A stretch of DNA of 64,000 nucleotides, from contig JADQBG010000003.1 of NCBI GenBank assembly GCA_016278725.1, positions 143,486-207,485 on the forward strand. The letters run 5' to 3'. The position numbers were made by a program, and so were the translations under genes. Positions 1 to 64,000 of this stretch are shown here, piece by piece. Below the pieces are notes generated by a model, which did not search any database, was not told the origin of the DNA, and worked only from the letters and a program-made list of their open reading frames with translations. Within the stretch, counting starts at the first letter, position 1. Each line of letters opens with the position of its first letter. Source of the DNA: Actinomycetota bacterium (GTDB lineage: Bacteria; Actinomycetota; Thermoleophilia; RBG-16-64-13).

Positions 1-1526
1 GGCTGATTCCCACCGGGGAAGACGTGGACGTGCTCGCCGAATTGGGCGCCGCCCTGCTCCTCTTCACGATCGGCCTCGAGTTCTCACTGCGGCGACTGCT
101 CCGGTTGGGTTGGGTGCCCTTCGTGGCCGGAGGGGCGCAGATCATGCTCACCGGCGCCGCCGCGTATCTGGTCGGCATCGCCTTGGGGTTGGGCTCCCGT
201 CCCGCCATGGCGGTGGGCGCCGTCGCGGCGCTCTCGAGCACGGCCTTTGTGGTCCGGGTGCTGACCGACCGCGCTCAGACGGACAGCGTCTTCGGCCGCA
301 ACGCGATTGCCATCCTGCTCATCCAGGACGTGGCCGTGGTGCCGTTGGTCTTCTTCGTGTCGGCACTCACGGGTGACGGCGGCCTCGGTCAAACCCTGTT
401 GGATCTTGGGCGCGCGGCCTTGTTGGGGACCGCCGGTCTTGGGGTGCTCTATCTGCTGGTCGGGGTGTTCTTGCCCTGGGTCTTCCACCTGGGCGGGTTG
501 ACGCGCAATCGCGAGCTTCCGATTCTCCTCGCGGTGCTGGTGGCCCTGGGGGCTACCTGGGGAGCCCACTCCATAGAATTCAGTCCCGCCGTCGGCGCCT
601 TTGCCGCCGGGCTCTTACTGGCGGAGTCGCCGTTCGCGGTGCAGATTCGCTCGGACATCGCCGCGCTTCGCACTTTGCTGATCACGCTCTTCTTTTCTTC
701 GGTCGGTATGTTCGGCGATCCCGCCTGGGCCGTGTCTCACCTCGGGATGGTCCTGGCTTTGGTGGCGCTGGTGGTCATCGGAAAGAGCGGGATTGTGGCC
801 GGAGTGCTCCGGCTGCTGGGATATCGGTTTGGCACCGCCCTCGCCACCGGCCTGACCATCGCCCAGGTCGGAGAGTTCTCCTTTGTGTTGGCTCAGGTCG
901 CCCGCGGCGAGGGGCTCTTCGACGACGATCTGTTCCGGCTGGTTCTGTCGGTGACCGTGCTCACCCTGCTGCTCACACCTTATCTGGCCACGGCCGCGGC
1001 TCGGGTGCTTCCCGAAGCAACGTCGGGGAGGCGTGGCCGCGGGGGCAAACGCGAACCGGAGTTGGCGTGCGGCGACGGGCCGGGTCACGTGGTGGTCATC
1101 GGCTATGGACCTGCCGGCCAGCGGGCGGCTGACGTCATTCGCGAGGCGGGAGTCGAGCATCTGACCGCCGTCGACCTCAATCCGCGCAACGCCATCGCCG
1201 CCAGGGAGCGCGGTATCCGGCTGCACCTGGGGGACGCCACGCACGCCGAGGTCCTCGAGCACCTGGAGATCGGCTGCGCCTCCGCGGTTCTCATCACCAC
1301 CCCGGACCCCGCCGCGACCAAACGGATCATCGACCTCGTCCGCTTCCTCGCTCCGCAGGCCTACCTCTTGGTTCGCGCCCGCTACCATATCTATCAGGAG
1401 GATTTCCGCCGAGCCGGGGCGACCACCATCGTGGATGAGGAGGCTCAGGTGGGGCTGCAGTTGGCGAAAGAGGCCAGAGAATTGTTGGGCCTCGACGGTG
1501 CGCAGGACGACGGCCCGTCGGGTTGA
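1..1526 (+). CDS. Kef-type K+/H+ (CPA2) antiporter with TrkA-N/RCK NAD-binding domain, 5' truncated by window edge
   Basis: ORF 24..1526 is open upstream to the window edge (LIPTGEDVDVLAELGAALLLFTIGLEFSL); C-terminal HVVVIGYGPAGQRAADV Rossmann motif. Confidence 0.85.
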   Translation, partial: LIPTGEDVDVLAELGAALLLFTIGLEFSLRRLLRLGWVPFVAGGAQIMLTGAAAYLVGIALGLGSRPAMAVGAVAALSSTAFVVRVLTDRAQTDSVFGRNAIAILLIQDVAVVPLVFFVSALTGDGGLGQTLLDLGRAALLGTAGLGVLYLLVGVFLPWVFHLGGLTRNRELPILLAVLVALGATWGAHSIEFSPAVGAFAAGLLLAESPFAVQIRSDIAALRTLLITLFFSSVGMFGDPAWAVSHLGMVLALVALVVIGKSGIVAGVLRLLGYRFGTALATGLTIAQVGEFSFVLAQVARGEGLFDDDLFRLVLSVTVLTLLLTPYLATAAARVLPEATSGRRGRGGKREPELACGDGPGHVVVIGYGPAGQRAADVIREAGVEHLTAVDLNPRNAIAARERGIRLHLGDATHAEVLEHLEIGCASAVLITTPDPAATKRIIDLVRFLAPQAYLLVRARYHIYQEDFRRAGATTIVDEEAQVGLQLAKEARELLGLDGAQDDGPSG

Positions 1527-1635
1527 GGGCGGGCCGAGCCCGGGCTGAGGGCGCGTCGAGGGCCGACGGCCCCGCCTCAGGCGCCGCCGTCCTGCGCGTC
1601 CTGCGGCAGGTTTAGAGCGTCGGCGGGCAGGAAAC

Positions 1636-1664
1636 TTGTCATGTACTACGAGCTGTAGTACAAT
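1636..1664 (+). promoter_or_regulatory. sigma70-type promoter TTGTCA-N17-TACAAT with palindromic operator TGTACTAC-GAGCT-GTAGTACA (1642-1662) in the spacer and -10
   Basis: Read directly; perfect 8-bp inverted repeat overlapping -10 box. Confidence 0.6.
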
Positions 1665-1670
1665 GCAGTC

Positions 1671-1790
1671 AACAGCAAACGGGTCGGTCGGCCGTAAGGC
1701 CGACATGGCGACGACACGTTTCAAACAAAACCCATCCTCCCTCCTTCGAACTAGGGCCCCGATGACGTGGCAGCGTCGGGGCCTCAGTTC
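1671..1790 (+). ncRNA. candidate small RNA (hairpin, C-rich single-stranded segment, terminator-like hairpin)
   Basis: Downstream of the 1636 promoter: perfect hairpin GTCGGCC-GTAA-GGCCGAC (1687-1704), CCUCCCUCCUU (1736-1746), GC-rich 10-bp hairpin (1755-1783); no convincing ORF. Confidence 0.4.
1755..1783 (+). terminator. terminator-like hairpin GGCCCCGATG...CGTCGGGGCC
   Basis: 10-bp stem with one G-U, 9-nt loop; U-poor tail. Confidence 0.45.
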
Positions 1791-1903
1791 ATTCTGGAGG
1801 CGCTAGGGAGGCTCTGGATGGGGCGCTCGAGGGGGCTCCGGGGGCTCGTCGGCAGCCTCATTCATCAGGGCTTTCAGCCGGTCCCCTGCCGTCCCGTGAT
1901 CGC

Positions 1904-1931
1904 TTGAAAACCCCCCCGCCTCTGGTATCAT
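1904..1931 (+). promoter_or_regulatory. promoter of tRNA cluster, TTGAAA-N16-TATCAT with TGG extended -10
   Basis: Consensus-like hexamers 30 bp upstream of tRNA-Tyr. Confidence 0.55.
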
Positions 1932-1960
1932 CCCTCTTCGCCTTAAGGCGGCATTCCCGT

Positions 1961-2042
<82 letters not shown>

Positions 2043-2113
2043 CCTTGGCTGTTGCGCCGGTTCGTGCGGCGCCCGACGGGTGGGTCGGCGGCGATGCCGG
2101 TCTTCCGGGACGG

Positions 2114-2189
<76 letters not shown>

Positions 2190-2194
2190 TACAA

Positions 2195-2268
2195 GGCGGG
2201 GTAGCTCAGTTGGTCAGAGCAGCGGAATCATAATCCGCGAGTCCGGGGTTCGAGTCCCTGCCCCGCTA
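2195..2268 (+). tRNA. tRNA-Met (CAT), elongator type
   Basis: GGCGGGG/CCCCGCT acceptor, GCGGA-ATCATAA-TCCGC anticodon arm; lacks initiator GGG/CCC anticodon-stem pairs. Confidence 0.9.
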
Positions 2269-2370
2269 CCTAGGCTTCATCGTGCAACCCAGGGAGGGTG
2301 CTCCACCTTGGGTTCCCGTTGTGGGCTATGGTAGGATGCCGCATCGTTCAAGACAGGGAATGGTGAAGTA

Positions 2371-2520
2371 ATGCGGGTTAGAGTCACGATGGCCTGCCAA
2401 GAGTGCAAGCGCCGCAATTACACCAGCATGAAGAACAAGCGGAACGATCCGGAGCGGATCGAATTCCGTAAGTACTGCAAGTGGTGTGAGGGTCATACGG
2501 TCCATAAGGAAACCAAGTAG
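2371..2520 (+). CDS. rpmG: 50S ribosomal protein L33 (Cys4 zinc type)
   Basis: Small ORF absent from the ORF track: [49 protein letters not shown]. Confidence 0.95.
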
Positions 2521-2534
2521 CGCGAGTCATTCGC

Positions 2535-2611
2535 AGGGCAGTAGCTCAGCTGGCTAGAGCAGCGGTCTCCAAAACCGCAGGCCGGGGGTTCGAATCCCTC
2601 CTGCCCTGCCA
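2535..2611 (+). tRNA. tRNA-Trp (CCA)
   Basis: AGGGCAG/CTGCCCT acceptor, GCGGT-CTCCAAA-ACCGC anticodon arm, encoded CCA. Confidence 0.95.
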
Positions 2612-2634
2612 GGTTTCTTCTACATAGGTGTGTG

Positions 2635-2922
2635 ATGGCAAAGACTACGACGAGTAAGCCGACGCCCAAGACCTCTCGGGCGCAGAACCGCGGAAGCGCG
2701 GTCGCCCGCTCCACCCGTACTCAGGCAATGCAGCGGGGCGGCCGTCTCGGTGGCTTCTTTCGCGAAGTGCGCGTGGAGATGGGCAAGGTCACCTGGCCGG
2801 AGCGGGACGAATTGCTCCAGTCGACCATGGTCGTGCTGGTCGCTTGCGTAATCGCCGCGGTCTACATCGGCCTCTGGGACCTCGTCTGGGCCACTCTCGT
2901 CGATCTGGCCAGGTTGGGGTAG
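2635..2922 (+). CDS. secE: preprotein translocase subunit SecE
   Basis: FFREVRVEMGKVTWPERDELLQSTMVV motif; between tRNA-Trp and nusG. Confidence 0.95.
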   Translation: MAKTTTSKPTPKTSRAQNRGSAVARSTRTQAMQRGGRLGGFFREVRVEMGKVTWPERDELLQSTMVVLVACVIAAVYIGLWDLVWATLVDLARLG

Positions 2923-2930
2923 GGCGCGCG

Positions 2931-3458
2931 GTGTTCGATCCAAAGTGGTACGTGATCAACACGTACTCCGGTCATGAGAACAAGGCGCGGGCCAACCTGG
3001 AGCACCGTATCCAATCGATGAATCAGGTGGATGCCTTCGAGGATATCGTCGTGCCCACCGAGCAGGTCGTCGAGACCAAGGGCGGCGAGAAGGTCCAGGT
3101 GGAGAAGCGGATCTTCCCCGGCTATATCCTGGTGAAGATGATCCTGACGGACGACTCTTGGTCTCTGGTGAAAAACACACCCGGCGTAACCGGTTTCGTG
3201 GGCTCCGGCAGCGCCCCGACTCCCTTGAGCCCGACCGAGGTCGATCGCATCCTGCACACGGCCACCGTCGAGAAGCCCAAGGCCAAGGCGGAATTCTCCG
3301 TCGGGGATCAGGTCAAGGTGATTTCCGGCCCGCTGAGCGACTTTACCGGCGAGGTGTCCGAGGTCAATGCGGAGCAGAGCAAGCTCAAGGTGATGGTTTC
3401 CATCTTCGGTCGCGATACGCCGACTGAACTGGGTTTCGAGCAGGTCAAGAAGATCTAA
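2931..3458 (+). CDS. nusG: transcription termination/antitermination factor NusG
   Basis: GTG start MFDPKWYVINTYSGHENKARANLEHRI; KOW domain. Confidence 0.97.
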   Translation: MFDPKWYVINTYSGHENKARANLEHRIQSMNQVDAFEDIVVPTEQVVETKGGEKVQVEKRIFPGYILVKMILTDDSWSLVKNTPGVTGFVGSGSAPTPLSPTEVDRILHTATVEKPKAKAEFSVGDQVKVISGPLSDFTGEVSEVNAEQSKLKVMVSIFGRDTPTELGFEQVKKI

Positions 3459-3486
3459 CAAAGTGTTTCGGTGACGGGAGCGATCG

Positions 3487-3915
3487 GTGGCGAAGAAAGT
3501 TAGGGCGATCATCAAACTGCAGATTCCGGCGGGGCAAGCGAGCCCGGCCCCCCCAGTGGGCCCTGCGCTCGGCCAGCACGGGATCAACATCATGGAGTTC
3601 ACGAAGGCGTACAACGCCCAGACGCAGGACCGCGTCGGGACGATCATCCCGGTGGAGATCACCGTCTTTGAGGACCGCTCCTTCACCTTCATCACGAAGA
3701 CCCCGCCGGCGGCTGTGCTCATCCGGCAGGCCGCCGGGATCGACAAGGGCTCAGGCGTGCCGAACCGGGACAAGGTGGGCAAGATCACCGGCGCTCAACT
3801 GCGGGAGATCGCCGAGACCAAACTCCCCGACCTCAACGCCAACGACATCGAGGGCGCGATGGAGATCATCGCCGGCACCGCCCGCAGCATGGGCGTAACC
3901 GTGGAGGGCCGCTAG
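3487..3915 (+). CDS. rplK: 50S ribosomal protein L11
   Basis: [37 protein letters not shown]. Confidence 0.98.
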
Positions 3916-4050
3916 GCCCGACGCACCGGGAGCCGAGGCGCAGGCCTCGCTCCCCTATAGGTAACCGGCCGCGGCGGCCAAGCGCGCCGCCGGGGCTCAC
4001 TACGGTGGGAGGGCAAGAAGCCCGCAGGCACCACCAGGAGGTATGTTGAC

Positions 4051-4806
4051 ATGGCCCGTTCCAAGCGCTACCGCGAGGCGCGTCGCTCCGTGGACGTCAC
4101 CCGCGAGTACTCTCCCGTCGAAGCCGTCCGTTTGCTCAAGCAACTGCCCTCGGCCAAATTCGACGAGACCATCGAAGTGCATATGAAACTGGGGGTCAAT
4201 CCCCGGCACGCCGACCAGCAGTTGCGCGGCACGCTAATGCTGCCCAACGGCACCGGCCAGGTGGTGCGCGTTGCCGTCTTCGCCAAAGGCGATAAAGCCA
4301 CCGAGGCCCAGGAGGCCGGTGCGGACCTGGTGGGCGCCGAGGACCTGGCCGCCAAGGTGGAGGCCGGCGAGATCGACTTCGATGCCGCGATCGCCACTCC
4401 CGACATGATGGGCGTGGTCGGCAAGCTCGGACGAGTGCTCGGCCCCCGCGGACTGATGCCCAATCCCAAAGCCGGTACCGTCACCTTCGACGTGGCCAAG
4501 GCGGTGCAGGACACCAAGGGCGGAAAGATCGAGTACCGCACCGACAAGTTCGGCGTGGTGCACGTGATCATCGGCAAGAAGTCATTCAGCGAGAAGGACA
4601 TCGTCGAGAACTACGCCGAGATGCTGGACGAGGTCATCCGCGCCAAACCGGCGGCGGCCAAGGGCAAGTACCTGCGCTCGATCACGCTGACCAGCACCAT
4701 GGGCCCGGGCATTCCGGTCGACACGACAAAGAGCCGGGGCCTGATCGAGGAGCTCGAGGAGGCCGCGGCGGCAGAAGCGGCCGAGGCGGCTGCAGCGGCG
4801 GTCTAA
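4051..4806 (+). CDS. rplA: 50S ribosomal protein L1
   Basis: [29 protein letters not shown]. Confidence 0.98.
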
Positions 4807-4860
4807 ATCTGCCGCAACGCGCCCCCGCCGTGGCGGGAGAGGCGCTGACTGCACATCAAA

Positions 4861-4895
4861 GAGCCCGCTCCGGGACGTGATCCCGGAGCGGGCTC
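4861..4895. terminator. bidirectional intrinsic terminator between rplA and nrfA
   Basis: Perfect 15-bp stem GAGCCCGCTCCGGGA-CGTGA-TCCCGGAGCGGGCTC, A/T flanks, between convergent genes. Confidence 0.85.
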
Positions 4896-4964
4896 TCCTT
4901 TGAAGAGGGCCTCGGTGTCGGCCCCCATACCTCGCGGGGGCCCCGTGGCTATCTCCTGGTTCGG

Positions 4965-6452
4965 CTAATAACCGAGAGACTCCGCCGGGGTGAGCAGATC
5001 CTGCACTCCCGTCGGATCTTTGAGCTCCACCTCCGAGTCGAACATCAGACCCTTCTCGCCCCGATTGTTGAGGTACGTGCCCAACTCCAGGTTGATGTCC
5101 GCCGGCACCGATACCCCGGCTTCGGCCAGCGCCTGCCTGAGCAGAGCCTGGCACTGGGTCGCCATGGCGACCGCGTCGCCCGCGATGCGTCCGGCCTCGC
5201 TGGGGTTGTGGAAGCCCAGCGAGTTCTCCGCGCCCAGATAGTTCGTGCGGTAGAAGGCCTGCAGGTAGAGTTCCTTGGCCTGGTCGTAGAGCGCCTGGTC
5301 GATTTTCTCTCCCGACTCCTGCGCCTTGTGCGTGGTCTCGAACAGCTTCGCCGAGACCGCGGTGGCGTAGCCGGCACGGTTGGTCATCGACAGGGTGCGC
5401 TCCTGGATTTGCACCACCTGGTCCTTCAGGTCCTCGATGGAGCTGGGATGGCACTGCCGGCAGGCCTCCAACTCGTTCTTCAAGGGGCTGGTCACATTGT
5501 GGTCGCTGACCTTGGCCGAGCCGACCCGCGTGTAGGGCATGTGGCAGTCGGCGCAGGATAGACCGGCATTGGCGTGCACGCTCCCGGCCGTGAAGAACTC
5601 GTACTCCGGGTGGCGGATGAACGCCAGCTTGAAGCCGGTGACTCCCTGCTTCCACTCGTAGTAGGAGGGTTCGTCCTTGATCACGTCGATGATGTTCTCG
5701 ATGGTGATGGCGCCCTCGCTGCTGCCCTGCCAAGGGTAGATAAGCTCGACCGGCTTCATCTCCTCATCACGCTGGAGCACGTAGGTCACGTGGCACTGGG
5801 CGCAGGCCAGGGTCCGCATCTGCTGACGCGTCGCGCCTTCGTGGTCAAAGCCTATGCTTTCCAAGGCGGTGGTCAAGGCGGGACGGCTGAGCTTGAGCGC
5901 CATGGTCTCGTTGTCATGGCAGTCGATGCACGCCACTCCCAGCTCTCGGTGTTCCTCGGGGATCCGCGAGAGCACTTCCAGATAAGGATCGGCCATGTAG
6001 CTGGCCCCCTGCTCCTCGCGCATGGCGGTCGCGTAAGGGGTCTTGCAGGTAAGGCACGCGCCCCCCGTCTTGACTCGCGACGGGTCTATCTCGATCTGGT
6101 CGGTGAGCATGTGGGCGTGACCGCGCGGCTCGTTGTATTCGACCCCGAAACCCCAGCCGTTGAAAAGCAGGGCCATGAAGGGGTACTCGCTCAGCTTGTC
6201 GTAGACGACCTTGCCCTCGTCGCCTCCCCGCTTATACGGACTCTCGCCGGCGGGCCTGTCCTCAGCCGTCGCCAGCCAGAGGTCGTACTGGACGGGATAG
6301 ACGTCACCCCACACCTTGGGATCGAAGGTGTCTGCCGGAATGGTCCCTGTCTTCACGGTCTCCGGCTCGTCCGGCGCGCAGCCGAGACCGAGCGGGAGAA
6401 TGGCCACGACCAGCGCGGCCAAGATCAGAAAGGCAGGCACTCTTGGTTTCAT
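4965..6452 (-). CDS. nrfA: pentaheme ammonia-forming cytochrome c nitrite reductase NrfA, lipobox-bearing
   Basis: CLTCK plus CIDCH, CAQCH, CADCH, CRQCH; HPEYE motif; N-terminal LPLGLGC lipobox; ATG at 6452. Confidence 0.93.
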   Translation of the reverse strand: MKPRVPAFLILAALVVAILPLGLGCAPDEPETVKTGTIPADTFDPKVWGDVYPVQYDLWLATAEDRPAGESPYKRGGDEGKVVYDKLSEYPFMALLFNGWGFGVEYNEPRGHAHMLTDQIEIDPSRVKTGGACLTCKTPYATAMREEQGASYMADPYLEVLSRIPEEHRELGVACIDCHDNETMALKLSRPALTTALESIGFDHEGATRQQMRTLACAQCHVTYVLQRDEEMKPVELIYPWQGSSEGAITIENIIDVIKDEPSYYEWKQGVTGFKLAFIRHPEYEFFTAGSVHANAGLSCADCHMPYTRVGSAKVSDHNVTSPLKNELEACRQCHPSSIEDLKDQVVQIQERTLSMTNRAGYATAVSAKLFETTHKAQESGEKIDQALYDQAKELYLQAFYRTNYLGAENSLGFHNPSEAGRIAGDAVAMATQCQALLRQALAEAGVSVPADINLELGTYLNNRGEKGLMFDSEVELKDPTGVQDLLTPAESLGY

Positions 6453-6475
6453 AACTTGCTCCCTCCCCTGCGAGA

Positions 6476-6946
6476 TCAAGGGTTCTTCGCTTCGACCGAT
6501 CCGCCGAAGCCGTGAGACATGCTGCGGTGGCAGTCCCAGCACGTCCTTTCCTGATCGATGTGCGTGGTCATGTCTCCGTGGCAGAGCAGGCAGTTCTCCT
6601 GGACCACCCCTTGTCCTCGTTCCGAAAGCTCGATCTGATCCGGAACCTGGTCGGTGGAGAACACCCACAGGTCATGCACGCCGTCCAGTCCCTTCTGCCA
6701 CAGGTGCCGGGGAGTGCTGGTGTTGGGCAGGTGGCAATCGACGCACTTCACCTGCCGGTGGGGGCCTTCGTGAAACCAGGATTCGTAGTTGGCTTCCATC
6801 GGATGGCAGGCTCCCCCGCAGAACGCTGGCTCCTCGGATCGGGCGAAGAGTTCGGGAGGGCCAAACGCGAGGAAGACCCCAAGGACAATTAGGCCGAGGA
6901 CCGCTCCCAGGACGACCGTCCTCGTGTTCCAACGCAAAGCAGCCAT
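6476..6946 (-). CDS. nrfH: NapC/NirT-type tetraheme quinol dehydrogenase NrfH
   Basis: N-terminal TM anchor; CGGACHPM, CVDCH, CLLCH, CWDCH; directly upstream of nrfA. Confidence 0.9.
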   Translation of the reverse strand: MAALRWNTRTVVLGAVLGLIVLGVFLAFGPPELFARSEEPAFCGGACHPMEANYESWFHEGPHRQVKCVDCHLPNTSTPRHLWQKGLDGVHDLWVFSTDQVPDQIELSERGQGVVQENCLLCHGDMTTHIDQERTCWDCHRSMSHGFGGSVEAKNP

Positions 6947-6967
6947 GGCATCACCCTCCCGGCATCC

Positions 6968-6993
6968 CTATCAGGGATAGTGTCCGCGAACAC
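6968..6993. promoter_or_regulatory. inverted repeats CTATC-AGG-GATAG and GTGT-CCGCGA-ACAC upstream of nrfH
   Basis: Read directly in the divergent nrfH/rplJ intergenic region. Confidence 0.4.
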
Positions 6994-7034
6994 CTATTGG
7001 CTTGTTACCCATTTCTCAAGCGCCACACGCCGCA

Positions 7035-7066
7035 AGTGGTTGCCACTGGGGGAGCCGTGCTATACT
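7035..7066 (+). promoter_or_regulatory. probable rplJ promoter (-10 TATACT at 7061) overlapping inverted repeat AGTGG-TTG-CCACT (7035-7047)
   Basis: TATACT -10; -35 region weak (TGGTTG or TTGCCA). Confidence 0.45.
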
Positions 7067-7072
7067 GCTCGG

Positions 7073-7232
7073 CCAAGCCCGAGACAGCCGGCGCCGCCCC
7101 GCGGGGTGACCGAAATGGTGAAGAGCGCTTCATCGGCCGGCCGAGGCAGACGTTAGACGCGAGAGAGAACGCCGACAGGCAGCCTTCAATCGCCCTCATC
7201 GTCCACTTCCGTCTCGGGGTGGGCGTTTTTTT
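7073..7232 (+). ncRNA. probable ribosomal protein L10 leader with attenuator hairpin and T-tract
   Basis: About 180-nt leader before rplJ; CGCCC (7191-7195)/GGGCG (7221-7225) stem then TTTTTTT (7226-7232). Confidence 0.6.
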
Positions 7233-7254
7233 GTGCAACGAAGGAGGGAGGCAG

Positions 7255-7779
7255 ATGCCGAAACCGGAGAAGGTCGCGGCGGTCAACGAGATCGTCGACG
7301 ATCTGAAGACCCATCCTTCGTACTTCCTGGTGGATTATCGCGGGATCACCGTATCCGAGGCGACCGAACTGCGGAGCAAGCTGCGCGAGGCCGGCGCCGA
7401 GCTCAAGGTGGTAAAGAACACCTTGGCGCTGCGGGCGGCCGGTCAGGCGGGCATGGAAGCCGTCGGCCCCATGTTGGAAGGTCCGACCGCCATCGCCTAC
7501 TGTGTCGACGATCCGGTCGGCCCGGCGAAGGCCATCCAGGATTTTACGAAGGCAACGAAGAAGCTGACGGTCAAGGGTGGATTCCTGCGCGATCATCTGA
7601 TCGCGGCATCACAGGTGGAGGAGCTTGCCTCCCTGCCCAGCCGCGACGAGCTGGTGGCCAAGGTCATCGGCGGGATTGCTGCGCCGCTGTACGGTTTTGC
7701 GACCGTGCTGACCGGGCCGATCCGCGGGCTTACCATCGCCCTGGACCAGATTCGAGAGCAGAAGGCGCAGGCGGCCTAG
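7255..7779 (+). CDS. rplJ: 50S ribosomal protein L10
   Basis: MPKPEKVAAVNEIVDDLKTHPSYFLVDYRGITVSEATELRSKLREAGAELKVVKNTL; RBS GAAGGAGGGAGG; the longer ORF start in the track is spurious. Confidence 0.97.
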   Translation: MPKPEKVAAVNEIVDDLKTHPSYFLVDYRGITVSEATELRSKLREAGAELKVVKNTLALRAAGQAGMEAVGPMLEGPTAIAYCVDDPVGPAKAIQDFTKATKKLTVKGGFLRDHLIAASQVEELASLPSRDELVAKVIGGIAAPLYGFATVLTGPIRGLTIALDQIREQKAQAA

Positions 7780-7854
7780 CCGCGCGAGCGGCGGCCGCGT
7801 GCCGCCGGAGAAACGATGCGCCCCGATTGTGTGGGGGAGGAGGTGAACAGTAGT

Positions 7855-8223
7855 ATGAACTCTCAAGAGCTTATCGAAGAGATCAAGAAGATGTCCGTGC
7901 TCGAGTTGGCGGAGGTCGTCAAGGCCCTGGAGGAGGAGTTTGGCGTGAGCGCCGCCGCCCCCGTAGCCGCCGCCGCCCCCGCGGGAGCCGCCCCGGCCGA
8001 GGCCGAAGAGCAGACCGAGTTCGACGTCGTCCTTCAAGCGGCCGGCGACAAGAAGATCCAGGTGATCAAGGTCGTCCGGCAGATCACCGGCCTGGGCCTG
8101 AAAGAGGCCAAGGACCTGGTCGACAACGCGCCGAACGCCGTCAAGGAAGCCGTCACCAAAGACGAGGCCGAAGAGGTCAAAGGTCAGCTGGAAGAAGCCG
8201 GCGCGACCGTAGAGGTAAAGTAA
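7855..8223 (+). CDS. rplL: 50S ribosomal protein L7/L12
   Basis: [51 protein letters not shown]. Confidence 0.98.
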
Positions 8224-8248
8224 AGACCTCCTTGGTCAGCAGTTCCCG

Positions 8249-8288
8249 AGCCCGGTTAGGGGTGCCTAAATTGGTGCCCCTCCGGGCT
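8249..8288 (+). promoter_or_regulatory. two-segment hairpin between rplL and rpoB (attenuator or RNase III-type site)
   Basis: AGCCCGG/CCGGGCT plus AGGGGTGCC/GGTGCCCCT (two G-U), loop TAAATT, 2-nt bulge. Confidence 0.6.
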
Positions 8289-8373
8289 TGTGCGCGTTTG
8301 CCGAGCTGTGATAACATCCGAGTTTGCGCGTTCGTTCGCTAACCCTTGCCCGTCTCAACGAGGAGTGACCCGT

Positions 8374-12156
<3,783 letters not shown>

Positions 12157-12186
12157 GACCGAGGACGAAGGTAAGGAGATCATCCT

Positions 12187-16569
<4,383 letters not shown>

Positions 16570-16612
16570 CCGAGGCAGGCAACAACCGCGCAAGAACCGA
16601 GATAGCGGACGC

Positions 16613-16641
16613 GGGGGGCGGCGCCTTTGTTGCAGCCCCCC
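16613..16641 (+). terminator. terminator-like hairpin after rpoC
   Basis: GGGGGGC/GCCCCCC stem followed by GAGCCCTTTGTTATACTT. Confidence 0.5.
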
Positions 16642-16658
16642 GAGCCCTTTGTTATACT
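16630..16658 (+). promoter_or_regulatory. str operon promoter TTGCAG-N17-TATACT
   Basis: Consensus hexamers about 100 bp upstream of rpsL. Confidence 0.6.
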
Positions 16659-16759
16659 TCGCCGTCGCGGTTTCGGCCGAGTGCTCCCTGTGAGGAGGAC
16701 GAGGCGGGAGCCGCAAAGGCATAAACGGGCATGCGGAATATCCAGATATAGGAGCATTT

Positions 16760-17131
16760 GTGCCGACGATTAATCAGCTGATCCGCAAAGGGCGGCAGCA
16801 GCAGGAAAAGAAGAACACGACCCCAGCCCTCAGGGGCGCACCGCAAAAGCGGGGCGTTTGCACCCGGGTGTACACGACCACTCCCAAGAAGCCGAACTCG
16901 GCCCTGCGGAAGGTTGCGCGCGTCCGGTTGACCAACGGGATGGAGATCACCGCTTACATTCCTGGAATCGGGCACAATCTCCAGGAGCACTCCGTGGTCT
17001 TGGTGCGCGGCGGCCGGGTCAAGGACCTGCCGGGCGTGCGTTACAAGGTCGTGCGGGCTGCTCTGGACGCGGCCGGCGTCGCCAACCGGAAGCAAAGTCG
17101 TTCCAAGTACGGCGTCAAAGCCGGCAGTTAG
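16760..17131 (+). CDS. rpsL: 30S ribosomal protein S12
   Basis: [11 protein letters not shown]...[17 protein letters not shown]. Confidence 0.98.
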
Positions 17132-17151
17132 GTCAGGGGAGCTAGCACAAG

Positions 17152-17622
17152 ATGGCACGTAGAGCACGCGCATCAAAGCGGGATATAGTTCCCGATCCGG
17201 TCTACCGCAATCGGCTGGTGACTCAGCTCGTCAACCGGCTGATGCTGGACGGCAAGAAGTCTCTGGCCGAGCAGATCGTCTACGACGCGATGGACATTCT
17301 CCGCGAGAGGACCGGGCAGGACCCGGTGACGGTTCTCCGGGACGCGATCGAGAACATCCGTCCCTCTCTCGAGGTCAAGTCCCGCCGGGTGGGCGGCGCC
17401 AACTATCAGGTGCCGGTCGAAGTGGCGACGCGGCGGTCCTATACCCTGGCCGTCCGCTGGCTGGTCAACCACAGCCGGGACCGGCGCGAGAACAGCATGT
17501 CGACCCGCCTGGCCAACGAGCTGCTGGACAGCTTCAACCGCACGGGCACGACCATGAAGAAGAAGGAAGACCTGCTGCGCATGGCCGAGGCCAACAAAGC
17601 CTTTGCCCACTATCGCTGGTAG
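17152..17622 (+). CDS. rpsG: 30S ribosomal protein S7
   Basis: [20 protein letters not shown]...NKAFAHYRW. Confidence 0.98.
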
Positions 17623-17700
17623 GCGGACCTTCGTTTTTTGAGCCGAAGTTCAACCGAGGTCTGATACAACCGGGCTTCAGTTGCTAAAGTATATGATTCG

Positions 17701-17737
17701 CGGCCCTGCCCCGGGAGCGAGCTTTCGGGCGGGGCCG
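17701..17737 (+). promoter_or_regulatory. GC-rich hairpin in the rpsG-fusA intergenic region
   Basis: CGGCCCTGCCC/GGGCGGGGCCG, 11 bp with one G-U. Confidence 0.5.
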
Positions 17738-17791
17738 ATGTGTGGGACGAAGTAGCGCAACATCACGAACGACGGGATACAGAGAACTAAC

Positions 17792-19903
17792 GTGGCACAG
17801 GTAACGGAGAAAAAGGTAGTTTCTAGCGGCAAGCGGCCGTTCCCGCTCGAGCGGGTGCGTAATATCGGCATCATGGCCCACATCGATGCCGGTAAGACGA
17901 CGACCACCGAGCGGATCCTGTACTACACCGGTCGGACCTACAAGATCGGCGAGGTGCATGACGGCGCCGCCGTCATGGATTGGATGGAACAGGAGCAGGA
18001 GCGCGGGATCACCATCACGGCGGCCGCCACCACCTGCGAATGGAAAGATCATCGAATCAACATTATAGACACGCCCGGGCACGTGGACTTCACTATGGAG
18101 GTCGAGCGATCCCTTCGGGTCCTGGACGGGGCCATCGCCCTTTTCGACTCGGTTGCGGGTGTCGAGCCGCAGTCGGAAACGGTCTGGCGGCAGGCCGACA
18201 AGTATCGGGTTCCCCGTATCGCCTTCATCAACAAGATGGACCGTACCGGCGCGGATTTCCGCCGCGGCGTTCAGACCATGATCGACCGCCTGCATGCCCA
18301 TCCCCTGGTCATCCAGCTTCCCATCGGGGCCGAGGACAACTTCCGCGGGATCGTGGACGTGATCCGGATGAAGGCCTACCTGTATAAGGACGACATGGGC
18401 GTGGAGTGGGACGAGCTCGACATCCCGGCCGAGATGCAGGCCGAGGCCGAGGAAGCCCACGCACAGATGATCGAGATGCTGGCCGACCATAGCGAAAACA
18501 TCATGATGGCCTACCTCGAGGGCGAAGAGGTGGCCGAGGCCGACGTGCGCGAGGCCATCCGAGAAGCGACGCTGAACATCGCGTTGGTGCCGGTGATGTG
18601 TGGATCAGCTTTCAAGAACAAGGGCGTCCAGATGTTGTTGGACGCCGTGCTCGAGTTCCTGCCATCGCCGCTGGATGTTCCTCCGGTAGAGGGTGTCGAT
18701 CCCAAGACCGGCGAAGAGATCATCCGCGAGGCCGGGGACGACCAGCCGTTTTCCGCGCTCGCCTTCAAGATCATGACCGACCCTTACGTCGGCAAGCTGA
18801 CCTTCTTCCGGGTCTATTCCGGTTCGCTCAAGTCGGGCTCTTACGTGTTCAACACGAGCAAGGGCAAGAAGGAGCGGGTGGGCCGCATCCTCCAGATGCA
18901 CGCCAACCACCGGGAAGACCGCGAGGAGATCTTCAGCGGGGACATCGCCGCGGCCGTCGGCCTGAAGGCCACGACCACCGGCGACACCCTGACCGACGCG
19001 GATCATCAGGTGATCCTGGAGTCCATCGAGTTCCCCGAGCCCGTGATTCACGTGGCCATCGAGCCCAAGACCAAGGCGGATCAGGACAAGCTGTCCGAGA
19101 GCCTGGTCAAGCTCTCCGAGGAGGACCCCACCTTCCGGGTCCGCACCGACGAGGAGACCGGCCAGACCATCATCGGCGGCATGGGCGAGCTTCATCTGGA
19201 GATCATCGTCGACCGTCTGCTGCGTGAATTCAAAGTGGACGCCAACGTTGGCCGTCCGCAGGTGGCCTACCGGGAGACCGTGCGCAAGCCGGTCGAGAAG
19301 GTGGAAGGCCGCTTCGTCCGGCAGACCGGCGGCCGCGGACAGTTTGGCCATGTGGTCATCCGCATGGAGCCGGCCGAGCCCGGAGAGGGCCTGGTCTTCA
19401 CCAACAAGATCGTCGGCGGATCAATCCCCCGCGAGTACATTCCGGCGGTCGAGGCCGGCGTGGCCGAAGCCATGGAAACCGGGGTCATCGCCGGGTTCCC
19501 CATGGTGGACATCAAGGTGGAGCTGTTCGACGGCTCCTATCATGAGGTCGACTCCTCGGAGATGGCCTTCAAGATCGCCGGTTCCATGGCCTTCAAGGAA
19601 GCGGCCAAGCGAGGCAAGCCGGTCCTGATGGAGCCGGTGGAAGCGGTCGAGGTCGTCGTTCCCGATGAGTACATGGGCGACGTGATGGGCGATCTCAGCG
19701 GCCGGCGCGGCCACATCCTGGGGATGGAACCGCGGGCGGGCGCACAGGTAATCCGCGCCGAGGTTCCCTTGGCGAGCATGTTCGGATACGCTACCGACCT
19801 TCGCTCGATGTCGCAGGGTCGGGCGGTATACACCATGCAGTTCAGTCACTATTCTGAGGTGCCGAACAGCGTTGCTGAGGAGATCATCGCTCAGCGCGGC
19901 TAA
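17792..19903 (+). CDS. fusA: elongation factor G
   Basis: [22 protein letters not shown]. Confidence 0.98.
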
Positions 19904-19987
19904 CCGGCGTTAAACAAGGGCCAAGGGGCCGGCCGGTGTGCGGCGGCCTTTGAAGCAGACTGTCAGGCGACAGGAGGAAAGGAAGAA

Positions 19988-21193
19988 ATGGCGAAGGCGA
20001 AGTTCGAGCGGACGAAGCCGCACGTGAACATCGGGACGATTGGTCACGTCGACCACGGCAAGACCACCCTTACCGCGGCGATCACGTGCTGCCTCGCGTC
20101 CCGCAACCCCAACATTGCCGTACGGAGCTTCGACTCCATCGACAACGCTCCCGAGGAGCGCGAGCGCGGCATCACCATTGCCACCGCTCACGTGGAGTAC
20201 GAGACCGAGAACCGGCACTATGCCCACGTGGACTGCCCGGGGCACGCCGACTACATCAAGAACATGATCACCGGTGCCGCCCAGATGGACGGAGCGATCC
20301 TGGTCGTTTCCGCCGCTGACGGCCCCATGCCCCAGACGCGTGAGCACATCCTGCTCGCCCGCCAGGTCGGCGTCCCCTACATCGTGGTCTTCCTCAACAA
20401 GGCCGACATGGTCGACGACCCCGAGCTCCTCGAGCTGGTCGAGATGGAAGTGCGCGAACTGCTGACCGAGTACGAGTTCCCCGGGGACGACATCCCCATC
20501 GTGACCGGCTCCGCCCTCAAGGCGCTCGAGTGCGGTTGCGGCGGCGACGAGTGCGAAGCCTGCAAGCCGATCCTCGAGCTGATGGACGCGGTGGACAGCT
20601 ACCTGCCCGAGCCGCAGCGCGACACGGACAAGCCCTTCCTGATGCCCATCGAGGACGTCTTCACCATCCAAGGCCGCGGCACCGTGGTGACCGGCCGGGT
20701 GGATCGTGGAATCGTCAAGGTCGGCGAAGAGGTCGAGATCGTCGGTATCCACGACAAGGTCGTGAAGACCGTCGCCACCGGCGTCGAGATGTTCCGTAAG
20801 CTGCTGGACGAAGGCGTTGCCGGCGACAACATCGGCGTGCTGCTCCGCGGCATCAAGCGGGAAGACGTCGAGCGCGGCCAGGTGCTGGCCAAGCCGGGCA
20901 GCATCACGCCCCACACCGACTTCGAGGCCGAAGTGTACGTCCTGTCCCGGGAAGAAGGCGGACGTCACACTCCGTTCTTCCACGGATACCGTCCGCAGTT
21001 TTACTTCCGGACGACCGACGTGACCGGCGACGTCACCCTCGAAGAGGGCGTCGAGATGGTCATGCCTGGTGACAACACGAACCTGAACGTCAGCCTGATC
21101 ACTCCCATCGCCATGGAGGAAGGCCTCCGCTTCGCCATCCGCGAAGGCGGCCGGACCGTGGGCGCGGGCGTGGTCACCAAGATCATCAAGTAA
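19988..21193 (+). CDS. tuf: elongation factor Tu with Cys-rich insertion
   Basis: [29 protein letters not shown] at 20531-20563. Confidence 0.98.
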
Positions 21194-21263
21194 CAGCTTA
21201 GGCGCATTGGAGCGGGGCGGCGGCAGCCGCCCCGCTCTCGAGCACGATAGAGGCGAGGACACG

Positions 21264-21572
21264 TTGGCACAGCAGAAAATACGGATACGGCTCAAAGCGT
21301 ATGACCACGAGCTCGTGGACAGGAGCGCCCGCAGCATCGTGGAAACGGCCGAGCGTACCGGCGCCACGATTTCGGGACCGGTTCCTCTGCCCACCGAGAA
21401 GAACGTCTACTGCGTGATCCGGAGCCCGTTCAAAGACAAGGATTCGCGGGAGCATTTCGAGATCCGCACACACAAGCGTCTGATCGACATCCACCAACCG
21501 ACTCCCAAGACCGTGGATTCGCTGATGCGGATGGATCTGCCCGCGGGCGTCGACATCGAGATCAAGTTGTGA
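21264..21572 (+). CDS. rpsJ: 30S ribosomal protein S10 (TTG start)
   Basis: [28 protein letters not shown]. Confidence 0.96.
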
Positions 21573-22180
21573 TGAAGGCAATACTAGGAAAAAAGCTGGG
21601 CATGACCCAGGTCTTCGGCGAGGACGGCACCGTGACCTCGGTGACCGTGCTGCAGGCCGGGCCCTGTGTGGTGACCCAAAAGAAGACGACGCAACGGGAC
21701 GGCTACGAGGCGACTCAACTCGCCTTCCAAGAAGTCAAGGCCAAGAAGCTGAACAAGCCCCTCCTGGGCCATCTGAAAAAGAGTGGGGCCGCTCCGCACC
21801 GGCATCTGGTCGAGGTTCCGGGCAGCGACGAGCTGACCGTGGGCGACACCGTGACCGTCGAGGTGTTCGAGCCCGGCGACAAGATCCGCGTGAGCGGCAT
21901 CGGCAAGGGCAAGGGCTTCCAGGGCGTCATGAAGCGGCACAACTTCAAGGGCGGCCCCGGCGGGCACGGCGCTCGTTTCCATCGGGCCCCGGGCTCGATC
22001 GGCGCCTCCGCGAGCCCTGCGCGCGTCTTCAAAGGCACGCGCCTCCCGGGGCAGATGGGCAACAAGAAAGTCACTCAATCCGGGTTGACGGTGGTAAGCA
22101 CCGACCCCGAACGGAACCTCCTGCTGATCAAGGGCGCGGTGCCCGGCGGCAAGGGTTCCCTCGTGTTCGTCAGAGGATAG
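21572..22180 (+). CDS. rplC: 50S ribosomal protein L3
   Basis: [19 protein letters not shown]. Confidence 0.97.
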
Positions 22181-22185
22181 GATCG

Positions 22186-22809
22186 ATGCCAGCACTACCG
22201 AAGATAGACGACAAGGGAGCGACAATCGGCGAGGCACAGCTCGCGGACGCCCTCGTGGAGTCGGGGTTCAACATGGGCCTCGTGCACGAGGTGGTTCGGG
22301 CCGAGCAGGCCGCCGCTCGGCAGGGGACGCACTCCGCCAAGTCGCGCGGTGAAGTGGCCGCCACCGGCGCCAAGCCGTGGCGGCAAAAAGGCACGGGCCG
22401 CGCCCGCGCCGGCCGCAGCAGCGTGCCGCACTGGACAAAGGGTGGCGTGGCGTTCCCGCCGAAGCCCCGCGACCACGAATTCAAGGTGAACAAGAAGGTT
22501 CGCGCCAAGGCCTATCGACAGGCGCTGGGTAATCTGGTCGAGGCCGGGGCCGTGCGCGTGCTTGGCGGAGCTGAATTCGAACTGCCCTCCACCAGCAAAG
22601 CGGCCGCGATTCTGGCTGAAGCCGCCATCGAAAAGCCGCTGCTCGTGATCGGCCTGCCGGAAGACGTGGAGCTCCTGCTGAGCTTCCGCAATCTCCCGCA
22701 GACCCGGGTGATGCTCTGGAGCGAGGTCGGCGTTCAGGACTACGTGTGGGCGCGCAGCGTGCTCGTCACGGAGTCGGCGTTCACCGCCCTGCAGGGAGGC
22801 GAAGCCTAA
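22186..22809 (+). CDS. rplD: 50S ribosomal protein L4
   Basis: RQGTHSAKSRGEVAATGAKPWRQKGTGRARAG. Confidence 0.97.
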   Translation: MPALPKIDDKGATIGEAQLADALVESGFNMGLVHEVVRAEQAAARQGTHSAKSRGEVAATGAKPWRQKGTGRARAGRSSVPHWTKGGVAFPPKPRDHEFKVNKKVRAKAYRQALGNLVEAGAVRVLGGAEFELPSTSKAAAILAEAAIEKPLLVIGLPEDVELLLSFRNLPQTRVMLWSEVGVQDYVWARSVLVTESAFTALQGGEA

Positions 22810-22810
22810 G

Positions 22811-23095
22811 ATGGATGCCAGGCAGATCATCATGCGTCCGGTCATCTCCGAGAAGAGTTATGACCAGATCGAGCAGAACAAGTACACCTTCGAGGTTCAC
22901 AGCAAGGCGACCAAAGGCCACATCCGCGATGCGGTCGAGGAGATCTTTGGTGTGAGCGTGATCGGGGTCAACACCATCAACATGAAGGCCAAGCCCAAGC
23001 GGCGTGGCATGACCCGGGGCCGCACCCGTCAGTGGAAAAAGGCCGTGGTCGAACTTGCTCCGGGTGACCGGATCGAGTTCTTCGGCGCGACGTAG
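22811..23095 (+). CDS. rplW: 50S ribosomal protein L23
   Basis: [21 protein letters not shown]. Confidence 0.97.
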
Positions 23096-23121
23096 GACCG
23101 GGAAGGAAGAGTAGGAGGAAC

Positions 23122-23955
23122 ATGGCTGTCAAGAAATACAGGCCGACCTCCCCGGGCCGACGGTTCAGCACCACGCCCGGGTTCGAAGAGGTCACCAAGT
23201 CCGAGCCGGAGAAGTCGCTCACTGTTTCCATCAAGAGGAAGGGTGGGCGGAACAACAACGGCCGGATCACGACGCGTCATCAGGGCGGGGGCCACAAAAG
23301 GCTCTACCGGATCATCGATTTCAAGCGGGACAAGGACGGGGTTCCCGGCCGGGTCGCCTCGATCGAGTACGACCCCAACCGCAGCGCCCGCATCGCCTTG
23401 ATCCATTACTTCGATGGTGAGAAGCGTTACATCCTGGCGCCGAACAAGCTGAAGGTGGGCGATCAGATCGAGTCCGGACCGGAAGCCGACATCAAGGTGG
23501 GTAACGCCCTGCCCATGCGCAGGATCCCCACCGGGACGACGGTGCACAACATCGAGTTGCACATCGGCAAAGGCGGCCAGTTGGCGCGTTCCGCCGGCAC
23601 CGGCTCGCAGATCATGGCGAAAGAAGGCAACTACGCCGTCCTGCGCCTGCCCTCGGGCGAGATGCGCCGGGTTCACCTGGACTGCCGGGCGACCGTCGGT
23701 CAGATCGGCAACGCCGAGCACGAGAACCTCACCGGCGGCAAGGCCGGGCGCAGCCGCTGGCGCGGCGTCCGCCCGACCGTCCGGGGCACGACCATGAACC
23801 CGGTCGATCACCCGCACGGCGGCGGCGAGGGATCCACCCCTCCGGGGCGCCATCCGGTGACCCCCTGGGGCGTACCCACTTTGGGACACAAGACCCGGAA
23901 GGCCAACAAGCCCTCCAGCAAGTACATCATCCGGCGACGCGGCAAGGGACGATAG
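23122..23955 (+). CDS. rplB: 50S ribosomal protein L2
   Basis: [13 protein letters not shown]...[12 protein letters not shown]. Confidence 0.98.
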
Positions 23956-23964
23956 GAGTAGAAC

Positions 23965-24246
23965 GTGGCACGATCGAGCAAGAAGGCTCCCTTCGTCGAA
24001 GAGAGGTTGATGCAGCGCATCGAGCGCATGAATCAGACGGGCGAGAAGCGCATGCTGAGGACCTGGTCCCGCGCTTCGGTCATCTATCCCGAGATGGTGG
24101 GCCATACGATCGCGGTGCACGACGGGCGCAAGCACGTGCCCATCTACATCAGCGAGAGCATGGTGGGCCATCGCCTGGGCGAGTTTGCCCTGACCCGTAC
24201 CTACCGCGGCCACAGTGGCGGTAAAGAGAAACGGGCGAGGAGATAG
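23965..24246 (+). CDS. rpsS: 30S ribosomal protein S19
   Basis: [18 protein letters not shown]. Confidence 0.97.
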
Positions 24247-24248
24247 CC

Positions 24249-24587
24249 ATGGTCGACGCGACAGCGAAATACGTCCGGGTTTCCCCTCGGAAGGCCCGGT
24301 TGGTGGTAGATCTGATTCGGGGCAAGTCGGTGCAGGAGGCGGATTCGATCCTGATGCTGACTCCCCGGGGCGCGTCCCCCGAGGTGCGTAAAGTGCTGAA
24401 GTCCGCGCTGGCGAATGCGGAGAACAACCACGACATGGACGGCGACGAACTGATTGTTGCCCGTGCCTTTGTCAACGAAGGTCCGACGCTGCGGCGCTTC
24501 CGTCCGCGGGCGATGGGCCGGGCGACTCGTATCCGCAAGCGGACCAGTCACATCACCATCTCTCTGGACGAGAGAAAGGAGTCGTAG
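24249..24587 (+). CDS. rplV: 50S ribosomal protein L22
   Basis: [21 protein letters not shown]. Confidence 0.97.
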
Positions 24588-24590
24588 CTA

Positions 24591-25304
24591 GTGGGTCAGA
24601 AGGTACATCCGGAGGGACTCCGGCTAGGCATCATCCACGATTGGAAGGCCCACTGGTTCACCGAGCGGAGCTACGCCGACTTCCTCAAAGAAGACCTGGC
24701 GATCCGGCGGCACATCCAGACCAAGATGGGTCATGCCGGTCTTTCCGATATCGTGATCCGCAAGGACACGAACAAGATCGTGATCGACATCTATACCGCC
24801 CGTCCCGGCATCGTGATCGGTAAGTCGGGGTCCGAAGTCGACGCTCTGCGTCGCGAGATCCACGACATGACGGGCAAAGCCGTCCACATCAACATCACCG
24901 AGATCAAACGGCCCGAACTGGACGCCAGCCTGGTGGCTCAGTCCATCGCCGAGCAGCTCGCCAACCGGGTGAGTTTCCGGCGCGCGATGAAGCGGGCGAT
25001 CACTTCGGCCGTGCGCTCCGGCGCGGAAGGCATCAAGGTGCGCTCGGCGGGACGTCTGGGCGGCGCCGAGATGGCCCGGATCGAAGGCTACAGCGAGGGG
25101 CGCGTGCCCCTTCACACTCTGCGGGCCGATATCGATTACGGCTTTGCCGAGGCGAACACCACCTTCGGCAAGATCGGCGTGAAGGTGTGGATCAACAAGG
25201 GCGAGGTAATGCCCGAGGGCTTCGCGGAGGAGGCGGGCGACCGCGACCGCGACAGGCTCGGAATCGTCGACAACCGGCGGCGGAGGGGCGGACCGCAGTC
25301 CTAG
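24591..25304 (+). CDS. rpsC: 30S ribosomal protein S3
   Basis: [23 protein letters not shown]. Confidence 0.98.
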
Positions 25305-25396
25305 GCTCAGGGAGCGGCTGTCGGAGGGGTCTCCCTCTCCGGTTGATGGCCACACCCGAGACCGTGTGACGCGGACGCCAGGAGAACGAGGAAACG

Positions 25397-25819
25397 ATGC
25401 TACTACCCAAGAGAATAAAGTACCGCAAGCAGCAGCGCGGCAGACGCGCCGGTAAGGCCAAGGGCCAGACCAGCGTGCAGTTCGGTGAGTATGGTCTGCA
25501 GGCGCTCGAGGCCGGCTGGGTGACCAACCGGCAGATCGAGGCCGCCCGGGTTGCCATGACCCGCAAGATCAAGCGGGGGGGCAAGGTGTGGATCAACATC
25601 TTCCCGCATAAGCCGGTGACGGCGAAGCCGGCCGAGACCCGGATGGGCTCGGGCAAGGGTTCCCCCGATAAATGGGTGGCCGTGATCAAGCCCGGCCGGG
25701 TGATGTTCGAACTGGCCGGCGTGCCCGAGGACCTGGCGAAAGAGGCCATCCGCCTCGCCGCCCAGAAGCTCCCGGTCAAGGCACGTTTCGTGGCGAGGGA
25801 GGACGGCTTTGAAGGTTAA
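25397..25819 (+). CDS. rplP: 50S ribosomal protein L16
   Basis: [16 protein letters not shown]. Confidence 0.97.
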
Positions 25820-26003
25820 CGAGATCAACGAGATGGACGGCCAGGAACTGGAGCAGCTGCTCAAGCAAAACCGCGAGGAGCTTTTCAACCTGCGGTTCCA
25901 GCATGCGACCGGGCAGCTCGAGAACACCGCGCGCCTGAAGCAGGTCCGGCGGGACATCGCCCGGATACTGACCGTGAAGAGCTACAAGGAGAAGGAGCAG
26001 TAG
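25809..26003 (+). CDS. rpmC: 50S ribosomal protein L29
   Basis: [38 protein letters not shown]. Confidence 0.95.
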
Positions 26004-26261
26004 ATGGCCGGTGAAGGCACCCAACGGGAGCGCCAGGGCCTGGTGGTCTCGGATGCGATGGATAAGACCGTCGTCGTCGAGGTGACCGCGGCCAAGCCGC
26101 ACCCTCTCTATAAAAAGGTCATGCGCCGCACCGTGCGGCTGAAGGCCCACGACGAGCAGAACACCGCCCAGGTGGGTGACACCGTGCTGGTGCGTGAGTG
26201 CCGCCCCCTGTCCAAGGACAAGAGCTGGCGGCTGATCGAAGTGCTGCAGCGGGCTGAGTAA
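26004..26261 (+). CDS. rpsQ: 30S ribosomal protein S17
   Basis: [19 protein letters not shown]. Confidence 0.96.
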
Positions 26262-26293
26262 GCCGCCCTACCAAGAGACGGGAAACGAGAGCG

Positions 26294-26662
26294 ATGGTAC
26301 AGGTAGAAACGAGACTCAAGGTCGCCGATAACACCGGCGCTCGCGAGCTCCTCTGCATCCGGATCACGGGCGGCTCCCGCCGGCGCTATGCCGGCGTGGG
26401 CGATGTCATCGTGGGCACGGTCAAAGAGGCGACCCCGGGCGGCTCGGTGAAAAAAGGCGAAGTGGTTCAGGCTGTGGTGGTGCGGGTCAAGAAACCCTTC
26501 GGGCGCAAGGACGGCACCTACATCGGCTTCGACGAGAACGCCGCAGTCCTGATCGACCGTCAGAACAACCCGCGGGGCACGCGGATCTTCGGCCCGGTGG
26601 CCCGCGAACTGCGTGACAAGAACTTCACGCGGATCGTGTCCCTGGCTCCGGAGGTGCTGTAG
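26294..26662 (+). CDS. rplN: 50S ribosomal protein L14
   Basis: [22 protein letters not shown]. Confidence 0.98.
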
Positions 26663-26665
26663 ACC

Positions 26666-27013
26666 ATGGGCAAGACCAAGACCAAAGACAACTTCACCAA
26701 GAAGATCAGAAGGGGCGACACCGTCCGCGTGATTCAGGGCAAAGAGACCGGCAAGCAGGGCAAGATCCTGCGGGTCATCCCCGAAGACAACCGCGTGGTC
26801 GTCGAGCGCGTGAACTTCATCAAGCGTCACGTCCGCCCCACTCAGCGCAATCCCCAGGGTGGCGTCATCGAGCGCGAAGCGCCGCTTCCGATCTCGAACG
26901 TCATGCTGATATGTCCCGGCTGCGGCGAGGCCGCCCGGGTGGGGATGCGCGAAGAAGGCGATGAGAAGGTTCGCTACTGTAAGAAGTGCGACGTAACCGT
27001 GGATAAAGGCTAG
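26666..27013 (+). CDS. rplX: 50S ribosomal protein L24 (with CxxC pair)
   Basis: [26 protein letters not shown]...CKKC. Confidence 0.97.
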
Positions 27014-27017
27014 GCAG

Positions 27018-27563
27018 ATGGCGCCCAGGCTAAAAGAGAGATATCAACAGGAGATTCTGCCCGAACTGCGTGAGGAGTTCGGGTACGACAACGTGATGCA
27101 GGTCCCCCGGGTCACCAAGCTGACCGTGAACATGGGCCTTGGCGAGGCATCGCAGGACGCGAAGCAGTTGGAGGAAGCCGGCGAGCAGTTGGCCGCCATC
27201 ACCGGGCAGAAGGCCCAGGTGCGGCGGGCGCGCAAGTCGATCGCCAACTTCAAGGTCCGTGAGGGCATGCCTGTCGGCCTCCGGGTCACGCTGCGCGGTG
27301 ACCGGATGTGGGAGATGCTCGACCGCTTGATCAGCATAGCGCTCCCCCGGATCCGTGACTTCCGGGGCATCTCCCCGGACGCCTTCGACCGGGACGGCAA
27401 CTACAACCTCGGCCTTCGGGAGCAGATCATCTTCCCGGAGATCGACTACGACAAGATCGACCGGGTGCGGGGGATGGACATCGCCATCACCACCACCGCC
27501 ACGAACCCCGAAGAGGGGCGGGCTCTGCTGCGCAAGCTGGGCATGCCCTTCCGGCAGAGCTAG
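27018..27563 (+). CDS. rplE: 50S ribosomal protein L5
   Basis: [36 protein letters not shown]. Confidence 0.98.
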
Positions 27564-27581
27564 GAAGAGGAGCACTAGTTA

Positions 27582-27767
27582 ATGGCCAAGAAGTCGCAAA
27601 TCGCGAAGAACAGGCGCCCGGCCAAGTTCTCCACCCGGGCCTACAACCGATGCAACCGGTGTGGGCGGCCGCGGGGTTATTACCGCAAGTTCGGCCTGTG
27701 CCGAATCTGCCTGCGGGATCTCGCGCACCAGGGCGTAGTTCCCGGCGTCACCAAGTCGAGCTGGTAG
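27582..27767 (+). CDS. rpsZ: 30S ribosomal protein S14 type Z
   Basis: [22 protein letters not shown]. Confidence 0.97.
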
Positions 27768-27776
27768 GGGGTAGAG

Positions 27777-28172
27777 ATGCTGACTGATCCTATCGCCGAT
27801 ATGCTCACTCGGATCCGGAATGGCAACAAAGCCATGATGCAAGAGGTCCGGATGCCGGCCTCCAAGCTCAAGGTCGACATTGCCGGGATCCTCAAGGACG
27901 AAGGCTATATCGCGGACGTCCGGGTCGAGAAAGGCGAGAGCTACGACGAGCTGATCCTCGAGTTGAAATACACCGAGGACCGTCGGCGCGTGATTTCGCA
28001 AATCAAGCGCATCAGCAAGCCGGGCCGCCGGATCTACGCCAAGAAGGACAAGCTCCCCCGCGTGCTGGGAGGCCTGGGGACGGCGATCATGTCGACGTCT
28101 CACGGGGTGATGACCTCGCGGGAAGCGAAGCGCCTGGGTGTTGGCGGCGAAGTCGTCTGCTTCGTGTGGTAA
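27777..28172 (+). CDS. rpsH: 30S ribosomal protein S8
   Basis: MLTDPIADMLTRIRNGN...STSHGVMTSREAKRLGVGGEVVCFVW. Confidence 0.98.
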   Translation: MLTDPIADMLTRIRNGNKAMMQEVRMPASKLKVDIAGILKDEGYIADVRVEKGESYDELILELKYTEDRRRVISQIKRISKPGRRIYAKKDKLPRVLGGLGTAIMSTSHGVMTSREAKRLGVGGEVVCFVW

Positions 28173-28178
28173 TGCAAT

Positions 28179-28712
28179 ATGTCTAGAATTGGAAATGCAC
28201 CCATAGCTGTACCTCAGGGCGTCGACGTGGCCATCGACGGCACGGTCGTGAGCGTCAAGGGACCCAAGGGCCAGCTGGAACAGCAAGTACATCCCGATAT
28301 GCTGATCTCTCTCGAAGACGGCACCCTCAAGGTGGCGCGTCCGAGCGAGGCCAAGGAACATCGGGCGCTGCACGGCCTGACGCGGAGCCTGCTGGCCAAC
28401 ATGGTCGCGGGCGTCACCCAGGGTTACGAGAAGCGCCTGGAAATCGTGGGCGTCGGCTACCGCGCCGCCCTGAAAGGCAAGGACCTCGAGGTGCAGGTGG
28501 GTTACTCCCACCCCGTGGTGGTGGATCCGCCCGAAGGCATCGAGTTCGAGGTGCCGGCTCCGACCCAGGTCGTGGTGCGGGGTATCGACAAGCAGAAGGT
28601 CGGCCAGGTGGCCGCTAACATCCGGGCCATCCGCAAGCCCGAGCCCTACAAGGGCAAAGGCATCCGGTACCAGGGCGAGTACGTCCGCCGCAAGGTCGGC
28701 AAGCGCGCTTAG
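28179..28712 (+). CDS. rplF: 50S ribosomal protein L6
   Basis: [15 protein letters not shown]...[14 protein letters not shown]. Confidence 0.98.
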
Positions 28713-28740
28713 CAACCAACGAAAGAACTGACCGAGGACG

Positions 28741-29097
28741 ATGAGCGTACTAAAGAAGAAAAAGTTGGCCGCCCGGCGGCGCGCGGTGCGGGTGCGCAGC
28801 AAGGTGAAGGGCACTCCGCAGCGCCCGCGCCTGAGCGTGTTCCGCTCCAACCGCGGCATATGGGCGCAGGTCATAGACGACACGACTGGGACCACGCTTG
28901 CGAGCGCCGGTCCCGCCGGTGTCGAGGCATCTGCCGAAGACAAGAAGGCGCAGGCCGCCAAGGTGGGCTCACTGCTCGCCGAGCGGGCCAAAGCGGCGGG
29001 GATCGAGCAGGTGGTGTTCGACCGCGGTTCGTATCTGTACCACGGGCGGGTCAAGGCCCTGGCGGACGCGGCACGCGAAGCCGGCCTGAGCTTCTAG
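28741..29097 (+). CDS. rplR: 50S ribosomal protein L18
   Basis: [20 protein letters not shown]...[23 protein letters not shown]. Confidence 0.97.
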
Positions 29098-29116
29098 AGA
29101 AGGGAAAGGGAACGCA

Positions 29117-29695
29117 GTGTCACAGATCAAGGCGGACGCGCTGAACCTGCAGGAGAACGTGATCGAGATCAACCGCGTCGCCAAGGTCGTAAAAGGCGGT
29201 CGGCGGTTCTCCTTCACGGCTCTCGTGGCTGTGGGTGACGGCGAGGGCGTCGTGGGTGTGGGTTACGGCAAGGCCAAGGAAGTACCGCTTGCCATCCAGA
29301 AAGCCATCGACGACGCCAAGAAGAACCTGTTTGTCGTGCCCAAGCACGGCAGCACGATCACTCACGCCATCGTGGGTCGCTACGGCGCGGGCAAGGTCCT
29401 GCTGAAGCCGGCCTCCCCGGGTACCGGAGTCATCGCCGGAGGCGGCGTGCGTGCGGTGCTGGAACTGGGCGGCGTGCGCGACGTGCTGACCAAGTGCCTC
29501 GGGACCACCAATCCGATCAACATGGTGCGGGCGGCCGAGGAAGGCCTGCGCTCGTTGCGCCGGCCCGAGGACATCGCCCGGCTGAGAGGCAAGACGATCC
29601 GCGAGGTCCTTGGTATGGAGAAGCACTCGACCGAGCAGGGCCCCGAGTCCGCGGACGCCGAAGCGCAAGCGGTTGCGGCGGCGGGCGAGGAGTAG
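29117..29695 (+). CDS. rpsE: 30S ribosomal protein S5
   Basis: [39 protein letters not shown]. Confidence 0.97.
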
Positions 29696-29701
29696 CGGAC
29701 G

Positions 29702-30160
29702 ATGCTGAAGATTATCCAGGTAAAGAGCGCCATCCGGCGCAAGCAGGATCACAAGGACACCCTGCGGGCCCTGGGCCTTCGGCGCCCGGGGCAGACCGTC
29801 TATCACGAGGACAGCAAGGTGATCCGCGGGATGATCCAAAAGATCTACTACATGCTGGACGTGAGTGAGGTAACCTCCAAGCAGGCGGATGCGGCGCAAG
29901 CCGCGCCGGACGCGGCCCCGGCGGTGACGGTGAAGTCCGCGGGCGAAGTACCGGCCGAGAAGCCGGCTGAGAAGCCTGCCGAGAAACCCGAGCCCGAGGC
30001 GCCCGCGGCCGAACAGGCGGAGCAGCCCGAGGCCGAAGCACCCGCGGAGGAAGGACCTGCGGAGCAGCCTGAGGCCGAAGCGGCGGAGGAAGCCGCGCCC
30101 GAGGCCGCCGAGAAGCCGGGCGAAGACGAAGACGAGACGGAAGCCGAGAACAAGGAATAG
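29702..30160 (+). CDS. rpmD: 50S ribosomal protein L30 with about 95-aa acidic A/E/P-rich C-terminal extension
   Basis: Core LKIIQVKSAIRRKQDHKDTLRALGLRRPGQTVYHEDSKVIRGMIQKIYYMLDVSEV then repetitive tail. Confidence 0.93.
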   Translation: MLKIIQVKSAIRRKQDHKDTLRALGLRRPGQTVYHEDSKVIRGMIQKIYYMLDVSEVTSKQADAAQAAPDAAPAVTVKSAGEVPAEKPAEKPAEKPEPEAPAAEQAEQPEAEAPAEEGPAEQPEAEAAEEAAPEAAEKPGEDEDETEAENKE

Positions 30161-30163
30161 CCG

Positions 30164-30640
30164 ATGGCTGACGAGATATTTCTACACGAGCTGCGCCCGA
30201 ACGAGGGCTCGCGGACCAAGCGTAAGCGCGTGGGCCGCGGGCACGGTTCGGGCAACGGCAAGACCTCAGGCCGAGGCCACAAGGGCTCGAAGGCCCGCTC
30301 CGGCGGACAGATCTCCTCCCGGTATGAGGGCGGGCAGATGCCGCTGCACATGCGGGTGCCCAAACTCCGCGGTCCGCACAGCAAGGACGCGATGCCCATC
30401 GGCCCCTTCCGGACGTACATGGTGCCGGTCAATCTCAACCGGCTCGAGGCCTTCGAGGCGGGCACCGAGGTGACCCCCGAGGCCCTGCTCGAGAAAGGCA
30501 TCGTGAAGAAGGCCGACGAGCGCGTCAAGATCCTGGGGGAAGGCGAGCTGAACCGGGCCCTGACCGTGAAGGCCCACGGCTTCAGCGCCTCGGCCAAGCG
30601 TAAGATCGAGGAAGCGGGTGGCACCTGCGAGGAGCTTTAG
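30164..30640 (+). CDS. rplO: 50S ribosomal protein L15
   Basis: [35 protein letters not shown]. Confidence 0.97.
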
Positions 30641-30694
30641 CTCCCCGCGGACGCCTGTAGCCGGCGGATCCGTACTCGAAGAGTGGAGTAACAG

Positions 30695-31948
30695 ATGCTG
30701 CAATCACTGCTGAACGCCTGGAAGCTGCCGGATCTTCGGACCCGCCTGCTGTTCACGGCGTTCATCATCGCACTTTACCGGTTCGGGTCGTTCGTGCCCG
30801 TTCCCGGGGTCGACCTCGGGGCCATCTCGGACCTCATCCAAGGCGGCGGGGTCTTTGGCTTCTTCAACGTGCTGGCCGGCGGCGCCTTCGAGCGCGTGGC
30901 CGTCTTCGCGCTGGGGATCATGCCGTACATCACGGCGTCGATCATCTTCACCCTGCTGACGACGGTCATCCCGCAGCTGGAGGCCATCGCCAAGGAAGGG
31001 GAATCCGGGGCCAAGAAGATCAATCAGTACACGCGGTACACCACCATCGTGCTGTCCTTGGTCCAGGCGATCGCCTTCGTGTTCCTCTTCCGGACGCAGG
31101 GTGCGTTCCCGCCGGAGAACCCGCTGACGCCCTACAAGTTCTACCTGATCGTCTTCACCCTGACGGTGGGAGCCGGTCTGGTCATGTGGCTGGGCGAGCT
31201 GATCACTCAGCGCGGCATCGGCAACGGCATCTCCCTGATCATTTTCGCCAGCATCATCTCGGCGCTGCCGGGCGGTCTCTACAACATGATCCGGGTCATG
31301 AATCCGCTCGAATGGCTGATCATGGCGCTCATCGCCCTCGGCGTGATCGTGGCGATCATCATGGTGCAGGAAGGCCAGCGGCGCATTCCGATCCAGTACG
31401 CCAAGCGGGTGGTGGGGCGCAAGATGTACGGCGGGCAGAGCACTTATCTGCCCCTCAGGGTCAACATGGCGGGCGTCATCCCGGTCATCTTCGCTTCCGC
31501 GGTGATGCTCTTCCCGGTGACCCTCGCCCAGATGACCCCTTGGGAATGGGCGCAGACCGCCGCCACCACCATCGGCCCCGGCAGTTGGGCATATCTCGCC
31601 GTGGAAGTGCTCCTGATCATCCTGTTCACCTATTTCTACACGGCGGTGCAGTTCAACCCGCTCGACCAGGCCGACAACCTGCGTAAGCACGGGGGCTTCA
31701 TCCCCGGCATTCGCCCGGGGCGGCCCACGGCCCAGTATCTGGACCGCGTCCTCACTCGGATCACCCTGCCCGGAGCCCTTTTCCTGGCGGCCATCGTGGT
31801 GTTGCCCACGCTGCTGATCCGCTTCATGGGCGTGCCCTTCTTCTTCGGCGGCACCTCGCTGCTGATCGTGATCGGGGTGGCCCTCGACACCATGAAGCAG
31901 ATGGAGTCGCAGTTGCTGATGCGGCATTACGAGGGATTCCTCAAGTAG
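30695..31948 (+). CDS. secY: preprotein translocase subunit SecY
   Basis: 10-TM SecY; LRTRLLFTAFIIALYRFGSFVPVPGVD-type N-terminus. Confidence 0.97.
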   Translation: MLQSLLNAWKLPDLRTRLLFTAFIIALYRFGSFVPVPGVDLGAISDLIQGGGVFGFFNVLAGGAFERVAVFALGIMPYITASIIFTLLTTVIPQLEAIAKEGESGAKKINQYTRYTTIVLSLVQAIAFVFLFRTQGAFPPENPLTPYKFYLIVFTLTVGAGLVMWLGELITQRGIGNGISLIIFASIISALPGGLYNMIRVMNPLEWLIMALIALGVIVAIIMVQEGQRRIPIQYAKRVVGRKMYGGQSTYLPLRVNMAGVIPVIFASAVMLFPVTLAQMTPWEWAQTAATTIGPGSWAYLAVEVLLIILFTYFYTAVQFNPLDQADNLRKHGGFIPGIRPGRPTAQYLDRVLTRITLPGALFLAAIVVLPTLLIRFMGVPFFFGGTSLLIVIGVALDTMKQMESQLLMRHYEGFLK

Positions 31949-31964
31949 GCGACGAGAGGGGGAT

Positions 31965-32633
31965 ATGGGGGAAATGGCACAGTTCAACCTGATACTGCTG
32001 GGACCGCCCGGCGCGGGCAAGGGGACGCAGGCCAGCCGCATAGTCGAGGACTACGGCGTGCCGCACATCTCCACGGGAGACATCCTGCGGTCCGCGGTCA
32101 AGAACCAGACGCACATGGGGCTCGAGGCCAAGCGTTACATGGACGCCGGCGAACTGGTGCCCGACGAGGTCGTGATCGGTATCGTCAAAGACCGCCTGCA
32201 GGAACCGGACACCGCCAACGGGTTCTTGATGGACGGCTTCCCGCGCACGATCCCCCAGGCCCGGGCGCTCGACGCGAGCCTCGCCGACCTGAGCCGGGAC
32301 GTTTCCCGGGTCGTGGCCGTGCTGGTGCCGGATGATGAACTGGTCAAGCGTCTCTCGGGGCGCCGGATCTGCCGCGAGTGCCAAACTCCCTACCACGTAT
32401 ACGCGAACCCCTCCCAACGCGAGGGTGTCTGCGACAAGTGCGGGGGCGAGCTTTTCCAACGCGACGACGACACCGAGGCCACCGTGCGCAATCGGCTGAA
32501 CGTGTACGCCGAGCAGACCGAGCCGCTGATCGACTACTACGACGAGCAGGGCCTGGTGGCGCGTATCGACGGCCAGCAGACGCCGGACAAAGTGTACGAG
32601 GACATCAAGGCCGCGATCGGGCCGCCCGAGTAG
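31965..32633 (+). CDS. adk: adenylate kinase (zinc-type lid)
   Basis: NLILLGPPGAGKGTQA; lid CRECQTPYH...CDKCGG; start could be ATG 31974. Confidence 0.97.
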   Translation: MGEMAQFNLILLGPPGAGKGTQASRIVEDYGVPHISTGDILRSAVKNQTHMGLEAKRYMDAGELVPDEVVIGIVKDRLQEPDTANGFLMDGFPRTIPQARALDASLADLSRDVSRVVAVLVPDDELVKRLSGRRICRECQTPYHVYANPSQREGVCDKCGGELFQRDDDTEATVRNRLNVYAEQTEPLIDYYDEQGLVARIDGQQTPDKVYEDIKAAIGPPE

Positions 32634-32677
32634 GCAGTCCGAAACCGAGCCTTTCGCAAGATTAGAGACGACACCGA

Positions 32678-33424
32678 TTGATCATCCGCAAGTCTGCCGC
32701 CGAGATCGAGAAGATGACCCGCGCGGGGCGAGTGGTGCATGGCTGTCTGCAGATGCTCGCCGCCGCGGTGCGTCCGGGGGTGAGCACGGCGGAACTCGAC
32801 CGCATGGCCGAGGATTACATCCGCAGCCATGGGGCGGTTCCCACCTTCAAGGGTTACCGCGGTTTTCCGAGTTCGATCTGCGCCTCGCCCAACGACATGA
32901 TCGTGCACGGCATTCCGGGAGAGACCGTCCTGGACGAGGGTGACATCCTGAGCATCGACGTGGGGGTGACGCTCGAGGACTACGTCGGCGACTCGGCGAT
33001 CACGGTGCCGGTGGGGGAGGTTTCCGAGGAGGCCTTCGCCCTGATGGCGGCGACGCGAGAGTCACTCGGCCGGGCCATCGAGCAGTGCCGCGAAGGCAAC
33101 CGGGTGGGGGATATCTCTCACGCGGTGCAGGCCTACGTCGAGGAGCGCGGTTACTCTGTCGTGCGCAGTTTGGTGGGTCACGGAATCGGGCGGGACATGC
33201 ACGAGGACCCGCAGGTGCCCAACTTCGGCGCGCCGGGCAAGGGGCCGCGTCTGGTGGCGGGAATGGTGCTGGCGATCGAGCCGATGGTGAACGCCGGGCG
33301 CTACGAAGTCGAGATGGGTGACGACGGCTGGGCGGTGTACACGCGGGACGGCACGCTGTCCGCGCACTTCGAGCACACGGTTGCTGTGACCAGCAATGGT
33401 CCGCGGGTGCTGACGGAGGCCTGA
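32678..33424 (+). CDS. map: methionine aminopeptidase type I (TTG start)
   Basis: [31 protein letters not shown]. Confidence 0.97.
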
Positions 33425-33450
33425 AAAGAGGGCTCCGGTTGTGGTAATAT
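33422..33450 (+). promoter_or_regulatory. possible internal promoter before infA, TGAAAA-N17-TAATAT with TGG extended -10
   Basis: Hexamer match. Confidence 0.35.
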
Positions 33451-33501
33451 GCTCGGTCTGCGATTTGACGGAGTGACGAGAGAACGGGGTACGATCCGAG
33501 G

Positions 33502-33723
33502 GTGTCTCCTAAAGAAGATGCGATAGAGCTAGAAGGAGTGGTGGTCGAAGCCCTCCCGAACACGATGTTTCGGGTGAGGTTGGACAACGATCACGAAATC
33601 CTGGCCCACATTTCGGGCAAGATGCGGATGAACTACATCCGGATTCTGCCGGGAGACCGGGTGAAGGTCGAGCTTTCTCCTTACGACCTCACGCGCGGCC
33701 GGATCACCTACAGGTTCAAGTAA
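33502..33723 (+). CDS. infA: translation initiation factor IF-1
   Basis: [54 protein letters not shown]. Confidence 0.98.
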
Positions 33724-33816
33724 CAGGCCCGAGATACGTGCGCTCGGCCGGCCCGGCGGAAGTCGGGGCGGTCCGTCTGTGTCGAGGGAATGGATAGAGA
33801 CGAGGGGAACGGAATC

Positions 33817-33930
33817 ATGAAGGTACGGGCGTCGGTCAAGCCGATGTGCGAAAAGTGCAAGGTAATTCGCCGCAAGGGTCAGGTGCTGGTTATCTGCCAG
33901 AACCCGAACCATAAGCAGCGGCAGGGATAA
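33817..33930 (+). CDS. rpmJ: 50S ribosomal protein L36
   Basis: Not in ORF track: [37 protein letters not shown]. Confidence 0.97.
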
Positions 33931-33944
33931 CCAGGAGCGGATAG

Positions 33945-34322
33945 ATGGCTCGGATAGCAGGCGTCACCCTTCCCCGCGATAAGCGGGTGGAGATCGGACT
34001 CACCTATGTGTACGGAGTGGGACAGAGCTTGGCCCAAAGGGCTCTTGCCGCCACGCAGATCAATCCGGACACCAAGGTCAAAGATCTGACCGAGGACGAG
34101 GAGATTCGCCTCCGCAACTACGTGGAGGATACCTTCCTGGTCGAGGGTGATCTTCGCCGTGAGCGAAGCCAGAACATCAAGCGGCTCATGGAGATCGGCT
34201 GTTATCGGGGGATCCGCCACCGGCGCGGTCTGCCCGTACGTGGCCAACGGACCAAGACCAACGCTCGTGTCCGCAAAGGGCACAAGCCGACGGTCGGTGT
34301 GAAGAAAAAGGTGCGGGTCTAG
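33945..34322 (+). CDS. rpsM: 30S ribosomal protein S13
   Basis: [26 protein letters not shown]. Confidence 0.98.
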
Positions 34323-34379
34323 GCCGGTCCGCCCAGACTCGACTGACTGACTCAACCGGAACGAAGCGGAGAGAGGTTC

Positions 34380-34781
34380 ATGGCAAAACCGGTAAAACGG
34401 GGCACACGGACGCGGCGGCGCAAGGTGCGCAAGAACATCGCCGTCGGCAACGCCTACGTCAAGACGTCCTTTAACAACACCGTTGTCACCCTGACGGACA
34501 AGGAAGGCAACGTGATCGCCTGGGCGACGGCCGGAGCGGCCGGGTTCAAAGGCTCGCGTAAGTCCACGCCTTTCGCCGCGCAGGTGACCGCCGAGCGGGC
34601 CGCCCGCGCCGGCATGGAGCACGGTCTCCAGAAGATCGATGTGTTCGTCAAGGGACCGGGAAGCGGCCGGGAGACCGCGATCCGCTCTCTGCAGGCCACC
34701 GGCCTGGAAGTCAACAGCGTCAAGGACATCACCCCCATCCCGCACAACGGCTGCCGCCCCAAGAAGCGGCGCCGGGTGTAG
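34380..34781 (+). CDS. rpsK: 30S ribosomal protein S11
   Basis: [39 protein letters not shown]. Confidence 0.98.
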
Positions 34782-34807
34782 GGCCGGCAGTAACGGAGTC
34801 AGAACGA

Positions 34808-35434
34808 ATGGCTAGAGATACTGGACCACAGTGCAAGCAGTGCCGGCGGGAGGGCCTCAAGCTCTTTCTCAAAGGCGAGCGGTGCCTCACCGACAAGTGC
34901 GCGATCGATCGGCGGGGCTATCCCCCCGGTCAGCACGGCCGGGGCCGGCGGCGCAAGCAATCCGAGTACCTGCAGCAACTCAGGGAGAAGCAGAAGGCTC
35001 GGCGCTATTACGGACTGCTCGAAGCGCAGTTCCACAACTATTACGAGAAGGCCGCGCGCCAACCCGGGATCACAGGTGAGAATCTGTTGCGCCTGATCGA
35101 GACGCGGCTTGACAACGTGGTGTACCGCCTTGGCTTCGGAGCCTCTCGACGGCAGGCCCGCCAACTGGTGATGCACGGCCATTTCGAGGTCAACGGCCGT
35201 CGGGTGGACATTCCCTCGTACCGCGTGCGCCCCGAGGACGTGATCGTCTTCAAGCAGGGCGATCAGACTCTGCGCGACGTGATCGAGGAAGCCACGGACC
35301 TGACCGCGTCGGTCCCGCCCTGGCTGCAGGCGGACCACGACACTCTCGCCGGCAAGGTGCTGCGCCTTCCCGACCGGGAGGACATCGACGTGCCGGTGCA
35401 GGAGCAGCTCATTATCGAGCTCTACTCCAAGTAG
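34808..35434 (+). CDS. rpsD: 30S ribosomal protein S4
   Basis: [26 protein letters not shown]...[25 protein letters not shown]. Confidence 0.98.
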
Positions 35435-35496
35435 ACCGGGCGCTTGCGCAGCGGTCGCAGCTGGATACCTGGATACGTTAGGAAACTGGAGGACGG

Positions 35497-36663
35497 TTGC
35501 TAGATTTCTATTCCCCCAAGATCACCTCTGAGCAGGTCGAAGACAACCACGGGACGTTCGTGGTCGAGCCGCTCGATCGGGGGTTCGGCTACACCTTCGG
35601 CAACTCCCTTCGCCGGGTTCTCCTGTCGTCCCTCGAGGGGGCCGCGATTTCCGCGGTCAAGATCGACGGAGTCGCGCATGAGTTCTCGTCGGTGCGGGGG
35701 GTCAAGGAGGATGTCACCGACATCATTCTGAACCTCAAGCGGGTGGTCTTCGTCATGCACGGCGAGGACAACGAGGTGCAGGTGGATCTCGTGCGTGAGG
35801 GGCCGGGAGCCATCACCGCCGGTGATATCGACACCCCCTCGAACCTCGAAGTCGTCAATCCCGACGCCCACATCGCCACGCTCGAAGAAGGGGCGCGGCT
35901 GGAGCTCGTGCTGACGGTCCGCCGCGGCCGGGGGTACGCCTCCGCGAACGAAAACAAGAGCGACGAGTCGGTGCTGGGAGTCATCCCCATCGACTCCATC
36001 TTCTCGCCGGTTTCCCGGGTCTCCTATCAGGTGGAACCTGCCCGTGTCGGCCAACGGACCGACTTCGACAAGCTCACCCTCGAGATCGAGACCAACGGCG
36101 CGCTGGATCCCTGGGAGGCGCTGCGCGGCGCCGCCGGCATCCTGCAGGAACATTTGAGGATGTTCGGTGAGGTCGACGAGCCCGAGCGCGAAAGCTTCCC
36201 GGACAACTTGATGGTTTCCGAGGCGGTGAAGAGCGCTCTGCGCGAGTCCGGCGTTGAATCCGAAGATGAGCTGCTGCGCCTGTGGGAGCACGGACGTCTG
36301 ACGAGTATAGCTTTGCTGACCCAGGCCCAGGTCGGGGAACTTGAGGACTACCTCAAGGCCAAGTACACCGGCGATTCGGGCCGCTCCGAACAGGACGACA
36401 TGCTGATCGAGGAGCTGGAGCTCGGCGTGCGGTCGTACAACTGCCTGAAGCGTGAAGGCGTGGAGACGGTCGGCGACCTGATGTCCAAGAGCGAAGCGGA
36501 ACTCCTCAACATCCCCAACTTCGGCAAGAAGAGTATCGAAGAGGTCCGTGAGCGCCTGACCGAGCGGGGACTGCACCTGCGGGGCGAGGATCTGGCTGCT
36601 GGTAATGAATCCGGTTTGTCCTCGGCGGACACCGACGAGAGTGAGGACGGAGAAGCGTCGTGA
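35497..36663 (+). CDS. rpoA: DNA-directed RNA polymerase subunit alpha (TTG start)
   Basis: GFGYTFGNSLRRVLLSSLEGAAI; canonical alphaCTD VRSYNCLK. Confidence 0.98.
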   Translation: MLDFYSPKITSEQVEDNHGTFVVEPLDRGFGYTFGNSLRRVLLSSLEGAAISAVKIDGVAHEFSSVRGVKEDVTDIILNLKRVVFVMHGEDNEVQVDLVREGPGAITAGDIDTPSNLEVVNPDAHIATLEEGARLELVLTVRRGRGYASANENKSDESVLGVIPIDSIFSPVSRVSYQVEPARVGQRTDFDKLTLEIETNGALDPWEALRGAAGILQEHLRMFGEVDEPERESFPDNLMVSEAVKSALRESGVESEDELLRLWEHGRLTSIALLTQAQVGELEDYLKAKYTGDSGRSEQDDMLIEELELGVRSYNCLKREGVETVGDLMSKSEAELLNIPNFGKKSIEEVRERLTERGLHLRGEDLAAGNESGLSSADTDESEDGEAS

Positions 36664-37010
36664 GGCATAAGAAGAAGGGGCGAAAGTTCGGAATGCAGCC
36701 GGACCACCGGCGTCAGCTGCTGGCCAACCTGGCCTGTTCCGTGCTCGAGCACGGGCGGGTGAAGACCACTGAGGCCAAGGCCAAAGAGGTCAAGCCGCTG
36801 GTGGAGAAGATGATCACCCTCGGCAAATCGGGCGGCTTGCATCATCGCCGCGTCGCTATCAGCACGCTTCGGAACAAGAAGGTCACCTACGACCTTTTCA
36901 ACGAGATCGGCCCGCGCTACGCGGACCGGCCCGGGGGCTACACCCGCATCCTCAAGCTGGGCCCCCGTCAGGGAGACGCCGCCGAGATGGTATATCTCGA
37001 GCTCGTATAG
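36660..37010 (+). CDS. rplQ: 50S ribosomal protein L17
   Basis: MRHKKKGRKFGMQPDHRRQLLANLACSVLEHGRVKTT. Confidence 0.97.
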   Translation: MRHKKKGRKFGMQPDHRRQLLANLACSVLEHGRVKTTEAKAKEVKPLVEKMITLGKSGGLHHRRVAISTLRNKKVTYDLFNEIGPRYADRPGGYTRILKLGPRQGDAAEMVYLELV

Positions 37011-37044
37011 GCGGTCCTAGACTCAGCCGAGCTACGCTGCAGAG

Positions 37045-39087
37045 ATGACCGGCCGCATTGGAACCACCGAGCGGCTCGTGACAAATAGCGCCGGGAGCGG
37101 GAACGCCCCGGCGCTTCGCTTTGCCGGCGCGGGCTACAGCTACCCTGGCGAGAAGCGGCCGGCGCTCCGCGCAGTCGACCTGCGCGTCCATCCCGGAGAG
37201 ATCGTGGCGGTCATGGGGGGTAACGGCTCGGGAAAGACCACCCTTGCCCGCCTGGCCAATGGGCTGTTGCTGCCGGACGAGGGGTTGGTCGAGGTCGGCG
37301 GCATGCGGACCGACGATCCCGCGGTGCGCCCCGGTATCTGCGCGCGCGTCGGGCTCGTCTTCCAGAATCCCGACGACCAGATCGTGGGCGCCACCGTGGC
37401 CGACGACGTGGCTTTCGGCCTGGAGAATCTGGCCGTCCCCCGCCCGGAGATGCAGGATCGGGTGGCCGCCGCTCTGGCCGACCTCGACCTGACGGCCGAA
37501 GCCGGTACGGAGCCGCACCTGCTTTCCGGCGGCCAGCGCCAGCGGCTGGCGCTGGCCGCGGTCCTGGTGCTCGAGCCCTCCGTCCTCATCCTGGACGAGC
37601 CCACTTCCATGCTGGACCATCGCGGGAGGCGGGAGGTGATCCGGCTGGTGCGGCGGATGGCCGACCGCGGCATCGGGGTGATCTTGGTCACCCAACTGGC
37701 CGAGGAGACTCTGTTGGCGGACCGGCTCTACGTGCTTCGCGACGGCCGGGTGGGCTGGGAAGGGTTGCCGGATCGGTTCTTTCGCTCGGAGGAGGTGAAG
37801 CGTTATCCGCTGGGACTTCCGCCGGTGATGACCTTTTCCCTGGAGTTGGCGCGCGCTCTGAAGCTCGGCGCGGCCGCGCCGTCCGGCCCGGCCGGGCCGG
37901 GAATGCCGGGCGGGCTGGGTCTCTGGCCGGCCCCTCTGGTCGCCCGATTGGGGAGGAAGACAACGGCTCCTTTGGATGAGGCGGCGCTGACTCGGGTGTT
38001 GCTCGAACTTGGCCCGGTGCCGGGATTCGCGCTCAGCGGGCCCCCGCGCGGGGGGCCGCCGAGCGGGGGCGGGGCGCCCGACGCTCACGCGGCGGCGGAA
38101 CCCGAGCCAGGCCCGGCGGCGGAGCCCGAGGCCGATCCCTACCCGGGGGTATCGACGTCGCGGCCGGCAAAATCCATGGCCTCCTCCCTGGTTTCTCTGC
38201 GTCGCGCCGGAGTGGTTTACAACCCGGGCATGCCCGTGGCCCGCGAGGCCCTTGAGGACATCAGCCTCGACCTTCGGCCGCGGGCCATCACCGCGGTGAT
38301 CGGGGGAACGGCGGCGGGGAAGAGCACGCTGCTTCAACTCATTGCCGGCCTGCTGCCGCCCACCTCGGGGACCGTGTCCACCCTGCGGCGGGGGGACATC
38401 GGCATGGTCTTTCAGCGTCCCGAGTTCCAGTTGTTCGCCGCCACGGTCGGGGCGGACATCGCCGTGGCGCCCCGGATGGCCGGTCTCAGCGACGCTCGGG
38501 TGGAGCAGCGGGTGGTGGCCGCGATGGAGGCGGTGGGTCTCGACCCTTCTTATCGGGGCCGTTCTCCCCATGCCCTTTCGCTGGGCGAGCAGAGGCGGGT
38601 GGCGCTGGCCGGAGTGCTCTCCCTCGACCCCCTGCTGCTGATCCTGGATGAGCCGGGTGCCGGCCTGGATCCCCAGGGCCGCAGCCGGCTGATGCGGCAT
38701 CTGCTGGGCTGGCGTAAGGGGGAGCGCGCTCTGCTCTTCACCTCGCACGACCTGGAAGAGGTCGCCCGCGTGGCCGACCGGGTGGTCCTGCTCAGAGAAG
38801 GGAGAGTTGCAGCCGAAGGACCCACCGCCGAAGTGCTGGCAAAGGTTGAACTCCTGGAGCGCTCGGATCTCCAGCCTCCACTCGCCGCGCGCTTGGCCGC
38901 GGGTTGGGCGGCGGGTTGGGAAGGGACGGACCTCTCCGGCGGCCCCCGCCCCCTGGACTCTCCCGGACCGGTGACCGCGGCGGGCCTGGGCGATCTGTTG
39001 ATCGCTCGAGGGGCCGGCCGCGCCCCCGGCATGGCGGAGGGAAGCGGCCCGGATGACGATCCACGAGTGGGCGGTTCGAGCCGATGA
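37045..39087 (+). CDS. single-chain (tandem) ECF transporter ATPase, EcfA-EcfA' fusion
   Basis: Two ABC ATPase modules: GGNGSGKTT/LSGGQ/ILDEPTSMLD and GGTAAGKST/LSLGEQ/ILDEPGAGLD joined by a P/A/G-rich linker. Confidence 0.92.
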   Translation: MTGRIGTTERLVTNSAGSGNAPALRFAGAGYSYPGEKRPALRAVDLRVHPGEIVAVMGGNGSGKTTLARLANGLLLPDEGLVEVGGMRTDDPAVRPGICARVGLVFQNPDDQIVGATVADDVAFGLENLAVPRPEMQDRVAAALADLDLTAEAGTEPHLLSGGQRQRLALAAVLVLEPSVLILDEPTSMLDHRGRREVIRLVRRMADRGIGVILVTQLAEETLLADRLYVLRDGRVGWEGLPDRFFRSEEVKRYPLGLPPVMTFSLELARALKLGAAAPSGPAGPGMPGGLGLWPAPLVARLGRKTTAPLDEAALTRVLLELGPVPGFALSGPPRGGPPSGGGAPDAHAAAEPEPGPAAEPEADPYPGVSTSRPAKSMASSLVSLRRAGVVYNPGMPVAREALEDISLDLRPRAITAVIGGTAAGKSTLLQLIAGLLPPTSGTVSTLRRGDIGMVFQRPEFQLFAATVGADIAVAPRMAGLSDARVEQRVVAAMEAVGLDPSYRGRSPHALSLGEQRRVALAGVLSLDPLLLILDEPGAGLDPQGRSRLMRHLLGWRKGERALLFTSHDLEEVARVADRVVLLREGRVAAEGPTAEVLAKVELLERSDLQPPLAARLAAGWAAGWEGTDLSGGPRPLDSPGPVTAAGLGDLLIARGAGRAPGMAEGSGPDDDPRVGGSSR

Positions 39088-39896
39088 GCGCGCCCGCAAG
39101 GCTCCACCTGCCCATCGGGCGCTTTCTGCCGGTGGCCTCGCCGGTGCATGCCCGCGATCCCCGGCTCAAGCTGCTGGTTCTGCTCGCATACGTGGCCGCC
39201 CTATTCGCGATCTCGGGGTGGAACGGGATCGCTCTGCTCGCGGCCGGACTGGCTGCGGTGACGGCACTTTCGCGCATCCCCTTCTCCTACCTTTGGCGGG
39301 GCCTGCGGCCGCTGCTCTTCCTGATCCTCCTGACCTTCGTCTTTCAGGCGGTCTCGTATCCCGGCGAGGGGCTCCTGTGGGAGTGGGGCCCGTTCGTGGT
39401 CAGCAAGGAAGGCCTGCAGGAAGGGGCTTTTCTCTCTCTGCGGCTGGTTCTTCTTCTCGCAGCGGGCACCGTGCTCACCCTGTCGACCGCCCCCATGTCG
39501 CTGACGGACGGCGTGGAGTGGCTGCTGCGGCCGCTCCGCCTGGTCAGGTTGAGCAGTCAGGAAATGGCTCTGATGATGGTCATAGCCCTGCGCTTCATTC
39601 CCACGGTGGTTCAGGAGTTCGGGGATCTGATGGTCGCCCAGCAGGCGCGGGGTATCCGCCTGAACGCGCGCAATCCGCGGAAGCTGGCGCAGGCACTCTT
39701 GCCGCTGGTCGTCCCCCTATTCGCCCGCAGCTTCCGGCGCGCCGACGAACTGGCGGTGGCGATGGCCGGACGCTGCTACCGCGGCGGAGAGGGCCGGACG
39801 CGCTTTCGGGCTCTCGAATTCGGGCGGTGGGACGCGGTGGCCGCGGCGGGCGTCCTCCTCTGGCTGGGCGGCGCCGTCCTCTGGGATCGCTGGTAG
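39084..39896 (+). CDS. ecfT: ECF transporter transmembrane protein EcfT
   Basis: CbiQ/EcfT topology; MALRFIPTVVQEFGDLMVAQQARG motif. Confidence 0.92.
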   Translation: MSAPARLHLPIGRFLPVASPVHARDPRLKLLVLLAYVAALFAISGWNGIALLAAGLAAVTALSRIPFSYLWRGLRPLLFLILLTFVFQAVSYPGEGLLWEWGPFVVSKEGLQEGAFLSLRLVLLLAAGTVLTLSTAPMSLTDGVEWLLRPLRLVRLSSQEMALMMVIALRFIPTVVQEFGDLMVAQQARGIRLNARNPRKLAQALLPLVVPLFARSFRRADELAVAMAGRCYRGGEGRTRFRALEFGRWDAVAAAGVLLWLGGAVLWDRW

Positions 39897-39899
39897 CCG

Positions 39900-40718
39900 G
39901 TGGACCGATATCGCATGGACCTTCGGTACGACGGCGCCGGCCTCTACGGATGGGCGAAGCAGCCGGGCTTGGCCACCGTCGAGCGCGCCTTGGAGGAAGC
40001 CTTGCTCCGGGTCATAGGCGAAGCTCCCTCCCTGACGGTCGCAGGGAGAACCGACGCGGGGGTGCATGCCTACCGCCAGGTGGTGAGTCTCGACCTTCCC
40101 CCCGAGGTCGACCCCTCCGGGCTGCTGTACTCGCTCAACGCGCTGACCCCCGCCCAGATTTCCATCTTTGGCCTGAAGCGGGCGGAGCCGGGATTCGACG
40201 CGCGCCGGCAGGCGTTGAGCCGCAGCTATCGCTTTCTCGTCTGGCTTTCTCCTTCTCAGAATCCCTTCCTCCGGAACCACACCTGGTGGTTGCGCGGTCC
40301 GCTGGATCGGGGAGCGATGGCCGATGCGGCCGAGGCGCTCGTGGGCCGGCACGACCTGACCGCCTTCACCCCCACCGAAACGGAGCACAGGCATTTCACG
40401 CGCAGCATCCTGCGCTGTCGCTGGCGGAGCCGGGGACAACTGCTGTGGCTGGAGGTCGAAGCCCCGGCTTTTCTGCGTCACATGGTCCGGACTCTGGTGG
40501 GTACCATGGTCGAGATCGGCCGCGGCCGCCGCACTCTCGCCGACTTTCTCGAGTTGCTGGAGGGGGCTCCGCGGGACGTTGCCGGGGTCACCGCTCCCGC
40601 GCATGGCCTTTTCCTCTGGCGAATCCGGTATGCTGGTGGAGAACTTGCGCCGGATCAGGTATCCGGCGGCACCTCGATCGATGCTACGGGCGCCTTTCCG
40701 GGCGGGACCTCGCCTTGA
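39900..40718 (+). CDS. truA: tRNA pseudouridine(38-40) synthase TruA
   Basis: [27 protein letters not shown]. Confidence 0.95.
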
Positions 40719-40743
40719 CACCCTCCGGCTGCTCGACTATCAT
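40715..40743 (+). promoter_or_regulatory. rplM-rpsI promoter TTGACA-N17-TATCAT
   Basis: Perfect -35 overlapping the truA stop codon. Confidence 0.65.
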
Positions 40744-40770
40744 CACCGGTCGCGTCTTCAAGGAGGAAGT

Positions 40771-41205
40771 GTGAAAACCTACTCGGCAAAGCCGGGCGAA
40801 GTCGAACGAAAGTGGTACGTGGTGGACGCCGAGGGCAAGACGCTCGGCCGGCTGGCCACGCAGATAGCGGGCAAGCTCCGGGGCAAGGACAAGCCCAGCT
40901 ACACCCCCCACGTCGATACCGGTGATTTCGTCATCGTTGTAAATGCTAAAAAGATCGCCGTAACCGGCAAGAAGCTCTCGCAGAAGCGCTACTACCGGCA
41001 CTCGGGCTATCCCGGCGGCCTGCGCTCCCGCACCCTCGAGCAGATGATCGCCCAGAAGCCGACGGACGTCATTCGCGGCGCGGTCAAAGGCATGCTGCCG
41101 AAGAATCGCCTGGCGTCCAAACAGCTCACCAAGCTCAAGGTGTACGCCGGCCCGACCCACCCCCATACGGCTCAGCAGCCGGAGGAACTCGAATGGCAGC
41201 AGTAA
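40771..41205 (+). CDS. rplM: 50S ribosomal protein L13 (GTG start)
   Basis: [42 protein letters not shown]. Confidence 0.97.
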
Positions 41206-41585
41206 CTTACCTGGGCACCGGCAAGCGCAAGACCTCGGTCGCGCGCGTGCGCCTGCTTCCCGGTGGAGGCAGCATCACCGTAAACGGCATGAACGTGGAC
41301 GATTACTTCGGGCGGGAAACCCTGTCGGTGCTGGTGCGGGAACCGCTCCTCACCACCGGGACCCAGAGCCGTTACGACGTGGTCGCCAAGCTGCACGGCG
41401 GGGGCAAGTCCGGCCAGGCAGGCGCGCTCAAGCACGGGATCGCCCGGGCCCTGGTCAGCGCCGATCCCAATCTGAAGACGGATTTGAAGCGTGCCGGTCA
41501 CCTTACCCGCGACGCGCGGATGGTCGAGCGGAAGAAGGCCGGACTGAAGAAGGCGCGTAAGCGTCCGCAGTTCTCCAAGCGCTAG
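41193..41585 (+). CDS. rpsI: 30S ribosomal protein S9
   Basis: [19 protein letters not shown]...[12 protein letters not shown]. Confidence 0.98.
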
Positions 41586-41610
41586 CCGCCGGGAGATAGT
41601 CAGCAATACT

Positions 41611-41649
41611 CGAGGCGGGGGAGCCAGCTCCCCCGCCTCGTCTTTTTTT
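41611..41649 (+). terminator. intrinsic terminator after rpsI
   Basis: CGAGGCGGGGGAGC-CA-GCTCCCCCGCCTCG then TCTTTTTTT. Confidence 0.93.
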
Positions 41650-41686
41650 GTCCTTGGGTCACTCATCGCAGGCCCGGCGGAGGAGT

Positions 41687-42703
41687 ATGTTGCCCGAACT
41701 GGTGATCAGGCCGGATGCGATCCGGGAGAATGCCGAGGCGGTCTGCGCTCTGCTCGCCCGTCCCAGGCTGCGGGGCGAGCAGAGCGCGGCTCCCCGTTTG
41801 ATCGGCGTGACCAAAGCCTGTCTGGGCGACCCCACGGTGGCCAGGGCGATGCTCGAAGGGGGCGCGGCCGCGCTGGCCGATACCCGGGAGCCCAGCCTAG
41901 CCCGCCTGCGGGCGGCGCTGCCCGAGGTCGAACTGCACCGCATTCATCTCACCGCCGGCGGCGCGCACCGGGAGTGGGCAGACGTACTTTACGTTTCCTC
42001 GCCCGCCGGGCTTCGTGGGCCCGAGGGCCGGGGCGGTCGGGCCGAGGTGATGATCCTGGTCGAAACCGGGGATCAGCGCGAAGGCGCGCCTCTCGAACAG
42101 CTCCACGGCCTCGCCCGGGAGGTGGCCACCGGGCCGGGTACCCGCCTTCGCGGCATCGCCACCAACTTTGCCTGTTTTGCCGGGAGACCGGAAAGTGTGC
42201 GGGAATCGGTGGAGATGCTGGCCGCGGCGGCTCGGGGCCTGGAGCGGGACGGCGTGGCCGTGCCCGAAGTCTCGGGCGGCAACTCCAGCCTTCTCGGATT
42301 GCTGATGGACGGAGTCGGTCTGCCCCCGGAGGTGACGGAGATCCGTTGCGGGGAGGCGCTTTTGCTTGGACAGGAGACCCTGGGCTTTCGCGCCCTTCCC
42401 GGGGGGCGGCAGGACGGATGCCGGCTGCGGGCCGAGGTGCTCGAGCGCTATACTAAAGCGTTCTCCGAGCCGGACCGCCCACGGCTGGTGCTGGGTTTGG
42501 GGAGTCAGGACCTGGGCAATGCCCCGGTCCGTTTCTTGAACCCGGAAGTCAGCGAGGTCGGACGTTCGAGCGATTATCTCGTTGCGGAGGTGGCCGGGGG
42601 AGCTCAGGCTCCCGAGATCGGAGCGACGGTGGAGATGATTCCCTCCTACCACGCGCTGGTTGCGGCGTGGACCTCACCTTTTGTGGACGTGCGCTTTGAG
42701 TAG
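41687..42703 (+). CDS. PLP-dependent alanine/ornithine racemase family protein (fold-III)
   Basis: LIGVTKACLGDPTVARAMLEGGAAALADTREPSL; SGGNSSLL; IRCGEALLLGQETLG. Confidence 0.75.
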   Translation: MLPELVIRPDAIRENAEAVCALLARPRLRGEQSAAPRLIGVTKACLGDPTVARAMLEGGAAALADTREPSLARLRAALPEVELHRIHLTAGGAHREWADVLYVSSPAGLRGPEGRGGRAEVMILVETGDQREGAPLEQLHGLAREVATGPGTRLRGIATNFACFAGRPESVRESVEMLAAAARGLERDGVAVPEVSGGNSSLLGLLMDGVGLPPEVTEIRCGEALLLGQETLGFRALPGGRQDGCRLRAEVLERYTKAFSEPDRPRLVLGLGSQDLGNAPVRFLNPEVSEVGRSSDYLVAEVAGGAQAPEIGATVEMIPSYHALVAAWTSPFVDVRFE

Positions 42704-43637
42704 GCGCTGGTTTGGGACAGACGGGATCCGTGGGGTCGCGAACGTGACCCTGACCCCCGAGTTGGCCATGAGGCTGGCCCGGGCTGCCTCTCGGGTGCTG
42801 AAAGAGGCCGGTGGCGCGCGCATCCTCATCGGGCGAGACCCCCGGGCTTCGGGGCTCATGTTGGAAGCCGCGGTCGCCGCGGGCATCGCCGCGGAGGGAG
42901 GGACCGCCTATCTGGCGGGGATCATCCCCACCCCGGGGGTTTCCCGGCTGGCGGCGGCAGGCGGGTACGACGGGGGAATCGCCATCTCGGCCTCACACAA
43001 TCCCTATAAGGACAACGGGCTGAAGGTGTTCGGTCCGGACGGCAAGAGCCTGAGCGAGCCCCAGGAGGCGCGGATCGAGGCGGTCATGGCCGAGCTGGAG
43101 GAAGCGGCGGCTGCGCCCGCGGGTGCCACCGCCGGCCCCGACCCCGACCCTGCCGCCGGCCTCGGCGATCCCCCCATCGGCGAAATCGTCCACGTCGAGG
43201 AGTCCTCCGCCCGTTACGTCGACGGCCTGCTGGAGCAGGTCCAGGCGGACCTGAGGGGTCTACGCATCCTTCTCGACTGTGCGAACGGAGCCACCTACCG
43301 CGTGGCTCCGGTGGCCTTTCGGGCGGCCGGGGCCTACGTCGAAGTCCTCTGCGACCGGCCCGACGGCCGCAATATCAACGAAGGCTGTGGCTCCACCCAT
43401 CTCGAGCTGCTGAGCGGCCGCATGGAACAGGGAACTTTCGACCTGGGCCTCGCCTTCGACGGCGACGGGGGCCGAGTACTGGCGGTGGATACCCGGGGCC
43501 GCGAGGTCAGCGGGGAACGCATCTATCGGGAAGCGGGACTGACGGGCGACGGGATGCAGAACGGCCTGCTCCTGGCGGAGATGCTCAAGCGGTCCCCCTC
43601 CGCTCTGGCCGAACCGGTCGGCGGGATGGAGGAGTAA
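42696..43637 (+). pseudogene. glmM: phosphoglucosamine mutase GlmM, internally deleted and C-terminally truncated
   Basis: RRWFGTDGIRGVANVTLTPELA, ISASHNPYKDNGLKVFG intact; DGDGGR replaces DGDADR; GEQSGH loop and RPSGTEP domain missing. Confidence 0.7.
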
Positions 43638-43666
43638 GGAATCGGTGGTTCGAGTAATGGTAGAAG

Positions 43667-43744
43667 CTAGAAGCACCCACGCGCGAGCGCTGTGGGGAAG
43701 TGGCCAATCGGTTGGCCGATACGGCAAAGAGCGCGCTGGTCTAG
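43667..43744 (+). ncRNA. structured 5' leader of glmS (candidate cis-regulatory RNA)
   Basis: Stems CTAGA/TCTAG, CCA/TGG, GCGCG/CGCGC and GGCCAA-TCGG-TTGGCC nested; ends just before RBS GGAAGGAAG. Confidence 0.5.
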
Positions 43745-43757
43745 GGAAGGAAGCGGA

Positions 43758-45590
43758 ATGTGCGGCATAGTCGGCTACGCGGGGGATCGTCCCTGTAGAG
43801 ATATCCTGTTCAGAGGGCTGCGGAAGCTCGAGTACCGCGGTTACGATTCGGCGGGCATATCCGTGATCACCGAGGGGCAGTTCGACCTGCTCCACTCGGT
43901 GGGGAATCTGGACCGGCTCGAAGAGATCCTCAACCAGATGCCCAATCAGAGCCACCTGGGCATCGCCCACACCCGCTGGGCGACCCATGGCAGGCCCTCC
44001 AACGAAAACGCCCATCCTCATCTCGACTGCACGGGCCGTTTCGCCATCGTCTTGAACGGGATCGTGGAGAATTACCTGGCGCTGCGCGAGCAATTGCAGG
44101 GGGAAGGACACGAATTCACCTCCGAGACGGACGCGGAGGTGGTGGCGCATCTGATCGAGCGCGCCTTCCGGGGGGATCTGCGCGAAGCCGCGGCGGAGGC
44201 CTTCCGGCAGATGGAGGGGCACTTCACCTACGTGGCGATCACCACCGAGGACCCCGAAACCATGGTGGCGGTGCGCAAGGAGACCCCGTTGGTCATAGGC
44301 CTGGGCGAGAAGGAGAACTTTCTGGCCTCGGCCGTGACCGCCTTCCTCTCCGAGACGCGCACGGTGATCTTCCCCGACGACGCCGAGTTGGTCACGGTCA
44401 CCCGGGACTCGGTCGTCATCACGGATCTCGATGGCAATGTGATCGAGCGCCAAGCGGAGGAGGTCGACTGGGACGAGGACGCCGCCGAGAAGGGCGGCTA
44501 CGAAACCTTCATGCTCAAAGAGATCAACGAGCAGCCGACCGCGCTCGCCGACACGCTGGCCGAACGGGTGACCCACGAAGGCCGGGTGGAGCTCGAGGGG
44601 CTCGGCCTGGAGGACGGCGACATCCGACGTCTGCGCCAGGTGATCATCGTCGCCTGCGGCACCTCCCACCACGCCGGCCTGGTGGGCAAGTACGCGCTCG
44701 AGAAGTGGGCCCGCCTGCCGGTGGAAATCGACGTGGCCTCCGAGTTCCGCTACCGTGATCCGGTGATCGGCCCGGATACCCTGACGATTGCCATCACGCA
44801 ATCGGGTGAGACCGCCGATACCCTGGCCGCCATGCGCTTGGCTCGGCAGGCCGGGTCCAAGGTGCTCGCCATCACCAACATCGTCGGCTCCCAGGCGACC
44901 CGCGAGGCCGACGGGGTGCTTTTCACCCGGGCCGGCCTGGAGATCGGGGTGGCCGCCACCAAGACCTTCGAGGCGCAGGTGCTCGCCGTGATCCTGCTTG
45001 CACTCTACCTCGCTGAGGTCCGCGGCCACCTGGCCGACGAGTACGTCAAGCAGCTGACCGAGGAGATCCGGCGGGTGCCCACCATGCTGAACGGTTACCT
45101 GGAGGATGGCCGGCTGGCCCAGATCGAGGCGGTGGCCACGCGCTATGCCAAAGAGCGCTTCTTCCTCTATCTGGGCCGGAATATCGGCCTCCCGGTTTGC
45201 ATGGAGGGCGCGCTCAAACTGAAAGAGATCTCGTACATCCCCTCCGAGTCCTACGCCGCGGGAGAGATGAAGCACGGGCCCATCGCCCTGCTCGACGAGG
45301 GTTCGCCGGTGGTGGTGGTCGCCACCGACGGGCACACCTACGAGAAGCTGATCTCCAACATCCAGGAAGTGAAAGCGCGGGGGGCCCATGTCATCGCCGT
45401 GGCTTCCGAGGGCAATAAGGCGATCGCCGACATGGCCGACGAGGTCTTCTACGTGCCCAAGACCGACGAGGTGCTGTCGCCCCTGCTGGCCACCGTCCCG
45501 CTGCAGCTCTTCGCCTACTACGTGGCAACGGCCAACGGGGAGAGCGTCGATCAGCCGCGTAATCTGGCCAAAACGGTCACCGTGGAGTGA
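43758..45590 (+). CDS. glmS: glutamine-fructose-6-phosphate aminotransferase
   Basis: MCGIVGYAGDRPCRDILFRGLRKLEYRGYDSAGI; ends NLAKTVTVE. Confidence 0.98.
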   Translation: MCGIVGYAGDRPCRDILFRGLRKLEYRGYDSAGISVITEGQFDLLHSVGNLDRLEEILNQMPNQSHLGIAHTRWATHGRPSNENAHPHLDCTGRFAIVLNGIVENYLALREQLQGEGHEFTSETDAEVVAHLIERAFRGDLREAAAEAFRQMEGHFTYVAITTEDPETMVAVRKETPLVIGLGEKENFLASAVTAFLSETRTVIFPDDAELVTVTRDSVVITDLDGNVIERQAEEVDWDEDAAEKGGYETFMLKEINEQPTALADTLAERVTHEGRVELEGLGLEDGDIRRLRQVIIVACGTSHHAGLVGKYALEKWARLPVEIDVASEFRYRDPVIGPDTLTIAITQSGETADTLAAMRLARQAGSKVLAITNIVGSQATREADGVLFTRAGLEIGVAATKTFEAQVLAVILLALYLAEVRGHLADEYVKQLTEEIRRVPTMLNGYLEDGRLAQIEAVATRYAKERFFLYLGRNIGLPVCMEGALKLKEISYIPSESYAAGEMKHGPIALLDEGSPVVVVATDGHTYEKLISNIQEVKARGAHVIAVASEGNKAIADMADEVFYVPKTDEVLSPLLATVPLQLFAYYVATANGESVDQPRNLAKTVTVE

Positions 45591-46003
45591 CCCTCCGCGT
45601 GGGTCTCGATCTGGTCGAACTGCCCCGCTTCTCGGAGGCGCTGGCCCGGCGCCCGCGGCTCCGGGAGCGGGTCTTCACCGAGGCCGAGTTGCGCCTGTGC
45701 GGGGCGCGGAAGGATCCGGCTCCCTGCCTGGCGGTCCGCTTCGCGGCCAAGGAGGCGGTGGGCAAGCTCCTGGGAACGGGAGTGCTCTCCTGGCGGGAGA
45801 TCGAGGTGATTGGGCACGCTCCACCCGTGGTCAGGCTCCACGGGCGGACGCACGAGGCCGCGAGGGCGCGGGGTATCGGAGAGATCGCCCTCTCGCTCAG
45901 CCATTCCCGGGGGATGGCTGGGGCGGTGGCGGTATCGGGCGGGGCCGCGCAGGCAAGCGGGGGTATCGGCGGACGCTCCGCCGACCTCGGCCAAGGAGAG
46001 TGA
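45587..46003 (+). CDS. acpS: holo-ACP synthase
   Basis: VGLDLVELPRF...RFAAKEAVGKLLGTG...LSLSHSRGMAGA. Confidence 0.9.
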   Translation: MTLRVGLDLVELPRFSEALARRPRLRERVFTEAELRLCGARKDPAPCLAVRFAAKEAVGKLLGTGVLSWREIEVIGHAPPVVRLHGRTHEAARARGIGEIALSLSHSRGMAGAVAVSGGAAQASGGIGGRSADLGQGE

Positions 46004-46010
46004 GGCAGCC

Positions 46011-47600
46011 ATGAGTCACGAGGCCGAAGACATCCTCAGCCTGCGCCGCCCGGCGGAGCGGCCGGTGGCCTTCTCGCCGGAGCAAATGCGGGGGCTCGAC
46101 GCCGCCACCATCGAGGAGGTGGGCCTCCCGGGCCCGGTCCTCATGGAGCGCGCCGCCCTCGGGGTGAGCCGGCTGATCCTCGAGCGCTTTCCCGGCCGGC
46201 ACACCCTCATCGTCTGCGGCCGGGGGAACAACGGCGGGGACGGCCTGGCCGCGGGACGGCAGCTGCATCTGGCCGGGCATCCGGTGGCCGTGGTCGTGGT
46301 CGCCGATGCGGTCGAGGAGCTTTCCGCCGACGCCGCCCTTCAGTTTCGGGCGGCCGAGCGCTCCCGGGTCAATCTGAGGCTGGGGGCCTCGGCGCCGGAT
46401 TACCTCTGGGAAGAGGCCGAACTCATCGTCGACTGCCTGCTGGGGACGGGAGCCACCGGAGAGCTCCGGGATCCGCTGCCCGAGTGGACGGCGCGGATCA
46501 ACCGCGCGGGCGCCGGGGGCATACCGGTTTTGGCCGTGGACGTGCCCACGGGCGTCGACGCCGGGAGCGGCGCGATCGCCCGGGGGACCGTGGCCGCCGA
46601 CCTCACCATCACCTTTCACGCGGCCAAGACCGGCATTCTGTGCCCTCCGGGAGCGGAGGCGGCGGGAGAGGTCTTGATCTGGGACATTGGCATACCCCGC
46701 TTTCTGGAGCCCACTCCGGAGTTGCGCGTCGTCACCGCGGAGGCCGCGCGGATTCCGGGCCCCCGCCCGGACGATCACAAATACAGCGCGGGTTACCTGC
46801 TGGTGGTGGCCGGTTCGGCCGCCTATCCCGGGGCCGCGCTGCTGACCACCCGGGCGGCCACGCGAGGCGGCGCCGGCTACGTCAAGCTGTTGACCACGCA
46901 GTCGGTGATGCCGCTCGTGGTCGGCTTCTCGCCGGAGGTGGTGGTGCAGCCGGTGGCGGACGCTGAGGCCGTCACCGATATCGAGGCGCTGCTCGCGGCC
47001 GCCGCGGATGACCGCGTGGGCGCGCTGGCTGTGGGGCCCGGGCTGGGCCGCAGCGAGGGGACCGTCAACGCGGTCAGGCGTCTCGTTCACGAGACCCGGT
47101 CTCCTGGTATCCTGGACGCCGACGCTCTTCACGCCTTCAACGGCCGGCTCGAGGAACTCAGCAGCCGGCCGGGTCTGGTGCTCACTCCCCATGCGGGGGA
47201 GCTGGCCTCGCTTCTGCAGGCACCGATGGACGAGGTGGCCGCTTCGCACCTGGCGGCTGTTCGTCGGGCCTCCGAGATCTCGGGACAGGTCGTGCTGCTC
47301 AAAGGCTCGTCGACGCTGATCGCAGATCCCGGAGGGGACGTGTGGGTGGTGGATCAGGCTCCGCCGGAGTTGGCCACGGCCGGGACGGGAGACGTCCTCA
47401 CCGGGTTGGTGGGGGCCCTGCTCGCACGCGGCCTGGAGCCGGCTCCCGCGGCGCGGATTGGCGCCTGGGTCCACGCAGAGGCCGGGCAAAGGATCGCCGC
47501 CTCGCGGGGAGCGGGCCTGGTGGCGGAGGACGTGGCCGATGAACTCGCGGCGGTGGCCGCGGAGCAAATGTATGGCAGGAGGCCAAAGTGGACCAACTGA
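46011..47600 (+). CDS. nnr: bifunctional NAD(P)HX epimerase/dehydratase
   Basis: VLMERAALGV, GRGNNGGDGLAAGR; C-terminal VLTPHAGELASLL, TAGTGDVLTGLVGALLARG. Confidence 0.93.
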   Translation: MSHEAEDILSLRRPAERPVAFSPEQMRGLDAATIEEVGLPGPVLMERAALGVSRLILERFPGRHTLIVCGRGNNGGDGLAAGRQLHLAGHPVAVVVVADAVEELSADAALQFRAAERSRVNLRLGASAPDYLWEEAELIVDCLLGTGATGELRDPLPEWTARINRAGAGGIPVLAVDVPTGVDAGSGAIARGTVAADLTITFHAAKTGILCPPGAEAAGEVLIWDIGIPRFLEPTPELRVVTAEAARIPGPRPDDHKYSAGYLLVVAGSAAYPGAALLTTRAATRGGAGYVKLLTTQSVMPLVVGFSPEVVVQPVADAEAVTDIEALLAAAADDRVGALAVGPGLGRSEGTVNAVRRLVHETRSPGILDADALHAFNGRLEELSSRPGLVLTPHAGELASLLQAPMDEVAASHLAAVRRASEISGQVVLLKGSSTLIADPGGDVWVVDQAPPELATAGTGDVLTGLVGALLARGLEPAPAARIGAWVHAEAGQRIAASRGAGLVAEDVADELAAVAAEQMYGRRPKWTN

Positions 47601-48055
47601 CGGCACGGGACATAATGCGCAAGGACGTCGTGACCATCGGGGCCGACGCCAGCGTGCGCGAACTCGCAGAGCTTCTGTCGCAGCACAAGGTGAGCGGCGT
47701 GCCGGTGGTGGATTCCGAGGGGCGCGTGGTCGGCGTGGCGACCGAGGGCGATGTCATATACCAGGACGCGGAACTCCACTTTCCCCATTACGTGCAGTTT
47801 CTGGACAGCGTGATCTACGTGGACAGCATCCGCCGTTTCGAAGAGCGGTTCCGCAAGGCCTACGGCACCAAGGTGGCGGACATCATGAGCGATGAGGTGA
47901 TCTCCGTCGAGCCGGACACCTCGATCCACGACATCGCCACCGAAATGGTCGAGAGAGACATCAACCGCGTGCCCGTCGTCGAGGACGGCAAGCTGGTGGG
48001 CATCATCACCCGCGGAGACGTGGTCAAAGCAATGGCGCGCGAGCGCGGGGAGTAG
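47588..48055 (+). CDS. tandem CBS domain protein
   Basis: ARDIMRKDVVTIGADASVREL...VADIMSDEVISVEPDTSI. Confidence 0.9.
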   Translation: MDQLTARDIMRKDVVTIGADASVRELAELLSQHKVSGVPVVDSEGRVVGVATEGDVIYQDAELHFPHYVQFLDSVIYVDSIRRFEERFRKAYGTKVADIMSDEVISVEPDTSIHDIATEMVERDINRVPVVEDGKLVGIITRGDVVKAMARERGE

Positions 48056-48058
48056 CGG

Positions 48059-48340
48059 ATGGCCAAGAAGGAAAGGCGCCGGGCACACCGGCAGACCCAA
48101 CGCAAGCGCGAGGCCGCGAAGCAAGGGAAGCCCACCCTGCGGCGCTCCGTCATCATGGGGGCCGTCCTGGGCCTCGCCTACTTTCTCCTGATGGAGTACG
48201 TGGTGGGGGACGAGGATCGGTCCGTCTGGGTCAACGCCCTGTGGAGCGGGATCTTCTTCGTCTTCTACAGCGTCTTCATCTACTACTGGGAGTCCTTCCT
48301 GCACCGGCGCCGCCTGCGCAAGAAAGAGCGGGAGGGCTAG
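48059..48340 (+). CDS. small uncharacterised membrane protein (basic N-terminus, two predicted TM segments)
   Basis: ORF with good codon usage tightly packed in the operon; no recognised family. Confidence 0.65.
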   Translation: MAKKERRRAHRQTQRKREAAKQGKPTLRRSVIMGAVLGLAYFLLMEYVVGDEDRSVWVNALWSGIFFVFYSVFIYYWESFLHRRRLRKKEREG

Positions 48341-48359
48341 CCCTCTCACCGGTCCTCAA

Positions 48360-49745
48360 ATGGCTGAACCTCTCCTAGATCGTCTCACTCCCCTGCTCTT
48401 CGAGCGGCGTGCCCGTGGGTGGCTGGTCGGCGGCAGTGTGCGCGACCGGCTCCTGGGGCGGCCCTCTCCGGACCTGGACGTGGTCGTCACGGAGGATCCC
48501 GCGCTGGTTGCGCGGGTGCTGGCCGATCGCTTGGGCGTCCCTTTCTTCGCGCTCTCGCACGATTTCGCCGCCTATCGGGTCGTGATGCCCGAGGGCCACT
48601 TGGACATTGCGGCGCTGCGGGGAGGAAGTCTCGAAGGCGACCTGGCGTTGCGAGATTTCACCGTCAACGCGATCGCCCTTCCCCTCGAGGGCGGGGACAT
48701 CATCGACCCTCACGGGGGCGTGGCGGACCTGGAGCGGCGGCTGCTGGTCCCGGTGGGGCCGGACGCGTTTCGGGATGACCCCTTACGCCTGCTGCGCGCC
48801 GCCCGTTTTATCCACGTGCTCGGGCTGAAGCCCGGGCTGGGCGTGGACGAGGAGGTTCGCCGGCAGGCGTTCTTGCTGCCCGAAGCAGCCGGAGAGCGCA
48901 TCCTTTCGGAACTCGTGCTCACCTTGAACGCCGGGCGCTCGCCGGGGGCCTTCCGGGTGTGGCACGAACTCGGGCTGTTGCCGTTCTTCCTGCCGGAACT
49001 CGCCGCACCGGCCTCCCTGCGCCGTCCCCACCCGGGCACCACTCTGCTCGGGCACACCGCCGCCGCCCTGGAACGGCTTGAGGACATTCTCGAGCGGCCG
49101 GGGAAATGGTTCCCCGGGGCCTGGGAGGCTTTGGAGCAGCGTTTTGCGGTCGAGGTGGACGGCCTGGTCCCGCGTCCGGTGGCACTCAGGCTTGCCGCGC
49201 TGCTGCACGCCCTGGGATGGGCGGCGGTCCCCAGCGAGAACGGTGAGGAGATAACCGCCGCCGCGGAGGGGGCAAAGCAGGTTGGCGATATCTGCCGACG
49301 GCTGCGCTGTTCGGTTGCGCTCACCAGGCTGCTCCAGCGGGCGGTCAGGGAATTACCGGCCCTGCATCTTCTCTCGGAGGGTTCCGACGGCGGGCGCCGG
49401 CCCGCCCGCTATCTCAGGGAGGCCTCCCCCTTCGTGCCCGAGTGCGTCCTCACGAGCGCGGCCCACCTGCTTGCCCTTTCGCCGGCAGCTGCCTGGCGCA
49501 AGGCCGCGGACGAACTGCTGGCCGAGTGGGCGCGCCGCGAGTCCGGTCAGACGGAGCCCTTCCCGCTCGACGGGCGCCTGCTGATGGGTGAGCTAGGGCT
49601 GGAACCCGGACCCTTCTTGGGCGAAGTGTTGCGGGAGGCGGGGCTCGCGTGGGAGGCCGGCGAGGCCACTGACCGGGAGGCTCTGCTCGAGCATGTCCGC
49701 GGCTACGTGGCTTCCCGCCGGGGCCCCGGCCGCGTGGTATCATAA
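48360..49745 (+). CDS. tRNA nucleotidyltransferase / poly(A) polymerase family protein
   Basis: WLVGGSVRDRLLGRPSPDLDVVVTED; RDFTVNAIALPL; RDDPLRLLRAARF. Confidence 0.88.
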   Translation: MAEPLLDRLTPLLFERRARGWLVGGSVRDRLLGRPSPDLDVVVTEDPALVARVLADRLGVPFFALSHDFAAYRVVMPEGHLDIAALRGGSLEGDLALRDFTVNAIALPLEGGDIIDPHGGVADLERRLLVPVGPDAFRDDPLRLLRAARFIHVLGLKPGLGVDEEVRRQAFLLPEAAGERILSELVLTLNAGRSPGAFRVWHELGLLPFFLPELAAPASLRRPHPGTTLLGHTAAALERLEDILERPGKWFPGAWEALEQRFAVEVDGLVPRPVALRLAALLHALGWAAVPSENGEEITAAAEGAKQVGDICRRLRCSVALTRLLQRAVRELPALHLLSEGSDGGRRPARYLREASPFVPECVLTSAAHLLALSPAAAWRKAADELLAEWARRESGQTEPFPLDGRLLMGELGLEPGPFLGEVLREAGLAWEAGEATDREALLEHVRGYVASRRGPGRVVS

Positions 49746-49767
49746 ACGGCCCGAATTTGAACTAGAA

Positions 49768-49787
49768 CGGAACGCCTGCGCGTTCCG
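49768..49787 (+). promoter_or_regulatory. hairpin in rpmE leader
   Basis: CGGAACGC-CTGC-GCGTTCCG perfect 8-bp stem 22 nt before GTG start. Confidence 0.5.
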
Positions 49788-49808
49788 GGGTACCCTGCGG
49801 AGGATCCT

Positions 49809-50042
49809 GTGAAGTCGGATATTCACCCCGAGTACGTCGAGAGTAAGGTAACGTGCTCCTGCGGCAACACCTTCACCACGCGCTCCACCCTACCGGAGAT
49901 AAAGGTGGAGATCTGCTCTGTCTGCCACCCTTTCTACACCGGTAAGCAAAAGCTGATCGACAGCGGCGGCCGGGTCGAGCGTTTCAACCGGAAGTACCGG
50001 CGCCCGACCGACGACAAGAGCTCGACTGAAGAGAAGAAATAG
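49809..50042 (+). CDS. rpmE: 50S ribosomal protein L31 (Cys4 zinc type, GTG start)
   Basis: [26 protein letters not shown]...[17 protein letters not shown]. Confidence 0.97.
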
Positions 50043-50072
50043 GAGGAGGGCTTTCGGCCCTTTCCTCGAGTC

Positions 50073-50100
50073 CCGAGCCCGCCCGGGCTCGGTTTCTCCT
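50073..50100 (+). terminator. intrinsic terminator after rpmE
   Basis: CCGAGCCC-GCCC-GGGCTCGG then TTTCTCCTGTT. Confidence 0.75.
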
Positions 50101-50144
50101 GTTCGGGCAGACGGCTTTCGCCCGGCGTATCTCTGGAGTAGTCG

Positions 50145-50759
50145 GTGGTAGATCGCAGAGTTCCCAGCCGCGACGGCTGGATCGAAGTCATCTGTGGCAG
50201 CATGTTCAGCGGCAAGAGCGAGGAGCTCTTGCGCAGGCTGCGGCGGGCCGAGATTGCCCGGCAGCGAATCCTCGTGGTCAAGCCCGCGCTCGATACCCGC
50301 TTCGAGGGTTGCGACGTGCGCTCGCACGACGGGGGAGGCCGTCAGGCCCACACGGTCCAACGGGCCGAAGAGATCCTTTTACTACAGGGCGTTGAAGTTT
50401 CGGATATCATCGCCGTCGACGAAGCCCAGTTTCTCGATCAAGAGTTGGTTCATGTGGCTCAGTTCTTGGCCGACCGGGGAAAGCGGGTCATCGTCGCGGG
50501 ACTCGACCAGGACTTCAGGGGAAGGCCTTTCGGGCCGATGCCGATGTTATTGGCGGTGGCTGAGTTCGTGGACAAGTTGCAGGCTATCTGCTCCGAGTGC
50601 GGTGCTCCGGCGTCGCGCACTCAGCGGCTGGTCGCCGGTCAGCCGGCGGGGGAGCACGATGCCCTGGTAAAGGTCGGCGCCCTCGAGACCTATCAAGCGC
50701 GATGCCGGCGGTGCCATCAACTTCGGCGCGTAGACAATCTGACAATGTGGGAAAGTTGA
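50145..50759 (+). CDS. tdk: thymidine kinase
   Basis: IEVICGSMFSGKSEELLRRLRRAEIA; IAVDEAQFLD; Cys4 zinc lasso. Confidence 0.95.
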   Translation: MVDRRVPSRDGWIEVICGSMFSGKSEELLRRLRRAEIARQRILVVKPALDTRFEGCDVRSHDGGGRQAHTVQRAEEILLLQGVEVSDIIAVDEAQFLDQELVHVAQFLADRGKRVIVAGLDQDFRGRPFGPMPMLLAVAEFVDKLQAICSECGAPASRTQRLVAGQPAGEHDALVKVGALETYQARCRRCHQLRRVDNLTMWES

Positions 50760-50763
50760 GACA

Positions 50764-51885
50764 ATGAAGCGAATTCTCTCCGATCTCCGGTATCTACAGC
50801 CTCTGCTGATTTTGACCTGGGCTCTCTTCCAGAGCCGGGCCCTCGAGGAAGAGGAGTGCTCGACCGGGGAGTGCGGGCACAGTCACTCCGTGGGCGGCCA
50901 GGCGGTGCTCGAAGGGGTGATGATGCGGGGCAAGCGCTCCTGGGGAATCGCGGTGCGGCGGCCCTCCCAAGCGATCGGACTCCACTCTTTCCTGCTCAAC
51001 GATCTGGGCAAGCGCTACCCGTTGCTCAAGCTGCCCATCCTGCGCGGCGTGGTGGCCCTTGGGGAGTCTCTTACCCTGGGCATCCGGGCGCTCGGAATCT
51101 CGGCCAATCTCAGCACGGGCGAAGAGATCTACGGCGAAGCGTGCGTGCCCGCCGAGGACGAAGCCAAGCTCACCAAGAAAGAAATCCGCCAGAAGAAGCG
51201 CCAGCAGCAGACGCTGGGTTGGAAGGACATGGGTCTCTCCCTGGTGATTGCCATCTTCTTCTCCATCGGGCTTTTCGTCGCGCTTCCGCTGTTCATCGCC
51301 AAGGAACTCGAATTCATGCTGGAGAACGCGTTCCTGTTCAACCTGGTGGAGGGCGTCATCCGGGTGGTCATCTTCCTGGCCTACGTCGTGATCATCTCCC
51401 GCATTCCCGATCTGCGCCGGGTCTTCCAGTACCACGGCGCCGAGCACAAGACCATTCATGCGTTCGAAGCGGGCGAGGAACTGATCCCGGAGCGGATCAA
51501 CAAGAAGTTCAGCACTCTCCATCCGCGTTGCGGCACGGCCTTCCTTCTGATCGTCATGGTGCTCGCCATCCTGGTGTTTGCCGTGGTGGGCAAGCCCGAC
51601 CTTTGGATCCTGGTGGCCTCACGGATCGTCGGTATCCCGCTGGTCGCCGGTCTGAGTTATGAGGTGATCAAGTACGCCGGCCGTCACAAAGACGGTTTTC
51701 TCGCGAGCGTGGTGCTGTGGCCGGGACTGGGCCTCCAGCGCCTGACCACCCGCGAGCCGAGCGACGATCAGGTGGAGGTCGCAATCTCCTCTTTGAGCGA
51801 GGTGCTCCGGGTCGACGGCGGGCAGGAACCCCTGCCCTGCAAGATGCATGAAGCGGGAAGAGTGCCGGCTCCCGCGGGAGCGTGA
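50764..51885 (+). CDS. DUF1385 family membrane protein
   Basis: [53 protein letters not shown]. Confidence 0.9.
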
Positions 51886-51893
51886 CCGACCGT

Positions 51894-52969
51894 TGATCGA
51901 CCGCCTCGTCAACGAGATCATCGAAAAGCAGCGGGCGCTCGCCGAGGAGCTGTCGGATCCGTCGATCTACGAGGACCAGCCGCGCTACGCGGAGGTTTCC
52001 AAGGCCCACTCCGACCTGACCGAAGCCCATGCCCTGGCGCTGGAGTATCTGACCGCCCGGCAGGCGGAGGAGGATACCCGGGCGATGTTGGATGAGGGTG
52101 GGATCGACCCGGAGATGAAGGATTTCCTGAACGAGGAGCGCATCAAGGCCCGGGAGCAGATCGAGCGGCTCGAGGACGAAATCCGGGCGGCGATGATCGA
52201 GAAGGATCCCCGCGACGAGAAAAACGCCCTCGTCGAGATCCGGGCGGCCGCCGGCGGCGACGAAGCCTCCCTCTTCGCGGCCGAACTCCTGCGCATGATC
52301 ACGCGCTATGCCGAGCGGCACCGCCTCAAGTGGGAAGTGCTTTCGACCAATGAGTCGCCGGTGGGGGGCATCAAGGAGATCGTCTTCGCGGTCAAGGGCA
52401 AGAATGCCTACGGCACACTGAAATACGAGTCCGGGGTGCACCGGGTGCAACGCGTCCCGCAGACGGAGTCCACCGGCCGCATCCACACCTCGACGGCCAC
52501 GGTGGCCGTGCTGCCCGAGGCGGACGAGGTCGAGGTCAACATCGATGCCAACGATTTGCGCATCGATGTCTACCGCTCGAGCGGGCCGGGGGGACAGTCG
52601 GTGAACACCACGGACTCGGCGGTGCGCATCACCCACGTGCCCACGGGACTGGTGGTTTCTTGCCAGGACGAAAAGTCCCAACTGCAGAACAAGGAGCGCG
52701 CTCTGAGAATCCTGCGGGCCCGCCTGCAGGCGGTGGCCGAAGCGGAGCAGAATGCGGAACTGTCCGCCGACCGCCGCACTCAGCTGGGCTCGGGAGAGCG
52801 TTCCGAGAAGATCCGCACCTACAATTTCCCCCAGGGCCGCGTCACCGACCATCGTGTCGGACTGACCTCTCACCGCCTCGAGGCCATCCTCGAGGGTGAG
52901 CTCGACGAGTTCACCGAGGCCCTGAACGCTCAGGAGCGGGCGGAGCAGCTGGCGACCGCCGAGATCTAG
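51894..52969 (+). CDS. prfA: peptide chain release factor 1
   Basis: [40 protein letters not shown]; start TTG 51894 or upstream 51848. Confidence 0.96.
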
Positions 52970-52991
52970 CGGCCCCCGAAGGCCGGCCCTG

Positions 52992-54617
52992 ATGGCTTCC
53001 GCACCCGCCTCCTCCTGGACCGTCGCCTCGCTGCTGCGCATTTCGGCCGAATACCTGGCCGAAAAAGGCTCCTCATCTCCCCGCCTTGACGCCGAACTGC
53101 TTTTGGCCGAGGCGCTCCAACTCGAGCGGATCCAGCTGATCATCCAGGCGGAGCGGCCCCTTACCGAGGAGGAGGTCACCCGCTACCGGGAGCTCGTCGC
53201 CCGCCGCGCCCGCCGGGAGCCCATCGCCTACATCCTGGGCCGCGCGGCTTTCCGCTACCTGGAACTCGAGGTTGCTCCGGGAGTGTTGATTCCCCGTCCG
53301 GAAACCGAGGAGTTGGTGCAGGCCGCTCTGGAAGAGCTCCGGGTGAGGCCGCCCCTGGCACCGGTTGCGGGCACGGGGGGTTGGGCGGCGCCCGTGGTGG
53401 CCGACCTGGGCACCGGCAGCGGCGCCATCGCCCTCAGTCTGGCCGCCGAAGGCGGCGTGCGTGTCCTGGCCACCGAGAGCAGCGGGGAGGCTCTTGGGAT
53501 AGCCCGGCGCAACCGCGAGCGGCTGGGTCTGACCGGTGCCGTCGAATTGGTCTCCGCCGACCTGCTTGGGGAGTTCGCCTCCGGAACCCTGCGCCTGCTG
53601 GTCAGCAATCCCCCCTACATCCCCACAGCCGAATACGAGGGGCTCGAACCCGACGTGCGCGACTACGAGCCCCGGGCCGCCCTCGAGGCGGGCGCGGACG
53701 GGCTCGAGGTATACCGCCGGCTGGCTCCCGCAGCGGTGGCCGCGCTGGGCCCGGGTGGGGTTCTGCTGGTCGAGGTGGGCCATGACCAGGCCGAGCGGGT
53801 GGGCGAGGTACTGCGCGCCGCGGGCCTAGCCCAGGTGACTTCGCAGAAGGACCTATCGGGCCGGGAGCGCATCGTCCGGGCGCTGCGTCCGGGCGCGGCC
53901 GTGCGGGACCCGCGAGAGCTCGGCCCTTGGGAGGCGGCTGCCGTCGCGAGTGCCCTCAGGCAGGGAGCCGTCGTGGGCGTGCCCACGGATACGGTCTACG
54001 GGCTGGCCGCGGCCTGGGATTCGAGCCCCGGGATCGAGCGCCTGTTCGCGGCCAAGGGGCGCCCTCCCGAGAGTCCCGTGGCCGCGCTCTTCGCCTCGGT
54101 GACTCAGATCGAGGCGCTGCTGCCCGACCTCTCCGGGCCGGCGAGGCTGGTGCTCCGGCGGCTGCTGCCGGGTCCTTATACCTTCGTGGTCGCCACGCGC
54201 ACCCTCCGGCCCGAACGGGTGGGCACACCCGATTCGCTCGGGGTCCGGGTGCCCGACAACCCGGTGCTCATGGAACTGCTTCGCCGGACGGGGGTGCCGC
54301 TCGCGGCCACGAGCGCCAACCGCAGCGGGCTTCCCGCTCCCGCCACTCTGAGCGAGGCCGAGCCTGACCTGCTGACCCGATGTTCATTGGCCTTCGAGAA
54401 TTTGCGCGATGCCCCCCGGACGGCCGGCGTGGCGTCCACGGTGGTGGACCTTCGTCCGCTCGACGAGGGCGGAATGGCCCAGGTGCTGCGCGAGGGAGCG
54501 GTTCCTGCGGAACCGGCGTTGGAAGCCGTGGCCGACGCCCTGCGCGCCGGGCAGCAGGAGCCGGACGCCGCTGCCGGGCGGGACGCGCCGGAGTCTGACC
54601 TTTCTCAGGCGGACTAG
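52992..54617 (+). CDS. fusion of PrmC (release factor glutamine methyltransferase) with Sua5/YciO/YrdC (TsaC-type) domain
   Basis: VLIPRPETEELV, VADLGTGSGAIAL, VSNPPYIP then VGVPTDTVYGLAAAW, SANRSGLPAP in one ORF. Confidence 0.92.
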   Translation: MASAPASSWTVASLLRISAEYLAEKGSSSPRLDAELLLAEALQLERIQLIIQAERPLTEEEVTRYRELVARRARREPIAYILGRAAFRYLELEVAPGVLIPRPETEELVQAALEELRVRPPLAPVAGTGGWAAPVVADLGTGSGAIALSLAAEGGVRVLATESSGEALGIARRNRERLGLTGAVELVSADLLGEFASGTLRLLVSNPPYIPTAEYEGLEPDVRDYEPRAALEAGADGLEVYRRLAPAAVAALGPGGVLLVEVGHDQAERVGEVLRAAGLAQVTSQKDLSGRERIVRALRPGAAVRDPRELGPWEAAAVASALRQGAVVGVPTDTVYGLAAAWDSSPGIERLFAAKGRPPESPVAALFASVTQIEALLPDLSGPARLVLRRLLPGPYTFVVATRTLRPERVGTPDSLGVRVPDNPVLMELLRRTGVPLAATSANRSGLPAPATLSEAEPDLLTRCSLAFENLRDAPRTAGVASTVVDLRPLDEGGMAQVLREGAVPAEPALEAVADALRAGQQEPDAAAGRDAPESDLSQAD

Positions 54618-54621
54618 CCGA

Positions 54622-55260
54622 GTGCAGACCAAGGGCGCACCGCTCCTCCCGCGCATGGTTCTCGGAACAGCCCTGGGCCGGGGGAGTGTGCGCACTCTAG
54701 GCTGGGGCCGGGCAGAGGCGGTGGCCCGGCTCTGCCTTCCCTTTCTGCGCCCCAGCGATCGAGTGCTCGACATCGGCTCCGGGACCGGCCAGGTCGCGCG
54801 GAGAATGCGGCACCGGGTTTCTTCTGTCCGGACCTGCGACGTGGCCGACCTCGGCTGCTACCCCGACACCCCTCCCCTGCTTTTCGACGGGCGCCGTCTG
54901 CCCTATGCCGACGCTTCGTTCGACGTGGCTCTCTTGCTCTTCGTGCTGCATCACGCCGTCGATCCACGCTCATTACTCGCCGAGGCTTCGCGGCTCGCCG
55001 CGCGGGTGGTGGTCTTCGAGGACCTGCATATCTCGCCGGGCAACGATCGGCGGCGCGGCCTGATAGATGCCGTGCTCAATGGTGCCCGGGGTTCGGCGTC
55101 CCCGGGGCCGCGCCGCGAGGCGGAGTGGTTGCCTCTGTTCGCGCACCGGGGCCTCACCCTGCTCTGCGCGCGGGGCACCTCGCTCTTTCCCTGCTTTCAC
55201 CAGGCGATTTACCTTCTGGACGCGGACTTCGGCCGCTCCGTCGATTTGCGGCCGCATTGA
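54622..55260 (+). CDS. class I SAM-dependent methyltransferase
   Basis: RVLDIGSGTGQVARRM; LLLFVLHHAVDPRSLLAEASRL; GTG start. Confidence 0.75.
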   Translation: MQTKGAPLLPRMVLGTALGRGSVRTLGWGRAEAVARLCLPFLRPSDRVLDIGSGTGQVARRMRHRVSSVRTCDVADLGCYPDTPPLLFDGRRLPYADASFDVALLLFVLHHAVDPRSLLAEASRLAARVVVFEDLHISPGNDRRRGLIDAVLNGARGSASPGPRREAEWLPLFAHRGLTLLCARGTSLFPCFHQAIYLLDADFGRSVDLRPH

Positions 55261-55342
55261 CCGGAAAAGCCGCCCGGGAAGGTCGGGACCTTCTGGTATC
55301 CTTGCCGCCGCAGGTAACCACCTCCATCCGAGCGGGAGCACC

Positions 55343-55813
55343 ATGCGCTACGCGATTGCGGCCGACCACGCCGGCCTGCCCCTCAAGCGCCCTTTGAGCG
55401 AAGCCCTCGATCGTCTGGGCCACGAGGTCACCGACCTCGGCACTTGTACCGAAGAACGCGTGGATTATCCGGTTTACGCTGAACTGGTGGCTCGAGCCGT
55501 GACCTACGGAGAGGCCGATTTCGGGATTCTCGTTTGCGGCTCGGGCTTGGGAATGTCCATCGCAGCGAACCGCTTTCCCGCGGTGCGGGCGGTCACCCCC
55601 GCCGACTCCTACGGCGCCCAGTTGGCCCGCCGCCACAACGATGCCAACGTGCTCTGTCTGGGCGCTCGGCTCTTGGGTATCGATGCCGCCCTGGCCATGC
55701 TGGAGGCGTGGGACGCCGCCGCCTTTGAGGGAGGGCGTCACCAGAAGCGGGTGGACATGATGAGCGAACCGCCTACAGAGGCGGACCACCAAGGCGCTCA
55801 GGGGACAAGGTGA
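55343..55813 (+). CDS. rpiB: ribose-5-phosphate isomerase B
   Basis: MRYAIAADHAGLPLKRPL; LVCGSGLGMSIAANR; RRHNDANVLCLGARLLG. Confidence 0.93.
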   Translation: MRYAIAADHAGLPLKRPLSEALDRLGHEVTDLGTCTEERVDYPVYAELVARAVTYGEADFGILVCGSGLGMSIAANRFPAVRAVTPADSYGAQLARRHNDANVLCLGARLLGIDAALAMLEAWDAAAFEGGRHQKRVDMMSEPPTEADHQGAQGTR

Positions 55814-55820
55814 ATATAAG

Positions 55821-57101
55821 GTGAAGACCAGCGAGACCATGCTAGACAGCCGTGAGAGCGCTTTGCGCCAGATGGACCCCGCCGTGGCCGATCTGGTGCA
55901 GGCCGAACTCAGGCGGCAGCAGGACAACCTCGAACTGATCGCTTCGGAGAACTTCACTCCCCGGGCGGTGCTCGAGGCGGTGGGCAGCGTGCTTACCAAC
56001 AAGTACGCGGAAGGCTATCCCAACGCCCGCTACTACGGCGGCTGCGAAGTGGTGGACGAGGTCGAAAGCCTGGCCATCGACCGGGCGCGCGCGCTGTTTG
56101 GGGCGGAACACGTGAACGTCCAACCTCACGCCGGTTCGCAGGCCAATCACGCGGCCTACTTCGCCGCTCTGGAGCATGGCGATACCGTGCTCGCGATGAA
56201 GCTCGAGCATGGGGGCCATCTCACCCACGGACTCAAATCGAACTTCTCCGGGCGGGAGTACACCTTTCACCACTACGGCCTGGACGAAAAGACCGGCCGT
56301 ATCGATTACGACCGGGTGAGAGAACTGGCGCGCCAGGTCCGTCCGCGGATGATCGTGGCCGGCGCCAGCGCGTACCCGCGCGAGATAGACTTCGCCACCT
56401 TCCACGAGATCTGCCGCGAGGTGGATGCCGTGCTGATGGTCGACATGGCGCACATTGCCGGTCTGGTCGCGGCGGGCGTGCATCAGTCACCCTTCCCCTT
56501 CACCGAGTGGGTGACCAGCACCACGCACAAGACGCTCGGCGGTCCCCGCGGCGGCGTGGTCTTCTGCCGCGAGCGCGACGCCGCCGCCTTGGACAAAGCC
56601 ATTTTCCCCGGCCTGCAGGGCGGGCCGCTCATGCACGTCATCGCCGGCAAGGCGGTGTGCTTTCACTTGGCCACCCGCGAGGAGTTTCGCGAGCGCCAGC
56701 GCCGGACCGTGGCCAATGCGGCGGCCATGGCCGCCGCCTTGCTCGAAGGAGGCATGCAGCTGGTGTCCGGCGGCACCGACAACCATCTCATGCTCGTCGA
56801 CCTCAAAGAGAGCGAGCTGACCGGCAAGGACGCGGAGGATCTGCTGGCCAAAGCCGGCATCACCGCGAACAAGAACCCGGTGCCGGGCGATCATCGCCCT
56901 CCCGCCGTGGCTTCCGGTATCCGGCTGGGAACGCCCGCCATCACCACCCGGGGCTTCCAGCCCTCCGAAGCGGCCGAAGTGGGCCGCATCGTGGCCGAGG
57001 TGTTGCGCGGCGGCGCCTCCGAGGAGCGTTTGGGGGAATTGCGCGCCCGCACCTGCGAGCTGGCCGAGGCCCACCCCATCTACGAGCGGCTGGGCGAATG
57101 A
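55821..57101 (+). CDS. glyA: serine hydroxymethyltransferase
   Basis: [52 protein letters not shown]. Confidence 0.98.
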
Positions 57102-57742
57102 GCGCAGACACCACCCACAACGTAGTGGTGGTGGACCACCCGCTGGTGCTGCACAAGCTGGCTCATCTGCGGGACGTCGATACCGACACCAAGCGCTTCC
57201 GCGAACTGGTCTCGGAGTTGGCCATGCTGCTCTGCTACGAGGCGACCAAGGATCTGGAATTGGAAGAGGTCACGGTCACCACGCCGCTGGAAGAGGCCAA
57301 GGGCTTCACCATCAAGGGCAAGAAGATCGCCGTGGTGCCCATCCTGCGGGCGGGTCTGGGCATGGTCGGCGGGATCACCGATATGCTGCCGACGGCCCGG
57401 GTGGGCTTCGTCGGCATCTACCGGGATCACGACAGCCTCGAACCCATCCAGTATTACGTCAAGCTTCCCCAGAAACTGGAGGAACGCATGGTCCTCGTGC
57501 TCGATCCCATGCTGGCCACGGGCGGCAGCGCGGCCCACGCCTTGGGTCTGCTCAAGGAGCGGGGAGCGCGGAACCTCAAGCTGCTCTCGCTGGTGGCGGC
57601 TCCCGAAGGGTTGAATGCGGTCCACCAGCGGCACCCGGACGTACCGGTCTACACCGCCTCCATCGACCGCGGGCTGAACGAACTGGGCTACATCCTTCCG
57701 GGCCTGGGCGACGCCGGCGACCGCCTGTTCGGCACCCGCTAG
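57098..57742 (+). CDS. upp: uracil phosphoribosyltransferase
   Basis: [31 protein letters not shown]. Confidence 0.97.
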
Positions 57743-57761
57743 CCCGATCTGCGAGGGAGGA

Positions 57762-58217
57762 ATGACGATGGAACGCCCCAGCTGGGAGGAGTACTTCATG
57801 GAGATCGCGCGGGTGGTTGCCACCCGCTCGACCTGTCTGCGCCGGAACGTGGGGGCGGTGATCGTGCGCAACCGCCAGATCCTGGCCACGGGCTACAACG
57901 GGGTGCCGCGCGATCTGGCCCACTGCGACGTGCGCGGCTGCCTGCGGGAGGAATTGGGCATTCCCTCGGGAGAGAGGCACGAGCTCTGCCGGGGGCTCCA
58001 CGCCGAACAGAACGCCATCATTCAGGCGGCCTACCAGGGGACCGAGATTCGCGATGCCGAACTCTACTGCACCCACCAGCCCTGCGTGGTCTGCGCCAAG
58101 ATGATCGTCAACGCCGGCATCGAAACCGTATACTTTGCCGGAGCTTATCCCGACCGCTTGGCCACGGAGGTCTTCGCCGAATCGGGCATCCGGCTCGTGC
58201 CGGTTAGCGAGCAGTGA
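57762..58217 (+). CDS. dCMP deaminase family protein
   Basis: [28 protein letters not shown]. Confidence 0.93.
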
Positions 58218-59350
58218 GCGACATCCAGAATTTTCTCGCCGACACCTATCGCGCTTTCCTGGGGTTCGGCCTCGCTATGGCCATCGTTTGGATCCTGACC
58301 CCGATGGTGGGCGAGTTCGCCCGGCGGATGGGGATCATCGACCTTCCCGCCGCCCGCAAGATTCACGCGGTGCCCACGCCCCGGCTGGGCGGGATCGCCA
58401 TCTTCTTCGGCATCATCATCCCCTCGCTGATGTTTCTGTCCGGGGATCCGGTAACTCGGGGGATTTTGGCGGGGGCTTCCCTGGCCGCGCTCTTGGGGCT
58501 GGTGGACGACGTCCGCGACGTTCCCCCCAAGGTGAAACTTCTGGGGCAGGTGGCGATCGCGCTCATGATCGTGCTCTACGGAGTGAGGGTCGAGACCCTG
58601 ACCGTGCCTTTTCTGGGGATCGTCACCCTGGGTTGGGTGGGCGTGGTCTTCAGCGTGATCTGGGTGGTCGCGATCATGAACATCGTCAACTTCATCGACG
58701 GCATGGACGGCCTGGCCGCGGGCATCTGCACCATCGCTTCGGCCACCTTCGCGATCATCGCCATATCCCTGGGGCGCTACGACATGGGCATCCTCGCCGC
58801 AATTCTGGCGGGCTCCACCATCGGTTTTCTCTGGCACAACTTTCACCCGGCCAGCATCTTCATGGGCGATTCCGGTTCGCTGCTGCTGGGCTTCTTGCTG
58901 GCGGCCATCAGCCTCCAGGGTTTCCTCAAGGGAGTCGCCACCGTGGCCCTGCTGATTCCCCTCGCGGTCTTGGGGCTGCCAATCTTCGACACCAGCTTCG
59001 CCATCCTGCGCCGGGTTAAGAACCGCCGCCCGATATACGTCGCCGATCGGGGGCATTTCCACCACCGTTTCTCGAATCTGGGCTACAGTCAGCGGCAGAC
59101 CGTGGTGATTCTCTACTCCTGGTCGGCTTCTCTCAGCGTGGTGGCCCTCGCCATGCGCTTCGCGCCGGTGTGGCTCACTCTGCTACTCTCGGCGGCGGTG
59201 GGCGCCTATTCCGCCTTTCTGGCCTATGAGTTGGAGATCCTGCGCTGGAGCAAACTGGTTCGGCGGCCGGCGCGGACGCTGGCCCCGTCCGAACTGGGCG
59301 AGGAGGATCACGAACTGATCGACGAAGTCACGGAGCCCGAAACTCGATGA
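58214..59350 (+). CDS. undecaprenyl-phosphate GlcNAc-1-phosphate transferase family (WecA/TagO-like)
   Basis: [48 protein letters not shown]. Confidence 0.9.
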
Positions 59351-59442
59351 GCGTGCAGCTGCAAAACCGGCGCCTCCCCGGGCTCGCCGCAGGGCGATTC
59401 AGTGCGCTTAAGTCCTCGGTGATAGGACGCTTAACCTGCAAC

Positions 59443-59471
59443 TTGCATCGGTCTGAACTGACCCCTATAAT
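59443..59471 (+). promoter_or_regulatory. atp operon promoter TTGCAT-N17-TATAAT
   Basis: Perfect -10 hexamer, 17-bp spacer, 15 bp upstream of first ATG. Confidence 0.75.
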
Positions 59472-59486
59472 ACGGGCGGCTTTGGG

Positions 59487-59729
59487 ATGAGCGACAACCG
59501 CATGCGCGACCTGGGACAGATCGGCAGCGTGGGGTTCACGCTCGTCGCGTACGTCCTGGTATTCACCGGCATCGGCTATCTGCTGGACCGCTGGCTCGGC
59601 ACGGGCCCGTGGCTGATGGTGGGGGGTGTGTTTCTGGGTGCGGCGGTGGGTTTCTACACCATGGTGCGCACGCTGCTGGCAAGCACTTCCCGGAAGCAGA
59701 GGGAAGACGAGCCGCCATGCCCGCAGTAG
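59487..59729 (+). CDS. AtpZ/AtpI-family F0 assembly membrane protein
   Basis: Two-TM AtpZ-like GIGYLLDRWLGTGPWLMVGGVFLGAAVGFY. Confidence 0.8.
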   Translation: MSDNRMRDLGQIGSVGFTLVAYVLVFTGIGYLLDRWLGTGPWLMVGGVFLGAAVGFYTMVRTLLASTSRKQREDEPPCPQ

Positions 59730-60052
59730 GGGGAGGAAGTAGTTTGCAGATAATAGCTTCGGTCGCGGTTGGCCTGACCTTGGCCACTATCTACCATCTC
59801 TTCATGACCCGCTCGCAGCTTTGGCTTTCGCGCTCCGCCGACCGGGCCCTCCCGGCCCTCTCGGTGGCCACGCTCTTTCTCCGGCTCAGTCTTCTGGGGT
59901 TGATCGCCCTGGTCCTGGTTCTCTTCACACCGATCCACATTGTTGTTACCCTCGCCACCTTTGTCGCTCTGTTCACGGTGCTCACCGGCTGGTCGCTCTA
60001 CCGGTACGTGACAGGACGGGGAGCGTTAGGCGCCGCGCGGGACAGCGCGTAA
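59717..60052 (+). CDS. ATP synthase subunit I-like membrane protein
   Basis: Position before atpB; 4-TM hydrophobic pattern; start ATG 59717 or TTG 59744. Confidence 0.65.
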   Translation: MPAVGGGSSLQIIASVAVGLTLATIYHLFMTRSQLWLSRSADRALPALSVATLFLRLSLLGLIALVLVLFTPIHIVVTLATFVALFTVLTGWSLYRYVTGRGALGAARDSA

Positions 60053-60073
60053 CCGGGAAGGAGAGACGAGCGA

Positions 60074-60868
60074 GTGGCGCACGAAGCGGAAACCAGCAAG
60101 ATCACCGAGGCTCTTCACGAGCTAGAGGTGCAGACCATTTGGGACCTGCCCAAGATCGGGCCTTTCGATTTTTCGATCTCCAACGCCGTGATCTACATGT
60201 GGGTTTCGGCGCTGGTGGTATTCGTCTTCTTCTTCGTCATCGCCCGCCGCCTGCGAAAGCAACCCGACGCCCTCCAGACAGCGGGAGAAGTGCTGCTCAA
60301 CCTGGGTACCGGCCACCTTACCGGGCAGATAGGCGAGAAGGGCAAGAAGTACTACTACCTGGTCCTCACCATCTTCGTCTACATCCTCTTCACGAATCTG
60401 ATCGGGCTCATTCCCAAGCCCGTCGAGCTTCGCCCGTACACCCCCACCACCAATATCAACGTCACCTTCGGCATGGCCTTCGTGGTATTCGTGGTCGTCC
60501 AGTACCAGGGGTTCAAGCGGCACGGGGTTAGAGGTTACGTCGGCTCCTGGCTTTCGCCTCCGGGCGTGCCCAAGGCGATGGCGCTGCCTCTGAACCTCAT
60601 TTTCTTCGTAGTTCACCTGATGGGAGAGTTCTTCAAGCCCCTCTCGCTCGCCATCCGGTTGTTCGGGAACACGATCGCCGGCCACCTCATCATCCTGGTG
60701 ATGCTTGGCCTGGTGCTCGAGTACCAGAACTACCTGATCGCAATCCCCCCCCTCGCGTTTGTGGTGGCGATGAACGGGTTTGAGATCTTTGTAGCCCTGC
60801 TTCAGGCCTACATTTTCTCTCTCCTCGCGGTGATCTATATCGAGTCCGCGATCTACGCGGGCCACTAG
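60074..60868 (+). CDS. atpB: F0F1 ATP synthase subunit a
   Basis: PLSLAIRLFGNTIAGHLI. Confidence 0.96.
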   Translation: MAHEAETSKITEALHELEVQTIWDLPKIGPFDFSISNAVIYMWVSALVVFVFFFVIARRLRKQPDALQTAGEVLLNLGTGHLTGQIGEKGKKYYYLVLTIFVYILFTNLIGLIPKPVELRPYTPTTNINVTFGMAFVVFVVVQYQGFKRHGVRGYVGSWLSPPGVPKAMALPLNLIFFVVHLMGEFFKPLSLAIRLFGNTIAGHLIILVMLGLVLEYQNYLIAIPPLAFVVAMNGFEIFVALLQAYIFSLLAVIYIESAIYAGH

Positions 60869-61123
<255 letters not shown>

Positions 61124-61202
61124 GACACGAGAAGCTGTACGCCCGGGGGCGGAGCGCCGCCCCCGGGCCGCACAATTCAATCGAGGAGCGCTGGAATAGC
61201 AA

Positions 61203-61712
61203 ATGGAGATTTTCGAGATCGAACCGGGCCTGTTTCTCTGGTCCGTATTCACCTTTCTTCTTCTCGTCTTCCTTCTTTATAAGTTTGCCTACGGTCCGTT
61301 GATCGAACTGCAACGCCAGCGCCAGGAAGAGATCCACGAGTCCATTCGCGAGGCGGAGCGGCTGCGCGAGGAGGCACGGGCGCTGATCGAGGACTACCGC
61401 GCTCAGATGGCCGAAGCTCGCGGGGACGCCGAGGAGATCTTGGAGCAGGCGCGCAAAGTGGGTGAGAGCACCCGTAACGAGATCCTCACCGAGGCGCGGG
61501 TGCAGGCCGAGCGCAACGTGGAGAAGGCGCGCGAGCAGATCGAGCGGGAAACCCGGCAGGCGCTGCGCCAGATCAAGCGCGAGGTCGCCGACCTGACCGT
61601 GGCGGCCACCGAGAAGGTCACCCGCAGAACCCTCTCCGATCAGGACCACATGCGCATGATCAAAGAAGCCATCGACGAGATCGACGTGGAGCGGTTGGGC
61701 GACAAGAACTAG
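61203..61712 (+). CDS. atpF: F0F1 ATP synthase subunit b
   Basis: N-terminal TM plus long charged coiled coil; operon position. Confidence 0.94.
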   Translation: MEIFEIEPGLFLWSVFTFLLLVFLLYKFAYGPLIELQRQRQEEIHESIREAERLREEARALIEDYRAQMAEARGDAEEILEQARKVGESTRNEILTEARVQAERNVEKAREQIERETRQALRQIKREVADLTVAATEKVTRRTLSDQDHMRMIKEAIDEIDVERLGDKN

Positions 61713-61764
61713 TTGCGCCGTTCCGGACCGGGCCGGGAAATACGACCACGGGGAAGCGAAGAAG

Positions 61765-62340
61765 TTGAGCGACGAGACCAAGATAGCGCGGGTATACGCC
61801 GAGGCGCTCTTCCAGGCGGCGTCCGAAGAGAACCGGTTGGGGCCGGTTCGGCGCGACCTGGACGAGTTTTTCAAGGCGTTGGAGGAGTCCCCGCAGCTAC
61901 GGACCTTCCTGCAGAACGAGGACCTGCCGGCGCCAAAGAAGACCGAAATTCTGATGCAGCTGACCGAAGGGGGCGAACCGCTGGTTCGCAACTTTCTCCG
62001 GCTGATCGTGGACAAAGACAGAGAGTTCGTGCTGGAGGAGGCCTATCGGTTGCTCCTCGACCTGATCGAAGAGGCCGAGGGGATCGTGCACGTCGAGATG
62101 ACCACCGCGGTTCCCGTGCCCGCCAAGATGGCCGAGGAGCTGCGCGGCCAGATCGAGCGCGCCCTGAAGAAGAAGGTCGAACTCGCCCTGACCGTCGATG
62201 AATCCATCCTCGGGGGAGTGAGGCTGCGCGTGGGCGACCGGATCGCCGAAGCCACCGTCCGCCACTACCTCGATCAACTCCGTTCCCGACTGCTCAAGCC
62301 GACCGCATCCATGGAGGTTTCCGTTGAATCTGCGTCCTGA
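61765..62340 (+). CDS. atpH: F0F1 ATP synthase subunit delta
   Basis: [28 protein letters not shown]. Confidence 0.94.
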
Positions 62341-63883
62341 GGAAATTACCAGCATCCTCAAGTCCGCCATCAAGGACTATGAGGCCGAGGTCGAGATGCA
62401 GGAGGTGGGAACCGTCGTCATGGTCGGCGACGGGATCGCCCGGATCCACGGACTGGAGAGCGCCGTTTCTTCCGAGATGGTCGAGCTGCCCCATGAGGTG
62501 ATGGGGCTGGTGCTCAACCTGGAAGAGGACAGCGTGGGCGTGGTCCTCCTGGGCGAGGACACGCTGATCAAGGAAGGCGATCTGGTCAGACGCACCGGGC
62601 GGGTCATTCAGGTGCCGGTGGGTGACGCCCTGGTCGGCCGCGTGATCGACCCGTTGGGGAACCCCCTGGACGACAAGGGCCCGATAGAGGCCGACGAGTA
62701 CCGGGCGGTCGAAGTGAAGGCGCCCGGTGTCATCCAGCGTCAGCCGGTGAAGGAGCCCCTGCAGACGGGGATCAAGGCCATCGACTCCATGATTCCCATC
62801 GGCCGGGGGCAGCGCGAGCTGATCATTGGCGACCGGGGGACCGGAAAGACGGCCATCGCCGTGGATACCATCCTGAATCAGAAGGGCCAGGGCGTGATCT
62901 GCGTCTACGTGGCCATCGGCCAGAAGGCTTCGACCGTGCGCCAGGTGGTTGCCCGGCTCGAGGACAGCGGGGCCATGGACTACACCATCGTGGTCATGGC
63001 CTCGGCTTCCGCCTCGGCCCCGCTGCGTTACATCGCGCCCTACGCGGGCGCTTCCATGGCCGAGTTCTTCACCTACAAGGGGGGCCACACCCTCTGCATC
63101 TACGACGACCTGACCAAGCAGGCGGACGCCTACCGGCAGATGTCTCTGCTGCTGCGCCGCCCGCCGGGCCGCGAAGCCTATCCCGGCGACGTCTTCTACC
63201 TGCACAGCCGTCTCTTGGAGCGCGCCTGCAAGCTCTCCGACGCCATGGGCGGCGGCTCGCTGACCGCGCTCCCCGTCATCGAGACCAAAGCGGGCGACGT
63301 CTCGGCGTACATCCCCACGAACGTGATCTCGATCACCGACGGCCAGATCTTCCTGGAGGGCAACCTCTTCTACTCCGGCGTGCGCCCCGCCATCAACGTG
63401 GGCATCTCGGTCAGCCGGGTGGGCGGCAGCGCCCAGATCAAGGCCATGCGCAAGGTGGCCGGCTCGCTGCGGCTGGACCTCTCCCAGTACCGGGAACTGG
63501 AGGCTTTCGCCAAGTTCGGCTCCGAACTCGACCCCGAGACTCAGCGCACCCTGGCCCGCGGCGAGCGGCTGGTGGAATCGCTCAACCAGCCTCAATACCA
63601 ACCTCTGCCCGTCGAGGAGCAGGTGATGGTGATCTTTGCCGCCACCAACGGCTACCTGGACGACATCGACGTGGAAGCGGTGACGGAGTTCAACGAGGGA
63701 CTGCGGGACTATCTGCGGTCCGAACACCCCGAGGTTGGGCGGGAGATCCGCGAGAGCAAGGAGCTTTCCGACGAGGTCACGGAGAAGCTGAAGGCGGCGA
63801 TTCACGACTTCAAGAGCTCCTTCGTGGGCGAGGAAGAGGAAGGCATCGCGGAGCCCGCCGCCGGCATGGCGGCGACGGTCTAG
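62324..63883 (+). CDS. atpA: F0F1 ATP synthase subunit alpha (TTG start)
   Basis: [18 protein letters not shown]; Walker motifs. Confidence 0.98.
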
Positions 63884-63900
63884 GCTGCGTTAGGAATTCA

Positions 63901-64000
63901 TGGCGACCACAAGGGACATCAAGCGGCGGATCACCTCCGTCCAGAATACGCGCAAGATCACCAAGGCCATGGAAATGGTGGCGGCGGCGCGGCTGCGCCG
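63901..64000 (+). CDS. atpG: F0F1 ATP synthase subunit gamma, truncated by window end
   Basis: [34 protein letters not shown]. Confidence 0.95.

Follow-up and report, generated by a model that had tools for sequence, protein, structure and literature searches.

In the window, a 64,000-nt stretch of the source genome (G000), a short segment ahead of a tRNA cluster was put forward in a preliminary description as the gene of an independent small RNA of the anti-Shine-Dalgarno (anti-SD) type. The question is whether this segment encodes an RNA of its own, when such an RNA would be made, and on what it would act. Judged from sequence comparison, positions 1634-1795 are very probably the gene of a BlaI-controlled RNA. 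The whole reading, a BlaI-repressed small RNA acting in trans via its C-rich stretch on ribosome-binding sites, is assigned a probability of about 0.65. The features of the locus are listed in Table 1.

Table 1. Predicted features of the small RNA locus (positions in the window)
Feature	Position	Strand	Remarks
Sigma-70-type promoter TTGTCA-N17-TACAAT	1636-1664	+	10/12 consensus match; fully conserved in G001
Putative BlaI-type operator, palindrome TGTACTAC-GAGCT-GTAGTACA	1642-1662		Fills promoter spacer, overlaps -10
Predicted small RNA, about 115-125 nt	1671-1795	+	Start placed by the -10, end by the hairpin and the limit of conservation
5' hairpin domain with apical GTCGGCC-GNRA-GGCCGAC (1687-1704)	1677-1721	+	Fold prediction
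C-rich, nearly G-free unpaired stretch with anti-SD-like CCUCCCUCCUU	1719-1748	+	Mean unpaired probability 0.86 over 1719-1747
3' GC-rich hairpin, terminator-like	1748-1790 (core 1754-1784)	+	Fully paired in 7/7 copies
Invariant apical motif GUGGCAGC of 3' hairpin	1767-1774	+	Identical in 7/7 copies

The conserved block has sharp limits. Compared with G001, the sole genome of the same genus included, positions 1634-1795 are 97% identical over approximately 162 nt (four substitutions and one insertion), whereas the flanking spacers share 47% (upstream, 1527-1631) and 43% (downstream, 1797-1903) identity. All five differences are compatible with the predicted fold. Specifically, the substitutions at 1675 and 1682 fall on unpaired bases, C1692U retains its pair as G-U, the change at 1695 converts the GUAA loop into GCAA, which is still GNRA, and the 1-nt insertion at 1753 lies at the base of the 3' hairpin. 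A repeat element was considered and dropped, as the unit occurs only once in its own genome. The promoter proposed earlier was recovered at the same place, and is one of two promoter-like sites in 1500-2700, where shuffled sequences gave 0.2; the second belongs to the tRNA cluster (1904-1931).

The RNA from 1671 to 1795 is predicted to fold with -52.1 kcal/mol (z = -4.0), and none of 200 shuffles was equally stable. The hairpin GTCGGCC-GTAA-GGCCGAC of the preliminary description is present and forms part of a 5' hairpin that is longer than described there. Its pyrimidine-rich stretch was likewise located (CCCATCCTCCCTCCTTCG, 1731-1748), in a region that is mostly unpaired. The GC-rich, terminator-like hairpin was confirmed as well, and an outer stem, GAACT/AGTTC (1748-1752/1786-1790), which had been overlooked, extends it. 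An intrinsic terminator with a U-run was not detected after this hairpin within the window, in agreement with the weak U-tail suspected at the outset. The locus combines a promoter of its own with a conserved, structured, non-coding unit, as is characteristic of an sRNA gene.

Seven copies of the RNA were found in five genomes, namely G000, G001, G006 (G006a and G006b), G012 (G012a and G012b), and G014. G006 and G012 represent other genera and carry stand-alone homologues, each directly preceded by an operator (G006 C1:2167963 and G012 C160:2051). In both, a short 5' part leads into a C-rich stretch, after which comes a hairpin with a GUGGCAG loop. The G006b, G012b and G014 copies form the 3'UTR of a gene for a secreted peptide of 71-72 aa with conserved His/Cys/Met. 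Those of G006b and G012b sit immediately downstream of the respective stand-alone copies, and the operator of the G006b peptide gene contains one mismatch. Secreted His/Cys/Met-rich peptides of 70-72 aa were noted behind BlaI-type operators in sister genera (L055:1514-1729, minus strand; L054, L053, L127 and L128); they have no Pfam match and look metal-binding. The coexistence of stand-alone and 3'UTR twin forms would offer a natural experiment on the conversion between sRNA genes and mRNA 3' ends.

Conservation in relatives, which the preliminary description had made decisive, is borne out for both hairpins in G001 and for the 3' hairpin in all seven copies. The latter is 100% paired throughout, with compensatory changes in five of 11 pairs, and performs better than slid controls. 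The C-rich stretch keeps its composition in every copy, while its exact sequence varies among genera; its mean unpaired probability is 0.89 in G001, 0.66 in G006a and 0.55 in G012a. The covariance model, also proposed at the outset, gives the seven copies 67-78 bits, and since these same copies built the model, the informative part is the gap beneath them, down to a next best score of 31.7 bits among 149 genomes. The hits inspected below 32 bits (L072, L073, L086, L090) proved to be chance matches in GC-rich or coding sequence. When the GTDB species genomes were scanned with the hairpin pattern, 27 stretches were returned, and the combination with C-rich stretch and operator occurred in the four known relatives, with no further carrier. 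The restriction of the RNA to five genomes counts against the proposed reading, as does the missing U-tail. In Rfam, the RNA matches no family, and a permissive search yielded chance hits only.

The strongest clue to the timing of RNA synthesis is an element overlooked in the preliminary description, the perfect palindrome TGTACTAC-N5-GTAGTACA within the promoter. It is the single perfect match in the window, where 0.06 matches are expected even when up to two mismatches are allowed. The motif of BlaI_0696 from C. thermocellum is reported to consist of GTCTAT repeats in inverted orientation with 5 nt between them (PMC8457756), a spacing equal to that of the operator described here. The core motif of S. 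aureus BlaI/MecI, TACA/TGTA (PMC5460165), differs from TACTACN5GTAGTA.

Exact TACTACN5GTAGTA occurs three times in G000. Two of these are on contig C11: one stands before a cluster for cytochrome c maturation (CcmE, CcmF, CcmB, CcmC-like), the other before the genes of FtsX/MacB permeases, behind which come thioredoxin-like and CcdA-like genes. With one mismatch, the operator is also found ahead of blaI (L035:10417-10845), which encodes a Penicillinase_R protein (PF03965), and an M48/M56 protease gene adjoins blaI. The PF03965 repressor, its own operator and the protease neighbour together assign the system to the BlaI/BlaR1 type. The copper repressor CopY was ruled out, as the repressor has no CXC metal-binding motif. 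These genes run contiguously as ccm-blaI-protease-FtsX/MacB-thioredoxin-CcdA (L035, G000 C11, 3337-16490), with three BlaI-type operators, two exact and one mismatched.

Among 61 genomes, the exact operator was counted eight to nine times in G004, G012 and G013, five times in G006, and one to three times in G000, G001, G005 and G014. It was absent from the 43 searched genomes of the class outside this family, and reversed-pattern controls gave 0-3 per genome. Of the eight genomes with the operator, seven also have a blaI orthologue, the exception being G014, which is 64% complete; one operator-less genome alone has a blaI relative, with 55% identity. In relatives, operators precede blaI and genes for multiheme cytochrome c, an FtrD-like iron-sulfur protein, cation efflux and prolipoprotein diacylglyceryl transferase. 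Given the motif and this co-occurrence, BlaI would be expected to bind the operator at the RNA promoter. Another operator-driven gene (L041:7612-8148; L042 near 4497) encodes a 179 aa protein with a Cys-rich C-terminus, DPVC...YFCCPRC; the motif resembles a YHS-type metal site, and the protein has no Pfam match.

From these elements we infer a sequence of transcription, repression, signalling and target pairing. A BlaI-family repressor, whose gene lies beside that of an M48/M56-type membrane protease and the ccm cluster, would bind the promoter palindrome and block RNA polymerase. A signal would presumably reach the protease, whereupon removal of the repressor would switch on the RNA along with the regulon's genes for cytochrome c and metal handling. 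The 3' hairpin would end and protect the RNA, and the C-rich stretch would be exposed between it and the 5' hairpin. The RNA would most likely act in trans, with the C-rich stretch pairing to G-rich ribosome-binding sites, which would lower translation of other proteins while the BlaI regulon is on.

The anti-SD mechanism is plausible, the odds for this step being slightly less than even. The C-rich stretch resembles the anti-SD end of 16S rRNA. What stands of the earlier anti-SD proposal is that the stretch is mostly unpaired and C-rich in every copy; its exact sequence drifts, and outside the genus no conserved target was seen. In line with the suggested target prediction, a search for the seed complement in both congeners (G000 and G001) identified one shared ribosome-binding site, that of class I fumarase alpha, a gene named by its sequence and not by family search. 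Among approximately 430 gene starts sampled, this match ranks fourth, and shuffled seeds perform almost as well (mean -13.9 versus -15.9 kcal/mol; best -27.7 versus -30.8 kcal/mol), so that fumarase is only a candidate target. As a conserved target it was discarded, because its ribosome-binding sites in G006 and G012 are not complementary to the C-rich stretch.

The drift of the C-rich stretch, set beside a loop GUGGCAGC that stays identical in all seven copies, directs attention to the invariant GUGGCAG loop as an alternative functional site. The BlaI-controlled RNA would then act via this loop, through RNA loop pairing or a protein partner, and the C-rich stretch would be a protein or Rho loading site, not a seed. 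The occurrence of C-rich stretch and hairpin in mRNA 3'UTRs fits this explanation, which is nevertheless unlikely, the corresponding hairpins of G004 and G013 having a different loop.

The sister genera G004 and G013 also bear on the origin of the RNA. Upstream of tRNA-Tyr, their operator is followed by a peptide gene and then by a C/U-rich stretch; a GC hairpin comes last and carries a U-rich tail. Since this tail occurs at the corresponding place, the 3' hairpin of the RNA probably either derives from a terminator or continues to be one. A more radical conclusion would be that the stand-alone copy is a functionless leftover of promoter and terminator after loss of the small peptide gene: the order of operator, peptide gene, C/U-rich stretch and hairpin recurs at the syntenic place in G004, G013, G006 and G014, and the G004/G013 hairpin looks like an ordinary terminator. 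This is improbable, as the whole unit including the 5' hairpin is near-perfectly conserved against diverged spacers, and G006 and G012 have stand-alone copies in addition to the peptide gene.

A functional RNA with its own promoter, as preferred here, also has to be distinguished from a leader or attenuator of the downstream tRNA/rpmG/secE cluster, which lies just behind the unit in the same orientation. The separate tRNA promoter, already noted in the preliminary description, is conserved across the family genomes examined, and in G012 the RNA is on a contig apart from the tRNA cluster; a leader function is therefore rejected as highly improbable. Operator-less family members have unrelated sequence at the locus and retain the tRNA promoter. 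A small peptide is largely refuted, because the open frame, which has 33 codons and begins with an ATG near 1705, is shifted by the 1-nt insertion in G001 and has no equivalent in G006a or G012a, in keeping with the earlier statement that no frame has coding character. The independent small RNA proposed at the outset thus holds up on its conserved block, structure-preserving substitutions, stand-alone homologues in two genera and separate tRNA promoter.

BlaI-type repressor systems are known mainly from beta-lactam resistance. As in BlaI/MecI with BlaR1, a PF03965 repressor is encoded next to an M56/M48 protease gene and dyad operators lie inside promoters; the regulon described here differs in that it combines genes for cytochrome c and metal handling with a small RNA. 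Tentatively, a BlaI-type system may have been re-used for cytochrome c and metal homeostasis, in a regulon with a RyhB/IsrR-like sRNA that exists both as its own gene and as the 3'UTR of a metal-binding-like peptide. A non-exhaustive search of the open-access literature turned up neither a small RNA under BlaI control nor a BlaI regulon that covers cytochrome c biogenesis. If true, an uncultured actinobacterial lineage would gain an RNA arm of the BlaI regulon, and an antibiotic-resistance-type repressor family would be linked to an RNA regulator.

Three groups of RNAs invite comparison. In B11 of M. abscessus, C-rich segments act on G-rich 5'UTR tracts (PMC10470900). Like the RNA described here, 6C/B11 (Rfam RF01066) is actinobacterial and has unpaired C-rich segments, but these lie in hairpin loops instead of a linker between hairpins. 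The RF01066 covariance model has no match in the genome, and none at the RNA. IsrR and FsrA pair with Shine-Dalgarno sequences. These sRNAs are under repressor control, contain C-rich motifs and target mRNAs for iron-containing proteins (PMC9410917). Repressor control and C-rich motifs are shared, whereas IsrR and FsrA are iron (Fur)-controlled RNAs of Firmicutes and the RNA here has a BlaI-type operator; the likeness is one of logic. CcsR (cuckoo) RNAs of Alphaproteobacteria carry anti-SD-like CCUCC motifs. CcsR1-4 are processed from the 3'UTR of the small-protein mRNA ccaF1 (PMC8625941). The G006b, G012b and G014 copies likewise lie in an mRNA for a small protein, as its 3'UTR; this protein is a different one, promoter and structure differ too, and the likeness is again one of logic.

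Judged from sequence motifs only, a gene at 4965-6668 of the window (minus strand) is multiheme nitrite reductase-like (NrfA-like). It sits in antisense orientation, with rplA on one side and the next ribosomal protein genes on the other, and this arrangement recurs in G001 (L036).
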